From Lactobacillus sp. ESL0680 (lineage in GTDB: Bacteria > Bacillota > Bacilli > Lactobacillales > Lactobacillaceae), in NCBI RefSeq assembly GCF_029392855.1, contig NZ_CP113945.1, positions 1,612,001 to 1,676,000 on the forward strand: DNA of 64,000 nucleotides. Reading direction: 5' to 3'. The position numbers were made by a program, and so were the translations under genes. Of this stretch, positions 1 through 64,000 are shown in pieces; position 1 is the stretch's first letter; each line of letters begins with the position of its first letter. The notes beneath the pieces are model-generated. The model was not told where the DNA came from. It searched no databases and worked only from the letters and a program-made list of their open reading frames with translations.

Positions 1-610
1 GTGAATCTTCAATTGCAGTAAAGTAATCGTATTCTGGTTTGATTTCATGAGTTGAAATTGCGTTTGCCATTTGAGCTGCTGCATTAACATTAAGTACAGA
101 ATTATCTGGAACCATCCGACCAAATAATGCCAAATCAAGAGAATTATCAGATTCCAAAATGCGCGTAACGTCATTCTTGGCAGTTTGATCGGTCAAATTA
201 TCATGAGTCAAAGCATATTGCGCCAATTTTTCTAATTGAACAGGACTAACTGTCAAAAAAGTAGACGTTAAAATCTTGCCGCTATCAGAATCCCGGTTAA
301 ATTTGAGCCCAGCTGCACCCAAAGTAGCAATAGCCTTGTCCATTGCAGCTTTTTCGTCTAAAGAACCGTCTAAAGCTGACAATTCATGAGCTAAAAGTTC
401 TGCAATTTCTTTTGTTTTTGTACCAACTGCAGAATTTTCTGCTTTAAAGAAATCACGTACAGCCTTTTGCCAGCTTTGTGCAGAAACACGTGCACGCGTA
501 ACGCCGCCGTAATATGCGGTTTTAGGTGCACCTGTACCATCTTGGTTAATGTTAGAAGATGGTACTTTCTGTAAGATGTTCAGATCGAGATATAAATTTG
601 TATTACTCAT
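1..610 (-). CDS. Second Cas7e (CasC) paralogue, 3' end outside window
   Basis: An open frame runs from ATG at 610 to the left edge without a stop, giving 203 residues. It starts MSNTNLYLDLNILQKVPSSN and keeps the Cas7e landmarks GAPKTA, GGVTRARVS, SLDLALFGRM and STHEI.PEYDYFTA. By eye about two thirds of residues match the complete Cas7e at 6045-7145, so this is a diverged paralogue, not a recent copy. Cas7e forms the crRNA-binding backbone of Cascade. RBS AAGGAG lies 7-12 nt upstream. The gene follows CRISPR array 1 with no cas3, cas8e or cas11 in front of it. It could be the first gene of a second partial cas set or a stand-alone backbone gene. Confidence 0.9.
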   Translation of the reverse strand, partial: MSNTNLYLDLNILQKVPSSNINQDGTGAPKTAYYGGVTRARVSAQSWQKAVRDFFKAENSAVGTKTKEIAELLAHELSALDGSLDEKAAMDKAIATLGAAGLKFNRDSDSGKILTSTFLTVSPVQLEKLAQYALTHDNLTDQTAKNDVTRILESDNSLDLALFGRMVPDNSVLNVNAAAQMANAISTHEIKPEYDYFTAIEDS

Positions 611-681
611 TCCAATTACTCCTTTTAAGTATTGTTGGCCAAATCATGTATTTTATACTTTACTTAATCCATGTATTCCTA

Positions 682-710
682 TATTTATCCACTAATAATT
701 AGTACATCAA
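682..710 (-). promoter_or_regulatory. Candidate promoter of the second cas7e, in the 377-bp gap 611-987
   Basis: On the minus strand TTGATG (705-710) and TAAATA (682-687) are 17 nt apart, about 75 nt before the cas7e start. A second candidate lies further up: TTGCAA (843-848), 17 nt, CATAAT (820-825). The rest of 611-987 is very AT-rich and I see no gene or remnant of upstream cas genes in it, so this cas7e probably has its own transcript. Confidence 0.4.
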
Positions 711-987
711 GTAAATTTAGTTTAGGTAGAACTTGATTACTAACTAAAAATACTTTTAAACATACATGTCATTATTATAAGCATAAATTTATTTGTTAAC
801 ACATTGTTTATAACTACATATTATGTAATAAAACCATATTTTTTGCAAGGTGTTTTACAAAGTAAAATATAGTATACGAACATTAATATTCAACCAGCTA
901 TATTAAAATAGAAAATCTATTACTCACAGCTTCTGGAACACAGATTATAAATATTGTTTTGGATATTCAGTACTACTTCTTAGGTTA

Positions 988-2836
988 AAATTACCCTCAT
1001 GAATATGGGGAATACTTTAAGAGTTTATTAGTTAGTTCCAGTGTCTTAGGATCACCCCCACGCATGTGGGGGAATACGATGTAACTGGCATTAACTATTA
1101 CCTCCCTGTGGGATCAACCTCACACTCGTGGGGAATACTATTACTATCAGTTCCCTGATCAGGGATCACTCCCATGCATATGGGGAATACCAGCCTCCAG
1201 CCGTGTGATAATAAGTAATTCCAGGATCACCCCCATGCATATGGGGAATACGCAACTCTTCATGCAAGAACTCGACAAATTAAAGGATCACCCCCATGCA
1301 TATGGGGAATACGACTTTAATCTATCTGTGCAAGTAATAAAATCAGATCACCCCCACACTCGTGGGGAATACCTATTTTTCATGATAAATCATAACTATT
1401 TTTCAGGATCACCCCCACACTCGTGGGGAATACAATAATTCCCTCAGAATGTAAATTAGACAATTGGGATCACCCCCACACTCGTGGGGAATACTAGTTA
1501 ACATTTCAGAGTTGTTCAAAGACACAAGGATCACCCCCACACTCGTGGGGAATACAAATTTTTCAATAAGAAGACAAGAGGCAATTAGGGATCACCCCCA
1601 CACTCGTGGGGAATACCCAACTGGCAGCTGCCTGATCGGGAGTTTGATAGGATCACCCCCACACTCGTGGGGAATACATTGGGCCAAACATTACTCAATA
1701 ATATTGAATAGGATCACCCCCACACTCGTGGGGAATACTATGTTGAATAATTGTAAAACTTGCCATAAATGGGATCACCCCCACACTCGTGGGGAATACA
1801 ACGGTTTTAAGTCTTGGTTCAATAGAAGTTAAGGATCACCCCCACACTCGTGGGGAATACTGCTCCCAAGAGTCATTAATTAAATTAAAATCAGGATCAC
1901 CCCCACACTCGTGGGGAATACGATAAGTTCCAGGAAAAATATCGGCCACATCAAGGATCACCCCCACACTCGTGGGGAATACTGGTTCTAAACCAATTTT
2001 TGATGGTCAAACCTAGGATCACCCCCACACTCGTGGGGAATACTTAAAATCAGCATTGACAAATATGAAACTCTTAGGATCACCCCCACACTCGTGGGGA
2101 ATACTGAAGGTAAAATACCTTTACAGCAATACGAATAGGATCACCCCCACACTCGTGGGGAATACAAAATCTGCAGCATCTTGTACTTTTACATAAAGGG
2201 ATCACCCCCACACTCGTGGGGAATACAATTGCTGTATCTGCAAAATACCAGCTGGAGTAGGATCACCCCCACACTCGTGGGGAATACTTACTCAAAAAGA
2301 CATAGAGCTGCTTAAAATAAGGATCACCCCCACACTCGTGGGGAATACTTGCCTCAGACAAATAATCAACAAGATTCTAAAGGATCACCCCCACACTCGT
2401 GGGGAATACATCCGACACACAGATTAGCAAAAGATAAACGTAGGATCACCCCCACACTCGTGGGGAATACAGCTGAGTAATGAATTGAGCAGTGAGCATG
2501 GAGGGATCACCCCCACACTCGTGGGGAATACAAATTATTAAGGGTGTAGTTGGCGATAAATATGGGATCACCCCCACACTCGTGGGGAATACTGGTTCCT
2601 TATCTAAAAGATGGTTCTAAACCAAGGATCACCCCCACACTCGTGGGGAATACCACGGGTTTACTAAAAAAACACAGAAAACACCAGGATCACCCCCACA
2701 CTCGTGGGGAATACACAAAAGAAAATCTTTCATTTACCTTATGTACAGGATCACCCCCACACTCGTGGGGAATACCTCAAAATTCTTTAAAAGACAAAAA
2801 TAAAATTAGGATCACCCCCACACTCGTGGGGAATAC
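988..2836 (-). CRISPR. Type I-E CRISPR array 1 (31 repeats, 30 spacers)
   Basis: Repeats of 28 bp recur every 61 bp; almost all spacers are 33 nt. Read as crRNA (minus strand) the repeat is GTATTCCCCAC-GAGT-GTGGGG-GTGATCC, with a 6-bp stem and 4-nt loop. Degenerate repeats (988, 1049 with an extra G, 1111, 1163) and odd spacer lengths (24 nt at 1139-1162, 32 nt at 1313-1344) sit at the left end, so the leader is at the right, next to cas2. Repeats at 1163, 1224 and 1285 carry a GCATATG loop variant. The spacer at 1922-1954 recurs in array 2. Spacers at 1983-2015 and 2593-2625 overlap by 14 nt in their source. Confidence 0.98.
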
Positions 2837-2865
2837 AGTAAAAGATCCCTATGTTACCAGCATCT

Positions 2866-5347
<2,482 letters not shown>

Positions 5348-5359
5348 TTGCGCTCCTTT

Positions 5360-6064
5360 CTATAAAGCTGACATAATATCATGCTCAGTATCCTGTTTAA
5401 CTTCTAATTCAACCGTAGTAGTTTTAACTTCGAGAAAACCATATTGGCGCGATTTTGAAGCAAATGAGATTGCCCGATCCTTCACCAAAGTATCTGTTTT
5501 ATTAGCATCAGGTAGCAAATCAGCATCTGCAATAATTTCTGCTCTAAATGCAGCACGATTTTTTTGCCGCTTCTGATACCATTTTGAAGCTTGCCAAGGC
5601 AGGTTACTTAATACAGAAACCGGGTCGCCATCTATCATCGCCATCTGTAAAGCACCTGCGGGAACGTTGGCACGCCGTCCTAAGAACAACGCATAATGGG
5701 GATGTTTTAAAGCTGAGTGAATTTGCTCAATAGCAGCTTCATCGCCGCCAACAGCAGCAACAAAAACAGCATCTTGCAAGTAGTCACGGTAAGTGACTTT
5801 TCTTCCTTCTTTCCATTTAACTGTTTTAAAATGAGCTGTTTGAAAATCAGTTAGAGTTATTCCGCGCTGGTCAATACGAACCGCAAATTTCAAATCATTC
5901 AACTGCTCAATTCGCTTGTCATCACGACTATAGCCTAAGGCTGCCGCAATCATCCCAATTACCGCACTTTTTGACGGATAATCACCTGTCGTCCGCCGCT
6001 CAAAAGTCGCTTCATTACCATAAGACTGCAAAGGTGCAGTCAGCCTAATCGTTAGTGTCTTCAT
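5360..6064 (-). CDS. cas5e: Cas5e Cascade subunit
   Basis: 234 aa RAMP protein that caps the crRNA 5' handle in Cascade. The start MKTLTIRLTAPLQSYGNEAT and FERRTTGDYPSKSAVIGMIAAALG are signature Cas5e sequences. The C-terminus ends EVKQDTEHDIMSAL. The coding start lies inside the end of cas7e (20-nt overlap), so translation is coupled and stoichiometry probably lower than that of Cas7e. No sign of damage. Confidence 0.95.
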   Translation of the reverse strand: MKTLTIRLTAPLQSYGNEATFERRTTGDYPSKSAVIGMIAAALGYSRDDKRIEQLNDLKFAVRIDQRGITLTDFQTAHFKTVKWKEGRKVTYRDYLQDAVFVAAVGGDEAAIEQIHSALKHPHYALFLGRRANVPAGALQMAMIDGDPVSVLSNLPWQASKWYQKRQKNRAAFRAEIIADADLLPDANKTDTLVKDRAISFASKSRQYGFLEVKTTTVELEVKQDTEHDIMSAL

Positions 6065-7145
6065 CTTGCATCGCCTTTGTTAAAGCTGCAGATACTTGAT
6101 CTAATAATTCAGAAAAATCAGCAACTTTTGCAAATTTCCCACCTTCTTCTCGTGAAAAGACAACATTTAGTAGTGGCTTTTCTAGGATGTCATTAGTGGT
6201 ATCATATTCACCCTCTAATTTTTGAATAGACTTTTTAACAAAGCCGCCTCTAGTCATAACCGGCTCTTCAAAAGCCGACACCAAATTAACCGGTGTATCT
6301 GAACGCAAGGTAATCATAATATAGTTAGGCACTGTCTTATTGGCAAACGTGTTTTGCTTACCTGTTGGCATTGATAGGGCAAAAGCCTTAACGAACGCAA
6401 TAATACTTTGAACAGCATCATGGTCGCCCAAATTTTTAGCCAATTCTTTAACATTGATATTTGCATAGCGATATAAGGTTGCAGAATCATATTCAATCGT
6501 TCCCAGCATTGCGGCACCGTTAGTATCATCTGGTTGCAAATCATCTAGCGCTGTGAAGTAGTCATATTCTGGAACAATTTCATGTGTTGAAATTGCATGA
6601 GCAACTTGAGCTGCTGCGTCAACATTTAATTCAGGATTATCCGCAACCATGCGACCAAACAAAGCCAAGTCTAAGGAATTATCTTCTTTCAAGATTTGCT
6701 TAATTTCTTTTTTGGTATCTTTATCATCCAATTTGTCATGAGTAAGAGCATACTGTGCTAGTTTGTCAATTTGACCGGGGCTAACTAGCAAGAGCGCACC
6801 TGTTAAATTCTTATCTGTCTTCTTATCTTTTTTAACTTTAATTCCTGCAGCAGTTAAAATCGCGATTGCTTTATCCATTGCCTTGTCTTTGGCCAAAGAA
6901 CTATCCAAGCTCTGCAATTTTTGTGCTAAAAATTCGGCAACTTCCTTAGTTCTTGTTCCAACCGAATCACTTTCGTCTCTAAAATAATCACGCATCGCCT
7001 TTTTCCAACTTTGCGAAGAAACACGTGCTCGCGTAACACCACCGTACATCGCCGTCTTAGGTGCACCCGTATCATCACGGTTAATATTAGAAGCCGGCAC
7101 TGTTTGTAAAACATTCAAGTCAAGATATAAATTTTTGTTAGTCAT
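6045..7145 (-). CDS. cas7e: Cas7e Cascade backbone subunit
   Basis: 366 aa. Six copies coat the crRNA spacer in Cascade. Landmarks are NLYLDLNVLQTVPASNINRD, GGVTRARVSSQSWKKA, SLDLALFGRM and STHEIVPEYDYFTALDD. RBS GAAGGAGA lies before the ATG, 5 nt after the cas11 stop. This is the member of the pair that sits in the complete operon; the diverged relative lies at 1-610. The C-terminus is acidic (MQDEDTND). Confidence 0.97.
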   Translation of the reverse strand: MTNKNLYLDLNVLQTVPASNINRDDTGAPKTAMYGGVTRARVSSQSWKKAMRDYFRDESDSVGTRTKEVAEFLAQKLQSLDSSLAKDKAMDKAIAILTAAGIKVKKDKKTDKNLTGALLLVSPGQIDKLAQYALTHDKLDDKDTKKEIKQILKEDNSLDLALFGRMVADNPELNVDAAAQVAHAISTHEIVPEYDYFTALDDLQPDDTNGAAMLGTIEYDSATLYRYANINVKELAKNLGDHDAVQSIIAFVKAFALSMPTGKQNTFANKTVPNYIMITLRSDTPVNLVSAFEEPVMTRGGFVKKSIQKLEGEYDTTNDILEKPLLNVVFSREEGGKFAKVADFSELLDQVSAALTKAMQDEDTND

Positions 7146-7150
7146 TTTAA

Positions 7151-7774
7151 TTATTCTCCTTCAATTTCTTTATTCGAGTTAGCTACTTTAAAATATTGTT
7201 CGCCCCATGACAAGCGAACTTTGCCAGCAGAATGATAATTTTTTTGAAAATCATATAAATCCTGAGCTAATAAAGGATAATCAATCTTTGATGTTTGATT
7301 ACTGGCCTTTAGGATTTCTACTAAATGCGTTAACGAATTAATCACACTATTAATATTATTTGTGGCTAATAACGGTTGGATGCGTCGAGCCAAAGCCACT
7401 TTAACATCTTCATCCGCTCTTAATTTGGCAAGCGCGGAAAACAAGCTTACACCATCAGCTTTTTTAATCTTATTTTCTGCAGAATCACCATAAACTGATT
7501 CATCCCTGCCTTGCTGATGAATCGCATAAAAACGTACCGCAGCAAAAACCGCAATTTCACCACTAGTTGGCTCACCATTTTTACTCAAAAATTGTTCTGG
7601 TAAATGTTTCATTAATAATGGCAAAACATTCTGTGCCCGTTGACTTGTAATCGTTGCAGCACTTCGCAAACTTGCTAAAGCAGCTCTGTCCAAATTACCA
7701 TCATCATAAAGTTCGTCGATTATTTTAGCTGTTACTTTTCTTATTGCATAATCATATTCCATGTAAGTCATCAC
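7151..7774 (-). CDS. cas11: Cas11e (Cse2) Cascade small subunit
   Basis: 207 aa, mainly helical. The small subunit dimer lies along the Cascade belly and stabilises the R-loop. Recognised by position between cas8e and cas7e and by the Cse2-like central region (VRFYAIHQQGRDESVYG, SLFSALAKLRADEDVKVALARRIQPLL). The start overlaps the cas8e stop by 4 nt. MMTYMEYDYAI offers three nearby ATGs; the first is nearest the overlap and was kept. Confidence 0.93.
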   Translation of the reverse strand: MMTYMEYDYAIRKVTAKIIDELYDDGNLDRAALASLRSAATITSQRAQNVLPLLMKHLPEQFLSKNGEPTSGEIAVFAAVRFYAIHQQGRDESVYGDSAENKIKKADGVSLFSALAKLRADEDVKVALARRIQPLLATNNINSVINSLTHLVEILKASNQTSKIDYPLLAQDLYDFQKNYHSAGKVRLSWGEQYFKVANSNKEIEGE

Positions 7775-9483
7775 TCCTTTTTGAACATTGTATTAACCCG
7801 ATATCTAAAGTAATCGTTAATCGTAAAGATATTTCTCAGACCCTTATCGGTAAAAATTCCTTTTTGATCGCGTGATGAACTGGTATCCATAACCTTCTGG
7901 GCTTCAATAAAAGCATGCTTTCTGAGCTGTTTCTCCCAAAGAAGAAGCTTTTCCCCATGCTCATCTTGATTAGTTAATCCTGCAAGCCAATCTTTAAACG
8001 GCTGATTTAACCCATAATAGAACTTGGAACTTAAGCGATTAGCAAACTCCTTAAGTGAATTATCCTTAAATCCGCGAATTTCACCAACATCCCGAGCAAA
8101 CTGCCAAAAGTATGTGCCAACTATCTGGGTCTCTTTAATCATTGCTTCAATTTGTGCTGGCCAACAATTTTCACTATCTTCATCAAAAAGAACATCGGCA
8201 TTAATACTCATATCATCAACAACTTCAGCGACTGGTGACTGCGATGTCGCATTACCATCATCAATTAAGTCCACTGATGCCAGTGTCAATAATTTATCAC
8301 GTGGAATTGCTGTCTGCCCTTTAAGTAAACGAAGCCAAACAACAACTCCTGGCTCACTGTTATTATGAGCCTTGTTAGCATTAACGTAATTACCAAAGTT
8401 GCGCCACATTGCCTTACCTAATGACTGCAATCCTCTGACTGCTGGCCGATAAGCCGCTGTCTTTTTATCATATTTCCAGACAGTCATTGGTTCAATCATT
8501 GCGTTATCACTGACGATTTTTGGTAATCCTGCACTAAAGATGGTTGGAACGCCATCCTCATTCCATTCGATATGCAAAATTCGTGACCAACTTGTATACA
8601 ATTCTGCAATGTTATTTGGTAAAAGATTTTTCTTGCGTTCAGCAATATACTCTTTTGCACTTGAATATTCCCAGACCGGTCTTTGAGGTGCCGGTTCTTC
8701 TTGACCAAATAAGACTAGGTTTAACATTAAAGTTTCAAAGAGCGTCTTACCTTGAGCAAAAACCGGATTTAACTTATACAGCCAACCAGGTGAAACTGAA
8801 AATTTATCATCAGCCTTAATCTTGGTTTTATCAGTTACACCCGTAAAATTCTGGTACGTAATCAGCCATCTAACCAATTCATCAACTGCAATTTGGTTTT
8901 TACTTTCACCAGCTTTTGGTGCAAAAAGTGCAGGTGTATTGTTACTTTCAGAAATCCGGCGATTAATTTGCTTAACTGCTACTGTTCCTGTACCTTTAGC
9001 GACTACCTTATTGGCTGGCACCAATTCGTCATATTCAGCTTTGGTCACTTGATAAAAAGGATGTTCGCCAAAGAAAGCAAATTTATCAGAGTAATGCTCT
9101 AAATACTTAATGACAATATCTGTAAATTGACCTTTTTGGTATAACTTTTGCCAAGTTTTTACTACTGTCTGTTTAATACGACTCTTAGGATAAAATTTAA
9201 TTATCGTAGCATCTGACAAAAATTTCTCGGTACCATTTTCTAGCCATTCATAAGGTTGGCCATCTGCATCAAAACGCGAATACACCGTTGTTAAAATTGC
9301 TAATAACAGTCGCATAACTGCCAAATCTTGTGCTCGCATTTCACCAGCTAATTGCCGGTAATTTTGGGCATTTTTAAATAATTCAATTAAAGACACTTTT
9401 TGCTCTCGACCGGTTTGTTGATCGATTACTTTAAGCCAAGAATCTGTAACTAGATTAAAGTTTTTTTCAATCATCATCATCAT
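7771..9483 (-). CDS. cas8e: Cas8e (Cse1) Cascade large subunit
   Basis: 570 aa at the longest start. Cas8e recognises the PAM and recruits Cas3. Family features are NLVTDSWLKVI at the N-terminus, the FFGEHPFYQV region, and GVTDKTKIKADDK. The N-terminus reads MMMMIEKNF. Four ATG codons overlap the GAT repeat encoding the last Asp residues of Cas3 (17-nt overlap), with AAAGGA just before. The third or fourth ATG (9477 or 9474) best fits ribosome spacing. Confidence 0.95.
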   Translation of the reverse strand: MMMMIEKNFNLVTDSWLKVIDQQTGREQKVSLIELFKNAQNYRQLAGEMRAQDLAVMRLLLAILTTVYSRFDADGQPYEWLENGTEKFLSDATIIKFYPKSRIKQTVVKTWQKLYQKGQFTDIVIKYLEHYSDKFAFFGEHPFYQVTKAEYDELVPANKVVAKGTGTVAVKQINRRISESNNTPALFAPKAGESKNQIAVDELVRWLITYQNFTGVTDKTKIKADDKFSVSPGWLYKLNPVFAQGKTLFETLMLNLVLFGQEEPAPQRPVWEYSSAKEYIAERKKNLLPNNIAELYTSWSRILHIEWNEDGVPTIFSAGLPKIVSDNAMIEPMTVWKYDKKTAAYRPAVRGLQSLGKAMWRNFGNYVNANKAHNNSEPGVVVWLRLLKGQTAIPRDKLLTLASVDLIDDGNATSQSPVAEVVDDMSINADVLFDEDSENCWPAQIEAMIKETQIVGTYFWQFARDVGEIRGFKDNSLKEFANRLSSKFYYGLNQPFKDWLAGLTNQDEHGEKLLLWEKQLRKHAFIEAQKVMDTSSSRDQKGIFTDKGLRNIFTINDYFRYRVNTMFKKE

Positions 9484-12226
9484 CCTTTGTATAACTTAAA
9501 CCAAACTGCTCAGAATACTGCAATGTCCACTTACCAAGAGTAGTTGTTAAATTCTCATCTAATGGCAAGGCTAAGGCACCCTTAAGCCAAACACTATTTT
9601 GCCAATCGTCACAGTATTTATCAGTAAGTTCTTCTAAGCGTTTAATTACCGCTTCAATTTCATTAGCATACTGGGTAATTGCAGTTGGCAACTTAATTAC
9701 TTGCTCTGAAATATCATAGTCTGAAACCTGAGCCAAATTTTGACCATTAATTAAGAAATTACCCTTAGTTGTATGCTTAACTAAGATAACTTCAATTGTT
9801 TCCTGAATATCACGGACAGACGCACTAGCCTTTTGTTCATCCTTATCCACATCTAATTGGTCATAATTCAACCAGCCATGAATTGATTCTTCAGGATCAG
9901 GATCATCAATTTGAAAATCACCGGCTTTTTGTTCCTCTTTTTCAATATAAAGGTTAAATTCTTTTTTTGCTTTTTCAATTCCATTAATTTCAAAATCAGT
10001 TTTAGAATTATAAACTTGTTGGACAAGATTAGAAATATCATCTGGTAAAGTAATCTGCTCTGGCAAAAAGTGATCCGTCTTCATCAATAAATATTTGTGA
10101 TAAATGCTTTCATTAGCTGGACCATAATCACCAAAATCATTAATCCCCATTACATAGAGTTGTGGCTGCTCCAAATTCTTAGGTCTAACTATTTCATGTC
10201 GATGTAGCCGGCCTGCACGCTGCAAAATCAAATCAATTGGTGCAATATCCGTATAAAGGACATCAAAATCAATATCCAAAGATTGTTCTAAAACTTGGGT
10301 ACCAATTACAACCAATTTTTCTGGTCGCTTACTTTTTTTATCAATTTTACCAATCGCACCTTGCAATTTTGTTTCCTGCTTTGTTCGCTCTGGTGCCAAA
10401 AAAGCAGAATGTAAGACAATTAATTCGACATCTTCTTGCGCAACTAGTTTAGCCAATGATTGCGCGCGTTTAACCGTGTTAACAATGACACCTGCTACTC
10501 CCCCTGCTTTTATCTTGTCTAAAATAGCAGCTACTAATTCATCATCAGGCAAATTAATTCTGCTAACTTGCAGCTTTTGTGTTTTCTGGTCGCTTTGACC
10601 GGGAAATTCTGAAATTTGTTTTAATTGACAGCCATCAAGAATACTTACTAATGGATATGCTTGATTGTTTTCCCAATCAGCTGGTGCCTTAAATTTTAAA
10701 GCAAATTGCCAGCCATACTTACCAATTAAATATGATTGTATCAATAACTTTCTTTTTTCTGTTGGTAATGTTGCTGAGAGAATAACAATCGGAACATGAT
10801 ATGTACCTAACCATCTAATTGCCTTATACAAATATTGACTCATGTAGGCATCATAAGCATGGACCTCATCAATCACGACTACTTTGCCGCTCAGTCCTAA
10901 ATGCTTTAAGAAAAGGTGCTTCTGCTTTAATCCCATTGAAAGAAGGTTGTCAATCGTGCCAATTGTAAACTTAGTTAAGATCGACTTTTTCCCAGAAAAC
11001 CAACTATTAACTGTGATTGCTCCCTTATCTGTATCATCTACCACATTTTCGGCATCAGGTAGCTTTTTATATTCATCGTTAAATATTTTTTTACTGTGCA
11101 TTAAGTCAACTGAAAAGTCGCATTTTTGTTCAGCAGATAATTTTTGCAGCCAATGTTTAACTCGGCTAAACATTGCATTACTAGTTGCCTGCGTCGGCAG
11201 ACCCATAAATAAGCCATCTGCACCGGTAATATATGCGAGCTGTTCAACAGCAACTAAGGCTATCTCGGTTTTGCCTAGCCCCATAGGTGCTTCCACAATA
11301 ACCATTCCTGGATCAGTTGTTTCACCAATTGCTTTAGTTATTGTTCTTTGAACAGGTCTTGCTTCAAATTCCCATCTCTTTTCATACGGATCAGTTGCTT
11401 CAGAAACTTTTTGCGGCTCCCATTCTTCGCTAAGGTACCAATTATGCATTGCCTTTTCAAAACGTTCTTCCATATTTAAATCATGCCAAGTTTGATCTAA
11501 ACCAATTAATGGAAAGAGGTCTTCGCCATTATGGGTGTGTTCACTTGAAGCCAGCCAATCTGCCATAATAATTAAGCCTTCTAATATCACAGCTTGCGGC
11601 TGAGTAATGTTCGGTATATCAGTGGCACTTTCATAACCCGCTGTTGCTAAACCGTAGTCAAATAATTCTTTTTGAACCTGCTGCCAAGGCCTTTGTAGGG
11701 CTTTATTTTGATCGCTTTGGTAATAATTAGCTTTTTGGTTTCCAATTTCATTATACGGGGCATCTGCTTCTGGCTTACCATGATGGCCGCCAATTAATGC
11801 AGCAACATTTTCAGGCACGCCAAATTTTAATAATAAGGCCTCTCCAGCTCGATTATGAGGAGATTCTTTTCGCAAAGGCAATTGCAAATCATCAAGATCA
11901 GAAAACCCCTGCCTTATTAACTTTTCAATTAATTCAGAATCCAAATTTTTATCATTGGCATATGATTTTTTAGTTTGAAAAGCTGGGGTGGACTTTCCGA
12001 TATCATGGATAAAGCCCAAAAACTTAATTAATTTATGAATTTCATCATCAGATAAATCGCCCTTTAAAAATTGGCGCTGATTATCAGACAGCCATTGATT
12101 ATATAAGAAGTTAATTACATTTTTAGTATCCGTTAAATGAGCAATCAATGGTAACCAACACTGTTGACCGTTTTCGGTGTTTTTCTTACCCCATAGGGCT
12201 AGAGTCTTGTTTGATAATGCTGGCAT
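9467..12226 (-). CDS. cas3: Cas3 nuclease-helicase
   Basis: 919 aa. Cas3 degrades DNA once Cascade has formed an R-loop. HD-nuclease residues are H30, HD at 74-75 in GFIHDIGKST, and GGHHGK around 147-151. Helicase motifs are EAPMGLGKTE (Walker A, 312-321), DEVHAYDA (453-460), ILSATLP (483-489) and QRAGRLHRHE. The order is the usual HD, RecA1, RecA2, C-terminal domain. RBS AAGGAGG lies 5 nt before the ATG. It ends in five aspartates that share bases with the cas8e start. First gene of the operon. Confidence 0.97.
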   Translation of the reverse strand: MPALSNKTLALWGKKNTENGQQCWLPLIAHLTDTKNVINFLYNQWLSDNQRQFLKGDLSDDEIHKLIKFLGFIHDIGKSTPAFQTKKSYANDKNLDSELIEKLIRQGFSDLDDLQLPLRKESPHNRAGEALLLKFGVPENVAALIGGHHGKPEADAPYNEIGNQKANYYQSDQNKALQRPWQQVQKELFDYGLATAGYESATDIPNITQPQAVILEGLIIMADWLASSEHTHNGEDLFPLIGLDQTWHDLNMEERFEKAMHNWYLSEEWEPQKVSEATDPYEKRWEFEARPVQRTITKAIGETTDPGMVIVEAPMGLGKTEIALVAVEQLAYITGADGLFMGLPTQATSNAMFSRVKHWLQKLSAEQKCDFSVDLMHSKKIFNDEYKKLPDAENVVDDTDKGAITVNSWFSGKKSILTKFTIGTIDNLLSMGLKQKHLFLKHLGLSGKVVVIDEVHAYDAYMSQYLYKAIRWLGTYHVPIVILSATLPTEKRKLLIQSYLIGKYGWQFALKFKAPADWENNQAYPLVSILDGCQLKQISEFPGQSDQKTQKLQVSRINLPDDELVAAILDKIKAGGVAGVIVNTVKRAQSLAKLVAQEDVELIVLHSAFLAPERTKQETKLQGAIGKIDKKSKRPEKLVVIGTQVLEQSLDIDFDVLYTDIAPIDLILQRAGRLHRHEIVRPKNLEQPQLYVMGINDFGDYGPANESIYHKYLLMKTDHFLPEQITLPDDISNLVQQVYNSKTDFEINGIEKAKKEFNLYIEKEEQKAGDFQIDDPDPEESIHGWLNYDQLDVDKDEQKASASVRDIQETIEVILVKHTTKGNFLINGQNLAQVSDYDISEQVIKLPTAITQYANEIEAVIKRLEELTDKYCDDWQNSVWLKGALALPLDENLTTTLGKWTLQYSEQFGLSYTKDDDDD

Positions 12227-12248
12227 GCTTGCCTCCTTGTTTAAATTT

Positions 12249-12270
12249 AATTTTAATATTAATAATTAAG
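12249..12270 (-). other. Candidate target of the upstream pseudo-spacer, at the cas3 transcription start
   Basis: This 22-nt stretch of the cas3 5' UTR matches the pseudo-spacer at 12390-12411 at 18 of 22 positions in the same orientation. In guide numbering, positions 2-9 and 11-18 are uninterrupted matches; 1, 10, 19 and 22 differ. The adjoining trinucleotide on the minus strand is TAA (12271-12273), close to the AAA motif inferred from overlapping spacers in array 1. It lies just downstream of the -10 box at 12279-12284. The region is AT-rich, so chance similarity is not excluded. Confidence 0.5.
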
Positions 12271-12278
12271 TTACTTTA

Positions 12279-12307
12279 AATATATACCCATAAAAATAAA
12301 ATTGCAA
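12279..12307 (-). promoter_or_regulatory. Promoter of the cas operon
   Basis: TTGCAA (12302-12307), exactly 17 nt, TATATT (12279-12284) on the minus strand. The expected start is near 12272, giving a 5' UTR of about 45 nt with AAGGAGG before the cas3 ATG. It is the only good sigma-A-type pair close to cas3. Confidence 0.7.
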
Positions 12308-12318
12308 GCGCTTTTCAA
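12302..12318. promoter_or_regulatory. cre-like sequence overlapping the cas -35 box
   Basis: TTGCAAGCGCTTTTCAA contains the AAGCGCTT core of CcpA catabolite-responsive elements, with one extra base relative to the 14-nt consensus. It overlaps the -35 hexamer, so CcpA binding would repress cas transcription. The imperfect spacing keeps this tentative. Confidence 0.35.
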
Positions 12319-12326
12319 AATGATTG

Positions 12327-12440
12327 TAAATAAATAGGCTATGACATTACGTAATAGCCTATATCACCCCCCACTTATGTGGGGAATACCATATTAATAT
12401 TTATAATTAACGGATGACCCTCATATACATAAGGAATACA
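12327..12440 (-). ncRNA. CreR-like mini-CRISPR RNA upstream of cas3
   Basis: Degenerate repeat 1 (12412-12439) keeps a 6-bp stem CCTTAT/ATGAGG (one G-U) with a 4-nt loop and handle GTCATCC. A 22-nt pseudo-spacer follows (12390-12411). Degenerate repeat 2 (12361-12389) keeps the stem CCCCAC/GTGGGG with loop ATAA. Then comes a perfect 9-bp inverted repeat ATAGGCTAT/ATAGCCTAT (12354-12362 and 12334-12342) and a TTTATTT tract. A consensus -10 box lies 7 nt before repeat 1. The unit has everything needed to yield one Cas6e-processed guide, and the guide resembles the cas3 start site. Published CreA/CreR RNAs share this layout. Alternatively it is merely a decayed array. Confidence 0.6.
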
Positions 12441-12446
12441 TCTTTA

Positions 12447-12452
12447 ATTATA
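12447..12452 (-). promoter_or_regulatory. -10 box of the CreR-like RNA
   Basis: A perfect TATAAT on the minus strand ends 7 nt before degenerate repeat 1, so transcription would begin at the repeat itself. The -35 is weak: TTTTTA at 16 nt or TTTACA at 14 nt. Between here and the terminator at 12594 I see no gene. Confidence 0.5.
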
Positions 12453-12593
12453 ACATCTTTAAATAATGTAAAAAGTTAAGACTGTCTCAACAGAACGAGG
12501 AGTATTTGCATAAAAAATCATCAAGCCAAATCATATATTGTTGTAAATAATTATGAGCTTTAGAATATTTCATAAACTATACCAATTGAAAAA

Positions 12594-12615
12594 AGCCCAG
12601 GAAAACCTAGACTTT
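12594..12615 (-). terminator. Terminator of toxin module 1
   Basis: On the minus strand GTCTAGG-TTTT-CCTGGGC (with G-U pairs) is followed by TTTTTT, just after the tiny toxin stop codon. Confidence 0.65.
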
Positions 12616-12626
12616 TAACAGCTGAA

Positions 12627-12728
12627 CTACTTACGCAGTTTGTCAATAATGTCTTTGACATCATCGAGTACATCTTGAGCTTTTACAAACACAAGATACA
12701 GCACAATCAGAGTGACTAAATCTAGCAC
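12627..12728 (-). CDS. Tiny hydrophobic toxin-like peptide, module 1
   Basis: 33 codons from GTG (12728) after AAAGGAGGTGAGACTC. The peptide starts MLDLVTLIVLYLVFVKAQDV; one membrane-spanning N-terminal half is followed by a charged amphipathic tail ending DKLRK. This resembles Fst/Ldr-type type I toxins in size and layout, but I do not assign it to a named family. The leader RNA folds a hairpin (12747-12765) just before the RBS. A small RNA is transcribed divergently at 12830-12924. Related peptides occur at 12965, 38805, 39161 and 39553. Confidence 0.75.
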   Translation of the reverse strand: MLDLVTLIVLYLVFVKAQDVLDDVKDIIDKLRK

Positions 12729-12829
12729 GAGTCTCACCTCCTTTAAACAAGCTGACTGGGCTTGTAAAAAGTGCGCACTAACGTGCTTTTTTATTTTACC
12801 AGATTCTTAAGCTGTGGTATACTTCAGTT

Positions 12830-12924
12830 ACAATCAGATAAATCTCAGCACGAGATACTTAACGTGCATGCAAGTTGACTACTTGCAAGGCGCCTGGGGC
12901 GGTCATAACGACCGTCTTTTTTAT
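12830..12924 (+). ncRNA. Candidate antitoxin RNA, module 1
   Basis: Promoter TTACCA (12796-12801), 16 nt, TATACT (12818-12823). The RNA holds TAACGTGC (12860-12867), identical to 12779-12786 in the toxin leader DNA, and CAAGTTGACT (12871-12880), matching CAAGCTGACT at 12748-12757. Because the toxin is read from the other strand, these repeats make the two RNAs complementary over 8 and 10 nt. It ends with CGGTC-ATAAC-GACCG and T6. The toxin promoter -10 (ATTTTA, 12793-12798) overlaps this -35. Confidence 0.65.
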
Positions 12925-12926
12925 AC

Positions 12927-12959
12927 AAAAATAGCTCAGGGAAAACCTGAGCTATTTTG
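12927..12959 (-). terminator. Terminator of toxin module 2
   Basis: AAATAGCTCAGG-TTTT-CCTGAGCTATTTTTG on the minus strand, a long perfect hairpin with T tract directly after the module 2 toxin. Confidence 0.7.
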
Positions 12960-12964
12960 CTGTT

Positions 12965-13066
12965 TTACTTGAACAACTTATCTAAAAACTCAATGAGTTT
13001 ATCAAGAATTTGTTCTGTCTTGGTCAAGACAATGTTAAACAATATTAGGATAATGATTTCGTACAC
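12965..13066 (-). CDS. Tiny hydrophobic toxin-like peptide, module 2
   Basis: 33 codons from GTG (13066) after AAGGAGGTAAGAGC. The peptide starts MYEIIILILFNIVLTKTEQI and ends DKLFK: a hydrophobic half, then TKTEQ and an amphipathic tail. It has the same layout as module 1 but a different sequence, closer to module 4. The leader hairpin GGAAG...CTTCC lies at 13084-13101. Its partner RNA is at 13166-13262. Function is inferred from arrangement only. Confidence 0.7.
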   Translation of the reverse strand: MYEIIILILFNIVLTKTEQILDKLIEFLDKLFK

Positions 13067-13165
13067 GCTCTTACCTCCTTACTGGAAGCTGGTCAACTTC
13101 CTAAGATGTGCACATTGTGTACTTTTTTATTTTAAGAAATTTAGTAAACATGGTATACTTAAATG

Positions 13166-13262
13166 AATTAGGATAATGTGTTCTACACGTTCACATTGTA
13201 TGCAATGCAAGTTTGGTCACTTGCAAGGCGCCTAGGGCGGTCATAATGACCGTCTTTTTTAT
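13166..13262 (+). ncRNA. Candidate antitoxin RNA, module 2
   Basis: -10 TATACT at 13154-13159, -35 TTTAAG 17 nt upstream. It carries CACATTGT (13192-13199; toxin leader 13111-13118) and TGGTCA in the hairpin GCAAG...CTTGC at 13207-13224, matching TGGTCA in the toxin hairpin. The terminator is a GGTC/GACC hairpin plus T6, near-identical to that of module 1. Confidence 0.62.
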
Positions 13263-13307
13263 ACTACAAAAGTAATGTTAATATACACATTGTTATATAA
13301 TATTGTT

Positions 13308-13446
13308 GTAAATAAAAAGGAGTTCTACTGGTAACAAAACTTCTTAAACATAAGCTTCCGCCTTCAAAGAGCGGTGGTCGAAATTATAGTTTAACTAGAA
13401 GGCTATCCCATAACTTGCCAAAGTTTATATGTGGGATGCTTTTTTG
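13308..13446 (+). ncRNA. Orphan small RNA related to the antitoxin RNA at 15023
   Basis: -10 TATAAT at 13296-13301. The RNA shares with 15023-15150 the start GTAAATAAAAAG, the hairpin beginning GCTTCCG, and AGTTTAA near its end. The terminator is CTATCCCATAA...TTATATGTGGGATG followed by T6 (13403-13446). No hydrophobic reading frame faces it here, so the partner gene seems to be lost or this RNA acts alone. Confidence 0.5.
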
Positions 13447-13479
13447 TTTCCAGAAAGAAATACATGACTTGTAACTCAA

Positions 13480-13507
13480 AATCAATCTCCACGCATGTGA
13501 GGAATAC
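13480..13507 (-). repeat. Solitary degenerate CRISPR repeat
   Basis: CCACGCATGTGAGGAATAC matches the array-2 repeat type; the other half is eroded (AATCAATCT for GGATCACCC, one extra base). No neighbouring repeat lies at 61 bp. The rest of 13447-13560 shows nothing recognisable. Confidence 0.7.
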
Positions 13508-13560
13508 CAATTTACTAAACTTGGGTAACCAACAGGATAAACTAGGTTAGATATACAATT

Positions 13561-14556
13561 TTAGTAATCTAAATTAGCGATAAACATTGTTGTTACTACA
13601 GGATCATCACTACCATACATACCTGCAAAACCGATAGAAACACCAATTCTTGTACACTCTGAATTTTTTAACAAATCTCTATGACCCCAATTTGCACTTG
13701 CATCATTATAAATAAACTCATTAAAAGCATCATCGGCTAAATCATTAGGATTTCTAGTTAAAACTTCGCCAGTTTCTACTTCTCCGTGAGCACTAATTGA
13801 TCCATCAGGGCGAGTATGCTTATCGCTGGTGTGGTATTTTTCGTGATAGTTGCCGGCTTCAATTGCTCTTTGAGTGGCGTAATCATGTAATTCGGGATTA
13901 ATAGTAAGTGGTTTAATATCGGCTTGAGCACGCCAATTATTTACATCTTCCACAAATCTTTTTTCGACTGCTAGTTTGTAATCTGTTGTAAGCATATCCT
14001 TTGTTGGTGCTGCAGTTTGTGTATTGTTTTCTGAATTACTTGCTGCAGGCTTATTTGTGGAATCAGTAATGTCCATATCAGGATCAGGGACAGATTTAAT
14101 CCATTTGCTTTCACCAATTCTGTACCAAGTCATTCCGTCACTGGTAATCATTGTTTCATAAATTTTATTTTTACCGGTCACCCATAATTGTTGCTTCTCA
14201 CCATTTGGTTTCAGGTAAACTTGGCGACTGTCATCTATATTTATGTATGAAGTTGTGTCTGTTACTTTTTTAGTGTTTGCTTGTTTAATGTAACGATTCT
14301 TTTTGAGCTTTAAGTAATTTTTACCGTTAATTTTTTTAGTGGCGGCAATTTTTTGCTTAGTGCCCTTTTTTAATGAAGGGCCACTTACTTTATGTCCAAT
14401 AGAGTTATAAATATAACTGTTGTGTGTTAAAAGAACTTGGTAGGTGCTGGCTGCAAAAACCGTATTCTGGTTGTTTGATTGAGCATTGCTTAAGCCCACT
14501 AAGCCCAAGGCTAAGGTACTGCTGGCAATAAATTTAAAATACTTACTTTTTTTCAT
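13561..14556 (-). CDS. Exported SLAP-domain protein with C-terminal CAP/SCP domain
   Basis: 331 aa. Residues 1-36 form a signal peptide (MKKSKYFKFIASSTLALGLV, ending VFAAS). Residues about 38-150 are SLAP-type repeats (HNSYIYNSIGHKVSG, KKINGKNYLKLKKNRYIK, GMTWYRIGESKWIK) that bind lactobacillar cell walls. After a Ser/Thr/Asn-rich linker, residues 195-331 are a CAP domain with EDVNNWRAQADIKPLTINPE, HEKYHTSDKHTRPDG and NWGHRDLLKN. CAP domains of this kind are common in surface proteins of lactobacilli; the activity is unknown. It stands alone. Confidence 0.88.
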   Translation of the reverse strand: MKKSKYFKFIASSTLALGLVGLSNAQSNNQNTVFAASTYQVLLTHNSYIYNSIGHKVSGPSLKKGTKQKIAATKKINGKNYLKLKKNRYIKQANTKKVTDTTSYINIDDSRQVYLKPNGEKQQLWVTGKNKIYETMITSDGMTWYRIGESKWIKSVPDPDMDITDSTNKPAASNSENNTQTAAPTKDMLTTDYKLAVEKRFVEDVNNWRAQADIKPLTINPELHDYATQRAIEAGNYHEKYHTSDKHTRPDGSISAHGEVETGEVLTRNPNDLADDAFNEFIYNDASANWGHRDLLKNSECTRIGVSIGFAGMYGSDDPVVTTMFIANLDY

Positions 14557-14735
14557 GATTTTTCTCCTTTATCTAGAAATATGTCTTTATCATAACTGAA
14601 AAAAATTAGTCTTTCAGAAAAAATATTGGTTTAGTGGTTAAAATTTATTCCCACTCATATTGTAAAAATCATAATATAGATTATCGGAAGTTCTGAGAAG
14701 CTTTACCAAACTAAGACCAAAATTGCCAAGAAAAA

Positions 14736-14810
14736 GTTTGTGAATTTTTCATATTTCACGCGTAAGAATTCTATTAAACTGGAATTCTTATTTTTTACTA
14801 TTTCACAAAC
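14736..14810. repeat. Nested inverted repeat in the 14557-14905 gap
   Basis: Outer arms GTTTGTGAA (14736-14744) and TTCACAAAC (14802-14810) enclose inner arms TAAGAATTC (14763-14771) and GAATTCTTA (14782-14790). There is no T tract, so it is a poor terminator. At about 14828 AAATAGCTCAGGTTTTCCT recalls half of the module 2 toxin terminator. No gene was found in the gap. Confidence 0.5.
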
Positions 14811-14940
14811 TAGACCCATTTTGAAAATAGCTCAGGTTTTCCTAAAATAAGAAGTAGATCTGTTATAACAGCAATTAATAACATGTAAAAATGTAATCGT
14901 ATTTTTTGACTTTGCTATATGAAATGTGATATAATGGGAG

Positions 14941-14991
14941 GCAAAGCCAAGCAAAGCCATGTTAGGGGCTGACTTTGTAACTATTTTTTTG
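14941..14991 (+). ncRNA. Short RNA with its own promoter and terminator
   Basis: Promoter TTGACT (14906-14911), 18 nt, TATAAT (14930-14935). The about 50-nt product begins with the tandem GCAAAGCCAAGCAAAGCC, folds CAAAG...CTTTG and ends in T7 (14984-14990). It ends right at the promoter of the next RNA. A 13-codon frame starting at 14959 lacks a well-placed RBS, so I treat it as RNA. Confidence 0.5.
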
Positions 14992-15022
14992 ACAATTTAG
15001 TTATATTATATTATAGTAAAAT

Positions 15023-15150
15023 TGTAAATAAAAAGAAGCACATTGGGGAATGTACTTCTAGTGTAGCTTCCGTTATAGACGGTAGCATTACAATAGTTTA
15101 ATTATGAAAACGTCCTATTGGTTGCCATGCTTTTTAGGACGTTTTTTTGT
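15023..15150 (+). ncRNA. Candidate antisense antitoxin RNA facing the 75-aa membrane peptide
   Basis: Strong promoter TTGACA (14989-14994), 17 nt, TATAGT (15012-15017). Hairpins are AGAAG.ACATT-GGGG-AATGT.CTTCT and GCT.CCGT-TATAG-ACGG.AGC. The terminator AACGTCCTA...TAGGACGTT plus T7 lies inside the 3' end of the opposing gene, so both transcripts overlap tail to tail. GTGTAGCTT and ACGGTAGC of this RNA recur, inverted in the DNA, in the opposing leader (15359-15390). Confidence 0.55.
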
Positions 15151-15342
15151 TCGTCGGTGTATAGTACTTATAACGTTTAAAACAAAATCTACCATTATTA
15201 GAAATAAGACTAAATAGTTGAATAACTGAACACGAGGCCAGTTCAACGACAGGATAGGAATAAGGTTAATTAACCAACTAATCCAATCTTTAACGATACT
15301 TATTACTGTAGCATTTAGCTGTTTTTCAAAAAATTTCTTCAT
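15115..15342 (-). CDS. 75-aa membrane peptide, candidate type I toxin
   Basis: It starts MKKFFEKQLNATVISIVKDW, contains two hydrophobic segments (about 14-32 and 38-62) and ends in a very basic tail RRTKKRPKKHGNQ. RBS AAAAAGGAGTTTCACA is good. A consensus TATAAT (minus strand, near 15395) gives a short leader with repeats shared with the opposing RNA. Convergent overlap with a strongly promoted RNA points to a type I toxin-antitoxin pair. I do not recognise the family; a small membrane protein of another kind is possible. Confidence 0.6.
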   Translation of the reverse strand: MKKFFEKQLNATVISIVKDWISWLINLIPILSLNWPRVQLFNYLVLFLIMVDFVLNVISTIHRRTKKRPKKHGNQ

Positions 15343-15436
15343 TGTGAAACTCCTTTTTAACAGCTACCGTCCTTAAGCAAGCTACACAATTATTATAGCA
15401 CTTTTCATTATATAATAATAGCGCTATAACCACTTT

Positions 15437-15474
15437 AAAACCACTTGTTACTTATAGTAACAAGTGGTTTTTTC
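15437..15474. terminator. Bidirectional terminator
   Basis: AACCACTTGTTAC-TTATA-GTAACAAGTGGTT, a 13-bp perfect stem with T6 on the plus strand and T4 on the minus strand. It follows the repressor pseudogene. Confidence 0.8.
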
Positions 15475-15476
15475 TT

Positions 15477-16039
15477 TTATAAAGTTCCAACATAATTAAT
15501 CGCTTTACCAATAATTTGATTTTCTCCTAGAATTTGAGGCTTGTATTTACTATTTTCAGGAATAAGCCATGTTGTACCTGCTATTTTTTCAATTCGTCTA
15601 AATTTAATATCTTGGTTAACCAAAATAGCTGCAGCTTCATTACTATCAACTTGTTCTTGCTCATGAATCATGATTGTTGCACCGTTAGGAATACGTGGTT
15701 CCATTGGGTCATTACTATTTTTAGCAGAAAATAAAGTTCCATTAGGAATTTCTTCTAAATAAGTTGAAACATGACCAATTACATTATCTGTACTTAGAAT
15801 AGGACTAACCAAATTTTCATTTTTTAATAGAATTGTTTTAACTATATTTTCGTTCACACTCGTATGCAAAGCGGTAGCAAATTTAGTAGCACGATTAACT
15901 GGAAATTTACGGTTTTACCGAAATATCGTGAAACTGCGGATTTAGACATATTTACACGTCTAGCTAATTCTGCAATAGATAGATTTTGTTCTTGTCTAAG
16001 CTGATCTATATAATCAATAATTTCTTTGTTAGTTCTCAT
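15477..16039 (-). pseudogene. Frameshifted CI/LexA-like repressor (HTH plus S24 peptidase)
   Basis: Frame 1 (16039 to 15854) encodes an HTH, MRTNKEIIDYIDQLRQEQNL followed by SIAELARRVNMSKSAVSRYFGKT. Frame 2 continues KFPVNRATKFATALHTSVNE and holds an S24-like domain (NDPMEPRIPNGATIMIHEQ, LIPENSKYKPQIL) to the stop at 15477. The frames join if one base is restored in the ACCGT run near 15911-15917 (ACCCGT giving KTRKFP). An intact product would be about 187 aa, like phage CI-type repressors that autocleave in the SOS response. The shift may be a real mutation or a sequencing error. Confidence 0.8.
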
Positions 16040-16082
16040 AAATAAAAGACCTCTCTCATTTAATATTATAAATGTAGTTGCG

Positions 16083-17940
16083 GGTTAACTTCCACACACG
16101 TGAGGAATACTTGTTCTTACGTTTTTTTGCCTGTGTTTGAGTAGGATCACCCCCACTCACGTGGGGAATACAACAAAAAATGGAACGATTTACTGAAAAA
16201 GTTAGGATCACCCCCACTCACGTGGGGAATACTGGAATTTATACTATCAAAATTCAATACGTCTAGGATCACCCCCACTCACGTGGGGAATACCACTTTT
16301 AAAAAAATGAAAGAGTATATCGTCAAGGATCACCCCCACTCACGTGGGGAATACATACCTTTGATATCCAATACTGCTTCTCCAACAGGATCACCCCCAC
16401 ATACGTGGGGAATACGCGGTTAGCCATATACGCTTGCCATTTTCTTTGGGATCACCCCCACGCATGTGGGGAATACCTCTACGTTGCTGCCCTATTCCTG
16501 CTTCATTTAGGATCACCCCCACGCATGTGGGGAATACCTCTACGTTGCTGCCCTATTCCTGCTTCATTTAGGATCACCCCCACGCATGTGGGGAATACCA
16601 AACTGATATGCCGGCTGAGGAATATCCTAAGGGATCACCCCCACGCATGTGGGGAATACATAACACCTTGCCCCAGACAAACACCATTATCAGGATCACC
16701 CCCACGCATGTGGGGAATATGATAAGTTCCAGGAAAAATATCGGCCACATCAAGGATCACCCCCACGCATGTGGGGAATACAAACCGCTCTAGTTTTGAT
16801 CTGCCCACCCATAAGGATCACCCCCACGCATGTGGGGAATACTACAATTCCTTTTAATACCTTAATCCACGTCTGGGATCACCCCCACGCATGTGGGGAA
16901 TACACTCGTTAGTAACTGAACTGCAGCAGTATCATAGGATCACCCCCACGCATGTGGGGAATACGGAGGTTTTAGGAACACATAAAGGGAAAATCAAGGA
17001 TCACCCCTACGCATGTGGGGAATACTGTAAAGCATCTAAACCTTTAGATAAATCTCAAGGATCACCCCCACGCATGTGGGGAATACTATGATTACATGTG
17101 AATTTTGTGGACAAGAACAGGATCACCCCCACGCATGTGGGGAATACGGAGGTATAGCAATGACTGAAGAAAAGAGAATAGGATCACCCCCACGCATGTG
17201 GGGAATACAGGCTAAACAAGAAACTATTCTAAAGCCACAAAGGATCACCCCCACGCATGTGGGGAATACTTTACTAATACAACAATATCTCATTCAATTA
17301 TAGGATCACCCCCACGCATGTGGGGAATACATTATATTCCGCATTATTATGTTGAAGATCGTAGGATCACCCCCACGCATGTGGGGAATACTTTTAAGCT
17401 TGGCGTTTGTAGCAAAAATTTTCAGGATCACCCCCACGCATGTGGGGAATACACCATCTTTGGCTAATGTTATTGGTCCAGCTTAGGATCACCCCCACGC
17501 ATGTGGGGAATACACTCCGTTCTGTAAATTGTCTAAAGTATACCAGGGATCACCCCCACGCATGTGGGGAATACGTCGACGAGTTCCCAAATCCAAACCA
17601 TCTTTAGGGATCACCCCCACGCATGTGGGGAATACTTTATTTTGCATGGCAATGTTTTTAACTGTGAAGGATCACCCCCACGCATGTGGGGAATACCTTT
17701 AGAGTACTAATTTTTATTCCAGTTCTATGGGATCACCCCCACGCATGTGGGGAATACGCCTCTTCTTCTCTTTTTCAAACTGTAAACACAGGATCACCCC
17801 CACGCATGTGGGGAATACATGATGCTAAGGGAGTGCCGTTAGATCAAGATAGGATCACCCCCACGCATGTGGGGAATACAGTCTTGAGATTGAAATACAA
17901 GTAAATCCATCAGGATCACCCCCACGCATGTGGGGAATAC
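16083..17940 (-). CRISPR. Type I-E CRISPR array 2 (31 repeats, 30 spacers)
   Basis: Period 61, repeat 28 bp, spacers 33 nt. From 16449 on repeats carry the CGCATG loop type; the older ones at 16144-16327 carry CTCACG, one (16388) CATACG, and the leftmost (16083) is degenerate, so the leader is on the right. Single-base variants occur at 16720 (final C to T) and in the repeat at 16998. Spacers 16477-16509 and 16538-16570 are identical neighbours. The spacer 16721-16753 is identical to 1922-1954 in array 1. The spacer at 17148 holds a GGAGG plus ATG gene start. Confidence 0.98.
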
Positions 17941-18010
17941 AGTAAAAGATCCCAGTCATAGCAGCATCCTCAAAAAGAAGAATATACTTTTTTCATTAGT
18001 TTGTAAATTT
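17941..18010 (-). promoter_or_regulatory. Leader of CRISPR array 2
   Basis: The array-1 leader blocks recur at the same distances: AGTAAAAGATCCC (17941-17953), AGCATC (17963-17968), CATTAGTTTGT (17994-18004). The last is coding sequence of cas2 beside array 1 but noncoding here. A possible promoter is TTTACA, 17 nt, TATTCT on the minus strand within this segment. Confidence 0.7.
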
Positions 18011-18027
18011 CAATTTATGATTACTTA

Positions 18028-18939
18028 CTATAAATTTTTATGCTTTTTCTTTGGCGTAATATTTAGCGTCATCGCAGCTGCAACCACTAACAGTGCACCC
18101 AGCCAATCAAGCGGCGTCATAATCAAACCAAAGCACAAAACCGACCCAATTGTTGCGGACAACGGCTCAAAGGCATCAAGCAAACTGGCCGTTGATGCCT
18201 TAATAAACCGCAGCGAATTAGTCATCAATTGAAATGGGATTAACGTGCCAATTACGATTACTACGCCAACAGCCAACCAAACTTGCCCAGTTAAATTCAC
18301 ATGCGGCCACACAGGATGAATAATCGTTAAACAAATCCCGGCAGAAAGTAGTCCCCACCCTGTAACTACCAGACTGGAAACACGATGCAGCACACTAATC
18401 GGAATTAACGTGTTAGTTGCCACACCAATTGCTGCCAATAGCCCCCACATCAGTACTTCCGGCGTCAACGCAAAATGGCTAAAGTCGCCATGAGTTGCAA
18501 GCAAAATAACACCAATAAATGCAGTAACTGCAGCAAGCATATCCAACATGCGCAATGTTTGCTGGTGGCGCAGAATTAAATACGCCATCACAAAGAATGG
18601 CCCAATAAACTGCAGAATTGTCGCTATTGCTGGGTTGGCCTTTTGCACAGTAATAAAATAAAACAGCTGCACTGGCAGTAAGCCGAAAATACCGTACGCA
18701 ATAATTACCAAGGCGTCGTGCTTGTTTTTCATTGTTGCTACTGGCTTTTGTCCGACAGCCGCAGCAACTATTAATAAAATCACACCTGAAACAACCATTC
18801 GTACCTGCGTAAGCCAAATCGGCGTAATTTCCGGACTTAAATTAAATAACGACTTGGCAAATAGACCTGAAATCCCCCACATAACACAGGCTAAGCCCGC
18901 AAGAAAGGCCCATAAATGTCTCTTCTTAGCTGTTACCAT
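18028..18939 (-). CDS. EamA/DMT-family transporter
   Basis: 303 aa with about ten hydrophobic segments and two EamA-type halves (start MVTAKKRHLWAFLAGLACVM; GISGLFAKSL; second half from LMWGLLAAIGVATNTLIPIS). It has a basic C-terminal tail PKKKHKNL. Drug/metabolite exporters of this family carry small metabolites; the substrate is not deducible. Its 3' end reaches the leader of array 2 with no terminator, so read-through into the array is possible. Confidence 0.88.
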   Translation of the reverse strand: MVTAKKRHLWAFLAGLACVMWGISGLFAKSLFNLSPEITPIWLTQVRMVVSGVILLIVAAAVGQKPVATMKNKHDALVIIAYGIFGLLPVQLFYFITVQKANPAIATILQFIGPFFVMAYLILRHQQTLRMLDMLAAVTAFIGVILLATHGDFSHFALTPEVLMWGLLAAIGVATNTLIPISVLHRVSSLVVTGWGLLSAGICLTIIHPVWPHVNLTGQVWLAVGVVIVIGTLIPFQLMTNSLRFIKASTASLLDAFEPLSATIGSVLCFGLIMTPLDWLGALLVVAAAMTLNITPKKKHKNL

Positions 18940-19006
18940 TTCTAACTCTCCTTTTTTATTATAACTTCCCTATAATATCAAAAAATTCTTGCAAGCTGAA
19001 CCAACT

Positions 19007-19038
19007 AAAAAAGAAGCATGTCTACTCATGCTTCTTTT
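19007..19038 (-). terminator. Terminator of tenA
   Basis: AAGAAGCATG-TCTACT-CATGCTTCTTTTTG, 10-bp stem with a T tract on either strand. Confidence 0.8.
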
Positions 19039-19050
19039 TGCTTACCATTT

Positions 19051-19713
19051 TTAAGCCCATTCTTGCTGCTCATACGCCATCTGCCAAAATTGCAATTCAT
19101 AATAGCTGCTGCGAACAAAAGCCTGCTGCATTTTTTCCCGCTCATCTGCAGAACCAGAATCAGCTAATGTATTCGTCAACTGTAAAATTCGCTGCACATT
19201 AGCTGCATACCACTCGCCATCATAGGTATCAATCCACTCTTGATAATACGAAACAGGCGAGCCACCGGTTGCTAATTTTTGCCCAATTTCTTGATACAGC
19301 CAGTAACAAGGCACAAGTGCGGCAACAGCCGGAGCGATACCATCCCTCGCTAATGTCATCTGCAAATGATTAACGTATGCATACGCGGTCGGCGCAACTG
19401 GCGTTTGCGCAATTTCAGCTGGCATAATCTGCAATTGCTTAAAAAAGTTCTCGCGCACTGCCATCTCGCTATCCTTTAAGTCCTGCGCCATTTCAAGTAA
19501 AAACTGCTCAGTCTGTTGGTCATCCGTTTTAGCTGCAATCGCACGGTGAAATTCACTAAATTGATTTAAATAATACCGGTCTTGTAATAAATAAAAGCGA
19601 AATTTGGCCAGCGGTAATTCCCCACTTTGCAATTCCTGCACAAACGGATGCTTCATACTCTTCTGCCATAGACTGCTTGCTGCTTGGTGTAATTGGTCCG
19701 TAAATTCTGTCAT
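19051..19713 (-). CDS. tenA: TenA aminopyrimidine aminohydrolase (thiaminase II)
   Basis: 220 aa, usual length. TenA hydrolyses aminopyrimidine breakdown products of thiamine to HMP, which ThiD can phosphorylate. Visible signatures are FVQELQSGELPLAKFRFYLL at the N-terminus, AALVPCYWLYQEIG with the active-site Cys, and SYYQEWIDTYDGEWYAANV. RBS AAGGAGAATAATC precedes ATG. It is transcribed alone, opposite to the thiM-thiD-thiE operon at 21.5 kb, with which it completes a salvage route. No TPP riboswitch is visible in front of it. Confidence 0.92.
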   Translation of the reverse strand: MTEFTDQLHQAASSLWQKSMKHPFVQELQSGELPLAKFRFYLLQDRYYLNQFSEFHRAIAAKTDDQQTEQFLLEMAQDLKDSEMAVRENFFKQLQIMPAEIAQTPVAPTAYAYVNHLQMTLARDGIAPAVAALVPCYWLYQEIGQKLATGGSPVSYYQEWIDTYDGEWYAANVQRILQLTNTLADSGSADEREKMQQAFVRSSYYELQFWQMAYEQQEWA

Positions 19714-19739
19714 GATTATTCTCCTTGACTACTAGTTTG

Positions 19740-20116
19740 CTTTTAATATTTAGGCATTATTAGCTCAGTAATTTATTTTATTATAAGTCTAACAATAAAT
19801 TTATTACACGTTTAAAGTGTAAAATTGTTGCTATTAAAAATACTTATTGTATTATATCTGAAGGGCAATTACGGCATGAGGAAACTAGTTTTGCTAAAGA
19901 AACGTGCGCGCAACTCATCTTAGTAAGACTACCAGTATTTACATTGCCAAATAGTCTTAAATCCAAAAGTAGCTTGCAAATAACGAATCTTGTTAACAAA
20001 CAAGGTTCGTTATTTGATGATACCCCCAGCTTGCTAATGGATAAGTGAAATTGCTAGTGCTATATTTTTGCCCCTAGTTCCTCAGCCATAATTACCATCA
20101 AACTGTAATTGATTAA
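19740..20116. other. Noncoding stretch between tenA and the permease
   Basis: No reading frame is supported. A 13-bp hairpin AACGAATCTTGTT-AACA-AACAAGGTTCGTT lies at 19982-20011 with only a weak T tract. The rest may be eroded remains of the enzyme gene whose last codons survive at 20117-20188, but I cannot align them. Confidence 0.4.
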
Positions 20117-20188
20117 GGTTTAGCCGGTGAAGGAATAACTGACGCCAAAAAAGCCGTTCAAGAAACAACGTGGATGCCCAAATATTAA
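20117..20188 (+). pseudogene. C-terminal remnant of a malolactic/malic-type enzyme
   Basis: The frame reads GLAGEGITDAKKAVQETTWM, then PKY and a stop, with an in-frame TAA directly before it. The pattern EGITDAKKAV...W.P.Y followed by the stop resembles the end of malolactic and NAD-malic enzymes. An AEC permease follows after 26 bp, the usual partner of such enzymes. The bulk of the gene is missing, so it cannot function. Identification rests on a short segment. Confidence 0.55.
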
Positions 20189-20214
20189 TTACCTACAGAA
20201 AGAGGAAACTTTTT

Positions 20215-21180
20215 ATGCAAGTCTTTTTGACATCTGTATCAAGCGTAGTTGTGATTATCTTAATCATGGCCCTCGGCTTTTTACTAAAACAATTTAATTG
20301 GATTGACGATAAGTTTGGTAGTGAAATCTCTAGTATTATCACTAAGATTGCCCTGCCAGCTTCAATCTTCACTGCTGTTATGAAAAACCTTAGCCGCGGC
20401 AGTCTTTTGCAATTATCAACCGAATTATTATTCCCAGCTTTGGGTGTGATTATCGGTTATCTTATTGCTTGGCTAAGCATTAAGGTCTTCAAAATCCGTC
20501 CTGGCCGCCGCGGAATTTTTATGAATGCCGTGGTTAATGCCAACACTATCTTTATTGGAATGCCCCTGAACATGGCACTGTTTGGCGACAAGGCCATGTC
20601 TTACTTTTTGGTATACTACATTATCAATACCGTTTCTACTTGGGCTTTTGGCGTCTTCTTAATCCAAAACGACGACCCGACTGCTAAAGATAAGAAGACT
20701 AACCACAAGATTAACTGGAAAAAGCTATTGCCAATGCCACTTGTTGGGTTCATTGTTGCTCTGGTCTGGATGTTATTAGGGATTCCCGTACCTAACTTCT
20801 TAAACTCAACGTTAACTTACGTTGGTAACTTGGTAACCCCACTGTCACTGATCTATATCGGCATTGTCCTACACGATGCTGGAATTAAGAACGTTAAGTT
20901 TGACCGCGATTCAATCTTGGCATTAATTGGTCGCTTTATTGTTTCACCAATCATTTTGATTATTTTAATTAAAATCGGAACAAATGCTGGCTTTAACTTG
21001 CCAAGCTTAATGCGCCAAACCTTAGTCGTCCAAGCAGCAACGCCAATGTTAGCTGTCTTACCAATTTTAGCCAACGAATCACACGGCGACGTTAAATACG
21101 CAACTAATATTGTGGTTGAAAGTACAATTCTCTTCATTATCGTCGTTCCGATTTTGATGACGATTTTACAATTTATCTAA
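20215..21180 (+). CDS. AEC-family permease (malate permease-like)
   Basis: 321 aa from ATG 20215 (MQVFLTSVSSVVVIILIMAL), chosen because AGAGG lies 9 nt upstream; a longer frame from 20170 overlaps the enzyme remnant and has no RBS. About ten membrane segments in two halves around a hydrophilic loop (QNDDPTAKDKKTNHK), with the AEC motif NANTIFIGMPL. AEC proteins include the malate permease MleP of malolactic loci. The remnant upstream suggests this one once served malate uptake; whether it still does is open. Confidence 0.85.
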   Translation: MQVFLTSVSSVVVIILIMALGFLLKQFNWIDDKFGSEISSIITKIALPASIFTAVMKNLSRGSLLQLSTELLFPALGVIIGYLIAWLSIKVFKIRPGRRGIFMNAVVNANTIFIGMPLNMALFGDKAMSYFLVYYIINTVSTWAFGVFLIQNDDPTAKDKKTNHKINWKKLLPMPLVGFIVALVWMLLGIPVPNFLNSTLTYVGNLVTPLSLIYIGIVLHDAGIKNVKFDRDSILALIGRFIVSPIILIILIKIGTNAGFNLPSLMRQTLVVQAATPMLAVLPILANESHGDVKYATNIVVESTILFIIVVPILMTILQFI

Positions 21181-21210
21181 TAATTAAAAATACTTACTTA
21201 AAAAACTTAC

Positions 21211-21247
21211 AAAAAGGCCAGCTCTGATAACACAGCTGGGCTTTTTT
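21211..21247 (+). terminator. Terminator of the AEC permease gene
   Basis: AAAGGCCAGCT-CTGATAACAC-AGCTGGGCTTTTTT. Confidence 0.85.
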
Positions 21248-21280
21248 ACTGCTAAAAATAACACAACATTGACTTTAACA

Positions 21281-21309
21281 TTGTATTATTCATTAAAAGC
21301 CGTTATAAT
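21281..21309 (+). promoter_or_regulatory. Promoter of the thi operon
   Basis: TTGTAT (21281-21286), 17 nt, TATAAT (21304-21309), just upstream of the TPP riboswitch. Confidence 0.7.
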
Positions 21310-21320
21310 TGGAAGCGATA

Positions 21321-21405
21321 ACACGAGGGGGGCCTTTTAGGCTGAGATGAAACACCGTTTCAGACCCTTTGAACCTGTAAGCTAATACTTGCGCGAGGAA
21401 CGTGT
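21321..21405 (+). promoter_or_regulatory. TPP (THI-element) riboswitch
   Basis: P1 is formed by ACACG (21321-21325) and CGTGT (21401-21405). Conserved THI sequences are GGCTGAGATGA, ACCCTTTGAACCTG, CTAATACTTGCG and GAGGAA. It controls the thiM-thiD-thiE operon by premature termination when TPP is bound. Confidence 0.96.
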
Positions 21406-21417
21406 CAACTACCTATT

Positions 21418-21450
21418 GCTTTGACACAATTATGTGTCAAAGCTTTTTTA
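21418..21450 (+). terminator. Riboswitch-controlled terminator
   Basis: GCTTTGACACA-ATTA-TGTGTCAAAGC plus T6, 12 nt after the TPP aptamer. The 11-bp stem is the expression platform. Confidence 0.88.
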
Positions 21451-21505
21451 TTAGTTTAAAGTCGCGGTTCGGAGGACTTCTTCAATAATTTTTAGGAGAA
21501 AGATT

Positions 21506-22294
21506 ATGCAGTTAGAATTATTAGATAAATTACGTAAAGAGAACCCCGTTGTTCTCAACGCCGCTAATTTCGTTACTGTTCAAGACGTTGCCAACGGCTT
21601 AAACGCAATCGGGGCTTCACCCATTATGAGTAGCGAAATTGATGAAACCGACGAAATGGTCAACATGGCTTCAGCTGTTGCTATCAACATGGGCAGCTTA
21701 ACTAAGCTGCAAATTGCACACATGAAAAAAATGGGTGATTTGGCTCGAGAATATCATAAGCCGATTGTACTAGATCCTGTTGCAGTTGGTGCTGTAGATT
21801 ACCGCCTTAATATTGCTCAAGACCTATTATGGAACTTCCACGTTGGCGTTATTCGTGGTAACGCTGGTGAAATTGCCGCATTAGGTGAATTTGACTGGCA
21901 ATCTAAAGGTATTGATGCTGGATCAGGAGCAGGCAACCTTGATGAGATTACTAAGGAAGTAGCCAAAAAGTACCACTGCACTGTTATTGCCAGTGGAGCA
22001 ACTGATACAATTAGTGATGGCACTAATGTTGTTCATGTTCATAATGGTACACCGCTATTCCAAGCCCATGTGGGTTCTGGCGATATGTTAACAAGTATCG
22101 TCGCTGCCTTTTGTGCAGTGACCGACAGTCGCTTCGAAGCCGCGCAAGCTGCAACGCTTGTTTTCGGTTCAATTGGACAACTAGTCGTTCAAGATCATCC
22201 CGATGTTGGCCCTGGCAGTTTTGGCATGTATCTCATGGACTATTTAGCAAAAGTGCAGGTTTCTGATATTGAAAAAATTGCTGATTATGATTAA
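21506..22294 (+). CDS. thiM: Hydroxyethylthiazole kinase
   Basis: 262 aa. It phosphorylates the thiazole moiety (HET) for thiamine salvage. Typical sequences are NFVTVQDVANGLNAIGASPIM, KPIVLDPVAVGA and the glycine-rich HVGSGDMLTSIVAAF near the active site. RBS AGGAGAAAGATT. First gene of the riboswitch operon; thiD follows after 11 bp. Confidence 0.96.
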   Translation: MQLELLDKLRKENPVVLNAANFVTVQDVANGLNAIGASPIMSSEIDETDEMVNMASAVAINMGSLTKLQIAHMKKMGDLAREYHKPIVLDPVAVGAVDYRLNIAQDLLWNFHVGVIRGNAGEIAALGEFDWQSKGIDAGSGAGNLDEITKEVAKKYHCTVIASGATDTISDGTNVVHVHNGTPLFQAHVGSGDMLTSIVAAFCAVTDSRFEAAQAATLVFGSIGQLVVQDHPDVGPGSFGMYLMDYLAKVQVSDIEKIADYD

Positions 22295-22305
22295 GGAAGT
22301 ATTTT

Positions 22306-23109
22306 ATGGCAGAAGAAATTAATTCATTCCCTCAAGTTCTGACAATCGCAGGTACAGATTCTGGCGGTGGCGCCGGCATTATGGCCGATCTGAAGACTTT
22401 TCAAATGCAAAAAGTCTTCGGCACGGCAGTTGTAGTTGCCGTTACTGCGCAAAATACACTGGGCGTTCAATCATCGCACTTGCTTCCATTGGAAATGATT
22501 GATGCACAATGTGCATCTTTAGCCGCCGACTTTAAAATCCGCGCGACAAAAACTGGGATGCTCGGCGATGCTGCTCATGTTCACCAAGTTGCTCTAAACT
22601 TACAGAAATATGACTTTGGTCCCATTACTGTCGATCCCGTCATGGTAGCCAAAGGTGGCGCTCACTTACTAAGTGAAGATGCAGTCGCCACTGTTAGAAC
22701 CGAGTTATTACCACTAGCTAACCTAGTAACGCCAAATTTACCAGAAGCACAAGTATTAACCGGAATGACCGTTACTTCTGAAAAGCAATATCCCGACCTT
22801 GCCCATTCACTGCAAGACATGGGTGTTAAGAACGTACTAATTAAGGGTGGTCATTCAAGTGCTGAAGAAGTAAGCGACTTTGCCCTTCTTGAAGACGGCT
22901 CCAGCTTCTGGGTCAGCAGTCCGCGAACCCATACCAAACGCACACATGGTACTGGTGACACTCTAGCCGCCGCAATTACTGCCCAGCTTGCTCTGGGTCA
23001 TAATCTAACCGATGCAATTAAACTTGCCAAAAAATACGTTACCAAAACAATCGAGCAGACAATCCAAGTGGGACATGGTCACGGACCACTCAACCACTGG
23101 GCTAAATAG
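22306..23109 (+). CDS. thiD: HMP/HMP-phosphate kinase
   Basis: 267 aa. It phosphorylates hydroxymethylpyrimidine twice to give HMP-PP. Signatures are TIAGTDSGGGAGIMADLKTF near the N-terminus, DPVMVAKGGAHLL, and HGTGDTLAAAITA in the catalytic anion hole. It lies between thiM and thiE in one operon; with TenA producing HMP, the set covers salvage of both halves of thiamine. No thiC or thiG is seen here, so de novo synthesis is not indicated. Confidence 0.96.
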   Translation: MAEEINSFPQVLTIAGTDSGGGAGIMADLKTFQMQKVFGTAVVVAVTAQNTLGVQSSHLLPLEMIDAQCASLAADFKIRATKTGMLGDAAHVHQVALNLQKYDFGPITVDPVMVAKGGAHLLSEDAVATVRTELLPLANLVTPNLPEAQVLTGMTVTSEKQYPDLAHSLQDMGVKNVLIKGGHSSAEEVSDFALLEDGSSFWVSSPRTHTKRTHGTGDTLAAAITAQLALGHNLTDAIKLAKKYVTKTIEQTIQVGHGHGPLNHWAK

Positions 23110-23122
23110 ATAGGAAACAATA

Positions 23123-23779
23123 ATGCAAAAGTTTAATGCAAACATGCTTCGTGCTTACTTCATTTGCGGTACTCAGGATTTACCAGCTGGTAAGACCTTG
23201 CCAGAAATCGTCGAAGAAGCACTAAAAGCTGGAATTACCGCCTTTCAATTTCGTGATAAGGGAGCTGGCTCAACTTTAAGTTCTGGTGAGCGGTTGCCAA
23301 TGGCCCAAAGACTGCACGAGCTCTGTCAACAATATCAAGTACCCTTCTTCATTGATGATGATGTTACTTTAGCTAAGGAAGTTAGTGCCGAAGGAATCCA
23401 TGTTGGCCAAAGTGATGAAGCTATTCAAAAGGTGATTAATGAAGTCGGCAGTCAAATGATCGTGGGTTATTCCTGCTCAACTCTAGCTGAAATTAAAACT
23501 GGCGATCAACTTGCTGGTATTGATTACTACGGCAGTGGACCAATCTTCACAACTCAATCTAAAGATGACGCTGACCCTGAAATTGGGCTAGCTGGCCTTG
23601 CCAATTTAGTAACTAGCAGTAAACGGCCAATCGTCGCAATTGGCGGTATCACAGTAACAGACTTACCTAATATCGCCAAAACTGGCGCTGCTGGTGCATC
23701 TGTAATCTCAATGATTGCCCAAAGCAGTGACATCAAGAATACTGTTAAAGCAATGCTTGATGCACCGTGGCAAAATTAA
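23123..23779 (+). CDS. thiE: Thiamine-phosphate synthase
   Basis: 218 aa. It joins HMP-PP and HET-P to thiamine phosphate. Signatures are FQFRDKGAG, PFFIDDDVTLAKEVSAEGIH, VGQSDEA, DYYGSGPIFTTQSKDDA and VAIGGITVTDLP of the TIM-barrel fold. RBS TAGGAAACAATA, 13 bp after thiD. Last gene of the operon. Confidence 0.96.
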   Translation: MQKFNANMLRAYFICGTQDLPAGKTLPEIVEEALKAGITAFQFRDKGAGSTLSSGERLPMAQRLHELCQQYQVPFFIDDDVTLAKEVSAEGIHVGQSDEAIQKVINEVGSQMIVGYSCSTLAEIKTGDQLAGIDYYGSGPIFTTQSKDDADPEIGLAGLANLVTSSKRPIVAIGGITVTDLPNIAKTGAAGASVISMIAQSSDIKNTVKAMLDAPWQN

Positions 23780-23800
23780 CTTATTTTCTAAATACATGTT

Positions 23801-23831
23801 TAAAATCACGCCATAGTGCGTGATTTTTTTA
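23801..23831. terminator. Terminator between thiE and the opposing membrane gene
   Basis: AAATCACGC-CATA-GTGCGTGATTTTTTT; convergent genes on both sides, used at least by the thi operon. Confidence 0.85.
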
Positions 23832-24251
23832 ATTCTTTCGTTCTTCAATAATCGTAAAGATTATTCCTAGAATTAAACTAATATTCCAATAAAATATTGA
23901 AATACCCGCGATTATTCCCAAAACATCCTGCTGAAAGACACCGTACAAACACAAAAAAATTAAGCCGGTACCTAATACTAACCATTCCATCCATTTAGTT
24001 ACTCGTGCACCAGCAGCATGTTCAATATAACTGTCGCGTTCGTCATCATCTAGCATATCTCTCTTGCCCTTTTTAATATCCTGCCAATTAAAAAGGTACC
24101 CTGAAGCACAAAGTAGTAACAATATTGCCCAAATAATGTGCTTCACTCTATATGCCGCATCTTTATCGTGAAATACTATGATTACTTCAAGTATACCCAT
24201 TACTAAAAAGAACAAACCATAAATAGCAGTGCGCAGTAATTTTTTCTTCAT
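23829..24251 (-). CDS. Small membrane protein, partner of an XRE regulator
   Basis: 140 aa from ATG 24251 (MKKKLLRTAIYGLFFLVMGI), preferred because GGAGA lies 9 nt upstream. Four hydrophobic segments; a central hydrophilic loop (KKGKRDMLDDDERDSYIEH) resembles the loop of DUF2178-like proteins often paired with small HTH regulators. It starts 2 nt after the regulator stop, so the two are co-translated. Function unknown. Confidence 0.75.
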   Translation of the reverse strand: MKKKLLRTAIYGLFFLVMGILEVIIVFHDKDAAYRVKHIIWAILLLLCASGYLFNWQDIKKGKRDMLDDDERDSYIEHAAGARVTKWMEWLVLGTGLIFLCLYGVFQQDVLGIIAGISIFYWNISLILGIIFTIIEERKN

Positions 24252-24253
24252 TA

Positions 24254-24460
24254 TCAGTTCTCCAAATATTCTTTTAAGCAAAATAAATCTTCAATACTTA
24301 TGCCAAAAAAGCATGCCAATTTATATGCTAATAACAATGATGGCTTGTATTTGCCTTTTTCTACAGAAATAATTGTTCGTTGGGTCACACCAACTTTATC
24401 AGCCAATTCCTCCTGAGTTAATTTATGTTCTAGTCGTAACTTTTTTACTAAATTTGGCAT
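24254..24460 (-). CDS. XRE-family HTH regulator
   Basis: 68 aa from ATG 24460 (MPNLVKKLRLEHKLTQEELA), with GAGATG about 8 nt before; an ATG at 24481 would add 7 residues. A single HTH (TQEELADKVGVTQRTIISVEKGKYKPS) and FGISIEDLF are typical of YvaO/Xre-like mini-regulators that control an adjacent membrane gene. It is the first gene of a two-gene unit. Confidence 0.85.
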   Translation of the reverse strand: MPNLVKKLRLEHKLTQEELADKVGVTQRTIISVEKGKYKPSLLLAYKLACFFGISIEDLFCLKEYLEN

Positions 24461-24564
24461 TATTTTCATCTCTACATTCAATTATCGATATGAAGCTTAC
24501 TTCACATGAAACTAGCTTCATATTAATTCTTTTACTGATAAAAATCAATCATAAATAAAAAATA

Positions 24565-24594
24565 CACAGCTTTATAAAAATAAAGCTGTGCATC
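24565..24594 (-). terminator. Terminator after the EIIA gene
   Basis: ACAGCTTTAT-AAAA-ATAAAGCTGT with TATTTTTTATTT following on the minus strand. Confidence 0.7.
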
Positions 24595-24622
24595 TTAAAT
24601 TCAATTATTTATAAGCGAAAAT

Positions 24623-25111
24623 CTAGTCATTCAACTTAATTATTTGTACTTCACTATTATGTATCACATTCCCCGTGACAATTTCGGAAACATCTTTAAT
24701 TAAATCCATATTAGTGTAGACAACAATTATTGTATCGTCATATCCAGCTGCCTTAACCATTTCAAGATCCATATCAGCAAGCTGCATACCTTGTTGAACA
24801 GTATCGCCTTCCTTAACCATTAATTTAAACGGTTTTCCCTCTAAATTAACCGTATCTAATCCCAGATGAATTAAAATTTCTAAATTATCTTTTGTCGTAA
24901 TCCCAATTGCATGCTTAGTCGGAAAAACGGTTGTAATCGTTCCTGCTACTGGAGCATAAATTTCGCCATTTTTTGGCTCAATAGCATACCCGTCACCTAA
25001 CATTTTTTCAGAAAAGACGTCATCTTTAACAGCGGTAATAGGAATTAATTGACCATCCACCACTGCATTAACAGAAATGCCCTTCTTTTTAAATAATTTA
25101 AACATTCTCAT
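24623..25111 (-). CDS. PTS EIIA component, glucose family
   Basis: 162 aa. It transfers phosphate from HPr to EIIB. It is a Crr-like domain with APVAGTITTVF, KHAIGITTKDNLEILIHLGL (the His of ILIHLG is the phosphorylation site) and VKEGDTVQQGMQLADMD. It probably supplies the EIIA that the EIICB at 26494-28113 lacks. Start ATG overlaps the upstream stop by one base (TAATG). Confidence 0.9.
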   Translation of the reverse strand: MRMFKLFKKKGISVNAVVDGQLIPITAVKDDVFSEKMLGDGYAIEPKNGEIYAPVAGTITTVFPTKHAIGITTKDNLEILIHLGLDTVNLEGKPFKLMVKEGDTVQQGMQLADMDLEMVKAAGYDDTIIVVYTNMDLIKDVSEIVTGNVIHNSEVQIIKLND

Positions 25112-25608
25112 TACCTACTATTCTTGACTTTCAACAATATGATTATTGCCGAACAGATACCAAATAAAAATATAAATGCAATTGAAATAACTTTAATTAA
25201 CCATTCACTATTTTCTTGCCAGCCTTTTTTAACCGAGCGTAAACTAATTAATCCGAATAATGCCAAAATTGAACAAAACAGATTACCAACTAGCAACTGA
25301 CCAATAAGCTGACAAGTCATAAAAAAGCGATAATTATGATTTTTATATAAAAAGTTATCCTTTTTCAGCCATAAATAATAACCCAAAATAAAATCAGTAA
25401 TGATAATTATTACATCCACAGCAACGTATGGTGATTTCATTATCGTCATCACATTACTTTTGGTAATTGCTACTTCTAAAATCATAAAGAAGCTAAAAAA
25501 TACTGGTATTAATAATAAAGCACAAATATATGTAATCAAAATTCTGCTGGTATTTAAATGTGCTTTATCTAAAAACTTAATTATCCAATTGTTTAATTTG
25601 CTCATCAT
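25111..25608 (-). CDS. Membrane protein between rpiR and EIIA genes
   Basis: About 165 aa with four hydrophobic segments (RILITYICALLLIPVFFSFF, VAVDVIIIITDFILGYYLW, a segment around QLLVGNLFCSILALFGLIS, VISIAFIFLFGICSAIIILL). The start overlaps rpiR by about 30 nt; ATG 25608 or 25605 (MSKLNNWIIKF) fits best, without a clear RBS. I do not recognise the family. Its place suggests a role tied to the sugar system. Confidence 0.65.
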   Translation of the reverse strand: MMSKLNNWIIKFLDKAHLNTSRILITYICALLLIPVFFSFFMILEVAITKSNVMTIMKSPYVAVDVIIIITDFILGYYLWLKKDNFLYKNHNYRFFMTCQLIGQLLVGNLFCSILALFGLISLRSVKKGWQENSEWLIKVISIAFIFLFGICSAIIILLKVKNSR

Positions 25609-26392
25609 TTTTCTTATGTTGTTTATCAACCCAAATACCAAACTTATTAATTAAAAGATCTACTAACGAATAAGCTAAGATAAAAGATACACTATTATCA
25701 TTATTGGTAAACTTAACGGTTGGATAGTAAAAATTATAATCTGACAAAGAAGCTAACTTACTTTGTTTTAAATCAGTAAAAGATACATAACGAAACTTGT
25801 TGTTAACCAATTCAAATTTACTTAACTCATCATTAATCTCGCGATTATCGCCAGTATAGGAAATAATAAATAATAGATCACCCTTTTCAGCAATTTTACC
25901 TACCATTTTCAATTCACTTAAAGCAGCAGGCAATACAATTGATGAAATACCAAAAAGTAATAATTCATGAGAAAGATAATTTGATAAAATTTGCTGAAGC
26001 CAACCCGTTGAATAAATATAAATATTATTAGCATTACTTAATTCGGTATAAAATTTATCTAAATCAAGCGACTTAAAATATTTACTCAGATTTTCAGTTT
26101 CCTTTGCTAAATCAGAGTCAAAATTATTCTTAGAATTGTCATAGTTTGCTGCCTGCTCCTGTTCTATAGAAACTTCATTTAAATAAAATTTAAGTTCACT
26201 ATAGCCGCTTAATCCTAAATGTTTGCACAAACGAAAGATTGCGGATTTAGAAACATATAATTTACTTGCTAACTCAGACAAACTTAAATTTTTACATAAT
26301 TTGGCATTATTGAGAACAAATTGAATGATCCTTATTTCAGAATCATTCAATTTGCTGCTTTTTTGATAAATTAAAGATTTTAGTTTTGACAT
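25577..26392 (-). CDS. RpiR-family sugar-phosphate-responsive regulator
   Basis: 271 aa. The N-terminal HTH_6 (NLSLSELASKLYVSKSAIFR) is followed by a SIS domain (residues about 115-240; IYIYSTGWLQQILSNYLSHE, LLFIISYTGDNREINDEL). RpiR proteins sense phosphosugars through the SIS domain. It lies between EIICB and the membrane/EIIA genes and probably governs the GH4 operon, where a TGARAAATATTTYTCA palindrome occurs. Confidence 0.88.
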   Translation of the reverse strand: MSKLKSLIYQKSSKLNDSEIRIIQFVLNNAKLCKNLSLSELASKLYVSKSAIFRLCKHLGLSGYSELKFYLNEVSIEQEQAANYDNSKNNFDSDLAKETENLSKYFKSLDLDKFYTELSNANNIYIYSTGWLQQILSNYLSHELLLFGISSIVLPAALSELKMVGKIAEKGDLLFIISYTGDNREINDELSKFELVNNKFRYVSFTDLKQSKLASLSDYNFYYPTVKFTNNDNSVSFILAYSLVDLLINKFGIWVDKQHKKNDEQIKQLDN

Positions 26393-26493
26393 TAATAAAT
26401 ATTACGCTCCATATTAAATAGTTACTTATACATTATAACTTTATTTCAATGCATAAAAGCGTTTTATTTAAATAATCCGATTAACATCTAGCC

Positions 26494-28113
26494 TTAACTA
26501 ATATCATCTTTTCTTAATTCCTGCATTGCTTCAAGGACCTGCGCAACATCTAGTCCAACAATAACTTGGATAGCCTTGCCATGATGAACTACATTGATCG
26601 CCTTAGCTGCCTTAAATTGCGCATCTGTTCCTAATTTATCAGGATCCTCAACTGAAACACGCAACCTAGTTGCACAGGAGCTTAATTCCTTAATATTCGA
26701 ACTACCACCGAGTAAGTCGAGAAAAGCAGTTGCTCTAGTAATATATGGATCAGTTTCAACGGAATTATTATTTACTTGTTGATCTTGACTAGTCTTTTTA
26801 GCTTCATATTCTTTCTTATTTAATAAATGAACATCTTCATCGTCTGCTTCCCGACCTGGTGTTGCATAATTAAACTTTTCAATCATAAATTTAAAGACAA
26901 AGAAAGTAATAATCGCAAAGACAATCCCGACTGCAAACTGTACCATATAAGTCTGCCAGTGATTACGCCATAACGGAATCCAATTTTCAGCCGCCATGTC
27001 GATACCACCTAGTGTAAAGTTACCAACAACACCTAAGCTAAACATTACAGTATTCATTGTTGCTGCAAGAAGAGAATAAACAATCCAAAGAACAGGTGCA
27101 GCAAACAAGTAAGTAAAATCAATTGGTTCAGTAATACCAGCAAAGAAAGAAGTAAGTGCAGCTGGTATTAATAATGCTGAGGTTTGCTTTTTCTTACTCT
27201 TTTTAGCCGTTACATAAAAGGCCAAACAAATAATTGGTGCAAGGAAAATCTTTTCATTACCCCATAGTTGGAAGCCCATTTGTGGCGCCAATTGTTTTAG
27301 CGGATGAGTACTTAAGGCAAATTGTGTTAAGTGTTTTAACCAAAATGGTTGAAGTCCCCCTGCAACTACTGCAGGTCCATATTGAAATGGAATATAAACT
27401 AAATGATGTAGTCCTGTAGGAATTAAAACCCGATTCAAGAAGTTATAAATCCAGACGCCAATTACACCACTATTAAGAATGAATTTTTGCAGTCCACTAA
27501 TCCCTAATTGGACTTTAGGCCAGCCCCAGCAAGTTAAGAATGCCAAAGGTATCATTGCAAAAAAGCCAAGGATGTAAACGAATGTTGAGCCCTGAAAAGT
27601 ACCTAACCATTCTGGTAATTTTTTATCAAAATAACGATTATGAAGCCAAATTACAATTCCAGCAACAACTAGAGCACCAATCATACTGGTGTCCAATGTT
27701 TTAATTCCGGCAATTTCAGTCAATCCATGATTAGTAGAATTATCAATTATTTGGATATTAGCAAAATTAGGAATACCAAAGCTTGCACCCCAGTGTGTCA
27801 AAATAGCGCCAATAAAATAGTTATAAGTCATATAAGTAATCAAAGCTTCCATTGCGGCTCTACCCTTAGACTTATTAGCAAGTCCAATTGGTAAACCAAC
27901 AACAAATAACAATGCTTCTTGCTTAAAGACTGTCCAACCACCGGCAGTAATTGTATCCCAAATAGAGTTCCAGGTTGTCCCTGGATTTGCTAAGGAACCA
28001 AAAACTGCTTGATTAGTAAATAAACTACCTATCGCAACGACTATTCCAGCAAAAGAGAATAAAAGCACTGGCACAAACATTGCTGCACCAAATTTTTGAA
28101 ACTTCTGCATCAT
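26494..28113 (-). CDS. PTS EIICB, alpha-glucoside type
   Basis: 539 aa from ATG 28113, placed 10 nt after AGGGG; a TTG at 28119 would be longer. EIIC (residues 1 to about 430) shows the glucose-family pattern (FGAAMFVPVLLFSFAG, LPIGLANKSKGRAAMEALIT, FFAGITEPIDFTYLF). A linker leads to an EIIB domain with LGGSSNIKELSSCATRLRVS, whose Cys is the phosphorylation site. Close relatives carry maltose and other alpha-glucosides. It follows the GH4 gene by 20 bp, so product 6-phosphates would be split by GH4. Confidence 0.9.
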   Translation of the reverse strand: MMQKFQKFGAAMFVPVLLFSFAGIVVAIGSLFTNQAVFGSLANPGTTWNSIWDTITAGGWTVFKQEALLFVVGLPIGLANKSKGRAAMEALITYMTYNYFIGAILTHWGASFGIPNFANIQIIDNSTNHGLTEIAGIKTLDTSMIGALVVAGIVIWLHNRYFDKKLPEWLGTFQGSTFVYILGFFAMIPLAFLTCWGWPKVQLGISGLQKFILNSGVIGVWIYNFLNRVLIPTGLHHLVYIPFQYGPAVVAGGLQPFWLKHLTQFALSTHPLKQLAPQMGFQLWGNEKIFLAPIICLAFYVTAKKSKKKQTSALLIPAALTSFFAGITEPIDFTYLFAAPVLWIVYSLLAATMNTVMFSLGVVGNFTLGGIDMAAENWIPLWRNHWQTYMVQFAVGIVFAIITFFVFKFMIEKFNYATPGREADDEDVHLLNKKEYEAKKTSQDQQVNNNSVETDPYITRATAFLDLLGGSSNIKELSSCATRLRVSVEDPDKLGTDAQFKAAKAINVVHHGKAIQVIVGLDVAQVLEAMQELRKDDIS

Positions 28114-28133
28114 AAGCAATCATCCCCTAACAA

Positions 28134-29495
<1,362 letters not shown>

Positions 29496-29568
29496 TTATC
29501 GCTCAACTTGAGCTGTTAATCTTTCTAAGCTAGCTTACAATTATATTTATATCATTATTTTAATAATT

Positions 29569-29582
29569 TGTATCCGCTTTCT
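29569..29582 (-). promoter_or_regulatory. cre site before the GH4 operon
   Basis: AGAAAGCGGATACA matches 12 of 14 positions of TGWAANCGNTNWCA, about 90 bp upstream of the GH4 start, consistent with CcpA repression. Confidence 0.55.
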
Positions 29583-29628
29583 TAGAAAGTGAACAAGCAT
29601 TCCAAGACTTGAACTATGCGTTTCACTT

Positions 29629-29644
29629 TGAGAAATATTTTTCA
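29629..29644. promoter_or_regulatory. Palindromic operator candidate before the GH4 operon
   Basis: TGAGAAATATTTTTCA is a near-perfect 16-bp palindrome (TGARAAATATTTYTCA), the kind of site bound by RpiR-type regulators; the rpiR gene is in the same cluster. Confidence 0.4.
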
Positions 29645-29677
29645 CTACTATTAAGAAATAATAGATTCTCCAAAATA

Positions 29678-29711
29678 AAAAAGCTCTAACTAACATAATT
29701 AGAGCTTTTTA
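29678..29711 (-). terminator. Terminator of the lytTR-liaF-like unit
   Basis: AAAGCTCTAAT...TTAGAGCTTTTTT hairpin with T tract on the minus strand. Confidence 0.8.
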
Positions 29712-29744
29712 CATCTTGATAAGGAAATTATTTAACTTCTGCTG

Positions 29745-30506
29745 TTAAACATAATTAATCTTTATATCGCCAAACTTGCTGCTGCCAGTCAATACCAGAG
29801 TTGGGCCGCCGCCATTAGAACTGCCATTAATCTCAACATCGCCGAAAGTTGACGACATTTGGTCATCAACCTGCCACGACAACGGAATATACAGCGAAAC
29901 ATCACTCATTGATGAATTAATATCCACAATTACCGTATCAGAAGCTGCTTTAGCTGCATCAAGATAGACCTTGGCATCCCCCATTAGCGAATTAATCGTC
30001 ACACTGCGCAGACTTTGTGAACGAACATACCGCGAAACATCAGACAATTTTTGATTAACCACAATATCTTCTTCGTCAACATTTTTACTGCTGCTGCCAA
30101 AAACATGGTCGGCATGAAATGACTTTTCTGGCCCCAACTTTGACCAATTACCATCGACCTTGTGACCATTGATATAAACATGCGTGTTGTGTGTACCTTT
30201 GTGAAAAATCATGTGCAATCCCCCTGTAATTAGACATGCCGCAAGTAAGACTGTCCATGGTACAATCTTAGTGATTTTAAGCGGCTGCGCATACACAATT
30301 AATAAGAAGGCAATTGAAAAAATTGTCCCGCCAATACTGCGATTAGCTAGACCTTCAATTAAGCATGCGCCAAAAACAATTGTCCAAAAAATCGTCCAAA
30401 AATTTAGTCGAAATGAAAACAAATTTAACTGGTTCATAATTAGAAAGATTGCTGCCCCTAGAAGTGCAATTCCCCAGAATAGTTCTTTAATCTTTTGTTT
30501 TTTCAT
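29745..30506 (-). CDS. LiaF-like membrane protein
   Basis: 253 aa. The N-terminal half has four hydrophobic segments (IALLGAAIFLIMNQLNLFSF, FWTIFWTIVFGACLIEGLA and two more). The C-terminal half is a beta-rich cytoplasmic domain (SVTINSLMGDAKVYLDAAKA, ADVSLYIPLSW-like repeats, FGDVEINGSS, SSKFGDIKINYV) as in LiaF/VraT cell-envelope stress sensors. ATG overlaps the LytTR stop by one base. With that regulator it likely forms an envelope-related pair; the signal is unknown. Confidence 0.8.
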   Translation of the reverse strand: MKKQKIKELFWGIALLGAAIFLIMNQLNLFSFRLNFWTIFWTIVFGACLIEGLANRSIGGTIFSIAFLLIVYAQPLKITKIVPWTVLLAACLITGGLHMIFHKGTHNTHVYINGHKVDGNWSKLGPEKSFHADHVFGSSSKNVDEEDIVVNQKLSDVSRYVRSQSLRSVTINSLMGDAKVYLDAAKAASDTVIVDINSSMSDVSLYIPLSWQVDDQMSSTFGDVEINGSSNGGGPTLVLTGSSKFGDIKINYV

Positions 30507-30961
30507 TATAATGACCTTCTCTCGTTTAATCGATCACTCAAGCTGTGGTAATAATGGCGTGACACGTAGACAGTTTTGTAAGTATCATGAAAGTGCACCT
30601 GACAATTAGTAATTGACCGCGTCAATGAATATACCTGTTTTAAATTCAAAATTGTGGACTTGGACACCCGCATAAACTGACTGCCCAACAAATTTTCTAA
30701 TTCATATAACTTATAATTAACACTGAACGAATCGCGGCTCGTATGTGCAATCACCTGCCGATCTTCTGTTTCAAAGAACAAAATGTCGGCTAAATCTAGG
30801 TAATACGAAACATCGTCCTTGTAACATTCAAGCTGGTCGGGATTGTCACTCCCTTCTTGCAGCTGTCGATAAATCCGTTCAACCTCTGGCGATAATTCAT
30901 TTGCCTGAATTGTTACTATTGGCTCAGTTAACTTAGGATCAAGATCAATTTTCACTTTCAC
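30506..30961 (-). CDS. LytTR-domain transcriptional regulator
   Basis: 151 aa from GTG 30961, chosen because AGGTGAGAATC spaces it well; another GTG at 30970 is nearer the RBS. The C-terminal LytTR domain (FFETEDRQVIAHTSRDSFSV, MRVSKSTILNLKQVYSLTRS, TVYVSRHYYHSL) binds DNA. There is no receiver domain, so it is not a classical two-component regulator. It is co-transcribed with the LiaF-like gene. Confidence 0.88.
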   Translation of the reverse strand: MKVKIDLDPKLTEPIVTIQANELSPEVERIYRQLQEGSDNPDQLECYKDDVSYYLDLADILFFETEDRQVIAHTSRDSFSVNYKLYELENLLGSQFMRVSKSTILNLKQVYSLTRSITNCQVHFHDTYKTVYVSRHYYHSLSDRLNERRSL

Positions 30962-31075
30962 GATTCTCACCTGCCTTTCATAATTCTTATTAAACGCTAA
31001 TTTAAAAAGAAAATCTACCCTCTTTAACCAAGTGGTCGTTTAACATGCTCAAGTGGCAATTACAACTAACTCAAC

Positions 31076-31107
31076 TAAAAAAGCAGACTCATTTAAGTCT
31101 GCTTTTT
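31076..31107 (-). terminator. Terminator of purA-purB
   Basis: AAAAGCAGACT-CATTTA-AGTCTGCTTTTTG. Confidence 0.85.
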
Positions 31108-31108
31108 G

Positions 31109-32407
31109 TTATTCTAGTCCTACTTGATGAAAGATTTCATCGACATGGCGCAAATGATAGTGATAATCAAAGGCATCAGCTACATCAGCTTCTGATAAAT
31201 AAGTCATAATCTGGCTGTCTTCAACTAATTTTCTAAAAGAAATGCCGTCTTGCCATGATTTAGTCGTCAACTTTTGTACCATATCATAAGCTGCTTCACG
31301 TGATAAACCTGCCTCATCAATTAATTTCAATAGCAACCTTTGTGAATAGATTAAGCCATAGGTCTTGTCCATATTCTTGAGCATTGTTTCTGGAAAAACA
31401 TCTAGGTTAGTCAAAATTCGGTTAAAACGATCAAGCATATAATCAATCACAATCGTTGTATCAGGCAAAATTACCCGCTCAGCACTTGAATGTGAAATGT
31501 CCCGCTCGTGCCAGAGAGTAACATCTTCATAAGCCGTCACAATATTACCGCGTAAAACGCGCGCCATCCCACAGAGATTTTCACAACCAATCGGATTACG
31601 TTTATGCGGCATCGCCGACGAACCCTTTTGACCAGCACGAAAATGTTCTTCAACCTCATGAATTTCCGAACGTTGCAGACTGCGGATTTCCGTTGCCCAA
31701 TTTTCAATACTTGTTGCAATCAATGCCAAGGTGGCAATGTATTCGGCATGCAAGTCACGCGGCAAAATTTGACTAGTAATGGGCTGACGCGTTAAGCCCA
31801 ATTGCTTCATGACACTAACCTCAATAGCCGGCGGCACATTGGCAAAAGTACCAACAGCACCAGAAATTTTACCAGATTCAACACCTTGAGCTGCATGTTC
31901 AAAACGCTCAATATCGCGATTAATTTCGGCGTACCAACGCGCAAGCTTTAAGCCAAAGGTTGTTGGCTCGGCCTGAACACCATGTGTCCGCCCCATCTCG
32001 ACTGTATTCTTATATTTAAGAGCTTTTGCCGCAATCGTTTCTTTTAATGTAAGTAAGTCTTGACGAATAATTGCATCTGCCTGCTTTAGTAAGTAGCCTT
32101 GAGCCGTATCAACCACATCTGTTGAAGTCAACCCAAAGTGAACCCACTTTTTTTCGGGGCCAAGACTCTCAGACACCGCTCTAGTAAAGGCCACGACATC
32201 ATGGTGGGTTACTTGTTCAAGTTCGGCAACGCGCTCTGGTGTAAAACTGGCATTTTTAGCGATTTTAGCCGCATCAGCCGCGGGAACTTCTCCCTCTTCA
32301 CTCCAAGCATTAGTTGCCGCAACTTCAACCTTTAGCCATGCGGCATATTTATTTTCATCTGTCCAAATTTTACCCATTTCTGGGCGTGTGTAGCGTTCAA
32401 GCATCAT
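31109..32407 (-). CDS. purB: Adenylosuccinate lyase
   Basis: 432 aa. It cleaves adenylosuccinate to AMP and SAICAR to AICAR. The fumarase-family signature SSAMPHKRNPIGCENL is present, as are TSTDVVDTAQG and GRTHGVQAEPTTFGLK. The start ATGATG directly follows the purA stop (TAAATG), so translation is coupled to purA. Confidence 0.97.
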   Translation of the reverse strand: MMLERYTRPEMGKIWTDENKYAAWLKVEVAATNAWSEEGEVPAADAAKIAKNASFTPERVAELEQVTHHDVVAFTRAVSESLGPEKKWVHFGLTSTDVVDTAQGYLLKQADAIIRQDLLTLKETIAAKALKYKNTVEMGRTHGVQAEPTTFGLKLARWYAEINRDIERFEHAAQGVESGKISGAVGTFANVPPAIEVSVMKQLGLTRQPITSQILPRDLHAEYIATLALIATSIENWATEIRSLQRSEIHEVEEHFRAGQKGSSAMPHKRNPIGCENLCGMARVLRGNIVTAYEDVTLWHERDISHSSAERVILPDTTIVIDYMLDRFNRILTNLDVFPETMLKNMDKTYGLIYSQRLLLKLIDEAGLSREAAYDMVQKLTTKSWQDGISFRKLVEDSQIMTYLSEADVADAFDYHYHLRHVDEIFHQVGLE

Positions 32408-33727
<1,320 letters not shown>

Positions 33728-33771
33728 TCACAAAAATTATTCTAACAATTTATACGCTATCAGTCAAATTT

Positions 33772-33784
33772 AAATACGAATTAT
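33772..33784. promoter_or_regulatory. PurBox-like site, purA side
   Basis: AAATACGAATTAT matches 11 of 13 positions of the lactic acid bacterial PurBox AWWWCCGAACWWT, about 75 bp upstream of purA. Confidence 0.4.
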
Positions 33785-33803
33785 TTTTGCAATTTTAATT
33801 TTA

Positions 33804-33816
33804 ATAGTTCGATTTT
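33804..33816 (-). promoter_or_regulatory. PurBox-like site, guaC side
   Basis: On the minus strand AAAATCGAACTAT matches 12 of 13 positions of AWWWCCGAACWWT. It sits 4 bp upstream of the guaC -35 box, suggesting PurR control of this divergent region. Confidence 0.5.
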
Positions 33817-33820
33817 TATG

Positions 33821-33849
33821 TTGACAAATTTCAATAAATTGATTATAGT
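33821..33849 (+). promoter_or_regulatory. guaC promoter
   Basis: TTGACA (33821-33826), 17 nt, TATAGT (33844-33849); a near-consensus promoter with a short 5' UTR. Confidence 0.85.
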
Positions 33850-33892
33850 TACTCTCGTTCAGACAGATAATGAATTAGGAGTCGATTGAATT

Positions 33893-34885
33893 ATGAGCAA
33901 CTACTTTAGCATGGAAGCCTTTGACTATGATGACATTCAGCTTGTACCTAACAAAGGAATTATTAAAAGCCGTCACGACGCTGACACCAGCGTTAAGTTC
34001 GGAAACCGAACATTTAAGATACCAGTCGTTCCCGCTAACATGGAAAGCGTAATTAATGAAAAAATGGCTATTTGGCTTGCTAAAAATGGCTATTACTATG
34101 TCATGCACCGCTTTCAGCCTGAGAAAAGACTGGATTTCATCAAAATGATGCATGAACAGGGACTTTTTGCTTCAATTTCTGTTGGCATTAAAAATAGTGA
34201 GTATGCTTTTATCGATTTACTCGTTAAAGAAAATGTTATTCCCGAATACATCACAATTGATGTTGCTCACGGGCACTCCATATATGTCATTAAGATGATT
34301 AAGTACATTAAAGATAAAATGCCGGATGCTTTTTTGACAGCTGGTAATATTGCCACTCCTGAAGCTGTTCGCGAATTAGAAAATGCCGGCGCCGATGCAA
34401 CCAAGGTCGGTGTTGGTCCCGGCCGTGCATGTATCACTAAGCTTAAAACCGGCTTTGGTACCGGCGGCTGGCAGTTGGCAGCTCTGAGAATGTGCAGTAA
34501 AGTTGCCAGCAAGCCGATTATTGCCGATGGTGGTATTCGTCACAACGGCGACATTGCCAAGTCCGTTCGCTTCGGGGCAAGTATGGTAATGATTGGGTCA
34601 ATGCTAGCAGGTCACCAAGAGTCTCCAGGCAATGTTATTAAAATTAATGACAAGACCTACAAGCAATATTGGGGATCAGCTTCGGAAGTTCAAAAAGGAG
34701 CCTACCGCAATGTTGAAGGCAAGCAAATGCTGGTACCATTCCGCGGTTCAATTGCCGATACCTTAACCGAGATGCAGGAAGATTTGCAATCCGCAATTTC
34801 TTATGCCGGCGGCAAAACGCTCAATTCGATCAAGTTAGTTGACTACGTAATTGTTAAAAGTTCGATCTTAAGTGGTGACAAATAG
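33893..34885 (+). CDS. guaC: GMP reductase
   Basis: 330 aa. It reduces GMP to IMP with NADPH. IMPDH/GMPR-family features are [38 protein letters not shown] with the catalytic Cys, [20 protein letters not shown], and no CBS domains. RBS AATTAGGAGTCGATTGAATT. It is divergent from purA across two PurBox-like sites, so adenylate and guanylate pools are balanced from one regulatory region. Confidence 0.95.
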
Positions 34886-34961
34886 TCGATCAATCAACTT
34901 TCTAAGTGAAACAACAATTTAAAGTAGCAATAGACTGCCATTTCCGATAAAATGGTAGTTG

Positions 34962-34998
34962 TCTCAGCACTGTTAGGTAGTCAGTGCTGAGATTTTTT
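34962..34998 (+). terminator. guaC terminator
   Basis: TCTCAGCACTG...CAGTGCTGAGA plus T6. A second hairpin ACTGCCATTT/AAATGGTAGT lies just before it (34933-34959). Confidence 0.85.
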
Positions 34999-35042
34999 AT
35001 TTCCCAATAACGATATATCTATGCTATACTTAGGAAGTTGTC

Positions 35043-35116
35043 GCGCCCTTAGCGCAACTGGATAGAGTGTCTGACTACGAATCAGAAGGTTGAAGGTTCA
35101 AATCCTTCAGGGCGCA
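35043..35116 (+). tRNA. tRNA-Arg (anticodon ACG)
   Basis: 74 nt cloverleaf: acceptor GCGCCCT/AGGGCGC, D-arm AGCGCAACTGGATAGAG, anticodon arm CTGAC-TACGAA-TCAG with anticodon ACG, T-arm GAAGGTTCAAATCCTTC, discriminator A. CCA is not encoded. TATACT lies about 20 nt upstream. Confidence 0.96.
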
Positions 35117-35134
35117 TAAATATAATTCAATTTA

Positions 35135-35170
35135 AAAAGCTAGAAGTTATGCAAAACTTCTAGCTTTTTT
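35135..35170 (+). terminator. Terminator after tRNA-Arg
   Basis: AAAGCTAGAAGTT-ATGCAA-AACTTCTAGCTTTTTT. Confidence 0.85.
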
Positions 35171-35217
35171 GTTGCTCTATATATTTCTCTTGATATGATT
35201 CAAAGCACCAATTTTAC

Positions 35218-36198
35218 CTATCTTATTAAATTTGGATACAACCAAAGACCATTTATCCGTAAAACATCGCGATACATCACTATCTGCTCTTCTTTACTAG
35301 AATGATTTACTAGTTCAGGAACATCTAGAGTTCCAACAAGATCAATCATTTTTATTTTATCTTCGGTATTAATTATTCTGTCTGCAATCATAAACAAGAT
35401 TTGCGCTCTGCGAAGATGGCTAACCGAACTAATCAACGTTATTTTTTTGCTAAAAGATATTTTACGAGCTTGTTGCACCGAAAATAAGGCATTTTCAATC
35501 GTATTAATTGATTTGCTTTCCTTAAAAATTCGCTCAGGAGCTATTCCCCGATTAATTAACCATTTCTCCATCATGTCGGCTTCCGTTCGATAATTTTCGG
35601 GAATGCCGCCTGAAACAATAATATCAGAATATGGATTTTTAATTAGCAATTGTAATGCTAACTCCAGCCGTTGGTACAATATCGGGGGAATACTGCCATC
35701 TTTTTGCAAATCATAACCAAGTAAGACAAATAGATGCCCCTTCTCATAATTTTTAATTTCAGTAGTTACTTTTTTCTGCCTTATTTTTTCTAAATTAACA
35801 AAGTCTTGTATAAATTTTTCTGTGCGCTTTTTATCTAAAGACGTTAATTTGTTAAGAAGATCAGCAGAAAAGTCGCCTGTAACTAGTCCTAAATAGACAT
35901 AACAGGTCATCAATGTACTATAATCATTCGCTGCTTTTTGCGTGATATTTTGCAATAATTCTAGAGATTGTTCAAGTTTATTATTAGTAATTAAAGTTGC
36001 AGCAAGATCAAGTTGATAATCCATATTAGTAGGGTCAAGTCGACACAATTCTTTAAAAATTGCTTCTAAAGTATCTTGATCGCCATTGATACTTACACCC
36101 TTGAAGAAAGTTTTTTCATTTTTCTTTAGCGCATTACCGTGTAAATAACAGTTTTTTGCCTCCGCAAGGAGTTTATCTATCTGTTTTTCCGTATTCAT
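35218..36198 (-). CDS. YdcF/DUF218-family protein with TPR-like N-terminus
   Basis: 326 aa, soluble. Residues 1-130 are helical and TPR-like (LDPTNMDYQLDLAATLITNN, LEQSLELLQNIT). Residues about 150-326 are a DUF218/ElyC-SanA domain with FVLLGYDLQKDGS, IIVSGGIPENYRTEADMMEK, ESKSINTIENALFSVQQARK and ISSVSHLRRAQI. Proteins of this superfamily act in envelope-related or SAM-binding roles; the activity here is unknown. Monocistronic. Confidence 0.82.
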   Translation of the reverse strand: MNTEKQIDKLLAEAKNCYLHGNALKKNEKTFFKGVSINGDQDTLEAIFKELCRLDPTNMDYQLDLAATLITNNKLEQSLELLQNITQKAANDYSTLMTCYVYLGLVTGDFSADLLNKLTSLDKKRTEKFIQDFVNLEKIRQKKVTTEIKNYEKGHLFVLLGYDLQKDGSIPPILYQRLELALQLLIKNPYSDIIVSGGIPENYRTEADMMEKWLINRGIAPERIFKESKSINTIENALFSVQQARKISFSKKITLISSVSHLRRAQILFMIADRIINTEDKIKMIDLVGTLDVPELVNHSSKEEQIVMYRDVLRINGLWLYPNLIR

Positions 36199-36296
36199 TC
36201 GAAAACCGATTTCTTTCTATTTAATAAATTCTTTTGACCTGGTATCGATCCCATATAGTATTATTTAGTTAAAATCACAAAATAAAAGGAAAAGTA

Positions 36297-37229
36297 ATGA
36301 CAACCATTAAAGAAATAGCCGAATTATCTGGATGCTCTGTTTCAACAGTATCCCGGGTACTTAATCATCATCCCTATGTCTCCTTAGATAAACGACAGAA
36401 AATTCAAGCCGTGATTCAAAAAACAGGTTATCATCCTAATCGAATAGCTCAAGATCTAAACAAGAAAAAAACAAACAGTTTAGGTGTGATTGTTCCTTAT
36501 CTTGATGAACCCTATTTTGAAAAAGTAACAGCCGGAATTTGTCGAAATGCTATCAAGCATAATTACAAAATATCCATCTTACCAACTTACTACGATCGTA
36601 AAATCGAAATGAATTATTTCGAAGAATTTGCTTCAAAATTGTATGATGGCCTAATTGTTACTTCCAAAGCTAATGAGATGAGCGATATCTTGCCTTACAT
36701 TAGGTATGGCTCCGTGATTTTTTGCGAAAAAATTGATTTTAATAATATTTCTTGTATCTACATTGATCGCAGCCAGGCTTTCAAAGAATTATTTAAATAT
36801 TTCACTCAAAAAGGACTTAGACATCTTGGTCTAACTAGTGCACAAAATCAACACAAGAGCAGTTCCACTAAGCTATTATTTCAAATTGCCAAACAAGATT
36901 TTCCAGCCTTCAAGTTAAACCATGTTTTTGAAAATTGCGCAACCTACCAAGACGGCATTAATGCCGGAAAATATTTTATGAATTTTCCGGAAATTGATGG
37001 TATCTTTGCCAATGGTGATGAAATTGCTGCTGGAATTATTCACGCTTATCAAAAGGAAGGACTTCAACCACCTTTAATTGTTGGTCAAGACAATACCCTC
37101 ATTAGTAAAATTATGAATTTTCCTTCAATTGATACTTATCCAGAAAAATATGGTGAAGAAATATTTCAACATTTTATTAAGAAAAATCCTGAGCATATTA
37201 ACATTGATGCTAAATTCGTTAAACGTTAA
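36297..37229 (+). CDS. LacI-family transcriptional regulator
   Basis: 310 aa. The N-terminal LacI HTH is TIKEIAELSGCSVSTVSRVL with the hinge HPNRIAQDLNKKKTNSLGVI. A periplasmic-binding-like sensor follows (FANGDEIAAGIIHAYQKEG). The last helix is shorter than in many relatives. The partner genes are not obvious: a YdcF-like gene is divergent and a surface protein gene follows. RBS AAAAGGAAAAGTA. Confidence 0.9.
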   Translation: MTTIKEIAELSGCSVSTVSRVLNHHPYVSLDKRQKIQAVIQKTGYHPNRIAQDLNKKKTNSLGVIVPYLDEPYFEKVTAGICRNAIKHNYKISILPTYYDRKIEMNYFEEFASKLYDGLIVTSKANEMSDILPYIRYGSVIFCEKIDFNNISCIYIDRSQAFKELFKYFTQKGLRHLGLTSAQNQHKSSSTKLLFQIAKQDFPAFKLNHVFENCATYQDGINAGKYFMNFPEIDGIFANGDEIAAGIIHAYQKEGLQPPLIVGQDNTLISKIMNFPSIDTYPEKYGEEIFQHFIKKNPEHINIDAKFVKR

Positions 37230-37397
37230 ATTTGCATATTAATATTATAAATTATGAAACTAATCCCAGAGCAAATACTTTTTTATTTTTAATAATGGTC
37301 AAATAACAAGTATAAATATATATTTATACTAATTGATTTTCATATATTAAATATTTGTATTACAATTATCCTTATTAATTACTTTGAGGTGAAATAT

Positions 37398-38669
37398 ATG
37401 AAATTAAGTAAAAAAATTATTGTTGGTTCGCTTGCTGGTATCCTTGCCTTAGGTACTGGAATACCTTTGTCTAACCAGAACATTTCCCCCGTAGCTGCAG
37501 CTACGACTACAAATACTAATACGCTAAAATTAGCCCATGGAGCCTATGTTTATAATAAAAAGGGTCAGCGTCTTGCTAAATACCGTGGCAGCCGGTATAA
37601 CACTCATTTACGTAAAGGTACAAATGTTAGATACACTGGCTCAATTCAACCAATTGAAAAAGACAGCAAGCAATACTACTTGCTAAATGATGACAACTAC
37701 AATCAATCATGGTTACCTTACAAAAAAATCAAGGGTAAATATTATTACAACATCGGTCATGGTGGCTATATTAACGCAGCTAATGTCAATGAAATTAACG
37801 GTCAACCACTTTATGTAGCAAGTACTACCGTTACAATTCACGATAAAAATAAATACGATAACTTTCCTAAAAAAGGACTATATGTTGGATCAGGATCTGA
37901 TCGTATTCTTATTAAAACAGGTCAAAAAATTACAGTTGATCGTACTAGTACAATTCCTACCGGAAATTCAACATCAGTTGCTTATCGAATAGCTGGTACG
38001 ACTGATACCTTTGTTATTACAAAATTTGTTAAAAATAAGCCTAGACAAAAGTTAGCTATTTACACCATCGATACTTATGTCGGCTTAAAACAAAATAGTA
38101 ATGCCTATAGTATTTCATCGATCCTTAAACCGAAAATTACTAATAAAAACGTTATACTTGCCAAAAATGAAAATCTTCCCGTAATTAGAAAAATTTATGT
38201 TTGGGTACCTAAGGACAATAAAGCTGAATTATTTTATCGCTTAAATTATTACTCTCCTGAAGAATCTATTAATTACGAAAATGCAATTCAAAATCAACTG
38301 TTTTATGTTAAAGCAGCTGATGCGATTTACTTATCAGGTCCACAATTAACACCAGCCAATACTCCGGAAGAAGCTCAAGCAGACGCTAAAATTGCAACAG
38401 CAGCTGACAAACAAGATCTACAAAAATTAATTGATCAAGAAAAAACAATTACAGCTAGTTCTAACTACAAAAATGAAGACTACGTAAATACCTATAAAGC
38501 TCAATATGATGAAGCTTTAAAACAGGCTAAAGCTGTCAATTCTTCAACTTCAGTAAGCATTACTGAGGTTAAAGAAGCTGTTTGGTATTTAACTACACAA
38601 CAGCAGGCTTTATTAAATGCTACAAAACCTGTCAATGGACGTGTTGAAGAAACCATGCCTGTCAACTAA
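37398..38669 (+). CDS. Exported SLAP-domain surface protein
   Basis: 423 aa from ATG 37398, with GAGGTG 6 nt upstream. Signal peptide of about 36 residues (MKLSKKIIVGSLAGILALGT, cleavage near VAAAT). Residues 45-135 carry SLAP sequences (LAHGAYVYNKKGQRL, RKGTNVRYTGSI, KGKYYYNIGHGGYINAANV). The middle is not recognised. Residues about 330-405 resemble FIVAR-like helical repeats. It probably binds the wall; the ligand is unknown. Confidence 0.85.
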   Translation: MKLSKKIIVGSLAGILALGTGIPLSNQNISPVAAATTTNTNTLKLAHGAYVYNKKGQRLAKYRGSRYNTHLRKGTNVRYTGSIQPIEKDSKQYYLLNDDNYNQSWLPYKKIKGKYYYNIGHGGYINAANVNEINGQPLYVASTTVTIHDKNKYDNFPKKGLYVGSGSDRILIKTGQKITVDRTSTIPTGNSTSVAYRIAGTTDTFVITKFVKNKPRQKLAIYTIDTYVGLKQNSNAYSISSILKPKITNKNVILAKNENLPVIRKIYVWVPKDNKAELFYRLNYYSPEESINYENAIQNQLFYVKAADAIYLSGPQLTPANTPEEAQADAKIATAADKQDLQKLIDQEKTITASSNYKNEDYVNTYKAQYDEALKQAKAVNSSTSVSITEVKEAVWYLTTQQQALLNATKPVNGRVEETMPVN

Positions 38670-38703
38670 ATTTTTGTTTTGCCAAATTAAGTATACTTAA
38701 CTT

Positions 38704-38794
38704 ACTAAAGTGATATGTTCTGTACGTTCACATCACGTGCCGCAAGTTTGGTCGCTTGCAACATAAAAAAGACGCAAGAAAATCTTACGTCTTT
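38704..38794 (+). ncRNA. Orphan antitoxin-like RNA before module 3
   Basis: -10 TATACT at 38692-38697. It contains CACATCACGTGC (38729-38740) and GCAAG...CTTGC hairpin (38742-38759), nearly identical to the module 4 RNA. The terminator GACGCAAGA-AAA-TCTTACGTC plus TTT lies between it and the module 3 toxin. It has no toxin gene of its own and could repress the module 4 toxin in trans. Confidence 0.55.
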
Positions 38795-38804
38795 AATAGC
38801 TGTA

Positions 38805-38906
38805 TTACTTATGTAATTTGTCAATAATATCTTTGATATTGTTTAACACATCTTGAATTTTTGCAAACACAAGATACAGCATTATCAGAATGAGTAGATC
38901 ACGCAT
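38805..38906 (-). CDS. Tiny hydrophobic toxin-like peptide, module 3
   Basis: 33 codons from ATG 38906 after GAGGTGACGAGT. It starts MRDLLILIMLYLVFAKIQDV and ends DKLHK, the closest relative of module 1 (LYLVF.K.QDVL..(V/I)KDIIDKL). The leader hairpin GAGAAG...CTTCTC (38925-38944) has loop CCGGTCAA in plus-strand notation. The partner RNA at 39009-39103 carries the same CGGTCA, differing from TGGTCA of modules 2 and 4. Confidence 0.72.
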   Translation of the reverse strand: MRDLLILIMLYLVFAKIQDVLNNIKDIIDKLHK

Positions 38907-39008
38907 ACTCGTCACCTCATTAAAGAGAAGCCGGTCAACTTCTCAAGATGATGCACATTGCGTGCCTATCTATTTTACCAAACTATTTATCCATGTTATA
39001 CTGTATTT

Positions 39009-39103
39009 ATCAGAATGAAGTATCAAGCATACTTACATTACGTGCAAAGCAAGTTCGGTCACTTGCAACGTGCGGTGGCGATCCCAACAGGATCGCTTTT
39101 TTG
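39009..39103 (+). ncRNA. Candidate antitoxin RNA, module 3
   Basis: TTACCA (38975-38980), 16 nt, TATACT (38997-39002). It carries ACATTACGTGC (39035-39045; toxin leader ACATTGCGTGC at 38955-38965) and hairpin GCAAG...CTTGC (39049-39066) with CGGTCA. Terminator GCGATCC-CAACA-GGATCGC plus T6 (39078-39103). Confidence 0.62.
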
Positions 39104-39160
39104 TTATTCTCACATACCAATAATTCCAATTTTTGTTTTCTGATTTTTTCAATTTCACAA

Positions 39161-39301
39161 TTAGACCAAACAAAAATAGCTCAGGACTTCCTGAGCTATT
39201 TTTGCAACTTTATTTGAGCAACGTTCGATGAGCTTCTTAAGAACTTGCTCTGTCTTGGTCAAGACTAAATAAAGCAATACTAAAGTGAATATATTTTGCA
39301 C
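39161..39301 (-). CDS. Toxin-like peptide of module 4, C-terminus frameshifted
   Basis: The frame from GTG 39301 (RBS AAGGAGGTGAAAAAC) starts MQNIFTLVLLYLVLTKTEQV and matches module 2 up to LIE. It then leaves the family frame and runs 20 codons through the terminator hairpin region (AAATAGCTCAGGA...CCTGAGCTATTTTT). The usual ending LLK plus stop survives in another frame at 39210, and the distance is 10 nt short of module 2. It is probably an inactivated toxin whose RNA partner is intact. Confidence 0.6.
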   Translation of the reverse strand: MQNIFTLVLLYLVLTKTEQVLKKLIERCSNKVAKIAQEVLSYFCLV

Positions 39302-39402
39302 GTTTTTCACCTCCTTACTGGAAGCTAGTCAACTTCCTTAGATGTGCACATCACGTGCGTTTTTATTTTACCAAATTTATGCCATTATGGTATACTTAAT
39401 TT

Positions 39403-39494
39403 ACTAAAGTGATATGTTCTGTACGTTCACATCACGTGCCGCAAGTTTGGTCACTTGCAACATATAATAGCGATCCCAACAGGATCGCTTTTTT
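39403..39494 (+). ncRNA. Candidate antitoxin RNA, module 4
   Basis: TTACCA (39368-39373), 17 nt, TATACT (39391-39396). CACATCACGTGC (39428-39439) is identical to 39347-39358 in the toxin leader. Hairpin GCAAG...CTTGC at 39441-39458. Terminator GCGATCC-CAACA-GGATCGC plus T6 (39470-39494). Confidence 0.62.
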
Positions 39495-39552
39495 ATTTTA
39501 AAATTTTATACAAAAACAGCCCAAGATTTTTTTGGGCTGCTTTACTGTAACT

Positions 39553-39663
39553 TTACTTAAATAATTTCAGTAATTTATCTAAAATATCGTTAAAGACACT
39601 TAAGATATTTTCCGTCTTAGCAAAAAGAAAGCACAGTAGAATAAGTAATACAAACTCATGCAC
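39553..39663 (-). CDS. Tiny hydrophobic toxin-like peptide, module 5
   Basis: 36 codons from GTG 39663 after AAGGAGGTGATTATC. It starts MHEFVLLILLCFLFAKTENI and ends KLFK: hydrophobic half, AKTEN, amphipathic tail, three residues longer than its relatives. Leader hairpin GAGAAG...CTTCTC (39682-39702). The partner RNA lies at 39768-39866. Most diverged member of the set. Confidence 0.7.
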   Translation of the reverse strand: MHEFVLLILLCFLFAKTENILSVFNDILDKLLKLFK

Positions 39664-39767
39664 GATAATCACCTCCTTAAAGAGAAGTTGACTAAACTTC
39701 TCAAGATGATGCACAGAGCATGCTTAATCAATTTACCAGATTTGCTTATCTATGGTATAATTTTGTA

Positions 39768-39866
39768 AGAATAAGTAATATATTTCGTCATGTACGGAAC
39801 ACAGCGTGCATGCAAGTTTGACCACTTGCAAGCCAGCTGAGCAGTCTTTATAGACTGCTTTTTTTA
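39768..39866 (+). ncRNA. Candidate antitoxin RNA, module 5
   Basis: TTACCA (39733-39738), 17 nt, TATAAT (39756-39761). Hairpin TGCAAG...CTTGCA (39811-39830) with TTGACCA against TTGACTA in the toxin hairpin; CACAG and GCATGC are shared with the toxin leader at 39712-39723. Terminator GCAGTCT/AGACTGC plus T7. Confidence 0.6.
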
Positions 39867-39954
39867 TATTCGGATTTCTCAATCATTAAGAAGATAAAAA
39901 TGTAAGTATAGCGATAAGTACTTATTTATATTACTAAATACAAAACTGCACAAA

Positions 39955-39981
39955 AAAAGAAGTCTTATAGACTTCTTTTTG
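39955..39981. terminator. Terminator-like hairpin
   Basis: AAGAAGTC-TTATA-GACTTCTTTTTG, flanked by A and T tracts; no adjacent gene is evident. The rest of 39884-40314 holds the fragment at 40029-40110 and nothing else I can support. Confidence 0.6.
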
Positions 39982-40028
39982 AATAAATGAGTACGTTTTT
40001 TATTAGAATAATACTTTATAATTGTTTC

Positions 40029-40110
40029 TTAACCTACAGGAGTTTTAGTCATAATATTTTTTAGATTTGAAGTTGGCCAAACATCTGGATGTTGAGTTTC
40101 TGTTACACTT
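40029..40110 (-). pseudogene. C-terminal fragment of an unknown gene
   Basis: A minus-strand frame reads SVTETQHPDVWPTSNLKNIM, then TKTPVG and stop, with an in-frame stop shortly upstream and no start. The composition looks protein-like, but I recognise no family. It may be chance. Confidence 0.25.
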
Positions 40111-40314
40111 TTAACACTACATATTCTTAGTACCTAACCATCTACTTTAAATAAATGTGAGTATCCCAGTTTTCTATATCCTTTGATACTGTGTAGTTTT
40201 ATTTTTTAATAAGAATGGTAAGATATAGTTTTTATACTATGTGTATTTACTTTGCTGGAATTATTAATAGCTAAGTCAGAAGCACCCATTAAAAATAATA
40301 TTGGAGAAATATTT

Positions 40315-40671
40315 ATGAACAATTCTATTTTTTATATATTATTAATTATCGGGATAACAATTTCTGTATATCGAAAACACATGCCTGATAATAATTATAC
40401 AAAATATGCAGAATATTTAACTTATGCATTATTAACCATACTGCTTATTACTCAATTTATATTTATAATATTTTTTAATAAACTTTTTCTGCTTAATAAT
40501 AGTTTATATGATATTATCTTGGCCATAATCCTACTAATATTAGCATGCGTATTTAAGCTTACTAATACTAAAAATAAGTATTCTAAACTTTTACATGAAT
40601 TATCTAATCAATTTATTATAGTTGCGGTTATGCTGCTACTTGATGGCAATGCCGTACCGTTACTTAACTAA
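40315..40671 (+). CDS. Small membrane protein, unknown
   Basis: 118 aa from ATG 40315, preceded by GGAGAAATATTT; an upstream ATG at 40252 lacks an RBS. Four hydrophobic segments (SIFYILLIIGITISVY, YLTYALLTILLITQFIFIIF, LYDIILAIILLILACVF, FIIVAVMLLLDG). Small integral membrane proteins of this type often lie near bacteriocin or competence genes; a bacteriocin-immunity-like gene is 0.8 kb away. No function assigned. Confidence 0.65.
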   Translation: MNNSIFYILLIIGITISVYRKHMPDNNYTKYAEYLTYALLTILLITQFIFIIFFNKLFLLNNSLYDIILAIILLILACVFKLTNTKNKYSKLLHELSNQFIIVAVMLLLDGNAVPLLN

Positions 40672-40711
40672 AACTGTTTAATTCTTAGGGCTAATTGTAT
40701 ACTTACAACAC

Positions 40712-40746
40712 AAAAAAGAGTGAGTAAAAATAATTACTCACCCTTT
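40712..40746. terminator. Bidirectional terminator
   Basis: AGAGTGAGTAA-AAATAA-TTACTCACCCTTT between convergent genes, with A and T tracts. Confidence 0.75.
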
Positions 40747-40748
40747 AT

Positions 40749-41384
40749 TTAATTTGCTAATAAGTTACTCGGATATTTACCAATCAAGAGTACTGGTGTT
40801 TCAGATAAATCATCATGCTTTAAAAACTGTTTTAATTGCTTAATTGAAGTATCAGCTATTTGCTTATTCTTGCCAGTTAATCCACTAGCTAACGTTTGAG
40901 CTTGTTCTAATAAAGCTGACGTAGGCTTATTATTGTCTTTAGCATCTATTGCACTTAGTTCAGCATTAATTAGCGGCTGCAAATCCTTATTAGATAAATT
41001 TTTGTTATAAATTCCGTTTATATAAGTTGTATAACCCTTGTATTTACCATTCTTGGAAACCAAATCAACTGATATTCCGTTTTTAACCTTTGTTAATTTT
41101 TTCACTTTAAACAGTGTATGTTGTTTCAAAATTTTTTCAAGTACCTTTTTAGTATAAGGCTTGCCACCTTTAGCTGCCGTATTTTTATAAAGTGCACCCT
41201 TATTGCTATTCGGTAATTCAAAAACATACCCAGCCTCAGCTAATTTTTTAGTCCAAGCTTTACTAGATAAACTGCTATTCGATACTAACTGTGCCGATAC
41301 TTGGCTTTTACTTGTTAGATTAGCAATTGATAAGGTAGTCGTCATTAACAATGTGGTCAATATCAGTTTAAATGATTTTTTCAT
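40749..41384 (-). CDS. Exported protein of unknown function
   Basis: 211 aa from ATG 41384 with GAGGGT upstream. Signal peptide of about 30 residues (MKKSFKLILTTLLMTTTLSI, end SQVSA). The body contains a lysine-rich segment (AKGGKPYTKKVLEKILKQHT, VKKLTKVKNGISVDLVSKNG) and a helical C-terminal part. No known domain is recognised. It may be one of the small secreted proteins typical of lactobacilli. Confidence 0.7.
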   Translation of the reverse strand: MKKSFKLILTTLLMTTTLSIANLTSKSQVSAQLVSNSSLSSKAWTKKLAEAGYVFELPNSNKGALYKNTAAKGGKPYTKKVLEKILKQHTLFKVKKLTKVKNGISVDLVSKNGKYKGYTTYINGIYNKNLSNKDLQPLINAELSAIDAKDNNKPTSALLEQAQTLASGLTGKNKQIADTSIKQLKQFLKHDDLSETPVLLIGKYPSNLLAN

Positions 41385-41491
41385 TTTAGTACCCTCACTC
41401 AAAAATATTTATAGATATATAATACCACTTATTTTGAAAGCGATTACCAAAATAATAAGATCATTCATCCCACCAATAACATAACAATCCC

Positions 41492-41773
41492 CTAATGAAA
41501 AATCTGTGTAATACCGATGCCTAATTGATGATCGCTCAGTTTTGGTGTCAATAATTCCCGATACAATTTCCGGCCGGCTGGCGATAATTGCTGTTTAATA
41601 GCAAGCGGCGTTAAACTACTCTTCATACTCGCAGCAATACTAGGTAAATATTCTTGTCTTTCTAACCGCTTTTTAGCAAGTGAAATAATCTCATATTCAT
41701 CCATGCTCAAATTACTAGCCAAACTAGAATTAACTTTAGCCAATAAGTCAGCTGCTGCTTTTTTAGAGCCCAT
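41492..41773 (-). CDS. Bacteriocin-immunity-like protein (EntA_Immun type)
   Basis: 93 aa from ATG 41773 (MGSKKAAADLLAKVNSSLAS). A longer frame begins at a TTG (41836) overlapping a TATAAT that is more likely the promoter. The helical pattern with ALAKKRLERQEYLPSIAAS-like spacing, SPAGRKLYREL and a small size fits the enterocin A immunity fold that protects against class IIa bacteriocins. No bacteriocin structural gene is seen nearby, so it may be an orphan immunity gene. Confidence 0.6.
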   Translation of the reverse strand: MGSKKAAADLLAKVNSSLASNLSMDEYEIISLAKKRLERQEYLPSIAASMKSSLTPLAIKQQLSPAGRKLYRELLTPKLSDHQLGIGITQIFH

Positions 41774-41903
41774 GATTAAACCACAGCTTTCATTCACACA
41801 AAAAATCCAATTCGTTATTTTCACAATATTATACAACGAAGATAATCAACTGGGTTTACGTATTAAAAAAAGAATTGAGTATCCACTCAATTCTAAGAAA
41901 TAT

Positions 41904-43295
41904 TTATTGCTGACGTGGCCGTGAAATCAAATACATCATCAGCGGCAAAATACAAAAGCCAAAAATCATGGCAACAATCGCCAGCCAATTAATACCAATC
42001 ACGCGGCTATTAACTACGATTCCAAATTGTTCACGCCAATTATACTCGGCTAATAAAAAGATGACCAATAACACTGCAATCACCGGAATGATTAGATCAG
42101 TCCACACATTTTTATCAGCAGCCAAAATCTGCTCCTTGCTTTTACCATAATAAAACCGAATAACAGATAGCGGCACAACTGTAAATTCCAAAAAGCGGAC
42201 AATTGCGCTCAACGTAATCAAATTTGTCATATTGTACTGAAAAGCCAAAGGAATCAAAACTGCCAATACAGCAGAAATAGAATACGTTCTGACGGGAAAG
42301 TTCCTTTTAGTCCGCTGCGTTAACTTTGGCGAGACCTGATGTTCCCGTGCCATTGCTTCCAAAATTCGCGGTGTGCTAAAGCTATAGGCAAAGTTGAGTC
42401 CCAACATCGAGATCAGTGCACCTACCAAGATTATATCGCGCAAAATTTCATTATTAAAAATTGCCGCTAAGGCTATCACTTGGTTAGTCTTAATCAACGC
42501 AGTAGGATTTAACTTCAAAGCAACTGTCAAGACGCCAATATAAACTACGGCAACTGCCAAGATTGCTAACGGAATTGCCCGCGGGAGATTTTTTTCAGGA
42601 TTCTCCATGTCTTCTGCACCAGAAGCAACAGATTCAAAGCCAGTAAAAGCATAAAATGCGGAAACCACCGCCATGACCATGCCGCTTGTTGTCAAAGTTG
42701 GAATTACAGTATAACCATGAACAGTAACTTGATCCACAGCACTTAACCGATGCGACACCCCTGTTACCAATAATACAACGACACCCGCAGCAATTATTAG
42801 GACCAGCGTTAACAATTTACCAATTGTTGCCAAATTCATTACCCGCTTAATAATTTTTTGGCCAAATAAGTTAACAATCGTCACTAATAGTAATAAGGCC
42901 AGCAATCCTAACGTAACGTTACCTACATTGTTGGGATCACCACCACAAATCGAAATCGTTGATTTAGTAATCCCAACAGAGGCTACACCCCAAACAGCAC
43001 TGGTCGCAAAATAACACGTCGTGCCAATATAGAAGCCGAACTTAGGACCAAACGCGGCCTTTGAGTACGCATAGGACGCCCCAGCCTTATTAACATATTT
43101 AGCTGCCGCCGCAAATGACATTGCCAAAACTGTGGCAACTAAAGCTGCCGCAAGGTAAACCAGTAGAGTTTTACTTCCAGCCTGCTTAACTACACTTCCA
43201 GGTGTTAAAAAAATTCCGGAGCCAATCATCATATTAATTGCAAGAAAAACCATGGCACTAAAGCCTAATTTATCGCCTGCTTTTTTATTTTTCAT
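41904..43295 (-). CDS. APC-family amino acid permease
   Basis: 463 aa from ATG 43295 (MKNKKAGDKLGFSAMVFLAI); a start 18 nt upstream has no RBS. Twelve hydrophobic segments; the first contains the APC motif MIGSGIFLTPGSV. The sequence YAFTGFESVASGAEDMENPE in the middle is typical of amino acid permeases of this superfamily. Substrate not deducible. Alone on its strand between terminators. Confidence 0.87.
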   Translation of the reverse strand: MKNKKAGDKLGFSAMVFLAINMMIGSGIFLTPGSVVKQAGSKTLLVYLAAALVATVLAMSFAAAAKYVNKAGASYAYSKAAFGPKFGFYIGTTCYFATSAVWGVASVGITKSTISICGGDPNNVGNVTLGLLALLLLVTIVNLFGQKIIKRVMNLATIGKLLTLVLIIAAGVVVLLVTGVSHRLSAVDQVTVHGYTVIPTLTTSGMVMAVVSAFYAFTGFESVASGAEDMENPEKNLPRAIPLAILAVAVVYIGVLTVALKLNPTALIKTNQVIALAAIFNNEILRDIILVGALISMLGLNFAYSFSTPRILEAMAREHQVSPKLTQRTKRNFPVRTYSISAVLAVLIPLAFQYNMTNLITLSAIVRFLEFTVVPLSVIRFYYGKSKEQILAADKNVWTDLIIPVIAVLLVIFLLAEYNWREQFGIVVNSRVIGINWLAIVAMIFGFCILPLMMYLISRPRQQ

Positions 43296-43420
43296 TTCTA
43301 ATCCATCTTCCATACGTGGTTTGTAAAATTAAATAGCTATACTATTATATGAAATAATTGTGACAAACTCCATATTGTATATTGTCAAATAGCTAAGGCA
43401 GGTCTAAATCTCCCCAATAA

Positions 43421-43454
43421 AAAGCACCTCAAGCTTTTAGCTTGAGGTGCTTTA
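43421..43454. terminator. Terminator between ilvE and the APC permease
   Basis: AAAGCACCTCAAGC-TTTTA-GCTTGAGGTGCTTT, 14-bp stem; orientation ambiguous. Confidence 0.7.
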
Positions 43455-43469
43455 AAATCAAATTATTCA

Positions 43470-43502
43470 AAAAGGACACGGAAACTTCCGTGCCCTTTTA
43501 TT
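43470..43502 (-). terminator. ilvE terminator
   Basis: Minus strand GGCACGGAA-GTTT-CCGTGTCC region with CCTTTTTG after it, just behind the ilvE stop. Confidence 0.8.
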
Positions 43503-43515
43503 AATTATCAAATCT

Positions 43516-44538
43516 TTAATCGATTGTCTGTACCCAGCCTTCAGGACCAGTCTTATCACCATATTGAATAGCAATCAGTTCATTGTACAACTTGGTCGTA
43601 ACTGGGCCAGTCTTGTCTTCACTGTAAATGACGTGCTTTTGATCGTTATAGGTAATCGAACCAACCGGCGAAATTACAGCTGCCGTGCCCATTGCACCAG
43701 CTTCTTTCATGTTAAAGGCTTCTTCCAAAGTAATTTGCCGTTCAACAGGATTCAAGCCTTGACGTTTAGCAACTTCAAGCAGCGATTTTTTAGTAATAGA
43801 AATCAAAATTGACTCAGATTTTGGTGTTACAAACTGACCTTCTTGAGTAATACCGAAGAAGTTGGCACCACCAAATTCATCAACATACTTGTGTTCACGT
43901 GGATCAAGATACAAGCAATCAGCAAAGCCTTCCTTATGTGCTTCAACTGATGGCAGCAGGCTGCTGGCATAATTACCTGATGTCTTAGCTTGACCGGTAC
44001 CAGCATAAGCGGCACGATCGTACGGACTAACTTTATAAGCTGCTGGATTTAGGCCCTTAATATATGCACCTACTGGTGTCGCAAAAATCCGCAAAGTATA
44101 TTCCGTTGCTGCTGCAACTCCCAAAGCCTGCGAAGTTCCAATCATAAATGGTCGAACATAAAGTGTTGCACCACTGTCATATGGCGGAACGTATTCTTTA
44201 TTAGCCAAAACAACTTCTTTAACTGCCTCAACGAACTTATCTTCAGGATATGGAGGCATTGCTAACCGTTCAGCTGACAACGCAAACCGATGGGCATTTT
44301 GGTCCGGACGAAAGAGATTAATTTTGCCATCTTTTCTACGATAAGCCTTTAATCCTTCAAAAATTTCCTGACCATAGTGCAAGACTTCTGCACCTTCGGA
44401 AAGGGTCACAGTCGAAGCTTCGACTAACTTGCCTTCTTGCCATTCACCATCTTTATACTTAGCTTCGTAACGATATGGCAGATCGCGATATTCAAAGCCG
44501 AGATTATTCCAATCAAGATCTTCTATCTTTTGTTTCAT
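43516..44538 (-). CDS. ilvE: Branched-chain amino acid aminotransferase
   Basis: 340 aa, PLP-dependent fold type IV. It interconverts Leu, Ile and Val with their keto acids. Signatures are LHYGQEIFEGLKAYRRKDGK, RPFMIGTSQALGV, GTGQAKTSGNYASSL with the PLP lysine, and EAGAMGTAAVISPVGSI. RBS GGAGGCACTCTG. It is monocistronic; in lactobacilli lacking Val/Ile/Leu synthesis it mainly serves catabolism and flavour compound formation. Confidence 0.95.
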   Translation of the reverse strand: MKQKIEDLDWNNLGFEYRDLPYRYEAKYKDGEWQEGKLVEASTVTLSEGAEVLHYGQEIFEGLKAYRRKDGKINLFRPDQNAHRFALSAERLAMPPYPEDKFVEAVKEVVLANKEYVPPYDSGATLYVRPFMIGTSQALGVAAATEYTLRIFATPVGAYIKGLNPAAYKVSPYDRAAYAGTGQAKTSGNYASSLLPSVEAHKEGFADCLYLDPREHKYVDEFGGANFFGITQEGQFVTPKSESILISITKKSLLEVAKRQGLNPVERQITLEEAFNMKEAGAMGTAAVISPVGSITYNDQKHVIYSEDKTGPVTTKLYNELIAIQYGDKTGPEGWVQTID

Positions 44539-44685
44539 CAGAGTGCCTCCAATTTTTTAATCCTTGGGATAGATATGAAAACTCAAACCAGATTATTTTC
44601 ATAATTATTTAATTGTTACCTAATTTAAACCATAAAGATACAGATGTCAATAGTAGATCGAAGCTTTACTACATATATACTAAAA

Positions 44686-44713
44686 AAACGTCACTTCCAA
44701 AAAAGTGACGTTT
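44686..44713 (-). terminator. Terminator of the Hsp100 gene
   Basis: ACGTCACTT-TTTTGG-AAGTGACGT hairpin flanked by A and T tracts. Confidence 0.8.
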
Positions 44714-44724
44714 TCCACATTAAA

Positions 44725-46833
44725 TTATTTCTCTTCTTTTTCGACTTTTTCAGCTTCAGCTTCTACTTTAGGATTAATATCCAATATTGCCTCGCCGTTC
44801 AAGTAAACATGCTGATTATCAGCAGTAAATTTAACTTCTTTAGTATCTGGTTCCTTCATCAATAATTTGGCAATTGGTGTTTCCAAATCCTGTTCAACTA
44901 CCCGACGCAATGGCCGTGCACCGAACTTCTTGTCATAGCCCTTCTCTGCAAGATAAGCTTTCGTTTCATGTGAAACATCAACCGTAATTTTTCTCTTAGC
45001 AAGAACCTTGTCCATCTTCTTGAGGTAAATGTCGATAATCTTAGTCATATCTTCTTCACTCAGGGAGTTAAATGGCACAATTGCATCAAGCCGGTTCAAA
45101 AATTCTGGTCTGAAGTAAGCTTCTAGTGCCTTAATCATCTTATCATGGTCAACCTTGCCATCTTTAAGCAGATTATCGGAGAAGCCAGCATTAGAAGTCA
45201 TAATTAAGATTGTATCCTTAAAGGAAACCGTTCTTCCTTGTGCATCCGTTAAGCGACCATCGTCCATAATCTGCAAAAGTGCGTTAAAGACTTGTGGATT
45301 AGCCTTCTCGATTTCATCAAACAAAATCAAACTGTATGGTTGATGACGAACTTTTTCAGTTAATTGACCACCTTCACCATAACCAACATAACCCGGAGCA
45401 GAACCAATCAACTTGTTAACTGCCATTTGATCTTGATATTCTGACATATCAAGTCTAATTAAGTGATTTTCACCACCAAACAACTGAATTGCTAGTTGTT
45501 TAGCTAATTCTGTCTTACCTACACCAGTTGGTCCAGTCAGTAAGAACGAACCAGTCGGACGATCATTATCCTTGAATACTTGCTTACGTGCAATCGCATC
45601 AGTAATAATATCAATAGCATTATCTTGGTCGATGACGGCTTTCTTCAGTCGTTTAGCCAAGTCAAGATTATGTTGACCCTCACTTGCATGCAATTCGCTC
45701 ATCGGAATCTTAGTTCTTGCTTCAATTAAAGCATAGATATCTTGATCCGTAACCCTTGGAGTTGCAACATCATGAACGTGATCCTTTTTATCGGTCAATT
45801 CTTGAATTTGCTTCTTCAAATCACTAGCCTTAGCGTAATCTTCCTTTTCAGCGGCCTCTTTCTTTTCGTGTTCAAGGCGCTCAATCCGCTCCTGCAGACT
45901 AGCTTCATCTTCTGGAACTGTATCCAGGCCCTTCTTAGCACCAGCTTCATCCATTAAGTCGATTGCCTTATCCGGCAAATGCCGACCTTGAATATAACGC
46001 TGCGACAATTCAACAGCTAGGCGCAAAGCACTGTCGTCATACTTAACATGGTGATAATCTTCGTACTTCTTCTTTAAGCCTTCCAAAATTTTAACGGTCA
46101 CATCAGCCGAAGGTTCTGGTACCTGTACTGGTTGGAACCGGCGTGCCAAAGCCGCATCATTTTCAATTCTGCGGTATTCACCAGTGGTTGTGGCCCCAAT
46201 TAAGTTCAAGTCGCCACTTGCCAAAGCTGGCTTTAGGATATTTGCGGCATCCCCACTATTGTTTTCGGAGTCAGTTGAACCAGCACCAACAATGTTGTGC
46301 AGTTCATCAATGAACAAGATAATATTTGGATCCTTCTTAGCTTGATCGATGACCTTCTTTAGGCGCTCTTCAAAGCTACCCCGCAGGCTAGAGCCAGCAA
46401 CCATATCATTAATGTTAACATCAATAATATGCTTATCCTTCATCTTGTCCGGAACATCGCCGCTCGCAATCTTTTGGGCCAGACCTTCAACAATCGCTGT
46501 CTTACCAACACCAGCAGGACCGACCAATACCGGATTATTCTTTTTCCGCCGGCTCAAAATTTCAATTACTTCTTTAATCTGCTCATCACGGCCAATTACT
46601 GGATCGTATTTATGTTCCTTAGCTTGTTCAACCAAGTCAACGCCAATTGGCTTCTCCTGCTTTTGTTCAGGACCTGCTGCCTGTCCCTGACCGTTTAAAT
46701 TCTGTGGTGACAGATTCATGTTGCCTGAATAATGGATCGGAATTGAACCATTATTAGCATCACCCAAATTACCAAAGAAAGAATCATTTAATTCGTTAAA
46801 TAAATTATCAAAATCATTATCAAAGTATGCCAT
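44725..46833 (-). CDS. clpE: Hsp100 AAA+ ATPase, ClpE-like without zinc finger
   Basis: 702 aa. First AAA+ domain with GPAGVGKTAIVEGLA and LFIDELHNIVGAGS; a coiled-coil middle with a UVR-like stretch (RLEHEKKEAAEKEDYAKASD); second AAA+ with LTGPTGVGKTELAKQLA, LILFDEIEKANPQVF and SAPGYVGYGEGGQ. The N-terminus (MAYFDNDFDNLFNELNDSFF) is Asn/Asp-rich and lacks the CxxC finger of classical ClpE, which makes ClpL an alternative name. It unfolds or disaggregates proteins under stress. A CIRCE operator in the leader implies HrcA control. Confidence 0.82.
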   Translation of the reverse strand: MAYFDNDFDNLFNELNDSFFGNLGDANNGSIPIHYSGNMNLSPQNLNGQGQAAGPEQKQEKPIGVDLVEQAKEHKYDPVIGRDEQIKEVIEILSRRKKNNPVLVGPAGVGKTAIVEGLAQKIASGDVPDKMKDKHIIDVNINDMVAGSSLRGSFEERLKKVIDQAKKDPNIILFIDELHNIVGAGSTDSENNSGDAANILKPALASGDLNLIGATTTGEYRRIENDAALARRFQPVQVPEPSADVTVKILEGLKKKYEDYHHVKYDDSALRLAVELSQRYIQGRHLPDKAIDLMDEAGAKKGLDTVPEDEASLQERIERLEHEKKEAAEKEDYAKASDLKKQIQELTDKKDHVHDVATPRVTDQDIYALIEARTKIPMSELHASEGQHNLDLAKRLKKAVIDQDNAIDIITDAIARKQVFKDNDRPTGSFLLTGPTGVGKTELAKQLAIQLFGGENHLIRLDMSEYQDQMAVNKLIGSAPGYVGYGEGGQLTEKVRHQPYSLILFDEIEKANPQVFNALLQIMDDGRLTDAQGRTVSFKDTILIMTSNAGFSDNLLKDGKVDHDKMIKALEAYFRPEFLNRLDAIVPFNSLSEEDMTKIIDIYLKKMDKVLAKRKITVDVSHETKAYLAEKGYDKKFGARPLRRVVEQDLETPIAKLLMKEPDTKEVKFTADNQHVYLNGEAILDINPKVEAEAEKVEKEEK

Positions 46834-46868
46834 TTATTAACACCCCTTATTGTAGTTTTCAATCTTAA

Positions 46869-46895
46869 TTAGCACTCTAAACATTCGAGTGCTAA
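46869..46895. promoter_or_regulatory. CIRCE operator (HrcA binding site)
   Basis: Perfect inverted repeat TTAGCACTC-N9-GAGTGCTAA between promoter and RBS of the Hsp100 gene, 36 nt before the ATG. Confidence 0.97.
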
Positions 46896-46911
46896 TTTCT
46901 TTACATCCCAA

Positions 46912-46940
46912 AGTATAACAGGTTATCCACAAATAGCAAA
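46912..46940 (-). promoter_or_regulatory. Promoter of the Hsp100 gene
   Basis: TTTGCT (46935-46940), 17 nt, TATACT (46912-46917) on the minus strand, directly upstream of CIRCE. Confidence 0.8.
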
Positions 46941-47000
46941 TTATTTGGCTCACTTTTTCCACAAATCACTAAATTCCTTAATCTTTACTTTGCTAAAACA

Positions 47001-47032
47001 AAAAAATGCCGATAAATCAGCATTTTTTTATA
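47001..47032 (-). terminator. Terminator of the UvrA-paralogue gene
   Basis: AAAATGC-N10-GCATTTTTTT with A and T tracts on both sides, right after the stop at 47035. Confidence 0.75.
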
Positions 47033-47034
47033 GC

Positions 47035-49575
47035 TTAATTATTTTTGTTTTGATACAAAGCATAATGCTTACGCAAATATTTGGCAGTCAGACTAGTCCC
47101 TGCTTGAGAAATATCCACAGGTCGGCCGCTAATAACAATCTTGCCTCCTTGCTGACCGCCACGGGGGCCCATGTCAATCATATAATCACTATTCGCAATC
47201 ACATCTAGGTCATGTGTAATTGTAATAATCGTTGCCTGTTGGGCTAACAATTTTTGCAAAATATTTAACAGCGTCCGTACGTCATACGGATGTAAGCCCA
47301 CAGTTGGTTCATCAAAAACAAATAGACTGCCCTTTTGCTTATGGTGCAAGTGACTAGTTAGTTTAAGCCGCTGCGCCTCACCACCAGATAAAGCCGGGGT
47401 TGACTCACCTAAATGCAGATAGCCTAAGCCCATATCATGCAAAGTAGTAACTGTTTGCCTAATTGCCGGCACTTCCGCAAACAATCCGTCTTTGAGTGCA
47501 TCATCAACCGAAAGGGCGAGAACATCGGCAATACTCAAGCCCTGCCATTTAACTTGCAAGACCTTGGAATTATACCGGCGCCCGCCACAGACAGAACAGG
47601 TTTCGACCATATCGGGTAAATACTGAATATCAAGTGCAATTACCCCTGTACCACCGCAAGCTGGACACGCGCCTTCTTTATTATTGTAAGAAAAATGTGT
47701 CGCCTTGTAATTCAACTTTTTTGCCAATGGCTGCTTAGCGAATAATTTGCGTAAATTCGTCATGATATCAGTATAGGTCGCAACCGTCGACCGCTGATTT
47801 TTACCAACCGGGGCAGAATCGACGCTAACCACATTGGTAATACCACTAGCTGACAAATCTTTAACCCAAGCTGGTATCGCCTCATGGTTTTTTTGCGCCT
47901 TAAGTGCTGGTAACAGTGAATCAAGAATCATTGTTGTCTTGCCGGCACCAGAAAAGCCGGTAATTGAGGTCAGCCGCCCCACCGGAATCTGTGCGTGAAC
48001 ATCATGCAAATTAAACTGGTCAGTAACCGTAAACGTAATCTTGCCCTTGGCAAACAAGGTGGCTGCTTGAGCCTGTGGTCTAACTTGCAAAGGGGCATTT
48101 CCCGTTAAGTAAGGACCAATATGCGAATTTTCATCCTGCTTTATTTGCTCCGGCGTACCCTGAGCAATAATCTGGCCGCCCTGACTACCAGAACCTGGAC
48201 CAATTTCAACAATCCAATCGGCGGCATTAATAATTGAAGTTTCATGGTCAACAACTATTAGAGAATTGCCCTGATTAACCAATTCGTGAAAAACATCAAT
48301 CAACCCCGCCACATTATCCGGGTGCAGACCAACTGACGGTTCATCCAAAACATACAATACTCCCGTTGTTTCTGTTCTTAATGTTCGCCCCAACTGGATT
48401 CGCTGTAATTCGCCCGTTGATAAAGTACTGGCCTGCCGCGACAAACTTAAATAGTCCAGCCCCAATTTTAACAGTGGTCTAACCTGATGCAGCAATTCAC
48501 CAGTTAAGTTTTTTGCCAATTCCTGCATATCTTCTGGCAATTCAGCCAAAATTTCCTGCATATAGCTACTTAGCTGACCTAAAGTTAATTGTTCTGCCGC
48601 CACAATATTTTTACCAGCAACTAATTGCGTCCAGCGGCTGGGATCAATCCGCGAGCCGTAACAGCGTGGACAAGTGCTGAACCGATAAAAAGCATTAATC
48701 CGCTCTAAGCCGCGTTCTGACTTAGTAGTTTTACGCGAATTCGCAACGGCATTATAGGCATTCTCATACAAAGCATCCAAGTGGTACACTCGGCCAGTCG
48801 AAGTCGGAACATCAATTGGAATTTTACGTTCCTCGCCATGTAAGACAATTTCCTTTTCTTCAGTAGTTAATTCTCGATACGGAATATCTGTTCGAACACC
48901 AAGTTCACGCGCAATCCGCCACATCCAATTACGCCCCGGAATTTGCCACGTCGCCACAGCACCTTGTTCTAGCGATAAATTTTCATCAGCGATAATCTTA
49001 CTGTCATCAATCTGTTCAACTGTTCCTAGCCCCTGACATTGCTTACAGGCACCATCTGAGTTAAAGGCGAAGTCTTCGGCGCTAAAAGCATAAAATTTAA
49101 CGCCGCAAGTTGGACAGATTATCTGGCCCATCTCTTCTCCAGTTAAGTCCATCGCCTGGGCAATTTTAATTGTTGGTGCCACTCGGTGCCCATTAGGACA
49201 GACTGGTGAGCCCAACCGTGAAAAAATCAACCGCAAAATATTAAAAATTTCGGTTACCGTTCCGACAGTTGACCGTACGCCCGGAACTGTTGGCCGCTGT
49301 CTTAACGCCAAAGCTGACGGAATATGCTTTACTTCATCAACAGCAGCTCGTCCCACTTGACTAATCCGGCGTCTGGTATAGGTTGCAAGGGAATCAAGAT
49401 AACGTCTTGCACCCTCAGAATACAAAATTCCCATTGCCAAACTTGATTTTCCCGACCCACTAAGGCCCGAAATTGCGACGAACTGATGCAACGGAATATT
49501 GACATCAATATTCTTCAAATTGTTCACGCGTCCTCCACGCACCTCAATTTGAGTTGGCTGCTGTTGGTACTTCAT
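47035..49575 (-). CDS. UvrA-family ABC ATPase, short paralogue
   Basis: 846 aa, about 100 shorter than canonical UvrA. It has two ABC modules: GLSGSGKSSLAMGIL and SLSRQASTLSTGELQRIQLG with DEPSVGLHPDN, then FSGAGKTTMILDSL, STPALSGGEAQRLKLTSHL and DEPTVGLHPYD. CxxC pairs include CPTCGVKF, CKQCQGLG, CPRCYGSR, CPACGGTG and CSVCGGRR. Such short UvrA proteins occur beside canonical UvrABC and are linked to drug tolerance or DNA damage. No uvrB or uvrC is adjacent. Confidence 0.88.
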   Translation of the reverse strand: MKYQQQPTQIEVRGGRVNNLKNIDVNIPLHQFVAISGLSGSGKSSLAMGILYSEGARRYLDSLATYTRRRISQVGRAAVDEVKHIPSALALRQRPTVPGVRSTVGTVTEIFNILRLIFSRLGSPVCPNGHRVAPTIKIAQAMDLTGEEMGQIICPTCGVKFYAFSAEDFAFNSDGACKQCQGLGTVEQIDDSKIIADENLSLEQGAVATWQIPGRNWMWRIARELGVRTDIPYRELTTEEKEIVLHGEERKIPIDVPTSTGRVYHLDALYENAYNAVANSRKTTKSERGLERINAFYRFSTCPRCYGSRIDPSRWTQLVAGKNIVAAEQLTLGQLSSYMQEILAELPEDMQELAKNLTGELLHQVRPLLKLGLDYLSLSRQASTLSTGELQRIQLGRTLRTETTGVLYVLDEPSVGLHPDNVAGLIDVFHELVNQGNSLIVVDHETSIINAADWIVEIGPGSGSQGGQIIAQGTPEQIKQDENSHIGPYLTGNAPLQVRPQAQAATLFAKGKITFTVTDQFNLHDVHAQIPVGRLTSITGFSGAGKTTMILDSLLPALKAQKNHEAIPAWVKDLSASGITNVVSVDSAPVGKNQRSTVATYTDIMTNLRKLFAKQPLAKKLNYKATHFSYNNKEGACPACGGTGVIALDIQYLPDMVETCSVCGGRRYNSKVLQVKWQGLSIADVLALSVDDALKDGLFAEVPAIRQTVTTLHDMGLGYLHLGESTPALSGGEAQRLKLTSHLHHKQKGSLFVFDEPTVGLHPYDVRTLLNILQKLLAQQATIITITHDLDVIANSDYMIDMGPRGGQQGGKIVISGRPVDISQAGTSLTAKYLRKHYALYQNKNN

Positions 49576-49586
49576 ATCATTCTCCT

Positions 49587-50435
49587 TTACTTATTTGGTC
49601 TTGGCTGGCGTTCTGTCTTTAACAAGTATTGTCTAATTAGTTGAACAACCTGCTTATTCTGGGGCAAATCCGAATGGTCAGCTTCTTTACCCGTCACCGT
49701 CATCGCTGTATAAGATTTAACCTGATTTTGAAAAATAAACTTAGCGGCCGCAACACTCGATTCAGGAACAATCCCGTCAGACTCATAATTTTTGCCGCCG
49801 GATAATGAATACACCCGCAAGTTCTTAGGTAATTTTGACCGACTCTTAATAAAATCAGCCAGCATTTGCGTGTGATTATCAATGTTGTTTTCCGTAAAAT
49901 TATATGGCGTCCCCAAAGTCATTAAGCAGCTCATCTTTGTCTCACCGGAATAATCAGCATAATAATGTTCCAACCAGTAAGTCCAAATTAACCCACCATT
50001 AGAATGACCAAACGCCTTAAAATTGTTGAACTTATAATTGCTCATTAACGAGTCAAAGGCGATGTCCAGCCATTTTGTTTGCTTTTTAATATTAGCGTAA
50101 CCGTCCTTGTTATTATCAAAGCCAATAATAATGAAGGGCTCCAAGTCATTTTTATTAATTGAACCGCTGTAGGACAATTTTCCTTGACGTGAAACGTTAA
50201 CTTTTAGGACACTATGACGATGCAGCGTTGTTTTATTCAACTGGTCAATTAGCTGGTTAAACCGTTCAGTCGTCGCACTTGATCCCGGCACCATAATAAC
50301 CGGTGACAATAACGACTTACTCCGCTCGGCGCGGGCATTGTTGGACTTTTTCATCCAGCTATATCCTGGAATCGCCAGTAAAATTAAGATGACTACCAAT
50401 AAGAGTAACCATTTAAGATTCTTATTTTTGCGCAT
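49587..50435 (-). CDS. DUF915 alpha/beta hydrolase, membrane-anchored
   Basis: 282 aa from ATG 50435 with GGAAGGTG upstream, overlapping the preceding PTS gene by 14 nt. An N-terminal signal-anchor (LKWLLLLVVILILLAIPGYS) is followed by a lipase-like domain: VIMVPGSSATTERFNQL, nucleophile Ser in FGHSNGGLIWTYW, acid DGIVPESS and His in EADHSDLPQN. Substrates of DUF915 hydrolases are poorly known; probably esterase on the outer face. Confidence 0.85.
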   Translation of the reverse strand: MRKNKNLKWLLLLVVILILLAIPGYSWMKKSNNARAERSKSLLSPVIMVPGSSATTERFNQLIDQLNKTTLHRHSVLKVNVSRQGKLSYSGSINKNDLEPFIIIGFDNNKDGYANIKKQTKWLDIAFDSLMSNYKFNNFKAFGHSNGGLIWTYWLEHYYADYSGETKMSCLMTLGTPYNFTENNIDNHTQMLADFIKSRSKLPKNLRVYSLSGGKNYESDGIVPESSVAAAKFIFQNQVKSYTAMTVTGKEADHSDLPQNKQVVQLIRQYLLKTERQPRPNK

Positions 50436-51738
50436 TAATCGCACCTTCCTGCTCAAGATTTAGCTGCCGCTCGATTTTTTCACCAATCTTAATTACTGGA
50501 AGCAATAGACAGACATCCAATATAAATAAAATTATTGGGAAAATTAACGCGACCCAATCACCGTTGGTTCCAAAAAACGGAATCAAAATCCCTGGTGTGC
50601 CCTTCAAAATTGGATAAACGCACACTGGCAAAATATGGAGGCTAATTGCACCCGCTGCAAGTAGCATATTAATCAGCGGCAATAGTACTTCCGGCAAAAT
50701 AAATAACGGATTTAGAATCAGCGGCATGCCGATGGCAAAACCCAATGTAGAGCTAAACGCTGCTGGCAGCAAACTAAACAAGGCCAGTGTTTCAATCTCA
50801 CGATTTTTCCGTCTAAGGAGAATGACCACAATAATTGCCAGCACAATACTGGCACCCCCCATCGCCCCATAGCTATTAATCAGTGAGCTGCCCAAGAACT
50901 TATACGGCACATTCCATGAATTGCCATGATGAAGCGCGTAGGTCAGATTCTCTGCCGTATAAGCATTATTAATCGTCCCCGAAATCGAACGCAGCGGATA
51001 GCCAATGCCCAGCCAGCTTAACAGCGTAATTACTACCGATAGCAGCATGACCTCAGCCAAATTATTAGTTGTTTGCACCCGGCTGATAAGTTCATTAAAG
51101 CTAGCAGAATTTAACGTTTTTAGCTGCAGTTCATAAATAATGACACCAAAAACAATACCTAACATCAATGACACAGCCATTGGCAGCATACTTATCCATG
51201 CCCGGTGCCGAATTCCCGCGGTATTTTCACTTTTAACAGATAAACACTGTCTACCTAAAAGATGAAACACTTGGCCCACACAGTAGCCAACAATTAGCGC
51301 AATAAAAACACCGTCCACTTGCAATAAGCCAGTCGTAAACGGCATGCGGTTATCTCGCCCGCTGCTTGAAGCATACGAGCAAAACAAAATAACTAACACG
51401 GCAGCTAATCCAGACATTGTTGAATCCCGATGATAAATTTGCGCAGTATAACGGGCCATAAAATAAGCGGCATAAACCCCAAAGACGCCAAAAGTTATCT
51501 GCACCATGCCGCGAGTTACAAAAGATCCGGCATACCATAAATGATCTATTAAAATTTTGTCCAAACCAAAAATATTGTAAATTAATCCATTCGGCGAAAA
51601 TACAAGATCAAACAGCAGTTGAAAATATGAGCCCAAAACAGCGATCGGCATTAACATTACCAACGTTTTTTGTGCTGCTTGGAAAAAGGAACGCTCCCGC
51701 AGCCATGCCACAATTTTTGCAGAAAAATCAATCATCAT
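50422..51738 (-). CDS. PTS EIIC, lactose/cellobiose family
   Basis: 438 aa, about ten hydrophobic segments, start MMIDFSAKIVAWLRERSFFQ. SLINSYGAMGGASIVLAIIV and LILNPLFILPEVLLPLINML fit the lactose/cellobiose EIIC fold (SAINSFLG-like and NPIFF-like regions). There is no EIIA or EIIB nearby and the family motif is diverged, so it may depend on other PTS parts or serve a different role. It is translationally coupled to the DUF915 hydrolase. Confidence 0.8.
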   Translation of the reverse strand: MMIDFSAKIVAWLRERSFFQAAQKTLVMLMPIAVLGSYFQLLFDLVFSPNGLIYNIFGLDKILIDHLWYAGSFVTRGMVQITFGVFGVYAAYFMARYTAQIYHRDSTMSGLAAVLVILFCSYASSSGRDNRMPFTTGLLQVDGVFIALIVGYCVGQVFHLLGRQCLSVKSENTAGIRHRAWISMLPMAVSLMLGIVFGVIIYELQLKTLNSASFNELISRVQTTNNLAEVMLLSVVITLLSWLGIGYPLRSISGTINNAYTAENLTYALHHGNSWNVPYKFLGSSLINSYGAMGGASIVLAIIVVILLRRKNREIETLALFSLLPAAFSSTLGFAIGMPLILNPLFILPEVLLPLINMLLAAGAISLHILPVCVYPILKGTPGILIPFFGTNGDWVALIFPIILFILDVCLLLPVIKIGEKIERQLNLEQEGAINAQK

Positions 51739-51884
51739 TTACGCCTTTACTTTTATACTAACCAGAATAAACTAGCATTTAAATATCTATCCATTCTAAG
51801 TTTACCAGCTTCAGCCAATATATGGTTTTTTAACAGTTAATTTTAAAAAATGCTATAATAAACGTGATTGTGAAAGGTGAAAAA

Positions 51885-52127
51885 ATGAGTAAAAAGAGAA
51901 TTGAGTTAAACGAAAAAACAGAAAAATTGGTAGAAAAATATCTTGATATTAACGAATCTGATATTAATGAATTGACCAATAAGGCGCTGGAGTCTTTTCT
52001 TGTTAATCATCTTAGTGCCAGCCAAGTTAAGGAAGCTTTACAAGAAATCGACGGCGTCAGTGGAGCAAGTACTAAATATTCTGAACACTTATTCCAAAAT
52101 AGCATCGACGACTTAAACAGATTTTAA
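51885..52127 (+). CDS. 80-aa helical protein, unknown
   Basis: Start ATG 51885 with AAAGGTGA upstream; promoter TTAACA, 18 nt, TATAAT (51854-51859). The sequence MSKKRIELNEKTEKLVEKYL begins with a short basic strand and is otherwise helical, reminiscent of ribbon-helix-helix antitoxins, but no toxin gene follows. No further assignment. Confidence 0.6.
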   Translation: MSKKRIELNEKTEKLVEKYLDINESDINELTNKALESFLVNHLSASQVKEALQEIDGVSGASTKYSEHLFQNSIDDLNRF

Positions 52128-52140
52128 AAATTGAATATCT

Positions 52141-52171
52141 AAAAAAGCAGGAGTTTACCTCCTGCTTTTTT
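52141..52171. terminator. Bidirectional terminator
   Basis: AAAAAAGCAGGAG-TTTAC-CTCCTGCTTTTTT between convergent genes. Confidence 0.85.
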
Positions 52172-52172
52172 A

Positions 52173-52925
52173 TTATTTAAATTGATTACCCGCCAAATTA
52201 CGGTAAAATTCTGCCCTAGTTGTTTGAACATACGGCGCCAACACTAACAAGCCAAGGCTAACACACAAGCCAACTGTTACTGTACTAGCAAAAATTTGAA
52301 AAAGTCCTGTTGCCTTAACCAAAAAAGAAAAAACAACACCTAGCAAAATTCCTATTCCACAAAGAAGCACATACCAACCCATAAAACTTAAATCAAGAAC
52401 AAATAATTCCCACTTGTGTCCTGCCATCAACCGTTTACTAGCAGTGATACCAGTAGTAAAGCTAACATGTTGACCGCTATCCACCATGTCCTTAACAATA
52501 TACGGCGTCATTGCGTAAGAATAGCTCTTAATTAGACCGGGGATAATCAGCAATAAGCCCCACAAAAGCTCAAAAATATTTTGCAGCAGATAATTTAAGA
52601 ATTCTGGGATAAAAAGATTATCATAAAAGGCTGAAAAAGCTGACTTAACAGCATTTTCCCTACGACCATCACATAAATTTAAAAAAGTTACGGCATAACT
52701 TAATGCAAAAAAGCCAATAAAAATTGATAAACAAATTTCTAACAGCCAATGCATTTGAAACTTATAATCCAGTCCCGCAAGATTACCCCGCACAGCAAAT
52801 TGCATATAACTGGGACTAGAAGCAATTACGTTAATCAGCGAGATAATCAAGACTATGGCAACCGCCCAGCGCCAATTACCATGCAATTTCTTTTTTGCCT
52901 CTGCTTTTAATTCTGCTCTGGTCAT
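52173..52925 (-). CDS. DUF975 membrane protein
   Basis: 250 aa with about six hydrophobic segments. Start MTRAELKAEAKKKLHGNWRW is the characteristic DUF975 N-terminus; SYAMTPYIVKDMVDSG and SKRLMAGHKWELFVLDLSFM are also family-like. Function unknown. RBS AAAAGGAGCACAATT. It is preceded by a promoter and a folded 200-nt leader with a terminator (53002-53127). Confidence 0.85.
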   Translation of the reverse strand: MTRAELKAEAKKKLHGNWRWAVAIVLIISLINVIASSPSYMQFAVRGNLAGLDYKFQMHWLLEICLSIFIGFFALSYAVTFLNLCDGRRENAVKSAFSAFYDNLFIPEFLNYLLQNIFELLWGLLLIIPGLIKSYSYAMTPYIVKDMVDSGQHVSFTTGITASKRLMAGHKWELFVLDLSFMGWYVLLCGIGILLGVVFSFLVKATGLFQIFASTVTVGLCVSLGLLVLAPYVQTTRAEFYRNLAGNQFK

Positions 52926-53001
52926 AATTGTGCTCCTTTTATTAATATAAGCACATTATACACTATTCATTAGCAAGTCAGCATAATTAATTTTAGGTAT
53001 C

Positions 53002-53127
53002 AAAAAAGCCTAGTTCCACCAACATTAGAACTAAGCTCACACAGTTTTGTGTCGCTATTACTGACCACATATAGAAGCTAGCATTTTCGCTACCGGAGAA
53101 AATGAATACTTTCCTATAACGACACAA
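53002..53127 (-). promoter_or_regulatory. Structured 5' leader RNA of the DUF975 gene
   Basis: A 12-bp closing stem pairs TTGTGTCGTTAT (53116-53127, minus) with ATAGCGACACAA (53047-53058), one G-U; inside, CATTTTC(T) pairs with GAAAATG. A terminator hairpin AGCTTAGTTC/GAACTAGGCT plus T6 follows (53002-53036), still 77 nt before the start codon. The order promoter, fold, terminator, gene is that of a riboswitch or attenuator. It may equally end the dlt transcript. I do not recognise the class. Confidence 0.5.
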
Positions 53128-53131
53128 CAAG

Positions 53132-53160
53132 ATTTTAGCATGCAATCTGGCAAAAGACAA
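53132..53160 (-). promoter_or_regulatory. Promoter of the DUF975 leader
   Basis: TTGTCT (53155-53160), 17 nt, TAAAAT (53132-53137) with TG one base before the -10 (extended -10). Confidence 0.6.
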
Positions 53161-53163
53161 GGT

Positions 53164-54138
53164 TTAACCTGTTATATTTTCACTACCAGACTTCAAACCA
53201 ATCAACTGTGCCATGATTTGATTGATTCCTGCTTTCAAAATGGCAAACTGACCACTATTAGTTCGGTTAGACTGAATAATCATCATCGTTTTGCCATTAT
53301 CGGTGCTGCGCACAAAGGTATAATAGCCCTCACCAGCACCATTAGCAGTTTTAAGATTGTACTTAACATTATTATACAGCCCGCCATTATAATATACTGG
53401 CGGTCCAGCCGCATACAACAGTTTCCGACTCTTGTTTGTTAAAATGTTCCCAGCCAAAATATAATGCATTACTTTAGCAATATCTTCGTTTGACATTACA
53501 ACAGACCCAGCACCAAGCTCATTACGGGCATCGCGCAAAGCTGTTTTGTGCTTAACCACAAGGTAGCGCCCATCGCGATAAACCATCCCTGGTACCAAAC
53601 CACTAGTAATAATTTTTTCTGACTTTGACCACAAGAATGCCGTATGCTTTAACTGCAGCGGCTTAATGTAGCTTTCCCGGAACAATTGCTCATAACTCTT
53701 GCCAGTAATCTGCGTCATAATACCGCATAAATAAATATAGTTAAGTGAGCTATAATGCCATTTACCTAACATATCCGCGGTAAACATTGTTTTAGCAGCA
53801 TCATGATTGATATTACTGTTATCAGAGACAAAATGTTTTTGTCCCAGCTTGGCTCCAGGCCGCAGGTCAAGACCAGCTGTCATTGACAGCAGATTTTTGA
53901 TTGTTATCTTTTTGGCTCCCGGAATTTCCGGATAAAACTTACTAAGATGATCGTGTAAACTTAAGTTACCCTTTTGCACTTCGTGCATTACCATTGCCGC
54001 GGTCATCGACTTTTGGACAGAATTAATTAAATAACTAGTGTCAGTCGTGTTTTCTGTAGCATAGTCCAGCAAAGTTTTACCATTTTTAATTACTAAAACA
54101 GAGCCTTTTATTCCCAGAGCATCAATTTTCTGGCGCAC
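53164..54138 (-). CDS. Serine hydrolase of the beta-lactamase/PBP fold, last gene of the dlt operon
   Basis: 324 aa. The catalytic SxxK is in LINSVQKSMTAAMV, the Tyr motif in WHYSSLNYIYLCGI, and NGAGEGY is a late conserved motif. The start is GTG, overlapping the dltD stop (TAGTG). No signal peptide is seen, unlike most such enzymes. Its place at the end of dltXABCD suggests a role in D-alanylation turnover or teichoic-acid D-Ala esterase activity, but that is inference. Confidence 0.85.
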   Translation of the reverse strand: MRQKIDALGIKGSVLVIKNGKTLLDYATENTTDTSYLINSVQKSMTAAMVMHEVQKGNLSLHDHLSKFYPEIPGAKKITIKNLLSMTAGLDLRPGAKLGQKHFVSDNSNINHDAAKTMFTADMLGKWHYSSLNYIYLCGIMTQITGKSYEQLFRESYIKPLQLKHTAFLWSKSEKIITSGLVPGMVYRDGRYLVVKHKTALRDARNELGAGSVVMSNEDIAKVMHYILAGNILTNKSRKLLYAAGPPVYYNGGLYNNVKYNLKTANGAGEGYYTFVRSTDNGKTMMIIQSNRTNSGQFAILKAGINQIMAQLIGLKSGSENITG

Positions 54139-55445
54139 TAATTGTCTTTTAAACTTTCCTTCTGACTTGTATCTAGAGGCGTTCTATTCGTTACACTAAT
54201 CGCATATGGCTTGTTTTGCCATTTTTTGGTGTAAAAATAGTTGTGAATATTATAGTTATAAGGCAAGTTAGCTTTCGCCATGAACGGCTGAACTGCTTGA
54301 TCGACTGCAACCCAGCCGCGCCACCCAAGGTGAATCGTATCTTCCATAAAGTACTTTTGCCCGCCGCGTTTTGATAAATCTTCAACATTAGCAAAACCTT
54401 GACTAGCAAGTTGGTACTTAATCTTCGACACTGACTTCTGGTACATCTTTTGCGATAGACCAGTATAGCTTGACCACTTATGATTAATCGGCGGTATGAT
54501 AAACAACACGTTGGTATGTTGTTTAGCAAACTGCTGCAGCATTAATTCAAAATCGCTGTATTCAGCTGATTTAGTATAATCAAATTTACGTTGACTGTTC
54601 TTCAGCTTACGCAAATTCTTCTTATCTAAACGTGCTCTAAAGAAGCTGTTATTAATCCCAAACGGATTGGAATTAGTATGTGCTGCTGCTTGCTCATCAG
54701 CAACTCGTTCAAGTCCAGCAACTGAATATTGGTCAGGCAACAATTTAGCACGTTCGTTAATTTTTTGGATGCGATCACGCAGTTGGAATGTACTGAAGAA
54801 CTTGTCTTCCGTATTTAGCATTCGACGTTGATTTTCCAAAATAAACCGCTGGGTTCCGCTTAATTGCTGACCTTGAGCAACCTTACGCATCCCCGACTTA
54901 ATTTCGCCTTTTACTTCCGGCATCTGCAAGAATCGTTTAGCCGCATACCGATTGGCAACGGTATTTTTCTTTACTCCCAATAAGAAATTGCAAGCCTGCA
55001 GCGGTGAATAATACAAGGTAAACGCATTCGGGTCCTGACCCTTTTTCGTAAACCACTGCGGCGAGATAATCACCACCGCCTTCTTATTCTTTAATTGCTC
55101 CGCTGTTCCCTGCATCCCTAAAAATTGGGCCAAAGATTGACTACCAGGTCCACCAAGCAGAAACGGCCGGTAATTACGGTGATACTTTTCAGCTAAAACA
55201 CTTGGGTGCAGCGGGTCCATTCGCGACAATTCACTTGAACCGTAAAAGGGCACATAACCCTCATCAAAGGCATTTTGCTTCATTCGCGAGCCTTTAAAAA
55301 TGGTTGTCGTCTGTGAATTAGCTGCCTGATAAATCGAACCTTTTGAAAAAGTTCGTTCCCATGGCAGTAACAAAATCACCAAAAGCAAGATTATAGCGCA
55401 GAGAACCGGGCCAAAAATCTGCCACAGTCGGCGTTTGTTATTCAT
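54138..55445 (-). CDS. dltD: DltD, D-alanyl transfer protein
   Basis: 435 aa. An N-terminal membrane anchor (IFGPVLCAIILLLVILLLPW) precedes an extracellular SGNH-like domain with PFYGSSELSRMDPLHPS (Ser), VIISPQWF, and DTIHLGWRGWVAVDQAV (D and H). DltD acts outside the membrane in passing D-Ala to lipoteichoic acid. Overlaps dltC by 8 nt. Confidence 0.95.
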   Translation of the reverse strand: MNNKRRLWQIFGPVLCAIILLLVILLLPWERTFSKGSIYQAANSQTTTIFKGSRMKQNAFDEGYVPFYGSSELSRMDPLHPSVLAEKYHRNYRPFLLGGPGSQSLAQFLGMQGTAEQLKNKKAVVIISPQWFTKKGQDPNAFTLYYSPLQACNFLLGVKKNTVANRYAAKRFLQMPEVKGEIKSGMRKVAQGQQLSGTQRFILENQRRMLNTEDKFFSTFQLRDRIQKINERAKLLPDQYSVAGLERVADEQAAAHTNSNPFGINNSFFRARLDKKNLRKLKNSQRKFDYTKSAEYSDFELMLQQFAKQHTNVLFIIPPINHKWSSYTGLSQKMYQKSVSKIKYQLASQGFANVEDLSKRGGQKYFMEDTIHLGWRGWVAVDQAVQPFMAKANLPYNYNIHNYFYTKKWQNKPYAISVTNRTPLDTSQKESLKDN

Positions 55446-55677
55446 TTTCTAAATTTTCCACCTTTGCCACAATCTTAGCTGGCGTATCCCATTCAGTTCT
55501 ATCAAATTCTGAAACAGGAACATCAATATCAAACTTTTCTTGCAGACTGAGCAGCATTTGCACGCTGGCCATTGAATCCATCAAGCCATTAGAAAAAATG
55601 TCTTCGTCCATTCTGTCTGACAAATCTTCACCAGTTAAATCTTGTAAAATTGCTAAAACTTCTTTTGTAGTATCCAT
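55438..55677 (-). CDS. dltC: D-alanyl carrier protein
   Basis: 79 aa acyl-carrier-like protein. S35 in SNGLMDSMASVQ carries the phosphopantetheine arm that DltA loads with D-Ala. Acidic throughout. RBS AAGGGGTATAAAA. Between dltB (28 bp upstream) and dltD. Confidence 0.95.
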   Translation of the reverse strand: MDTTKEVLAILQDLTGEDLSDRMDEDIFSNGLMDSMASVQMLLSLQEKFDIDVPVSEFDRTEWDTPAKIVAKVENLENE

Positions 55678-55705
55678 TTTTATACCCCTTAAATAAAACT
55701 ATCCG

Positions 55706-56938
55706 TTACTTCCAGCCAAACCATAATTGACTAAGGAAGCCGGAGAAAATCAAGAAACTAAAACAAACAACGTTAAATGTTAGAAAAATTGCAAACCATT
55801 TTGTAAATTTGTTCGACGGAATTTGTCCTTTATGTTTCTTTTTAAATCTAATCCAATAATCGTTAATAATAATTGCCGTTGCGTGGAATGCACCATAAAC
55901 AATGTAGTACCACGTTAAGCCGTGCCAAAAGCCCATAATTAAGAATAATAGGAAGTATGACACTTGTGACAGTCTAATGCGATTTTTAAACAGCTTCTTC
56001 TTCATTGCAAAGAAGGTAAACCGCATATAAATGTAATCACGGAACCAGAACGACAGCGTCATGTGCCAGCGATTCCAGAATTCCTTGATATTTTGCGAAA
56101 TAAACGGCTTATTAAAGTTCATTGGTGTATGAATTCCCATAAAGTAGGAAATCGCTACAGCAAACAATGAGTACCCGGCAAAGTCAAAGAACAAGTACAT
56201 ACTGTAGCAGTACATATAAGCAACTAGCCACCAGGAAAGCTTTAACCCACCAGCAGCATTACCGGCAATTAATGCCGATTTACTGATAATCGGCAGCCAA
56301 TACGTCCCGAAAAACCAGCCTAAAACAAACTTGTAAAGGAACCCTTGGAACAAATAGCAGACAGCATGTGCTAAATCATCGACATATTGCTCACGCTTTG
56401 GTGCGATATCACATTCTTTAGCAAACCTGCGGTAACGATCAATTGGACCTGACGAAATCGTCGGGAAGAACAATAGAAAACGCAGGTATGTCCCAAACTT
56501 GACTTCTTTAATTGCACCATCGCGAATTTCCATAATGACTTGTACGGTCTTAAAGGTAATATAAGAAATACCTAAGAATGCAAGCACACCGGGAATTTTA
56601 GCCTTCGGAAATGCCGTTTGAATTTTCACTAGTGCCAGTGGAACAATTGCCAGAATTACCGCTAAATAAAAGACCCACGTCTTATTTTTGCCAACCTTGC
56701 GATAATGCAAATAACCATAAGTCAGCAGTAATTCAAACACTAGATAAATCAGTAGGCTAACACCTTGTTGCCACTTAGTACCATCAAAAATCAGGAACAG
56801 AAAAACTAACGAGAAGATAACCTCATAAGTTTTCAGTCGGTGACCATAATACAAGCTGACAATCATCGGTAATAAACCAATAATCAAATAAATAAAATAC
56901 TGCGGATTCCCATAAGGCTGTAAGTTAATGAAGTTCAC
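55706..56938 (-). CDS. dltB: DltB, MBOAT membrane acyltransferase
   Basis: 410 aa with about eleven membrane segments. MBOAT features are FNKPFISQNIKEFWNRWHMT, SFWFRDYIYMR and the catalytic His in LIMGFWHGLTWYYIVYG. It passes D-Ala from DltC across the membrane. Start overlaps the dltA stop. Confidence 0.96.
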   Translation of the reverse strand: MNFINLQPYGNPQYFIYLIIGLLPMIVSLYYGHRLKTYEVIFSLVFLFLIFDGTKWQQGVSLLIYLVFELLLTYGYLHYRKVGKNKTWVFYLAVILAIVPLALVKIQTAFPKAKIPGVLAFLGISYITFKTVQVIMEIRDGAIKEVKFGTYLRFLLFFPTISSGPIDRYRRFAKECDIAPKREQYVDDLAHAVCYLFQGFLYKFVLGWFFGTYWLPIISKSALIAGNAAGGLKLSWWLVAYMYCYSMYLFFDFAGYSLFAVAISYFMGIHTPMNFNKPFISQNIKEFWNRWHMTLSFWFRDYIYMRFTFFAMKKKLFKNRIRLSQVSYFLLFLIMGFWHGLTWYYIVYGAFHATAIIINDYWIRFKKKHKGQIPSNKFTKWFAIFLTFNVVCFSFLIFSGFLSQLWFGWK

Positions 56939-58452
56939 TACTCATTAACCTCCTTAATTACAGCTTTAATGTCTACCTTACCATTTTGTGAAACCGGCAA
57001 TTTTTCCCGGTAAACAAAACGTTGGGGAATCATATATGGCATTAAGCCAGCAGCTAAATCATCTCTAATTGCCTTGGTGATTTCTGCTTCTGAATATTGC
57101 TCTTTAACGCCATCTTTTAACTCGATTTCGGCAACAATCTGCTTAACCGTGTGATCCTTATTGTATTTTGGTGCAGCAACACCGTGGTCAACGAACTTAT
57201 TTTTGCCAAGATAATGGTTAATTTCTTCAAGCTCAATTCTATAGCCGTTGAACTTAATTTGAAAATCAATTCGGCCACGGTAAAACAGCATATCCCCATC
57301 AAAGAAACCTTCATCTCCAGAACGGTGACTCATGTACTTATCAGCAGGATCCTTGAAGAAACCCTTAGCCGTTTTTTCAGGATTATTCATATATCCCTTG
57401 GAAACACTCGGCCCTTCGATGACAATCTCGCCTTCATCTGGTTCATCGCCCTTAGACTTATCAATCGTAATCCGCGTATCTTCCTTAACCTTACCAATTG
57501 GCAAACGATCATACTTAGCTAGCACATCGTCAGTAATTTCAACTTGCGTAACGGCAACTGTTGCTTCAGTTGGACCATAAGTGTTGAAAATTTTACTATT
57601 CGGAAACTTTTTGCGCAACATTGCTACTTCAGTATGTGGCAATTCCTCGCCGCAAAATAGGAAGTGCGTTAAATCTGGATGGTGCGCGCCATCAAATGTC
57701 TTGTCTAAGAAACACATTTGTGCAAACGAAGGCGTTGATACCCAAACGTTAAATTGCAATTTAGGCATTGTCATAAATAATTGGGCAAAGTTTTGGGTTA
57801 CATCATGCGGCAAGACAACCAGTTTACCTGCACCAACAAGTGCTGGATACAGACTCATGACAGAAAGATCGAATGAGTATGGTGCTTGAACCAAAAAGCT
57901 TGGATGTTCAGGCAACGCAAAGTCATTCATTTCCCAATTAACAAAGCTCAACAAGTTATCATGACTAATTTGAACTCCCTTTGGTTTACCACTGGTTCCA
58001 GAAGTAAAGATAATGTAGAAATTATCATCACCTTCAACAAAGTTAGCTGGATCAATAGTAAACTCGCCATCTTCAACATCACTTGGATGAATAACTTGTA
58101 ATTGAGCTAGATCAATTATCGGCAAATCATCAATTGCCAAGACAACTTGCGCTTCTGATACTTCCTGAATCATCACTAATCGTTCCGCATTAGAATAACT
58201 GGCAATTGGAATATAAGCATGTCCTGACTTAACACAGCCTAAAAAGCTGGCAACCATTTCAAATGTTTGTCCGCCCCAGATCATAATTGGACTATGTTCT
58301 GGGATATTCATACTCGCAATTTTGTGTGCCCACGCATTAGAGCGCCGCATCAGATCGCCATAGGTATTAGTTTGACCGAGATAATCATAAGCAATCCGGT
58401 CTGGATCAGCTGCTGCAATCTCGTCAATTTTCTTAATTATGTCTTTAATCAT
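56938..58452 (-). CDS. dltA: D-alanine--DltC ligase
   Basis: 504 aa adenylation enzyme. It activates D-Ala with ATP and loads DltC. ANL motifs are IIFTSGTSGKPKGVQISHDN (A3), FNTYGPTEATVAVTQ (A5), YRGRIDFQIKFNGYRIELEE (A8) and LPVSQNGKVD (A10 lysine). It follows dltX after 15 bp. Confidence 0.97.
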   Translation of the reverse strand: MIKDIIKKIDEIAAADPDRIAYDYLGQTNTYGDLMRRSNAWAHKIASMNIPEHSPIMIWGGQTFEMVASFLGCVKSGHAYIPIASYSNAERLVMIQEVSEAQVVLAIDDLPIIDLAQLQVIHPSDVEDGEFTIDPANFVEGDDNFYIIFTSGTSGKPKGVQISHDNLLSFVNWEMNDFALPEHPSFLVQAPYSFDLSVMSLYPALVGAGKLVVLPHDVTQNFAQLFMTMPKLQFNVWVSTPSFAQMCFLDKTFDGAHHPDLTHFLFCGEELPHTEVAMLRKKFPNSKIFNTYGPTEATVAVTQVEITDDVLAKYDRLPIGKVKEDTRITIDKSKGDEPDEGEIVIEGPSVSKGYMNNPEKTAKGFFKDPADKYMSHRSGDEGFFDGDMLFYRGRIDFQIKFNGYRIELEEINHYLGKNKFVDHGVAAPKYNKDHTVKQIVAEIELKDGVKEQYSEAEITKAIRDDLAAGLMPYMIPQRFVYREKLPVSQNGKVDIKAVIKEVNE

Positions 58453-58467
58453 ATTAGTAACACCACC

Positions 58468-58620
58468 TTAAAATTCGTCGTAAATAAAGTGAACCGAAGT
58501 AAGGCCGCTATATTGATACAAATAGATTAACGCTAGCAAAATAGCGCAGTAAATAATTGTTGTCAGAACAAACTTCCCTATTCGTTTGCCCCGAGAATCA
58601 ATTTTCTCTTTTTTATCCAT
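58468..58620 (-). CDS. dltX: DltX, small membrane protein of D-alanylation
   Basis: 50 aa, start MDKKEKIDSRGKRIGKFVLT, one membrane helix (TTIIYCAILLALIYLYQY), and the C-terminal VHFIYDEF typical of DltX, whose end reaches the DltB/DltD active region. RBS GAGGGAGAT. First gene of the operon; too short for many gene finders. Confidence 0.93.
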   Translation of the reverse strand: MDKKEKIDSRGKRIGKFVLTTIIYCAILLALIYLYQYSGLTSVHFIYDEF

Positions 58621-58735
58621 ATATCTCCCTCAATAACAATAAATATACTAACAACCATATTACTACATTTGGCAGTCAGCCCCATCTTAGCCTAGTAGAT
58701 TTTACTAAATTTAAATATTTTTCGCCGTATACCGA

Positions 58736-59059
58736 TCACTCATTCAACTTGCGGCAGTTTCGGTAAGCAAAACACAGTGGAATCAGGATGATTAACGAAA
58801 TAAATATCAGAGCAAATACCAGTAAAAATACCATATTGCGCAATTTTCCCCATTTTGCGCTGTTTGCAGTTGTTAAAAGAAATATCGCAAACACAACAGT
58901 AATAATTAATTCTGCTAAAATTAGGCCGGTATAACTTCCCAGGCCAAAATTACTGGCAAGCTGCCAGAGGTAAAGCCACGCTGAAGCCGGCAGTAAGCAT
59001 AACCACCCCGCAAAGCGTAACCAAAAAATGATTTTTTTATGATAATTCTTTTGTTCCAT
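58736..59059 (-). CDS. Small membrane protein, unknown
   Basis: 107 aa with three hydrophobic segments (FAGWLCLLPASAWLYLWQLA, YTGLILAELIITVVFAIFLL, NMVFLLVFALIFISLIILIP) and a basic end. RBS GGAAAGAA. It lies upstream of the dlt operon on the same strand, separated by 115 bp. No family recognised. Confidence 0.65.
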   Translation of the reverse strand: MEQKNYHKKIIFWLRFAGWLCLLPASAWLYLWQLASNFGLGSYTGLILAELIITVVFAIFLLTTANSAKWGKLRNMVFLLVFALIFISLIILIPLCFAYRNCRKLNE

Positions 59060-59216
59060 TTCTTTCCTTAATTGCCTATCAGGCAGTAATCTAACATCAA
59101 AATCAGTCTAATTATAACAAGCATCAAGCTGGCAAACAATTTTTTAATAATTAAAAAAATGTTCTATTTTTTAAATTCGTCACACTTTTTTCATATTTAC
59201 CAGTTATACTAAAAGA

Positions 59217-59372
59217 GTAATAAACAAGGATTAAAAGCCTCGTATATTACAACTCAACTTTTTTGTTTTTCATTCATACTCCTCCAAGTATAAATAATGA
59301 ACAAACCGAAATGACTTATAAGTCAATTTCATATCTATCCCTTTCGACTCACGTGTGTTGCGTGAGTTTTTC
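59217..59372 (+). ncRNA. RNA element A upstream of the CBS gene
   Basis: -10 TATACT at 59205-59210. The element has AAGCCT, ACTTTTTT, TTTCATTCAT and TACTCCTCCAA in order, and a terminator ACTCACG-TGTGTTG-CGTGAGT plus T5 (59347-59372). Element B repeats these motifs. It has no good reading frame. Confidence 0.5.
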
Positions 59373-59464
59373 TTTTGCCTTTAAAAGTTCTAAAGGAATT
59401 CTTTACTATTTCATAAGATTTTTGCCACGCTAACTTCATAATTTATGTTTATTATTTAAACTGT

Positions 59465-59576
59465 AGCAAGCAAGTAAGAAAGCCTGTTACATACTCCCAC
59501 TTTTTTATTTCATTCATTCTTACTCCTTCAAAGTAGATGAAAACTAACAGGCTCGCAATTTGCGAGCCTTTTCCCT
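59465..59576 (+). ncRNA. RNA element B upstream of the CBS gene
   Basis: A second copy of the AAGCCT, ACTTTTTT, TTTCATTCAT, TACTCCTTCAAAGTA series. AGCCTGTTA (59481-59489) can pair with TAACAGGCT (59545-59553), which shares GGCT with the terminator GGCTCGCA-ATT-TGCGAGCC (59550-59572); the two folds exclude each other. It ends 23 bp before the CBS gene. Confidence 0.55.
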
Positions 59577-59598
59577 TATATAGACGAAAGGCCTATTT

Positions 59599-60075
59599 AT
59601 GTTCTCACCCGCAATCAAGCATTTAATTCAAGAAAAATCTGGTGCATTTCTTATTCCTGCATCAAGAGTTGCCTTTGTTTTAGATGATAATCCGCTCTAC
59701 CATGCGTTTTTAATTTTAACACGAGTCAAATATTCTAAAATTCCTGTTTTAGATAGTCAGAATCACGTTGTTGGTCTTCTCAGTTTAGCAATGATTACCG
59801 ATAAAATGATGAGGACCGATGAAATATCGCTTGAGCCACTATCAGAATTAAAAGTTCGCGACGTAATGCAAACGGATTTTGACAAAATCAACTTTACACA
59901 AACTACTCTAGAAGTGCAGCTGCATTTATTAGTTGATAATGCATTCTTGCCCGTTATTGACGATCATGACGTTTTTCAAGGTCTCTTAACAAGGCGCAAA
60001 TGGATCAAAGCATTTAATTACATTGTTCACAATTTCGATGAAAAATATACTGTAACTCCAAAAATAAATTGCTAA
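59599..60075 (+). CDS. CBS-domain protein, DarB/CbpB-like
   Basis: 158 aa with two CBS repeats: RVKYSKIPVLDSQNHVVGLL and NAFLPVIDDHDVFQGLLTRR. Length and layout match YkuL/DarB/CbpB, which bind c-di-AMP and control (p)ppGpp or pyruvate enzymes in Bacillus and Listeria. RBS GAAAGG. Monocistronic behind two RNA elements. Confidence 0.85.
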   Translation: MFSPAIKHLIQEKSGAFLIPASRVAFVLDDNPLYHAFLILTRVKYSKIPVLDSQNHVVGLLSLAMITDKMMRTDEISLEPLSELKVRDVMQTDFDKINFTQTTLEVQLHLLVDNAFLPVIDDHDVFQGLLTRRKWIKAFNYIVHNFDEKYTVTPKINC

Positions 60076-60084
60076 TTCTAACTA

Positions 60085-60126
60085 ATATCCTTAAAATAAT
60101 TCAAATTATTTTAAGGATATTTACTT
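60085..60126 (+). terminator. Terminator of the CBS gene
   Basis: ATATCCTTAAAATAATT-CAA-ATTATTTTAAGGATAT, a 17-bp AT-rich stem followed by a T-rich tract. Confidence 0.75.
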
Positions 60127-60132
60127 TTTATA

Positions 60133-60160
60133 TTCACTTTTTAATAAATTGTACTATAAT
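60133..60160 (+). promoter_or_regulatory. Promoter before the 192-aa gene
   Basis: TTCACT (60133-60138), 16 nt, TATAAT (60155-60160); about 170-nt leader without a recognised fold. Confidence 0.5.
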
Positions 60161-60333
60161 AAATTTAAGCAAGATAAATTTGTATTTTTGCCGTGTATAA
60201 GCCGTTTTAATTAATTTTCTGTTAATTGATTAATAATATATAACTGTTATTTTTAGATATAATAAGTTGCATTTGATCGGTGAAAGAGAAAAGATCACTA
60301 ATTAAATAACAACTAGTGTAAAAACAGAATAGG

Positions 60334-60912
60334 ATGATGTTTACGATGCCAAATAAAACGGACACAAACAACCTAACTAGTTTAATCAATGCAATTATTA
60401 GGGAAAATTCATATCCTCGCGGCGCTGAATTATCAGTACAGGAAAGAGAAGCATTAATTTTCAAGCTTAAGAGATTAAACAATACTTCCGATAACTTTGA
60501 TGAAATTTTACGAATCATCAATGCCTTTTATAAAGATAGAATTGCCCGGCGGTTAAAGTCACTTGATGTTAATTCTTCCTTAATTTTTGAAATGTTGCAA
60601 CATGAAGTAGTTTCAGCTACTAGACTCCATGCCCTTTTGCTGGATTTGGCTAAGCAGGAACATTTTTCAGCTGAAGGCGTTAAAAAAATTAATCATTATT
60701 TTGCCGAAACAAATGATTACGGTGATAATTCTGATTATATTACGATGTCTTCACTCGACGTAATTGATGCAATCAGACGGGCAAAATTAGGATACTTAAA
60801 ATCTACTTCTCAAATATCCCAGTGCACCCAAGAGACGCATGTTCATTGTGCTTCAAAATCTACTAATAAAAAGCAGCAAAGTAATAAAATTATCAGATTA
60901 AGTGACTATTAG
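60334..60912 (+). CDS. 192-aa hypothetical protein
   Basis: Start MMFTMPNKTDTNNLTSLINA at 60334; AGGATGATG could instead serve ATG 60346 as RBS. Mostly helical and polar; FEMLQHEVVSATRLHALLLD and KKINHYFAETNDYGDNSDYI are its most distinctive parts. The tail (CTQETHVHCASKSTNKKQQ) is low complexity. Family not recognised. Confidence 0.65.
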   Translation: MMFTMPNKTDTNNLTSLINAIIRENSYPRGAELSVQEREALIFKLKRLNNTSDNFDEILRIINAFYKDRIARRLKSLDVNSSLIFEMLQHEVVSATRLHALLLDLAKQEHFSAEGVKKINHYFAETNDYGDNSDYITMSSLDVIDAIRRAKLGYLKSTSQISQCTQETHVHCASKSTNKKQQSNKIIRLSDY

Positions 60913-60916
60913 ATTA

Positions 60917-60947
60917 GGCAAGAGATAACTACTCTTGCTTTTTTATT
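60917..60947 (+). terminator. Terminator of the 192-aa gene
   Basis: GCAAGAG-ATAACTA-CTCTTGC plus T6. A palindrome TTTCCCGGGAAA follows at 60948. Confidence 0.8.
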
Positions 60948-61049
60948 TCCCGGGAAATATTTTTTAAATCTTTGACTAGCTATAGTGACGTTTTAATTAG
61001 TGTTAGAATAAAGCTCATACAAACATTTTATTAGTGGAGGATTATATTA

Positions 61050-62918
61050 ATGAATTTAAAACGACAATGGAAATTTATCCTTGTACTTGTTGCTGGTGTA
61101 ATTGGTCTTATCTGCCAATTCGTTTTAAAAACAAAAAGTTTATTTCAGATCGGTACTTTACAATTTCCTATTCAAACAATTTTAATCGATATTATTGGGA
61201 TCATGATGGCAATTTTCTTATTAAAGGAAATTGTTAATGACTTCCAGACTGGTCGTTATGGTGTCGATATTCTCGCTGTAATTGCAGTTGTTTCAACCAT
61301 TTTAATTGGTGACCAATGGGCCGAATGGATGATTTTAGTGATGATGACTGGTGGTGAAACCCTTGAAGATTATGCCACTGGTCAAGCAGATAAGGAACTA
61401 CGTTCCCTATTAAGTAATTCCCCAAGTATTGCTAATAAAATTGTCAATGACAAACTTGTTTCGATTGATGTTGACCAGTTAAAACTTGATGATCACGTTT
61501 TAATTAAACCCGGTGAACAAGTTCCTGTTGACGGCAAGGTAATCAAAGGAACATCCAGTTTTGACCAATCTTCATTAACTGGTGAATCTGTTCCGGTTGA
61601 TAAACAGCCCGGAGACGAACTAATGTCAGGATCAATCAATGGTAGTGACGCTGTCGAAATGATTGTTACCAAAAAGGCCAGCGATTCCGAATACCAAACA
61701 ATCGTCTCCTTAGTTAAATCTTCACAGGCCCAACCAGCAAAATTTGTTAAAATGGCAGATCGTTATGCCGTGCCATTTACTGTTATCTCCTTAATTATTG
61801 GAATTGCAGCTTGGGTTCATTCGGGCAATCCGGTTAACTTCGCCGAAGTTATGGTTGTTGCCTCTCCTTGTCCATTATTAATCGCGGCGCCAGTTGCCCT
61901 AGTTTCCGGCATGAGTTCAATGTCCAAGAATCATATTATTGTTAAGTCAGGTCCAACTCTCGAAAAATTGGCTACGGCTAAGACTTTTGCCTTCGACAAA
62001 ACTGGTACTTTAACAGAAAACCAATTGGTTATTGACGCAATCGTTCCTTCTCCCGATAGCAAACTTGATAAGGAAACTCTTCAAAGCTATGCTGCTAGTG
62101 TCGAACAACAATCAAGTCATATTATTGCTAATTCTTTGGTTGACGTCACAAACAAGCGGCTTTTGAAGCCTGCTACTAATATTAAAGAAACAACCGGTGA
62201 AGGAATCAGCGGCGAAGTTGAAAAGCACAACATTAAAGTCGGTAAATTAAGTTATGTTGCCCCTAATGAAAAAATTAACGCTGTTAACTCTACTGCTGTT
62301 TATGTTTCAATTGATAACCAATATGCTGGCTACATTACTTTCAAGGATCAGTTACGACCAGAAAGTGCCGCAACAGTTGCCCGCTTAAAGCGGCAAGGCG
62401 GTGAACATATCATGATGTTAACCGGTGACCATCAAGATGTTGCCGATAAGATCGGTAATGAAGTAGGTGTTGATGACATTCGCTCTGAGCTTTTGCCAGC
62501 ACAAAAAATCCAGGCAATCAAAGAGGTCCCAGAAGAAAATCGCCCAGTTGTAATGACCGGTGATGGTGTTAATGATGCCCCTAGTCTAACCGCTGCCGAT
62601 GTCGGTATTGCCATGGGTGCTAAAGGTGCATCAGCTGCTAGCGAAAGTGCCGATGCAGTTATTATGGTCAACGATTTATCTAAAGTTAACGATGCTGTTG
62701 CCATTTCTAAACATACAATGAAAGTAGCAAACGTTGATGTTTTGACGGCCATCAGTATTGTTATCATTATTGAATTAATCGCCTTCACAGGTGTAATACC
62801 TGCATTCTGGGGAGCTATCCTGCAGGAATGCGTCGACATGATTTCTATTAGTTTGGCATTGCTGGCCAAAACCAAACCGAAAAATCCTAAACAAACAGGT
62901 TTAGTTGCAGATAAATAA
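61050..62918 (+). CDS. P1B-type metal-translocating ATPase
   Basis: 622 aa. Membrane helices flank TGES (177-180), the metal-binding helix VVASPCPLLIAAP (SPC at 272-274), phosphorylation site DKTGT (D316), LTGDHQ and TGDGVNDAP. The SPC form differs from CPC/CPH copper pumps and suggests divalent metals (Co, Zn, Cd or Fe). There is no N-terminal CxxC domain, and the usual HP dipeptide is replaced by HI in QQSSHIIANS. RBS GGAGGATTATATTA. Confidence 0.9.
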   Translation: MNLKRQWKFILVLVAGVIGLICQFVLKTKSLFQIGTLQFPIQTILIDIIGIMMAIFLLKEIVNDFQTGRYGVDILAVIAVVSTILIGDQWAEWMILVMMTGGETLEDYATGQADKELRSLLSNSPSIANKIVNDKLVSIDVDQLKLDDHVLIKPGEQVPVDGKVIKGTSSFDQSSLTGESVPVDKQPGDELMSGSINGSDAVEMIVTKKASDSEYQTIVSLVKSSQAQPAKFVKMADRYAVPFTVISLIIGIAAWVHSGNPVNFAEVMVVASPCPLLIAAPVALVSGMSSMSKNHIIVKSGPTLEKLATAKTFAFDKTGTLTENQLVIDAIVPSPDSKLDKETLQSYAASVEQQSSHIIANSLVDVTNKRLLKPATNIKETTGEGISGEVEKHNIKVGKLSYVAPNEKINAVNSTAVYVSIDNQYAGYITFKDQLRPESAATVARLKRQGGEHIMMLTGDHQDVADKIGNEVGVDDIRSELLPAQKIQAIKEVPEENRPVVMTGDGVNDAPSLTAADVGIAMGAKGASAASESADAVIMVNDLSKVNDAVAISKHTMKVANVDVLTAISIVIIIELIAFTGVIPAFWGAILQECVDMISISLALLAKTKPKNPKQTGLVADK

Positions 62919-62984
62919 ATTTTAAGTTACACTCTTGTTTAATTAAATACTTTTAGTGGTTGGAGTTTTATTACCAAAATAAAA

Positions 62985-63034
62985 ACTTTCAAGATTTGCT
63001 CTTTTGGGTCAAAGAGCTGCTTGAAAGTTTTTTT
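62985..63034 (+). terminator. Terminator of the ATPase gene
   Basis: ACTTTCAAG...CTTGAAAGT plus T7, with an inner hairpin GCTCTTT/AAAGAGC. Confidence 0.8.
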
Positions 63035-63058
63035 GTTTATTCTAAAGAAAGGGATACT

Positions 63059-64000
63059 ATGACTTTTTTGGGAGAATTAATTTTAATCTTATTTAGTTCA
63101 ATCATCCTCGGACAAATATTTACACGGTTAAAGATGCCAACAGTTATCGGACAGCTGATTTCGGGAATTTTACTTGGACCCGCCCTACTTAACTGGGTCA
63201 AGCCAAGTGATTTAATCAGTCTTTTTTCACAATTCGGGATAATTTTATTAATGTTCTTAGCTGGATTAGAAAGTGATCTTGGCCTGCTTAAAAAATATTT
63301 CAAACTAAGTTTTACCATTGCTGCAATTGGCGTAATTTTGCCGATTACATTTATTGGACTGGCTAGCTATTTATTCGGCATGTCGATACTGGAAGCAATT
63401 TTTATTGGCATTGTTTTTTCTGCAACTAGTGTCTCGATTTCTGTAGTCGTCTTGCAAGAACAAGGTCAGTTGCACAGCCGCGCTGGAACAGCAATTCTGG
63501 GTGCTGCCATTGTCGACGATATCTTAGCCGTAATTGTGCTTAGCATTTTCACAGCATTCAGTCATTCAGGAAAAAACAGCGGTCCGACTACTAATCTTTT
63601 CTTAAATTTTGCCTTGGAAATTGGCTACTTTGGCTTTATCTGGCTAATCTATCGACTGACACCAAAATTAATGCAGCTTGCAAGCAAGATGACAGTTAAT
63701 CATGCAAGCGACATTGCCGCACTAATTCTTGTTTTAACCCTAGCTTGGAGCGCTAATTATGTGGGGTTATCAGATGTTATCGGTGCTTTCTTTGGCGGCC
63801 TTGCTCTTAGACAAACTCCACAACACCAAAAAATCGAACACTCTATTGATACCATTGGTTACGCCGTTTTTATTCCTGTCTTTTTCGCCAATATTGGCTT
63901 AGCAATCACCTTTAGCAGTTTTAAGCAGGACTTAGGCTTCATCTGTGTGCTAACTATTTTGGCAATTATTTCTAAATTTTGGGCGGGAAAATACAGCAGT
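63059..64000 (+). CDS. CPA2-family cation/proton antiporter, 3' end outside window
   Basis: 314 codons to the right edge from ATG 63059 (RBS AAAGGGA). Start MTFLGELILILFSSIILGQI. Family features are MPTVIGQLISGILLGP, FGIILLMFLAGLESDL, TSVSISVVVLQE and AAIVDDILAVIVL with the DD-type ion-binding acids. About ten membrane helices are visible. KefB/NapA-like Na+ or K+/H+ antiporter; a C-terminal regulatory domain cannot be judged. Confidence 0.9.
   Translation, partial: MTFLGELILILFSSIILGQIFTRLKMPTVIGQLISGILLGPALLNWVKPSDLISLFSQFGIILLMFLAGLESDLGLLKKYFKLSFTIAAIGVILPITFIGLASYLFGMSILEAIFIGIVFSATSVSISVVVLQEQGQLHSRAGTAILGAAIVDDILAVIVLSIFTAFSHSGKNSGPTTNLFLNFALEIGYFGFIWLIYRLTPKLMQLASKMTVNHASDIAALILVLTLAWSANYVGLSDVIGAFFGGLALRQTPQHQKIEHSIDTIGYAVFIPVFFANIGLAITFSSFKQDLGFICVLTILAIISKFWAGKYSS

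Follow-up and report, generated by a model that had tools for sequence, protein, structure and literature searches.

The window, a stretch of 64,000 nucleotides from the single-contig, 1.71-Mb genome of Lactobacillus sp. ESL0680, carries on its minus strand a full type I-E operon extending from cas3 (12226) to cas2 (2866), with a gene order by NCBIfam matches (cas3-cse1-cse2-cas7-cas5-cas6e-cas1-cas2) that fits the subtype. The genes are cas3 (9467..12226; top model match Cas3e), cas8e (cse1; 7771..9483), cas11 (cse2; 7151..7774), cas7e (6045..7145), cas5e (5360..6064), cas6e, which encodes the predicted processing enzyme (4709..5347), cas1e (3759..4709), and cas2e with a fused DnaQ-like exonuclease domain (2866..3762). 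Repeat analysis places the CRISPR array on the same strand at 16083..17945 (approximate limits), with a period of 61 nt comprising a 28-nt repeat, most frequently GTATTCCCCACGCATGTGGGGGTGATCC, and a 33-nt spacer. In a scan of genome contigs, the cas3 of Lactobacillus sp. ESL0679 (L003) was found to be 88% identical to that of the window.

Upstream of cas3, also on the minus strand, lies a mini-CRISPR unit (12334-12452) that opens with a TATAAT and continues with two degenerate type I-E repeats around a 21-nt guide, followed by a hairpin. These elements had been pointed out in a sequence-only reading of the window, with the 22 nt between the repeats (12390-12411) taken as the pseudo-spacer, and are all present. 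The TATAAT (12447..12452) is preceded by TG-N, as in an extended -10 element, and is spaced 7 nt from repeat 1; an exact TATAAT 7-14 nt 5' of repeat 1 is found in 8 of 19 units, a raw count without a shuffle control. Repeat 1 (GTATTCCTTATGTATATGAGGGTCATCC, 12412..12439) retains 5.5 of 6 stem pairs and 6 of 7 handle bases; for repeat 2 (GTATTCCCCACATAAGTGGGGGGTGATA, 12362..12389) the counts are 6 of 6 and 1 of 7. Cas6e is established in E. coli to cleave at the 3' base of the repeat stem, and because of this cut site, the 28-nt repeat, and the 61-nt period, the nucleotide after the repeat is assigned to handle position -1. The predicted 8-nt 5' handle is therefore GTCATCC plus G 12411 (12411..12418), such that the processed RNA would begin with GUCAUCCG and continue into a 21-nt guide, or pseudo-spacer (TTAATTATAAATATTAATATG, 12390..12410). 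The 113-nt unit RNA folds with a z score of -3.0 against shuffles; its centroid structure holds both repeat hairpins and the terminal hairpin, and its minimum-energy structure pairs the handle with the end of repeat 2. The terminal element (12334..12362), a hairpin followed by UUUAUUU, had been called terminator-like; the hairpin is borne out by folding and is a possible terminator, but its U-run is weak and a terminator scan of 12230-12520 called none. Two degenerate repeats around a pseudo-spacer near a cas operon are a defining trait of CreR elements, and this is the arrangement found in the mini-unit.

The single best match of the guide among 47,949 positions (both strands of the surrounding 24 kb) is a site on the minus strand at 12249..12269, with a score of 14/15 when guide positions 6 and 12 are masked. 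Guide positions 1-8, 10-17, 19, and 20 match this target, including 16 of the first 17, and positions 9, 18, and 21 are mismatched. The sequence-only reading had counted 18 matches in 22 against 12249-12270, which is correct. The match exceeds chance: it is the best in 24 kb, AAYTTAATTATNAATATT has one mismatch-free occurrence in the 1.71-Mb genome, at the target site, and guide and target covary in relatives. The guide is AT-rich, and two further genomic sites are one base off the 18-base pattern, one of them (L145) inside a small ORF called by eye. Two details of the earlier count change with the register. Because G 12411 is the last handle nucleotide, the mismatch formerly assigned to guide position 1 falls within the handle and position 1 is matched, and the PAM becomes AAC (12270..12272) instead of an adjoining TAA.

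The target begins approximately 3 nt past the predicted cas3 transcription start and is at most 43 nt away from the start codon of that gene. The predicted promoter comprises a -35 hexamer TTGCAA (12302..12307) and a -10 hexamer TATATT (12279..12284) separated by 17 nt. Location of the target at the cas3 start, as originally proposed, is thus upheld by consensus match but weakly, with three such sites in the region compared with 2.1 expected in shuffles, and the promoter placement is tentative. Limited PAM-proximal complementarity to the cognate cas promoter, another trait by which CreRs are recognized, is seen here for this predicted promoter.

Several other features surround the unit. Overlapping the -35 hexamer is a sequence at 12302-12316 (GAAAAGCGCTTGCAA) that resembles a catabolite-control (CcpA cre) site, and a similar sequence is present at the same place in L058, L059, and L060; sugar supply may also influence cas expression via this candidate cre site. 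A tandem pair of ORFs encoding small hydrophobic peptides of 36 and 33 aa lies on the minus strand at 12627-12737 and 12965-13066. Approximately 150 nt upstream of the respective ORFs are 54-nt blocks (12881-12934 and 13219-13272) that are 91% alike and whose plus strand has a hairpin with a T-run. The arrangement resembles a duplicated Fst-type type I toxin-antitoxin pair; one of the two peptides had no match in NCBIfam or Pfam, and Rfam (E up to 0.1) gave no match over 12200-13600. A lone degenerate repeat, GTATTCCTCACATGCGTGGAGA, at about 13486-13507 (minus strand) has no recognized partner and sits between the mini-unit and a SlpA/CAP-domain gene (13561-14556).

We surveyed the Lactobacillaceae for comparable units. 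A cas3 search returned matches in 25 of 75 genomes of the genus (E up to 0.001, partial and distant matches included) and 74 of 397 genomes of the family (E up to 1e-60), and in the Bacilli at large in 2 of 398 genomes, counting that of the window itself (E up to 1e-80). The 87 loci with a located cas3 correspond to 86 stretches of up to 20 kb and the first 24 kb of the window; loci of four genomes of the genus (G051, G032, G043, and G067) and of G203, which offered no upstream sequence, were left out. Two such loci, L029 (G032) and L006 (G051), contain units of known families by eye and stand outside all counts.

Curation with guide positions 6 and 12 ignored yielded 26 guide-target pairs belonging to 21 guide families, and the remaining 61 loci had no curated pair within the sequence searched, which was 24 kb for the window and at most 20 kb for every other locus. 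Twenty-two two-repeat units scored at least 13/15 in a whole-locus scan, from which L081 was removed as array-like. Added by judgement were L074 and L076 (11/15 but with a full seed) and L135 (12/15), and L068 (opposite strand) was taken in by eye. L067 came from a scan of its own cas3 region, and its repeat 2, which failed the filter and has a poor register, was set by hand. Undecided units, kept outside the curated set, are L063, L084, and L140 (12), L072 (11), and L129 (10); L063 is a good-looking unit with a cas3 leader match no higher than 10/15 and a best match of 12/15 at -676. The remaining two-repeat units, at 12 or below, had the appearance of array pieces or chance and were not curated.

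Guides match their own loci far more often than control comparisons do. In the whole-locus scan, 22 of 58 two-repeat units score at least 13, 15 of them 14-15, compared with 4/174 and 0/174, respectively, for shuffled guides. When each of 3011 repeat-like candidates was compared with its own cas3 region, AA being required, 16 reached at least 13/15 versus 1/3011 with a random other locus. A seventeenth candidate of this test, L136 at -178, is a terminator palindrome and was dropped. In a seed-only test of 1807 candidates, 8 of which went unscored, 15 of the remaining 1799 matched at 10/10, compared with 2 of 8995 control comparisons; at least one of the 15, L066 at -229, is an artefact of register within an ordinary array. 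Upstream of cas3 there are 43 solo repeat-like elements, whose guides we compared with every position of their loci, no PAM being required. The cas3 5' region was unbeaten in 19 of the 43, and in 17 of these AAC or AAT adjoins the site (14 unique best matches and 3 tied with one other place); L069 and L138, which share their best score with 13 and 6 other places, respectively, lack AAC/AAT and were left out of the 17. A single degenerate pattern of the window's guide family had no matches in viral contigs, and distant blastn against phage and plasmid records gave none.

Alignment of the curated pairs reveals a shared pairing rule. Positions 1-5, 7, 8, 11, and 13 have zero mismatches in all 26 pairs, whereas position 6 is mismatched in 14.7 and position 12 in 14 of the 21 families, bearing in mind that both were masked during curation. 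Mismatches occur in 2 to 4.7 of 21 families at positions 9, 10, 14, 15, and 16, and in at least 11 of 21 from position 17 onward, where pairing fades. The same pattern emerges without the mask: 18 of 58 units have no more than three mismatches in 17 positions, compared with 0/58 for shuffled guides, and these mismatches fall at positions 6 (10), 12 (9), 9 (4), 15 (2), 16 (3), and 17 (8), and nowhere else. With positions 6 and 12 masked, the units carrying no more than one mismatch increase from 5 to 15; masking any other two positions six apart leaves them at 5 or 6, and no shuffled guide qualifies under any of these masks. In I-E Cascade the base at every sixth position is flipped out (PMC5904413), and because the mismatch-tolerant positions coincide with these bases, the reader of the RNA is most likely Cascade rather than an antisense partner. 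In addition, 24 of 26 curated targets have the same sense as the cas transcript, with which such a guide is unable to pair.

A non-consensus PAM had been listed as a weak point of the window's match, an objection that the family largely dispels: AAC or AAT adjoins 26 of 26 curated targets (13 each) and the 17 best matches obtained with no PAM required, and the last PAM base of the unmasked selection is C in nine cases and T in nine. This agrees with the array, where the 29th nucleotide of 2426 repeats is T in 1512, C in 854, A in 44, and G in 16. By analogy with E. coli, and provided that the last PAM base is kept as it is there, this suggests that AAY is the acquisition PAM. At the last handle base, 15 of 26 curated mini-units have A or G, compared with T or C for 2366 of the 2426 repeats from arrays.

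Guides differ among families, each matching a promoter region of its own locus beside AAC/AAT, and near relatives have compensatory changes in guide and target. The guides of the window and L058 differ at positions 6, 14, and 15, and the target is changed identically at all three, so that the independent drift of pseudo-spacer and cas3 leader named beforehand as a sign against the proposal is not observed. Relative to L059, the guide differs at 3, 6, and 11; the target follows the changes at 3 and 11 but not the one at 6, and the targets have an additional difference at 9, a guide position that is mismatched in the window, L058, and L059. In the pair L074 and L076, with seven guide and eight target differences within 17 positions, 4, 7, 8, and 10 are compensated and the uncompensated differences are at 6 and 14-17. 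L071, L073, and L075 share a constant guide, and their targets differ at 6, 12, and 16 only. The compensation, the 21 families, and the unmasked selection together amount to the guide/cas-promoter co-evolution expected of a functional CreR.

The two repeats have fared differently across units. Among 18 units, repeat 1 retains a mean of 6.7 of 7 handle bases (a feature on which the units were selected) and repeat 2 a mean of 2.4, with 5.8 and 5.6 of 6 stem pairs kept, respectively; conservation of the handle in repeat 1 and its loss in repeat 2 are as expected if the middle RNA alone matters. Guide length is bimodal. The short 22-nt spacer, previously seen as a weakness, belongs to a class of 21-23 nt that comprises 13 of the 25 measured curated units, the other 12 being 32-36 nt long, and no guide falls between the two classes although 17-39 nt were searched (the 25 are the curated units other than L068, and include L067 with its hand-set repeat). 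The gap of approximately 12 nt may correspond to two Cas7 footprints.

Curated targets are mostly close to cas3, with 19 of 26 no more than 300 nt upstream of it, 3 before cas8e, and 4 farther upstream. In L069, L118, and L142, the unit lies between cas3 and cas8e (cas8e by eye), roughly +2766 to +2970 relative to the start of cas3, and its target is directly 5' of cas8e, an arrangement that may give Cascade its own control in some lineages. Transposase-like genes (by eye) intervene between the pair and cas3 in L115 and L135, as does a PF07929 gene in L128; unit and target are not neighbours in L134, and in L060 the unit is in the opposite orientation with its guide still matching the cas3 leader. 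We placed promoters for 24 targets by the best-scoring site within ~75 nt, predictions that have no control and carry little weight; on this basis 16/24 targets reach into the interval between -12 and +20 relative to the predicted start, and in 7/24 the first 17 positions end upstream of -12, six of these beginning at -40 to -57.

Two loci have units associated with other genes. In L079 (-5837 to -3978 from cas3), the guide matches with 14/15, on the opposite strand, directly 5' of a 381-aa membrane-protein-like ORF, which had no Pfam or PADLOC match and is possibly a CRISPR-controlled cargo gene. In L129, a mini-unit is followed by a PemK/MazF-like gene (PF02452) and then cas3 (about -941 to -148 from cas3), and 10 of the first 11 guide positions (6 being mismatched) match a site running into the unit's own repeat 1 from upstream, making it a candidate CRISPR-restrained toxin of CrePA-like type.

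The mini-unit of the window is very probably real, and we consider it highly probable that its crRNA-like guide brings Cascade to the cas promoter with pairing too short for Cas3, resulting in autorepression of the cas genes. Transcription of the unit would start directly upstream of repeat 1, and Cas6e would cut the base of both repeat hairpins to leave a handle-guide-hairpin RNA that is loaded into Cascade. We predict that this complex binds the start of the cas3 promoter via the AAC PAM and 17 guide positions, with position 9 unpaired, and occludes RNA polymerase, while the R-loop, for want of longer pairing, neither locks nor activates Cas3. Repression of the operon would be proportional to free Cascade and would be released when array crRNAs or anti-CRISPRs occupy the complex. 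The pairing of 16-17 bp is just under the minimum of 18-25 bp that robust interference and priming need in E. coli (PMC5904413). Other E. coli observations count against this mechanism, namely that promoter repression by Cascade drops sharply with six PAM-distal mismatches, that off-target Cascade binding is transcriptionally inert, and that position 6 matches above chance (PMC5904413). Further points against it are the 61 of 87 loci in which the search yielded no curated pair, the mismatch at guide position 9, the AT-rich guide, the good-looking L063 unit with its poorly matched cas3 leader, and the weakness of the promoter and terminator calls.

Other readings of the locus are conceivable. 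Its anatomy equals that of two-repeat creA genes, as described in PMC8501985, two small hydrophobic ORFs adjoin the unit (12627-12737 and 12965-13066), and in L129 a PemK/MazF-like gene stands between such a unit and cas3, so that the RNA might be a CreA-type antitoxin repressing a hidden toxin instead of cas3, as in CreTA/CrePA modules. The target, however, is at the predicted cas3 start, within 43 nt of the start codon, the hydrophobic ORFs are on the far side of the unit, and 22 of 26 curated targets are cas3 or cas8e leaders. Moreover, 12230-12458 contains no ORF of at least 20 codons on the cas strand, a search that a creT of a few codons would escape, and we regard a hidden toxin as very unlikely. 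Even less likely is that Cascade, once led to the cas promoter by the guide, serves there in something other than repression, such as priming or activation. The seven of 24 targets ending upstream of -12, where bound Cascade need not block polymerase, would fit such a role, but the 16 of 24 overlapping -12 to +20 do not (predicted promoters, no control in either case), the pairing is below the 18-25 bp reported to be needed for robust interference and priming in E. coli (PMC5904413), and CreR RNAs repress (PMC13131331).

Least likely of all is a dead array remnant whose match to the cas3 leader reflects chance AT-rich resemblance or an old promoter duplication. Degenerate repeats, an AT-rich 21-nt guide, and a weak terminator are what such a remnant would have, but covariation, 21 guide families, and an AAY PAM in 26 of 26 pairs are not, and mismatches cluster at 6, 12, and the distal end, whereas neutral decay of a duplicate would spread them evenly. 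On the strength of the alignment, this explanation is already contradicted.

Autorepression by a CreR-like guide also has precedents. The primary CreR paper is said to be that of Liu et al. in 2023, and mini-arrays of mostly type I systems, with stand-alone repeats and spacers partly matching cas promoters, were reportedly described by Shmakov et al. in the same year (NAR gkad495); the window's unit resembles the latter in both respects. A more distant parallel is tracr-L of type II-A systems, a natural RNA guide with shortened pairing that makes Cas9 an autorepressor; the shortened pairing is shared, whereas effector, RNA, and origin are not. The CreR-like interpretation offered by the sequence-only reading is well supported, at the level of sequence, by covariation and by the recurrence of the pairing rule in other guide families; the repression that it includes, and the release upon Cascade depletion, are predictions. 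CreRs are crRNA-like RNAs from mini-CRISPRs that autorepress type I-B, I-E, and V-A cas genes via partial promoter complementarity (PMC13131331), respond to crRNA load and anti-CRISPRs (PMC12737573, PMC12948488), and are usually without a coupled toxin gene (PMC12737573). The window's unit shares this origin and complementarity and, by prediction, the repression, and no ORF of at least 20 codons occurs on the cas strand at 12230-12458, although a toxin of few codons would go unseen.

CreA of the haloarchaeal type I-B CreTA module is similar in having two divergent repeats, an 8-nt handle, and a seed of positions 1-5 and 7-11 with 6 and 12 free, the same two positions that are free here (PMC8501985). 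CreA represses a toxin RNA gene, whereas the window guide matches the cas3 promoter region instead, and inclusion of 7-11 in the essential CreA seed (PMC8501985) makes the window's mismatch at position 9 count against the proposed mechanism. Because I-E CreRs and the CreA seed rule have already been published, the window locus appears best filed as a CreR-type element whose general principle is known. What may set this group apart is its occurrence in I-E systems of Lactobacillaceae, guides of 21-23 nt in 13 of 25 units, and the aiming of some at cas8e. We found no Lactobacillus CreR, nor this unit, in the open-licence literature searched, and likewise no family-wide alignment, no two guide lengths, and no cas8e-directed units. 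Family-wide covariation, two guide lengths ~12 nt apart, and cas8e-aimed units are thus additions to the known CreR picture.

We tentatively propose, at somewhat short of an even chance, that Lactobacillaceae use a miniature Cascade for self-control, with fewer Cas7 subunits, that binds the promoter without licensing Cas3. About half of the guides are ~12 nt shorter than array spacers, equal to two 6-nt modules, which would predict two fewer Cas7 subunits and a lock on the promoter with 16-17 bp that gives Cas3 no licence. Full-length guides would achieve the same result by ending complementarity near 17, and guide and target would have been repeatedly re-invented (21 families) under a constant 5+5+5 pairing rule. 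In type I-F1, spacers shortened in 6-nt steps still permit R-loop formation without triggering cleavage (PMC7296934), although a shorter spacer gives weaker binding of the complex, which counts against the autorepression proposed above; type I-E is described there as less strict than I-F1 (PMC7296934).

With the alignment of natural guides and targets, what began as one suggestive match becomes a testable rule for the whole family. It indicates how much pairing is tolerated when Cascade acts in regulation (6 and 12 free, a stop near 17) and which pairing is to be avoided lest Cas3 be triggered, and the two guide lengths provide a direct test of the R-loop length separating binding from cleavage. 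The rule also predicts how lactobacilli would hold their I-E systems down and how the activity of these systems may be boosted for genome editing.
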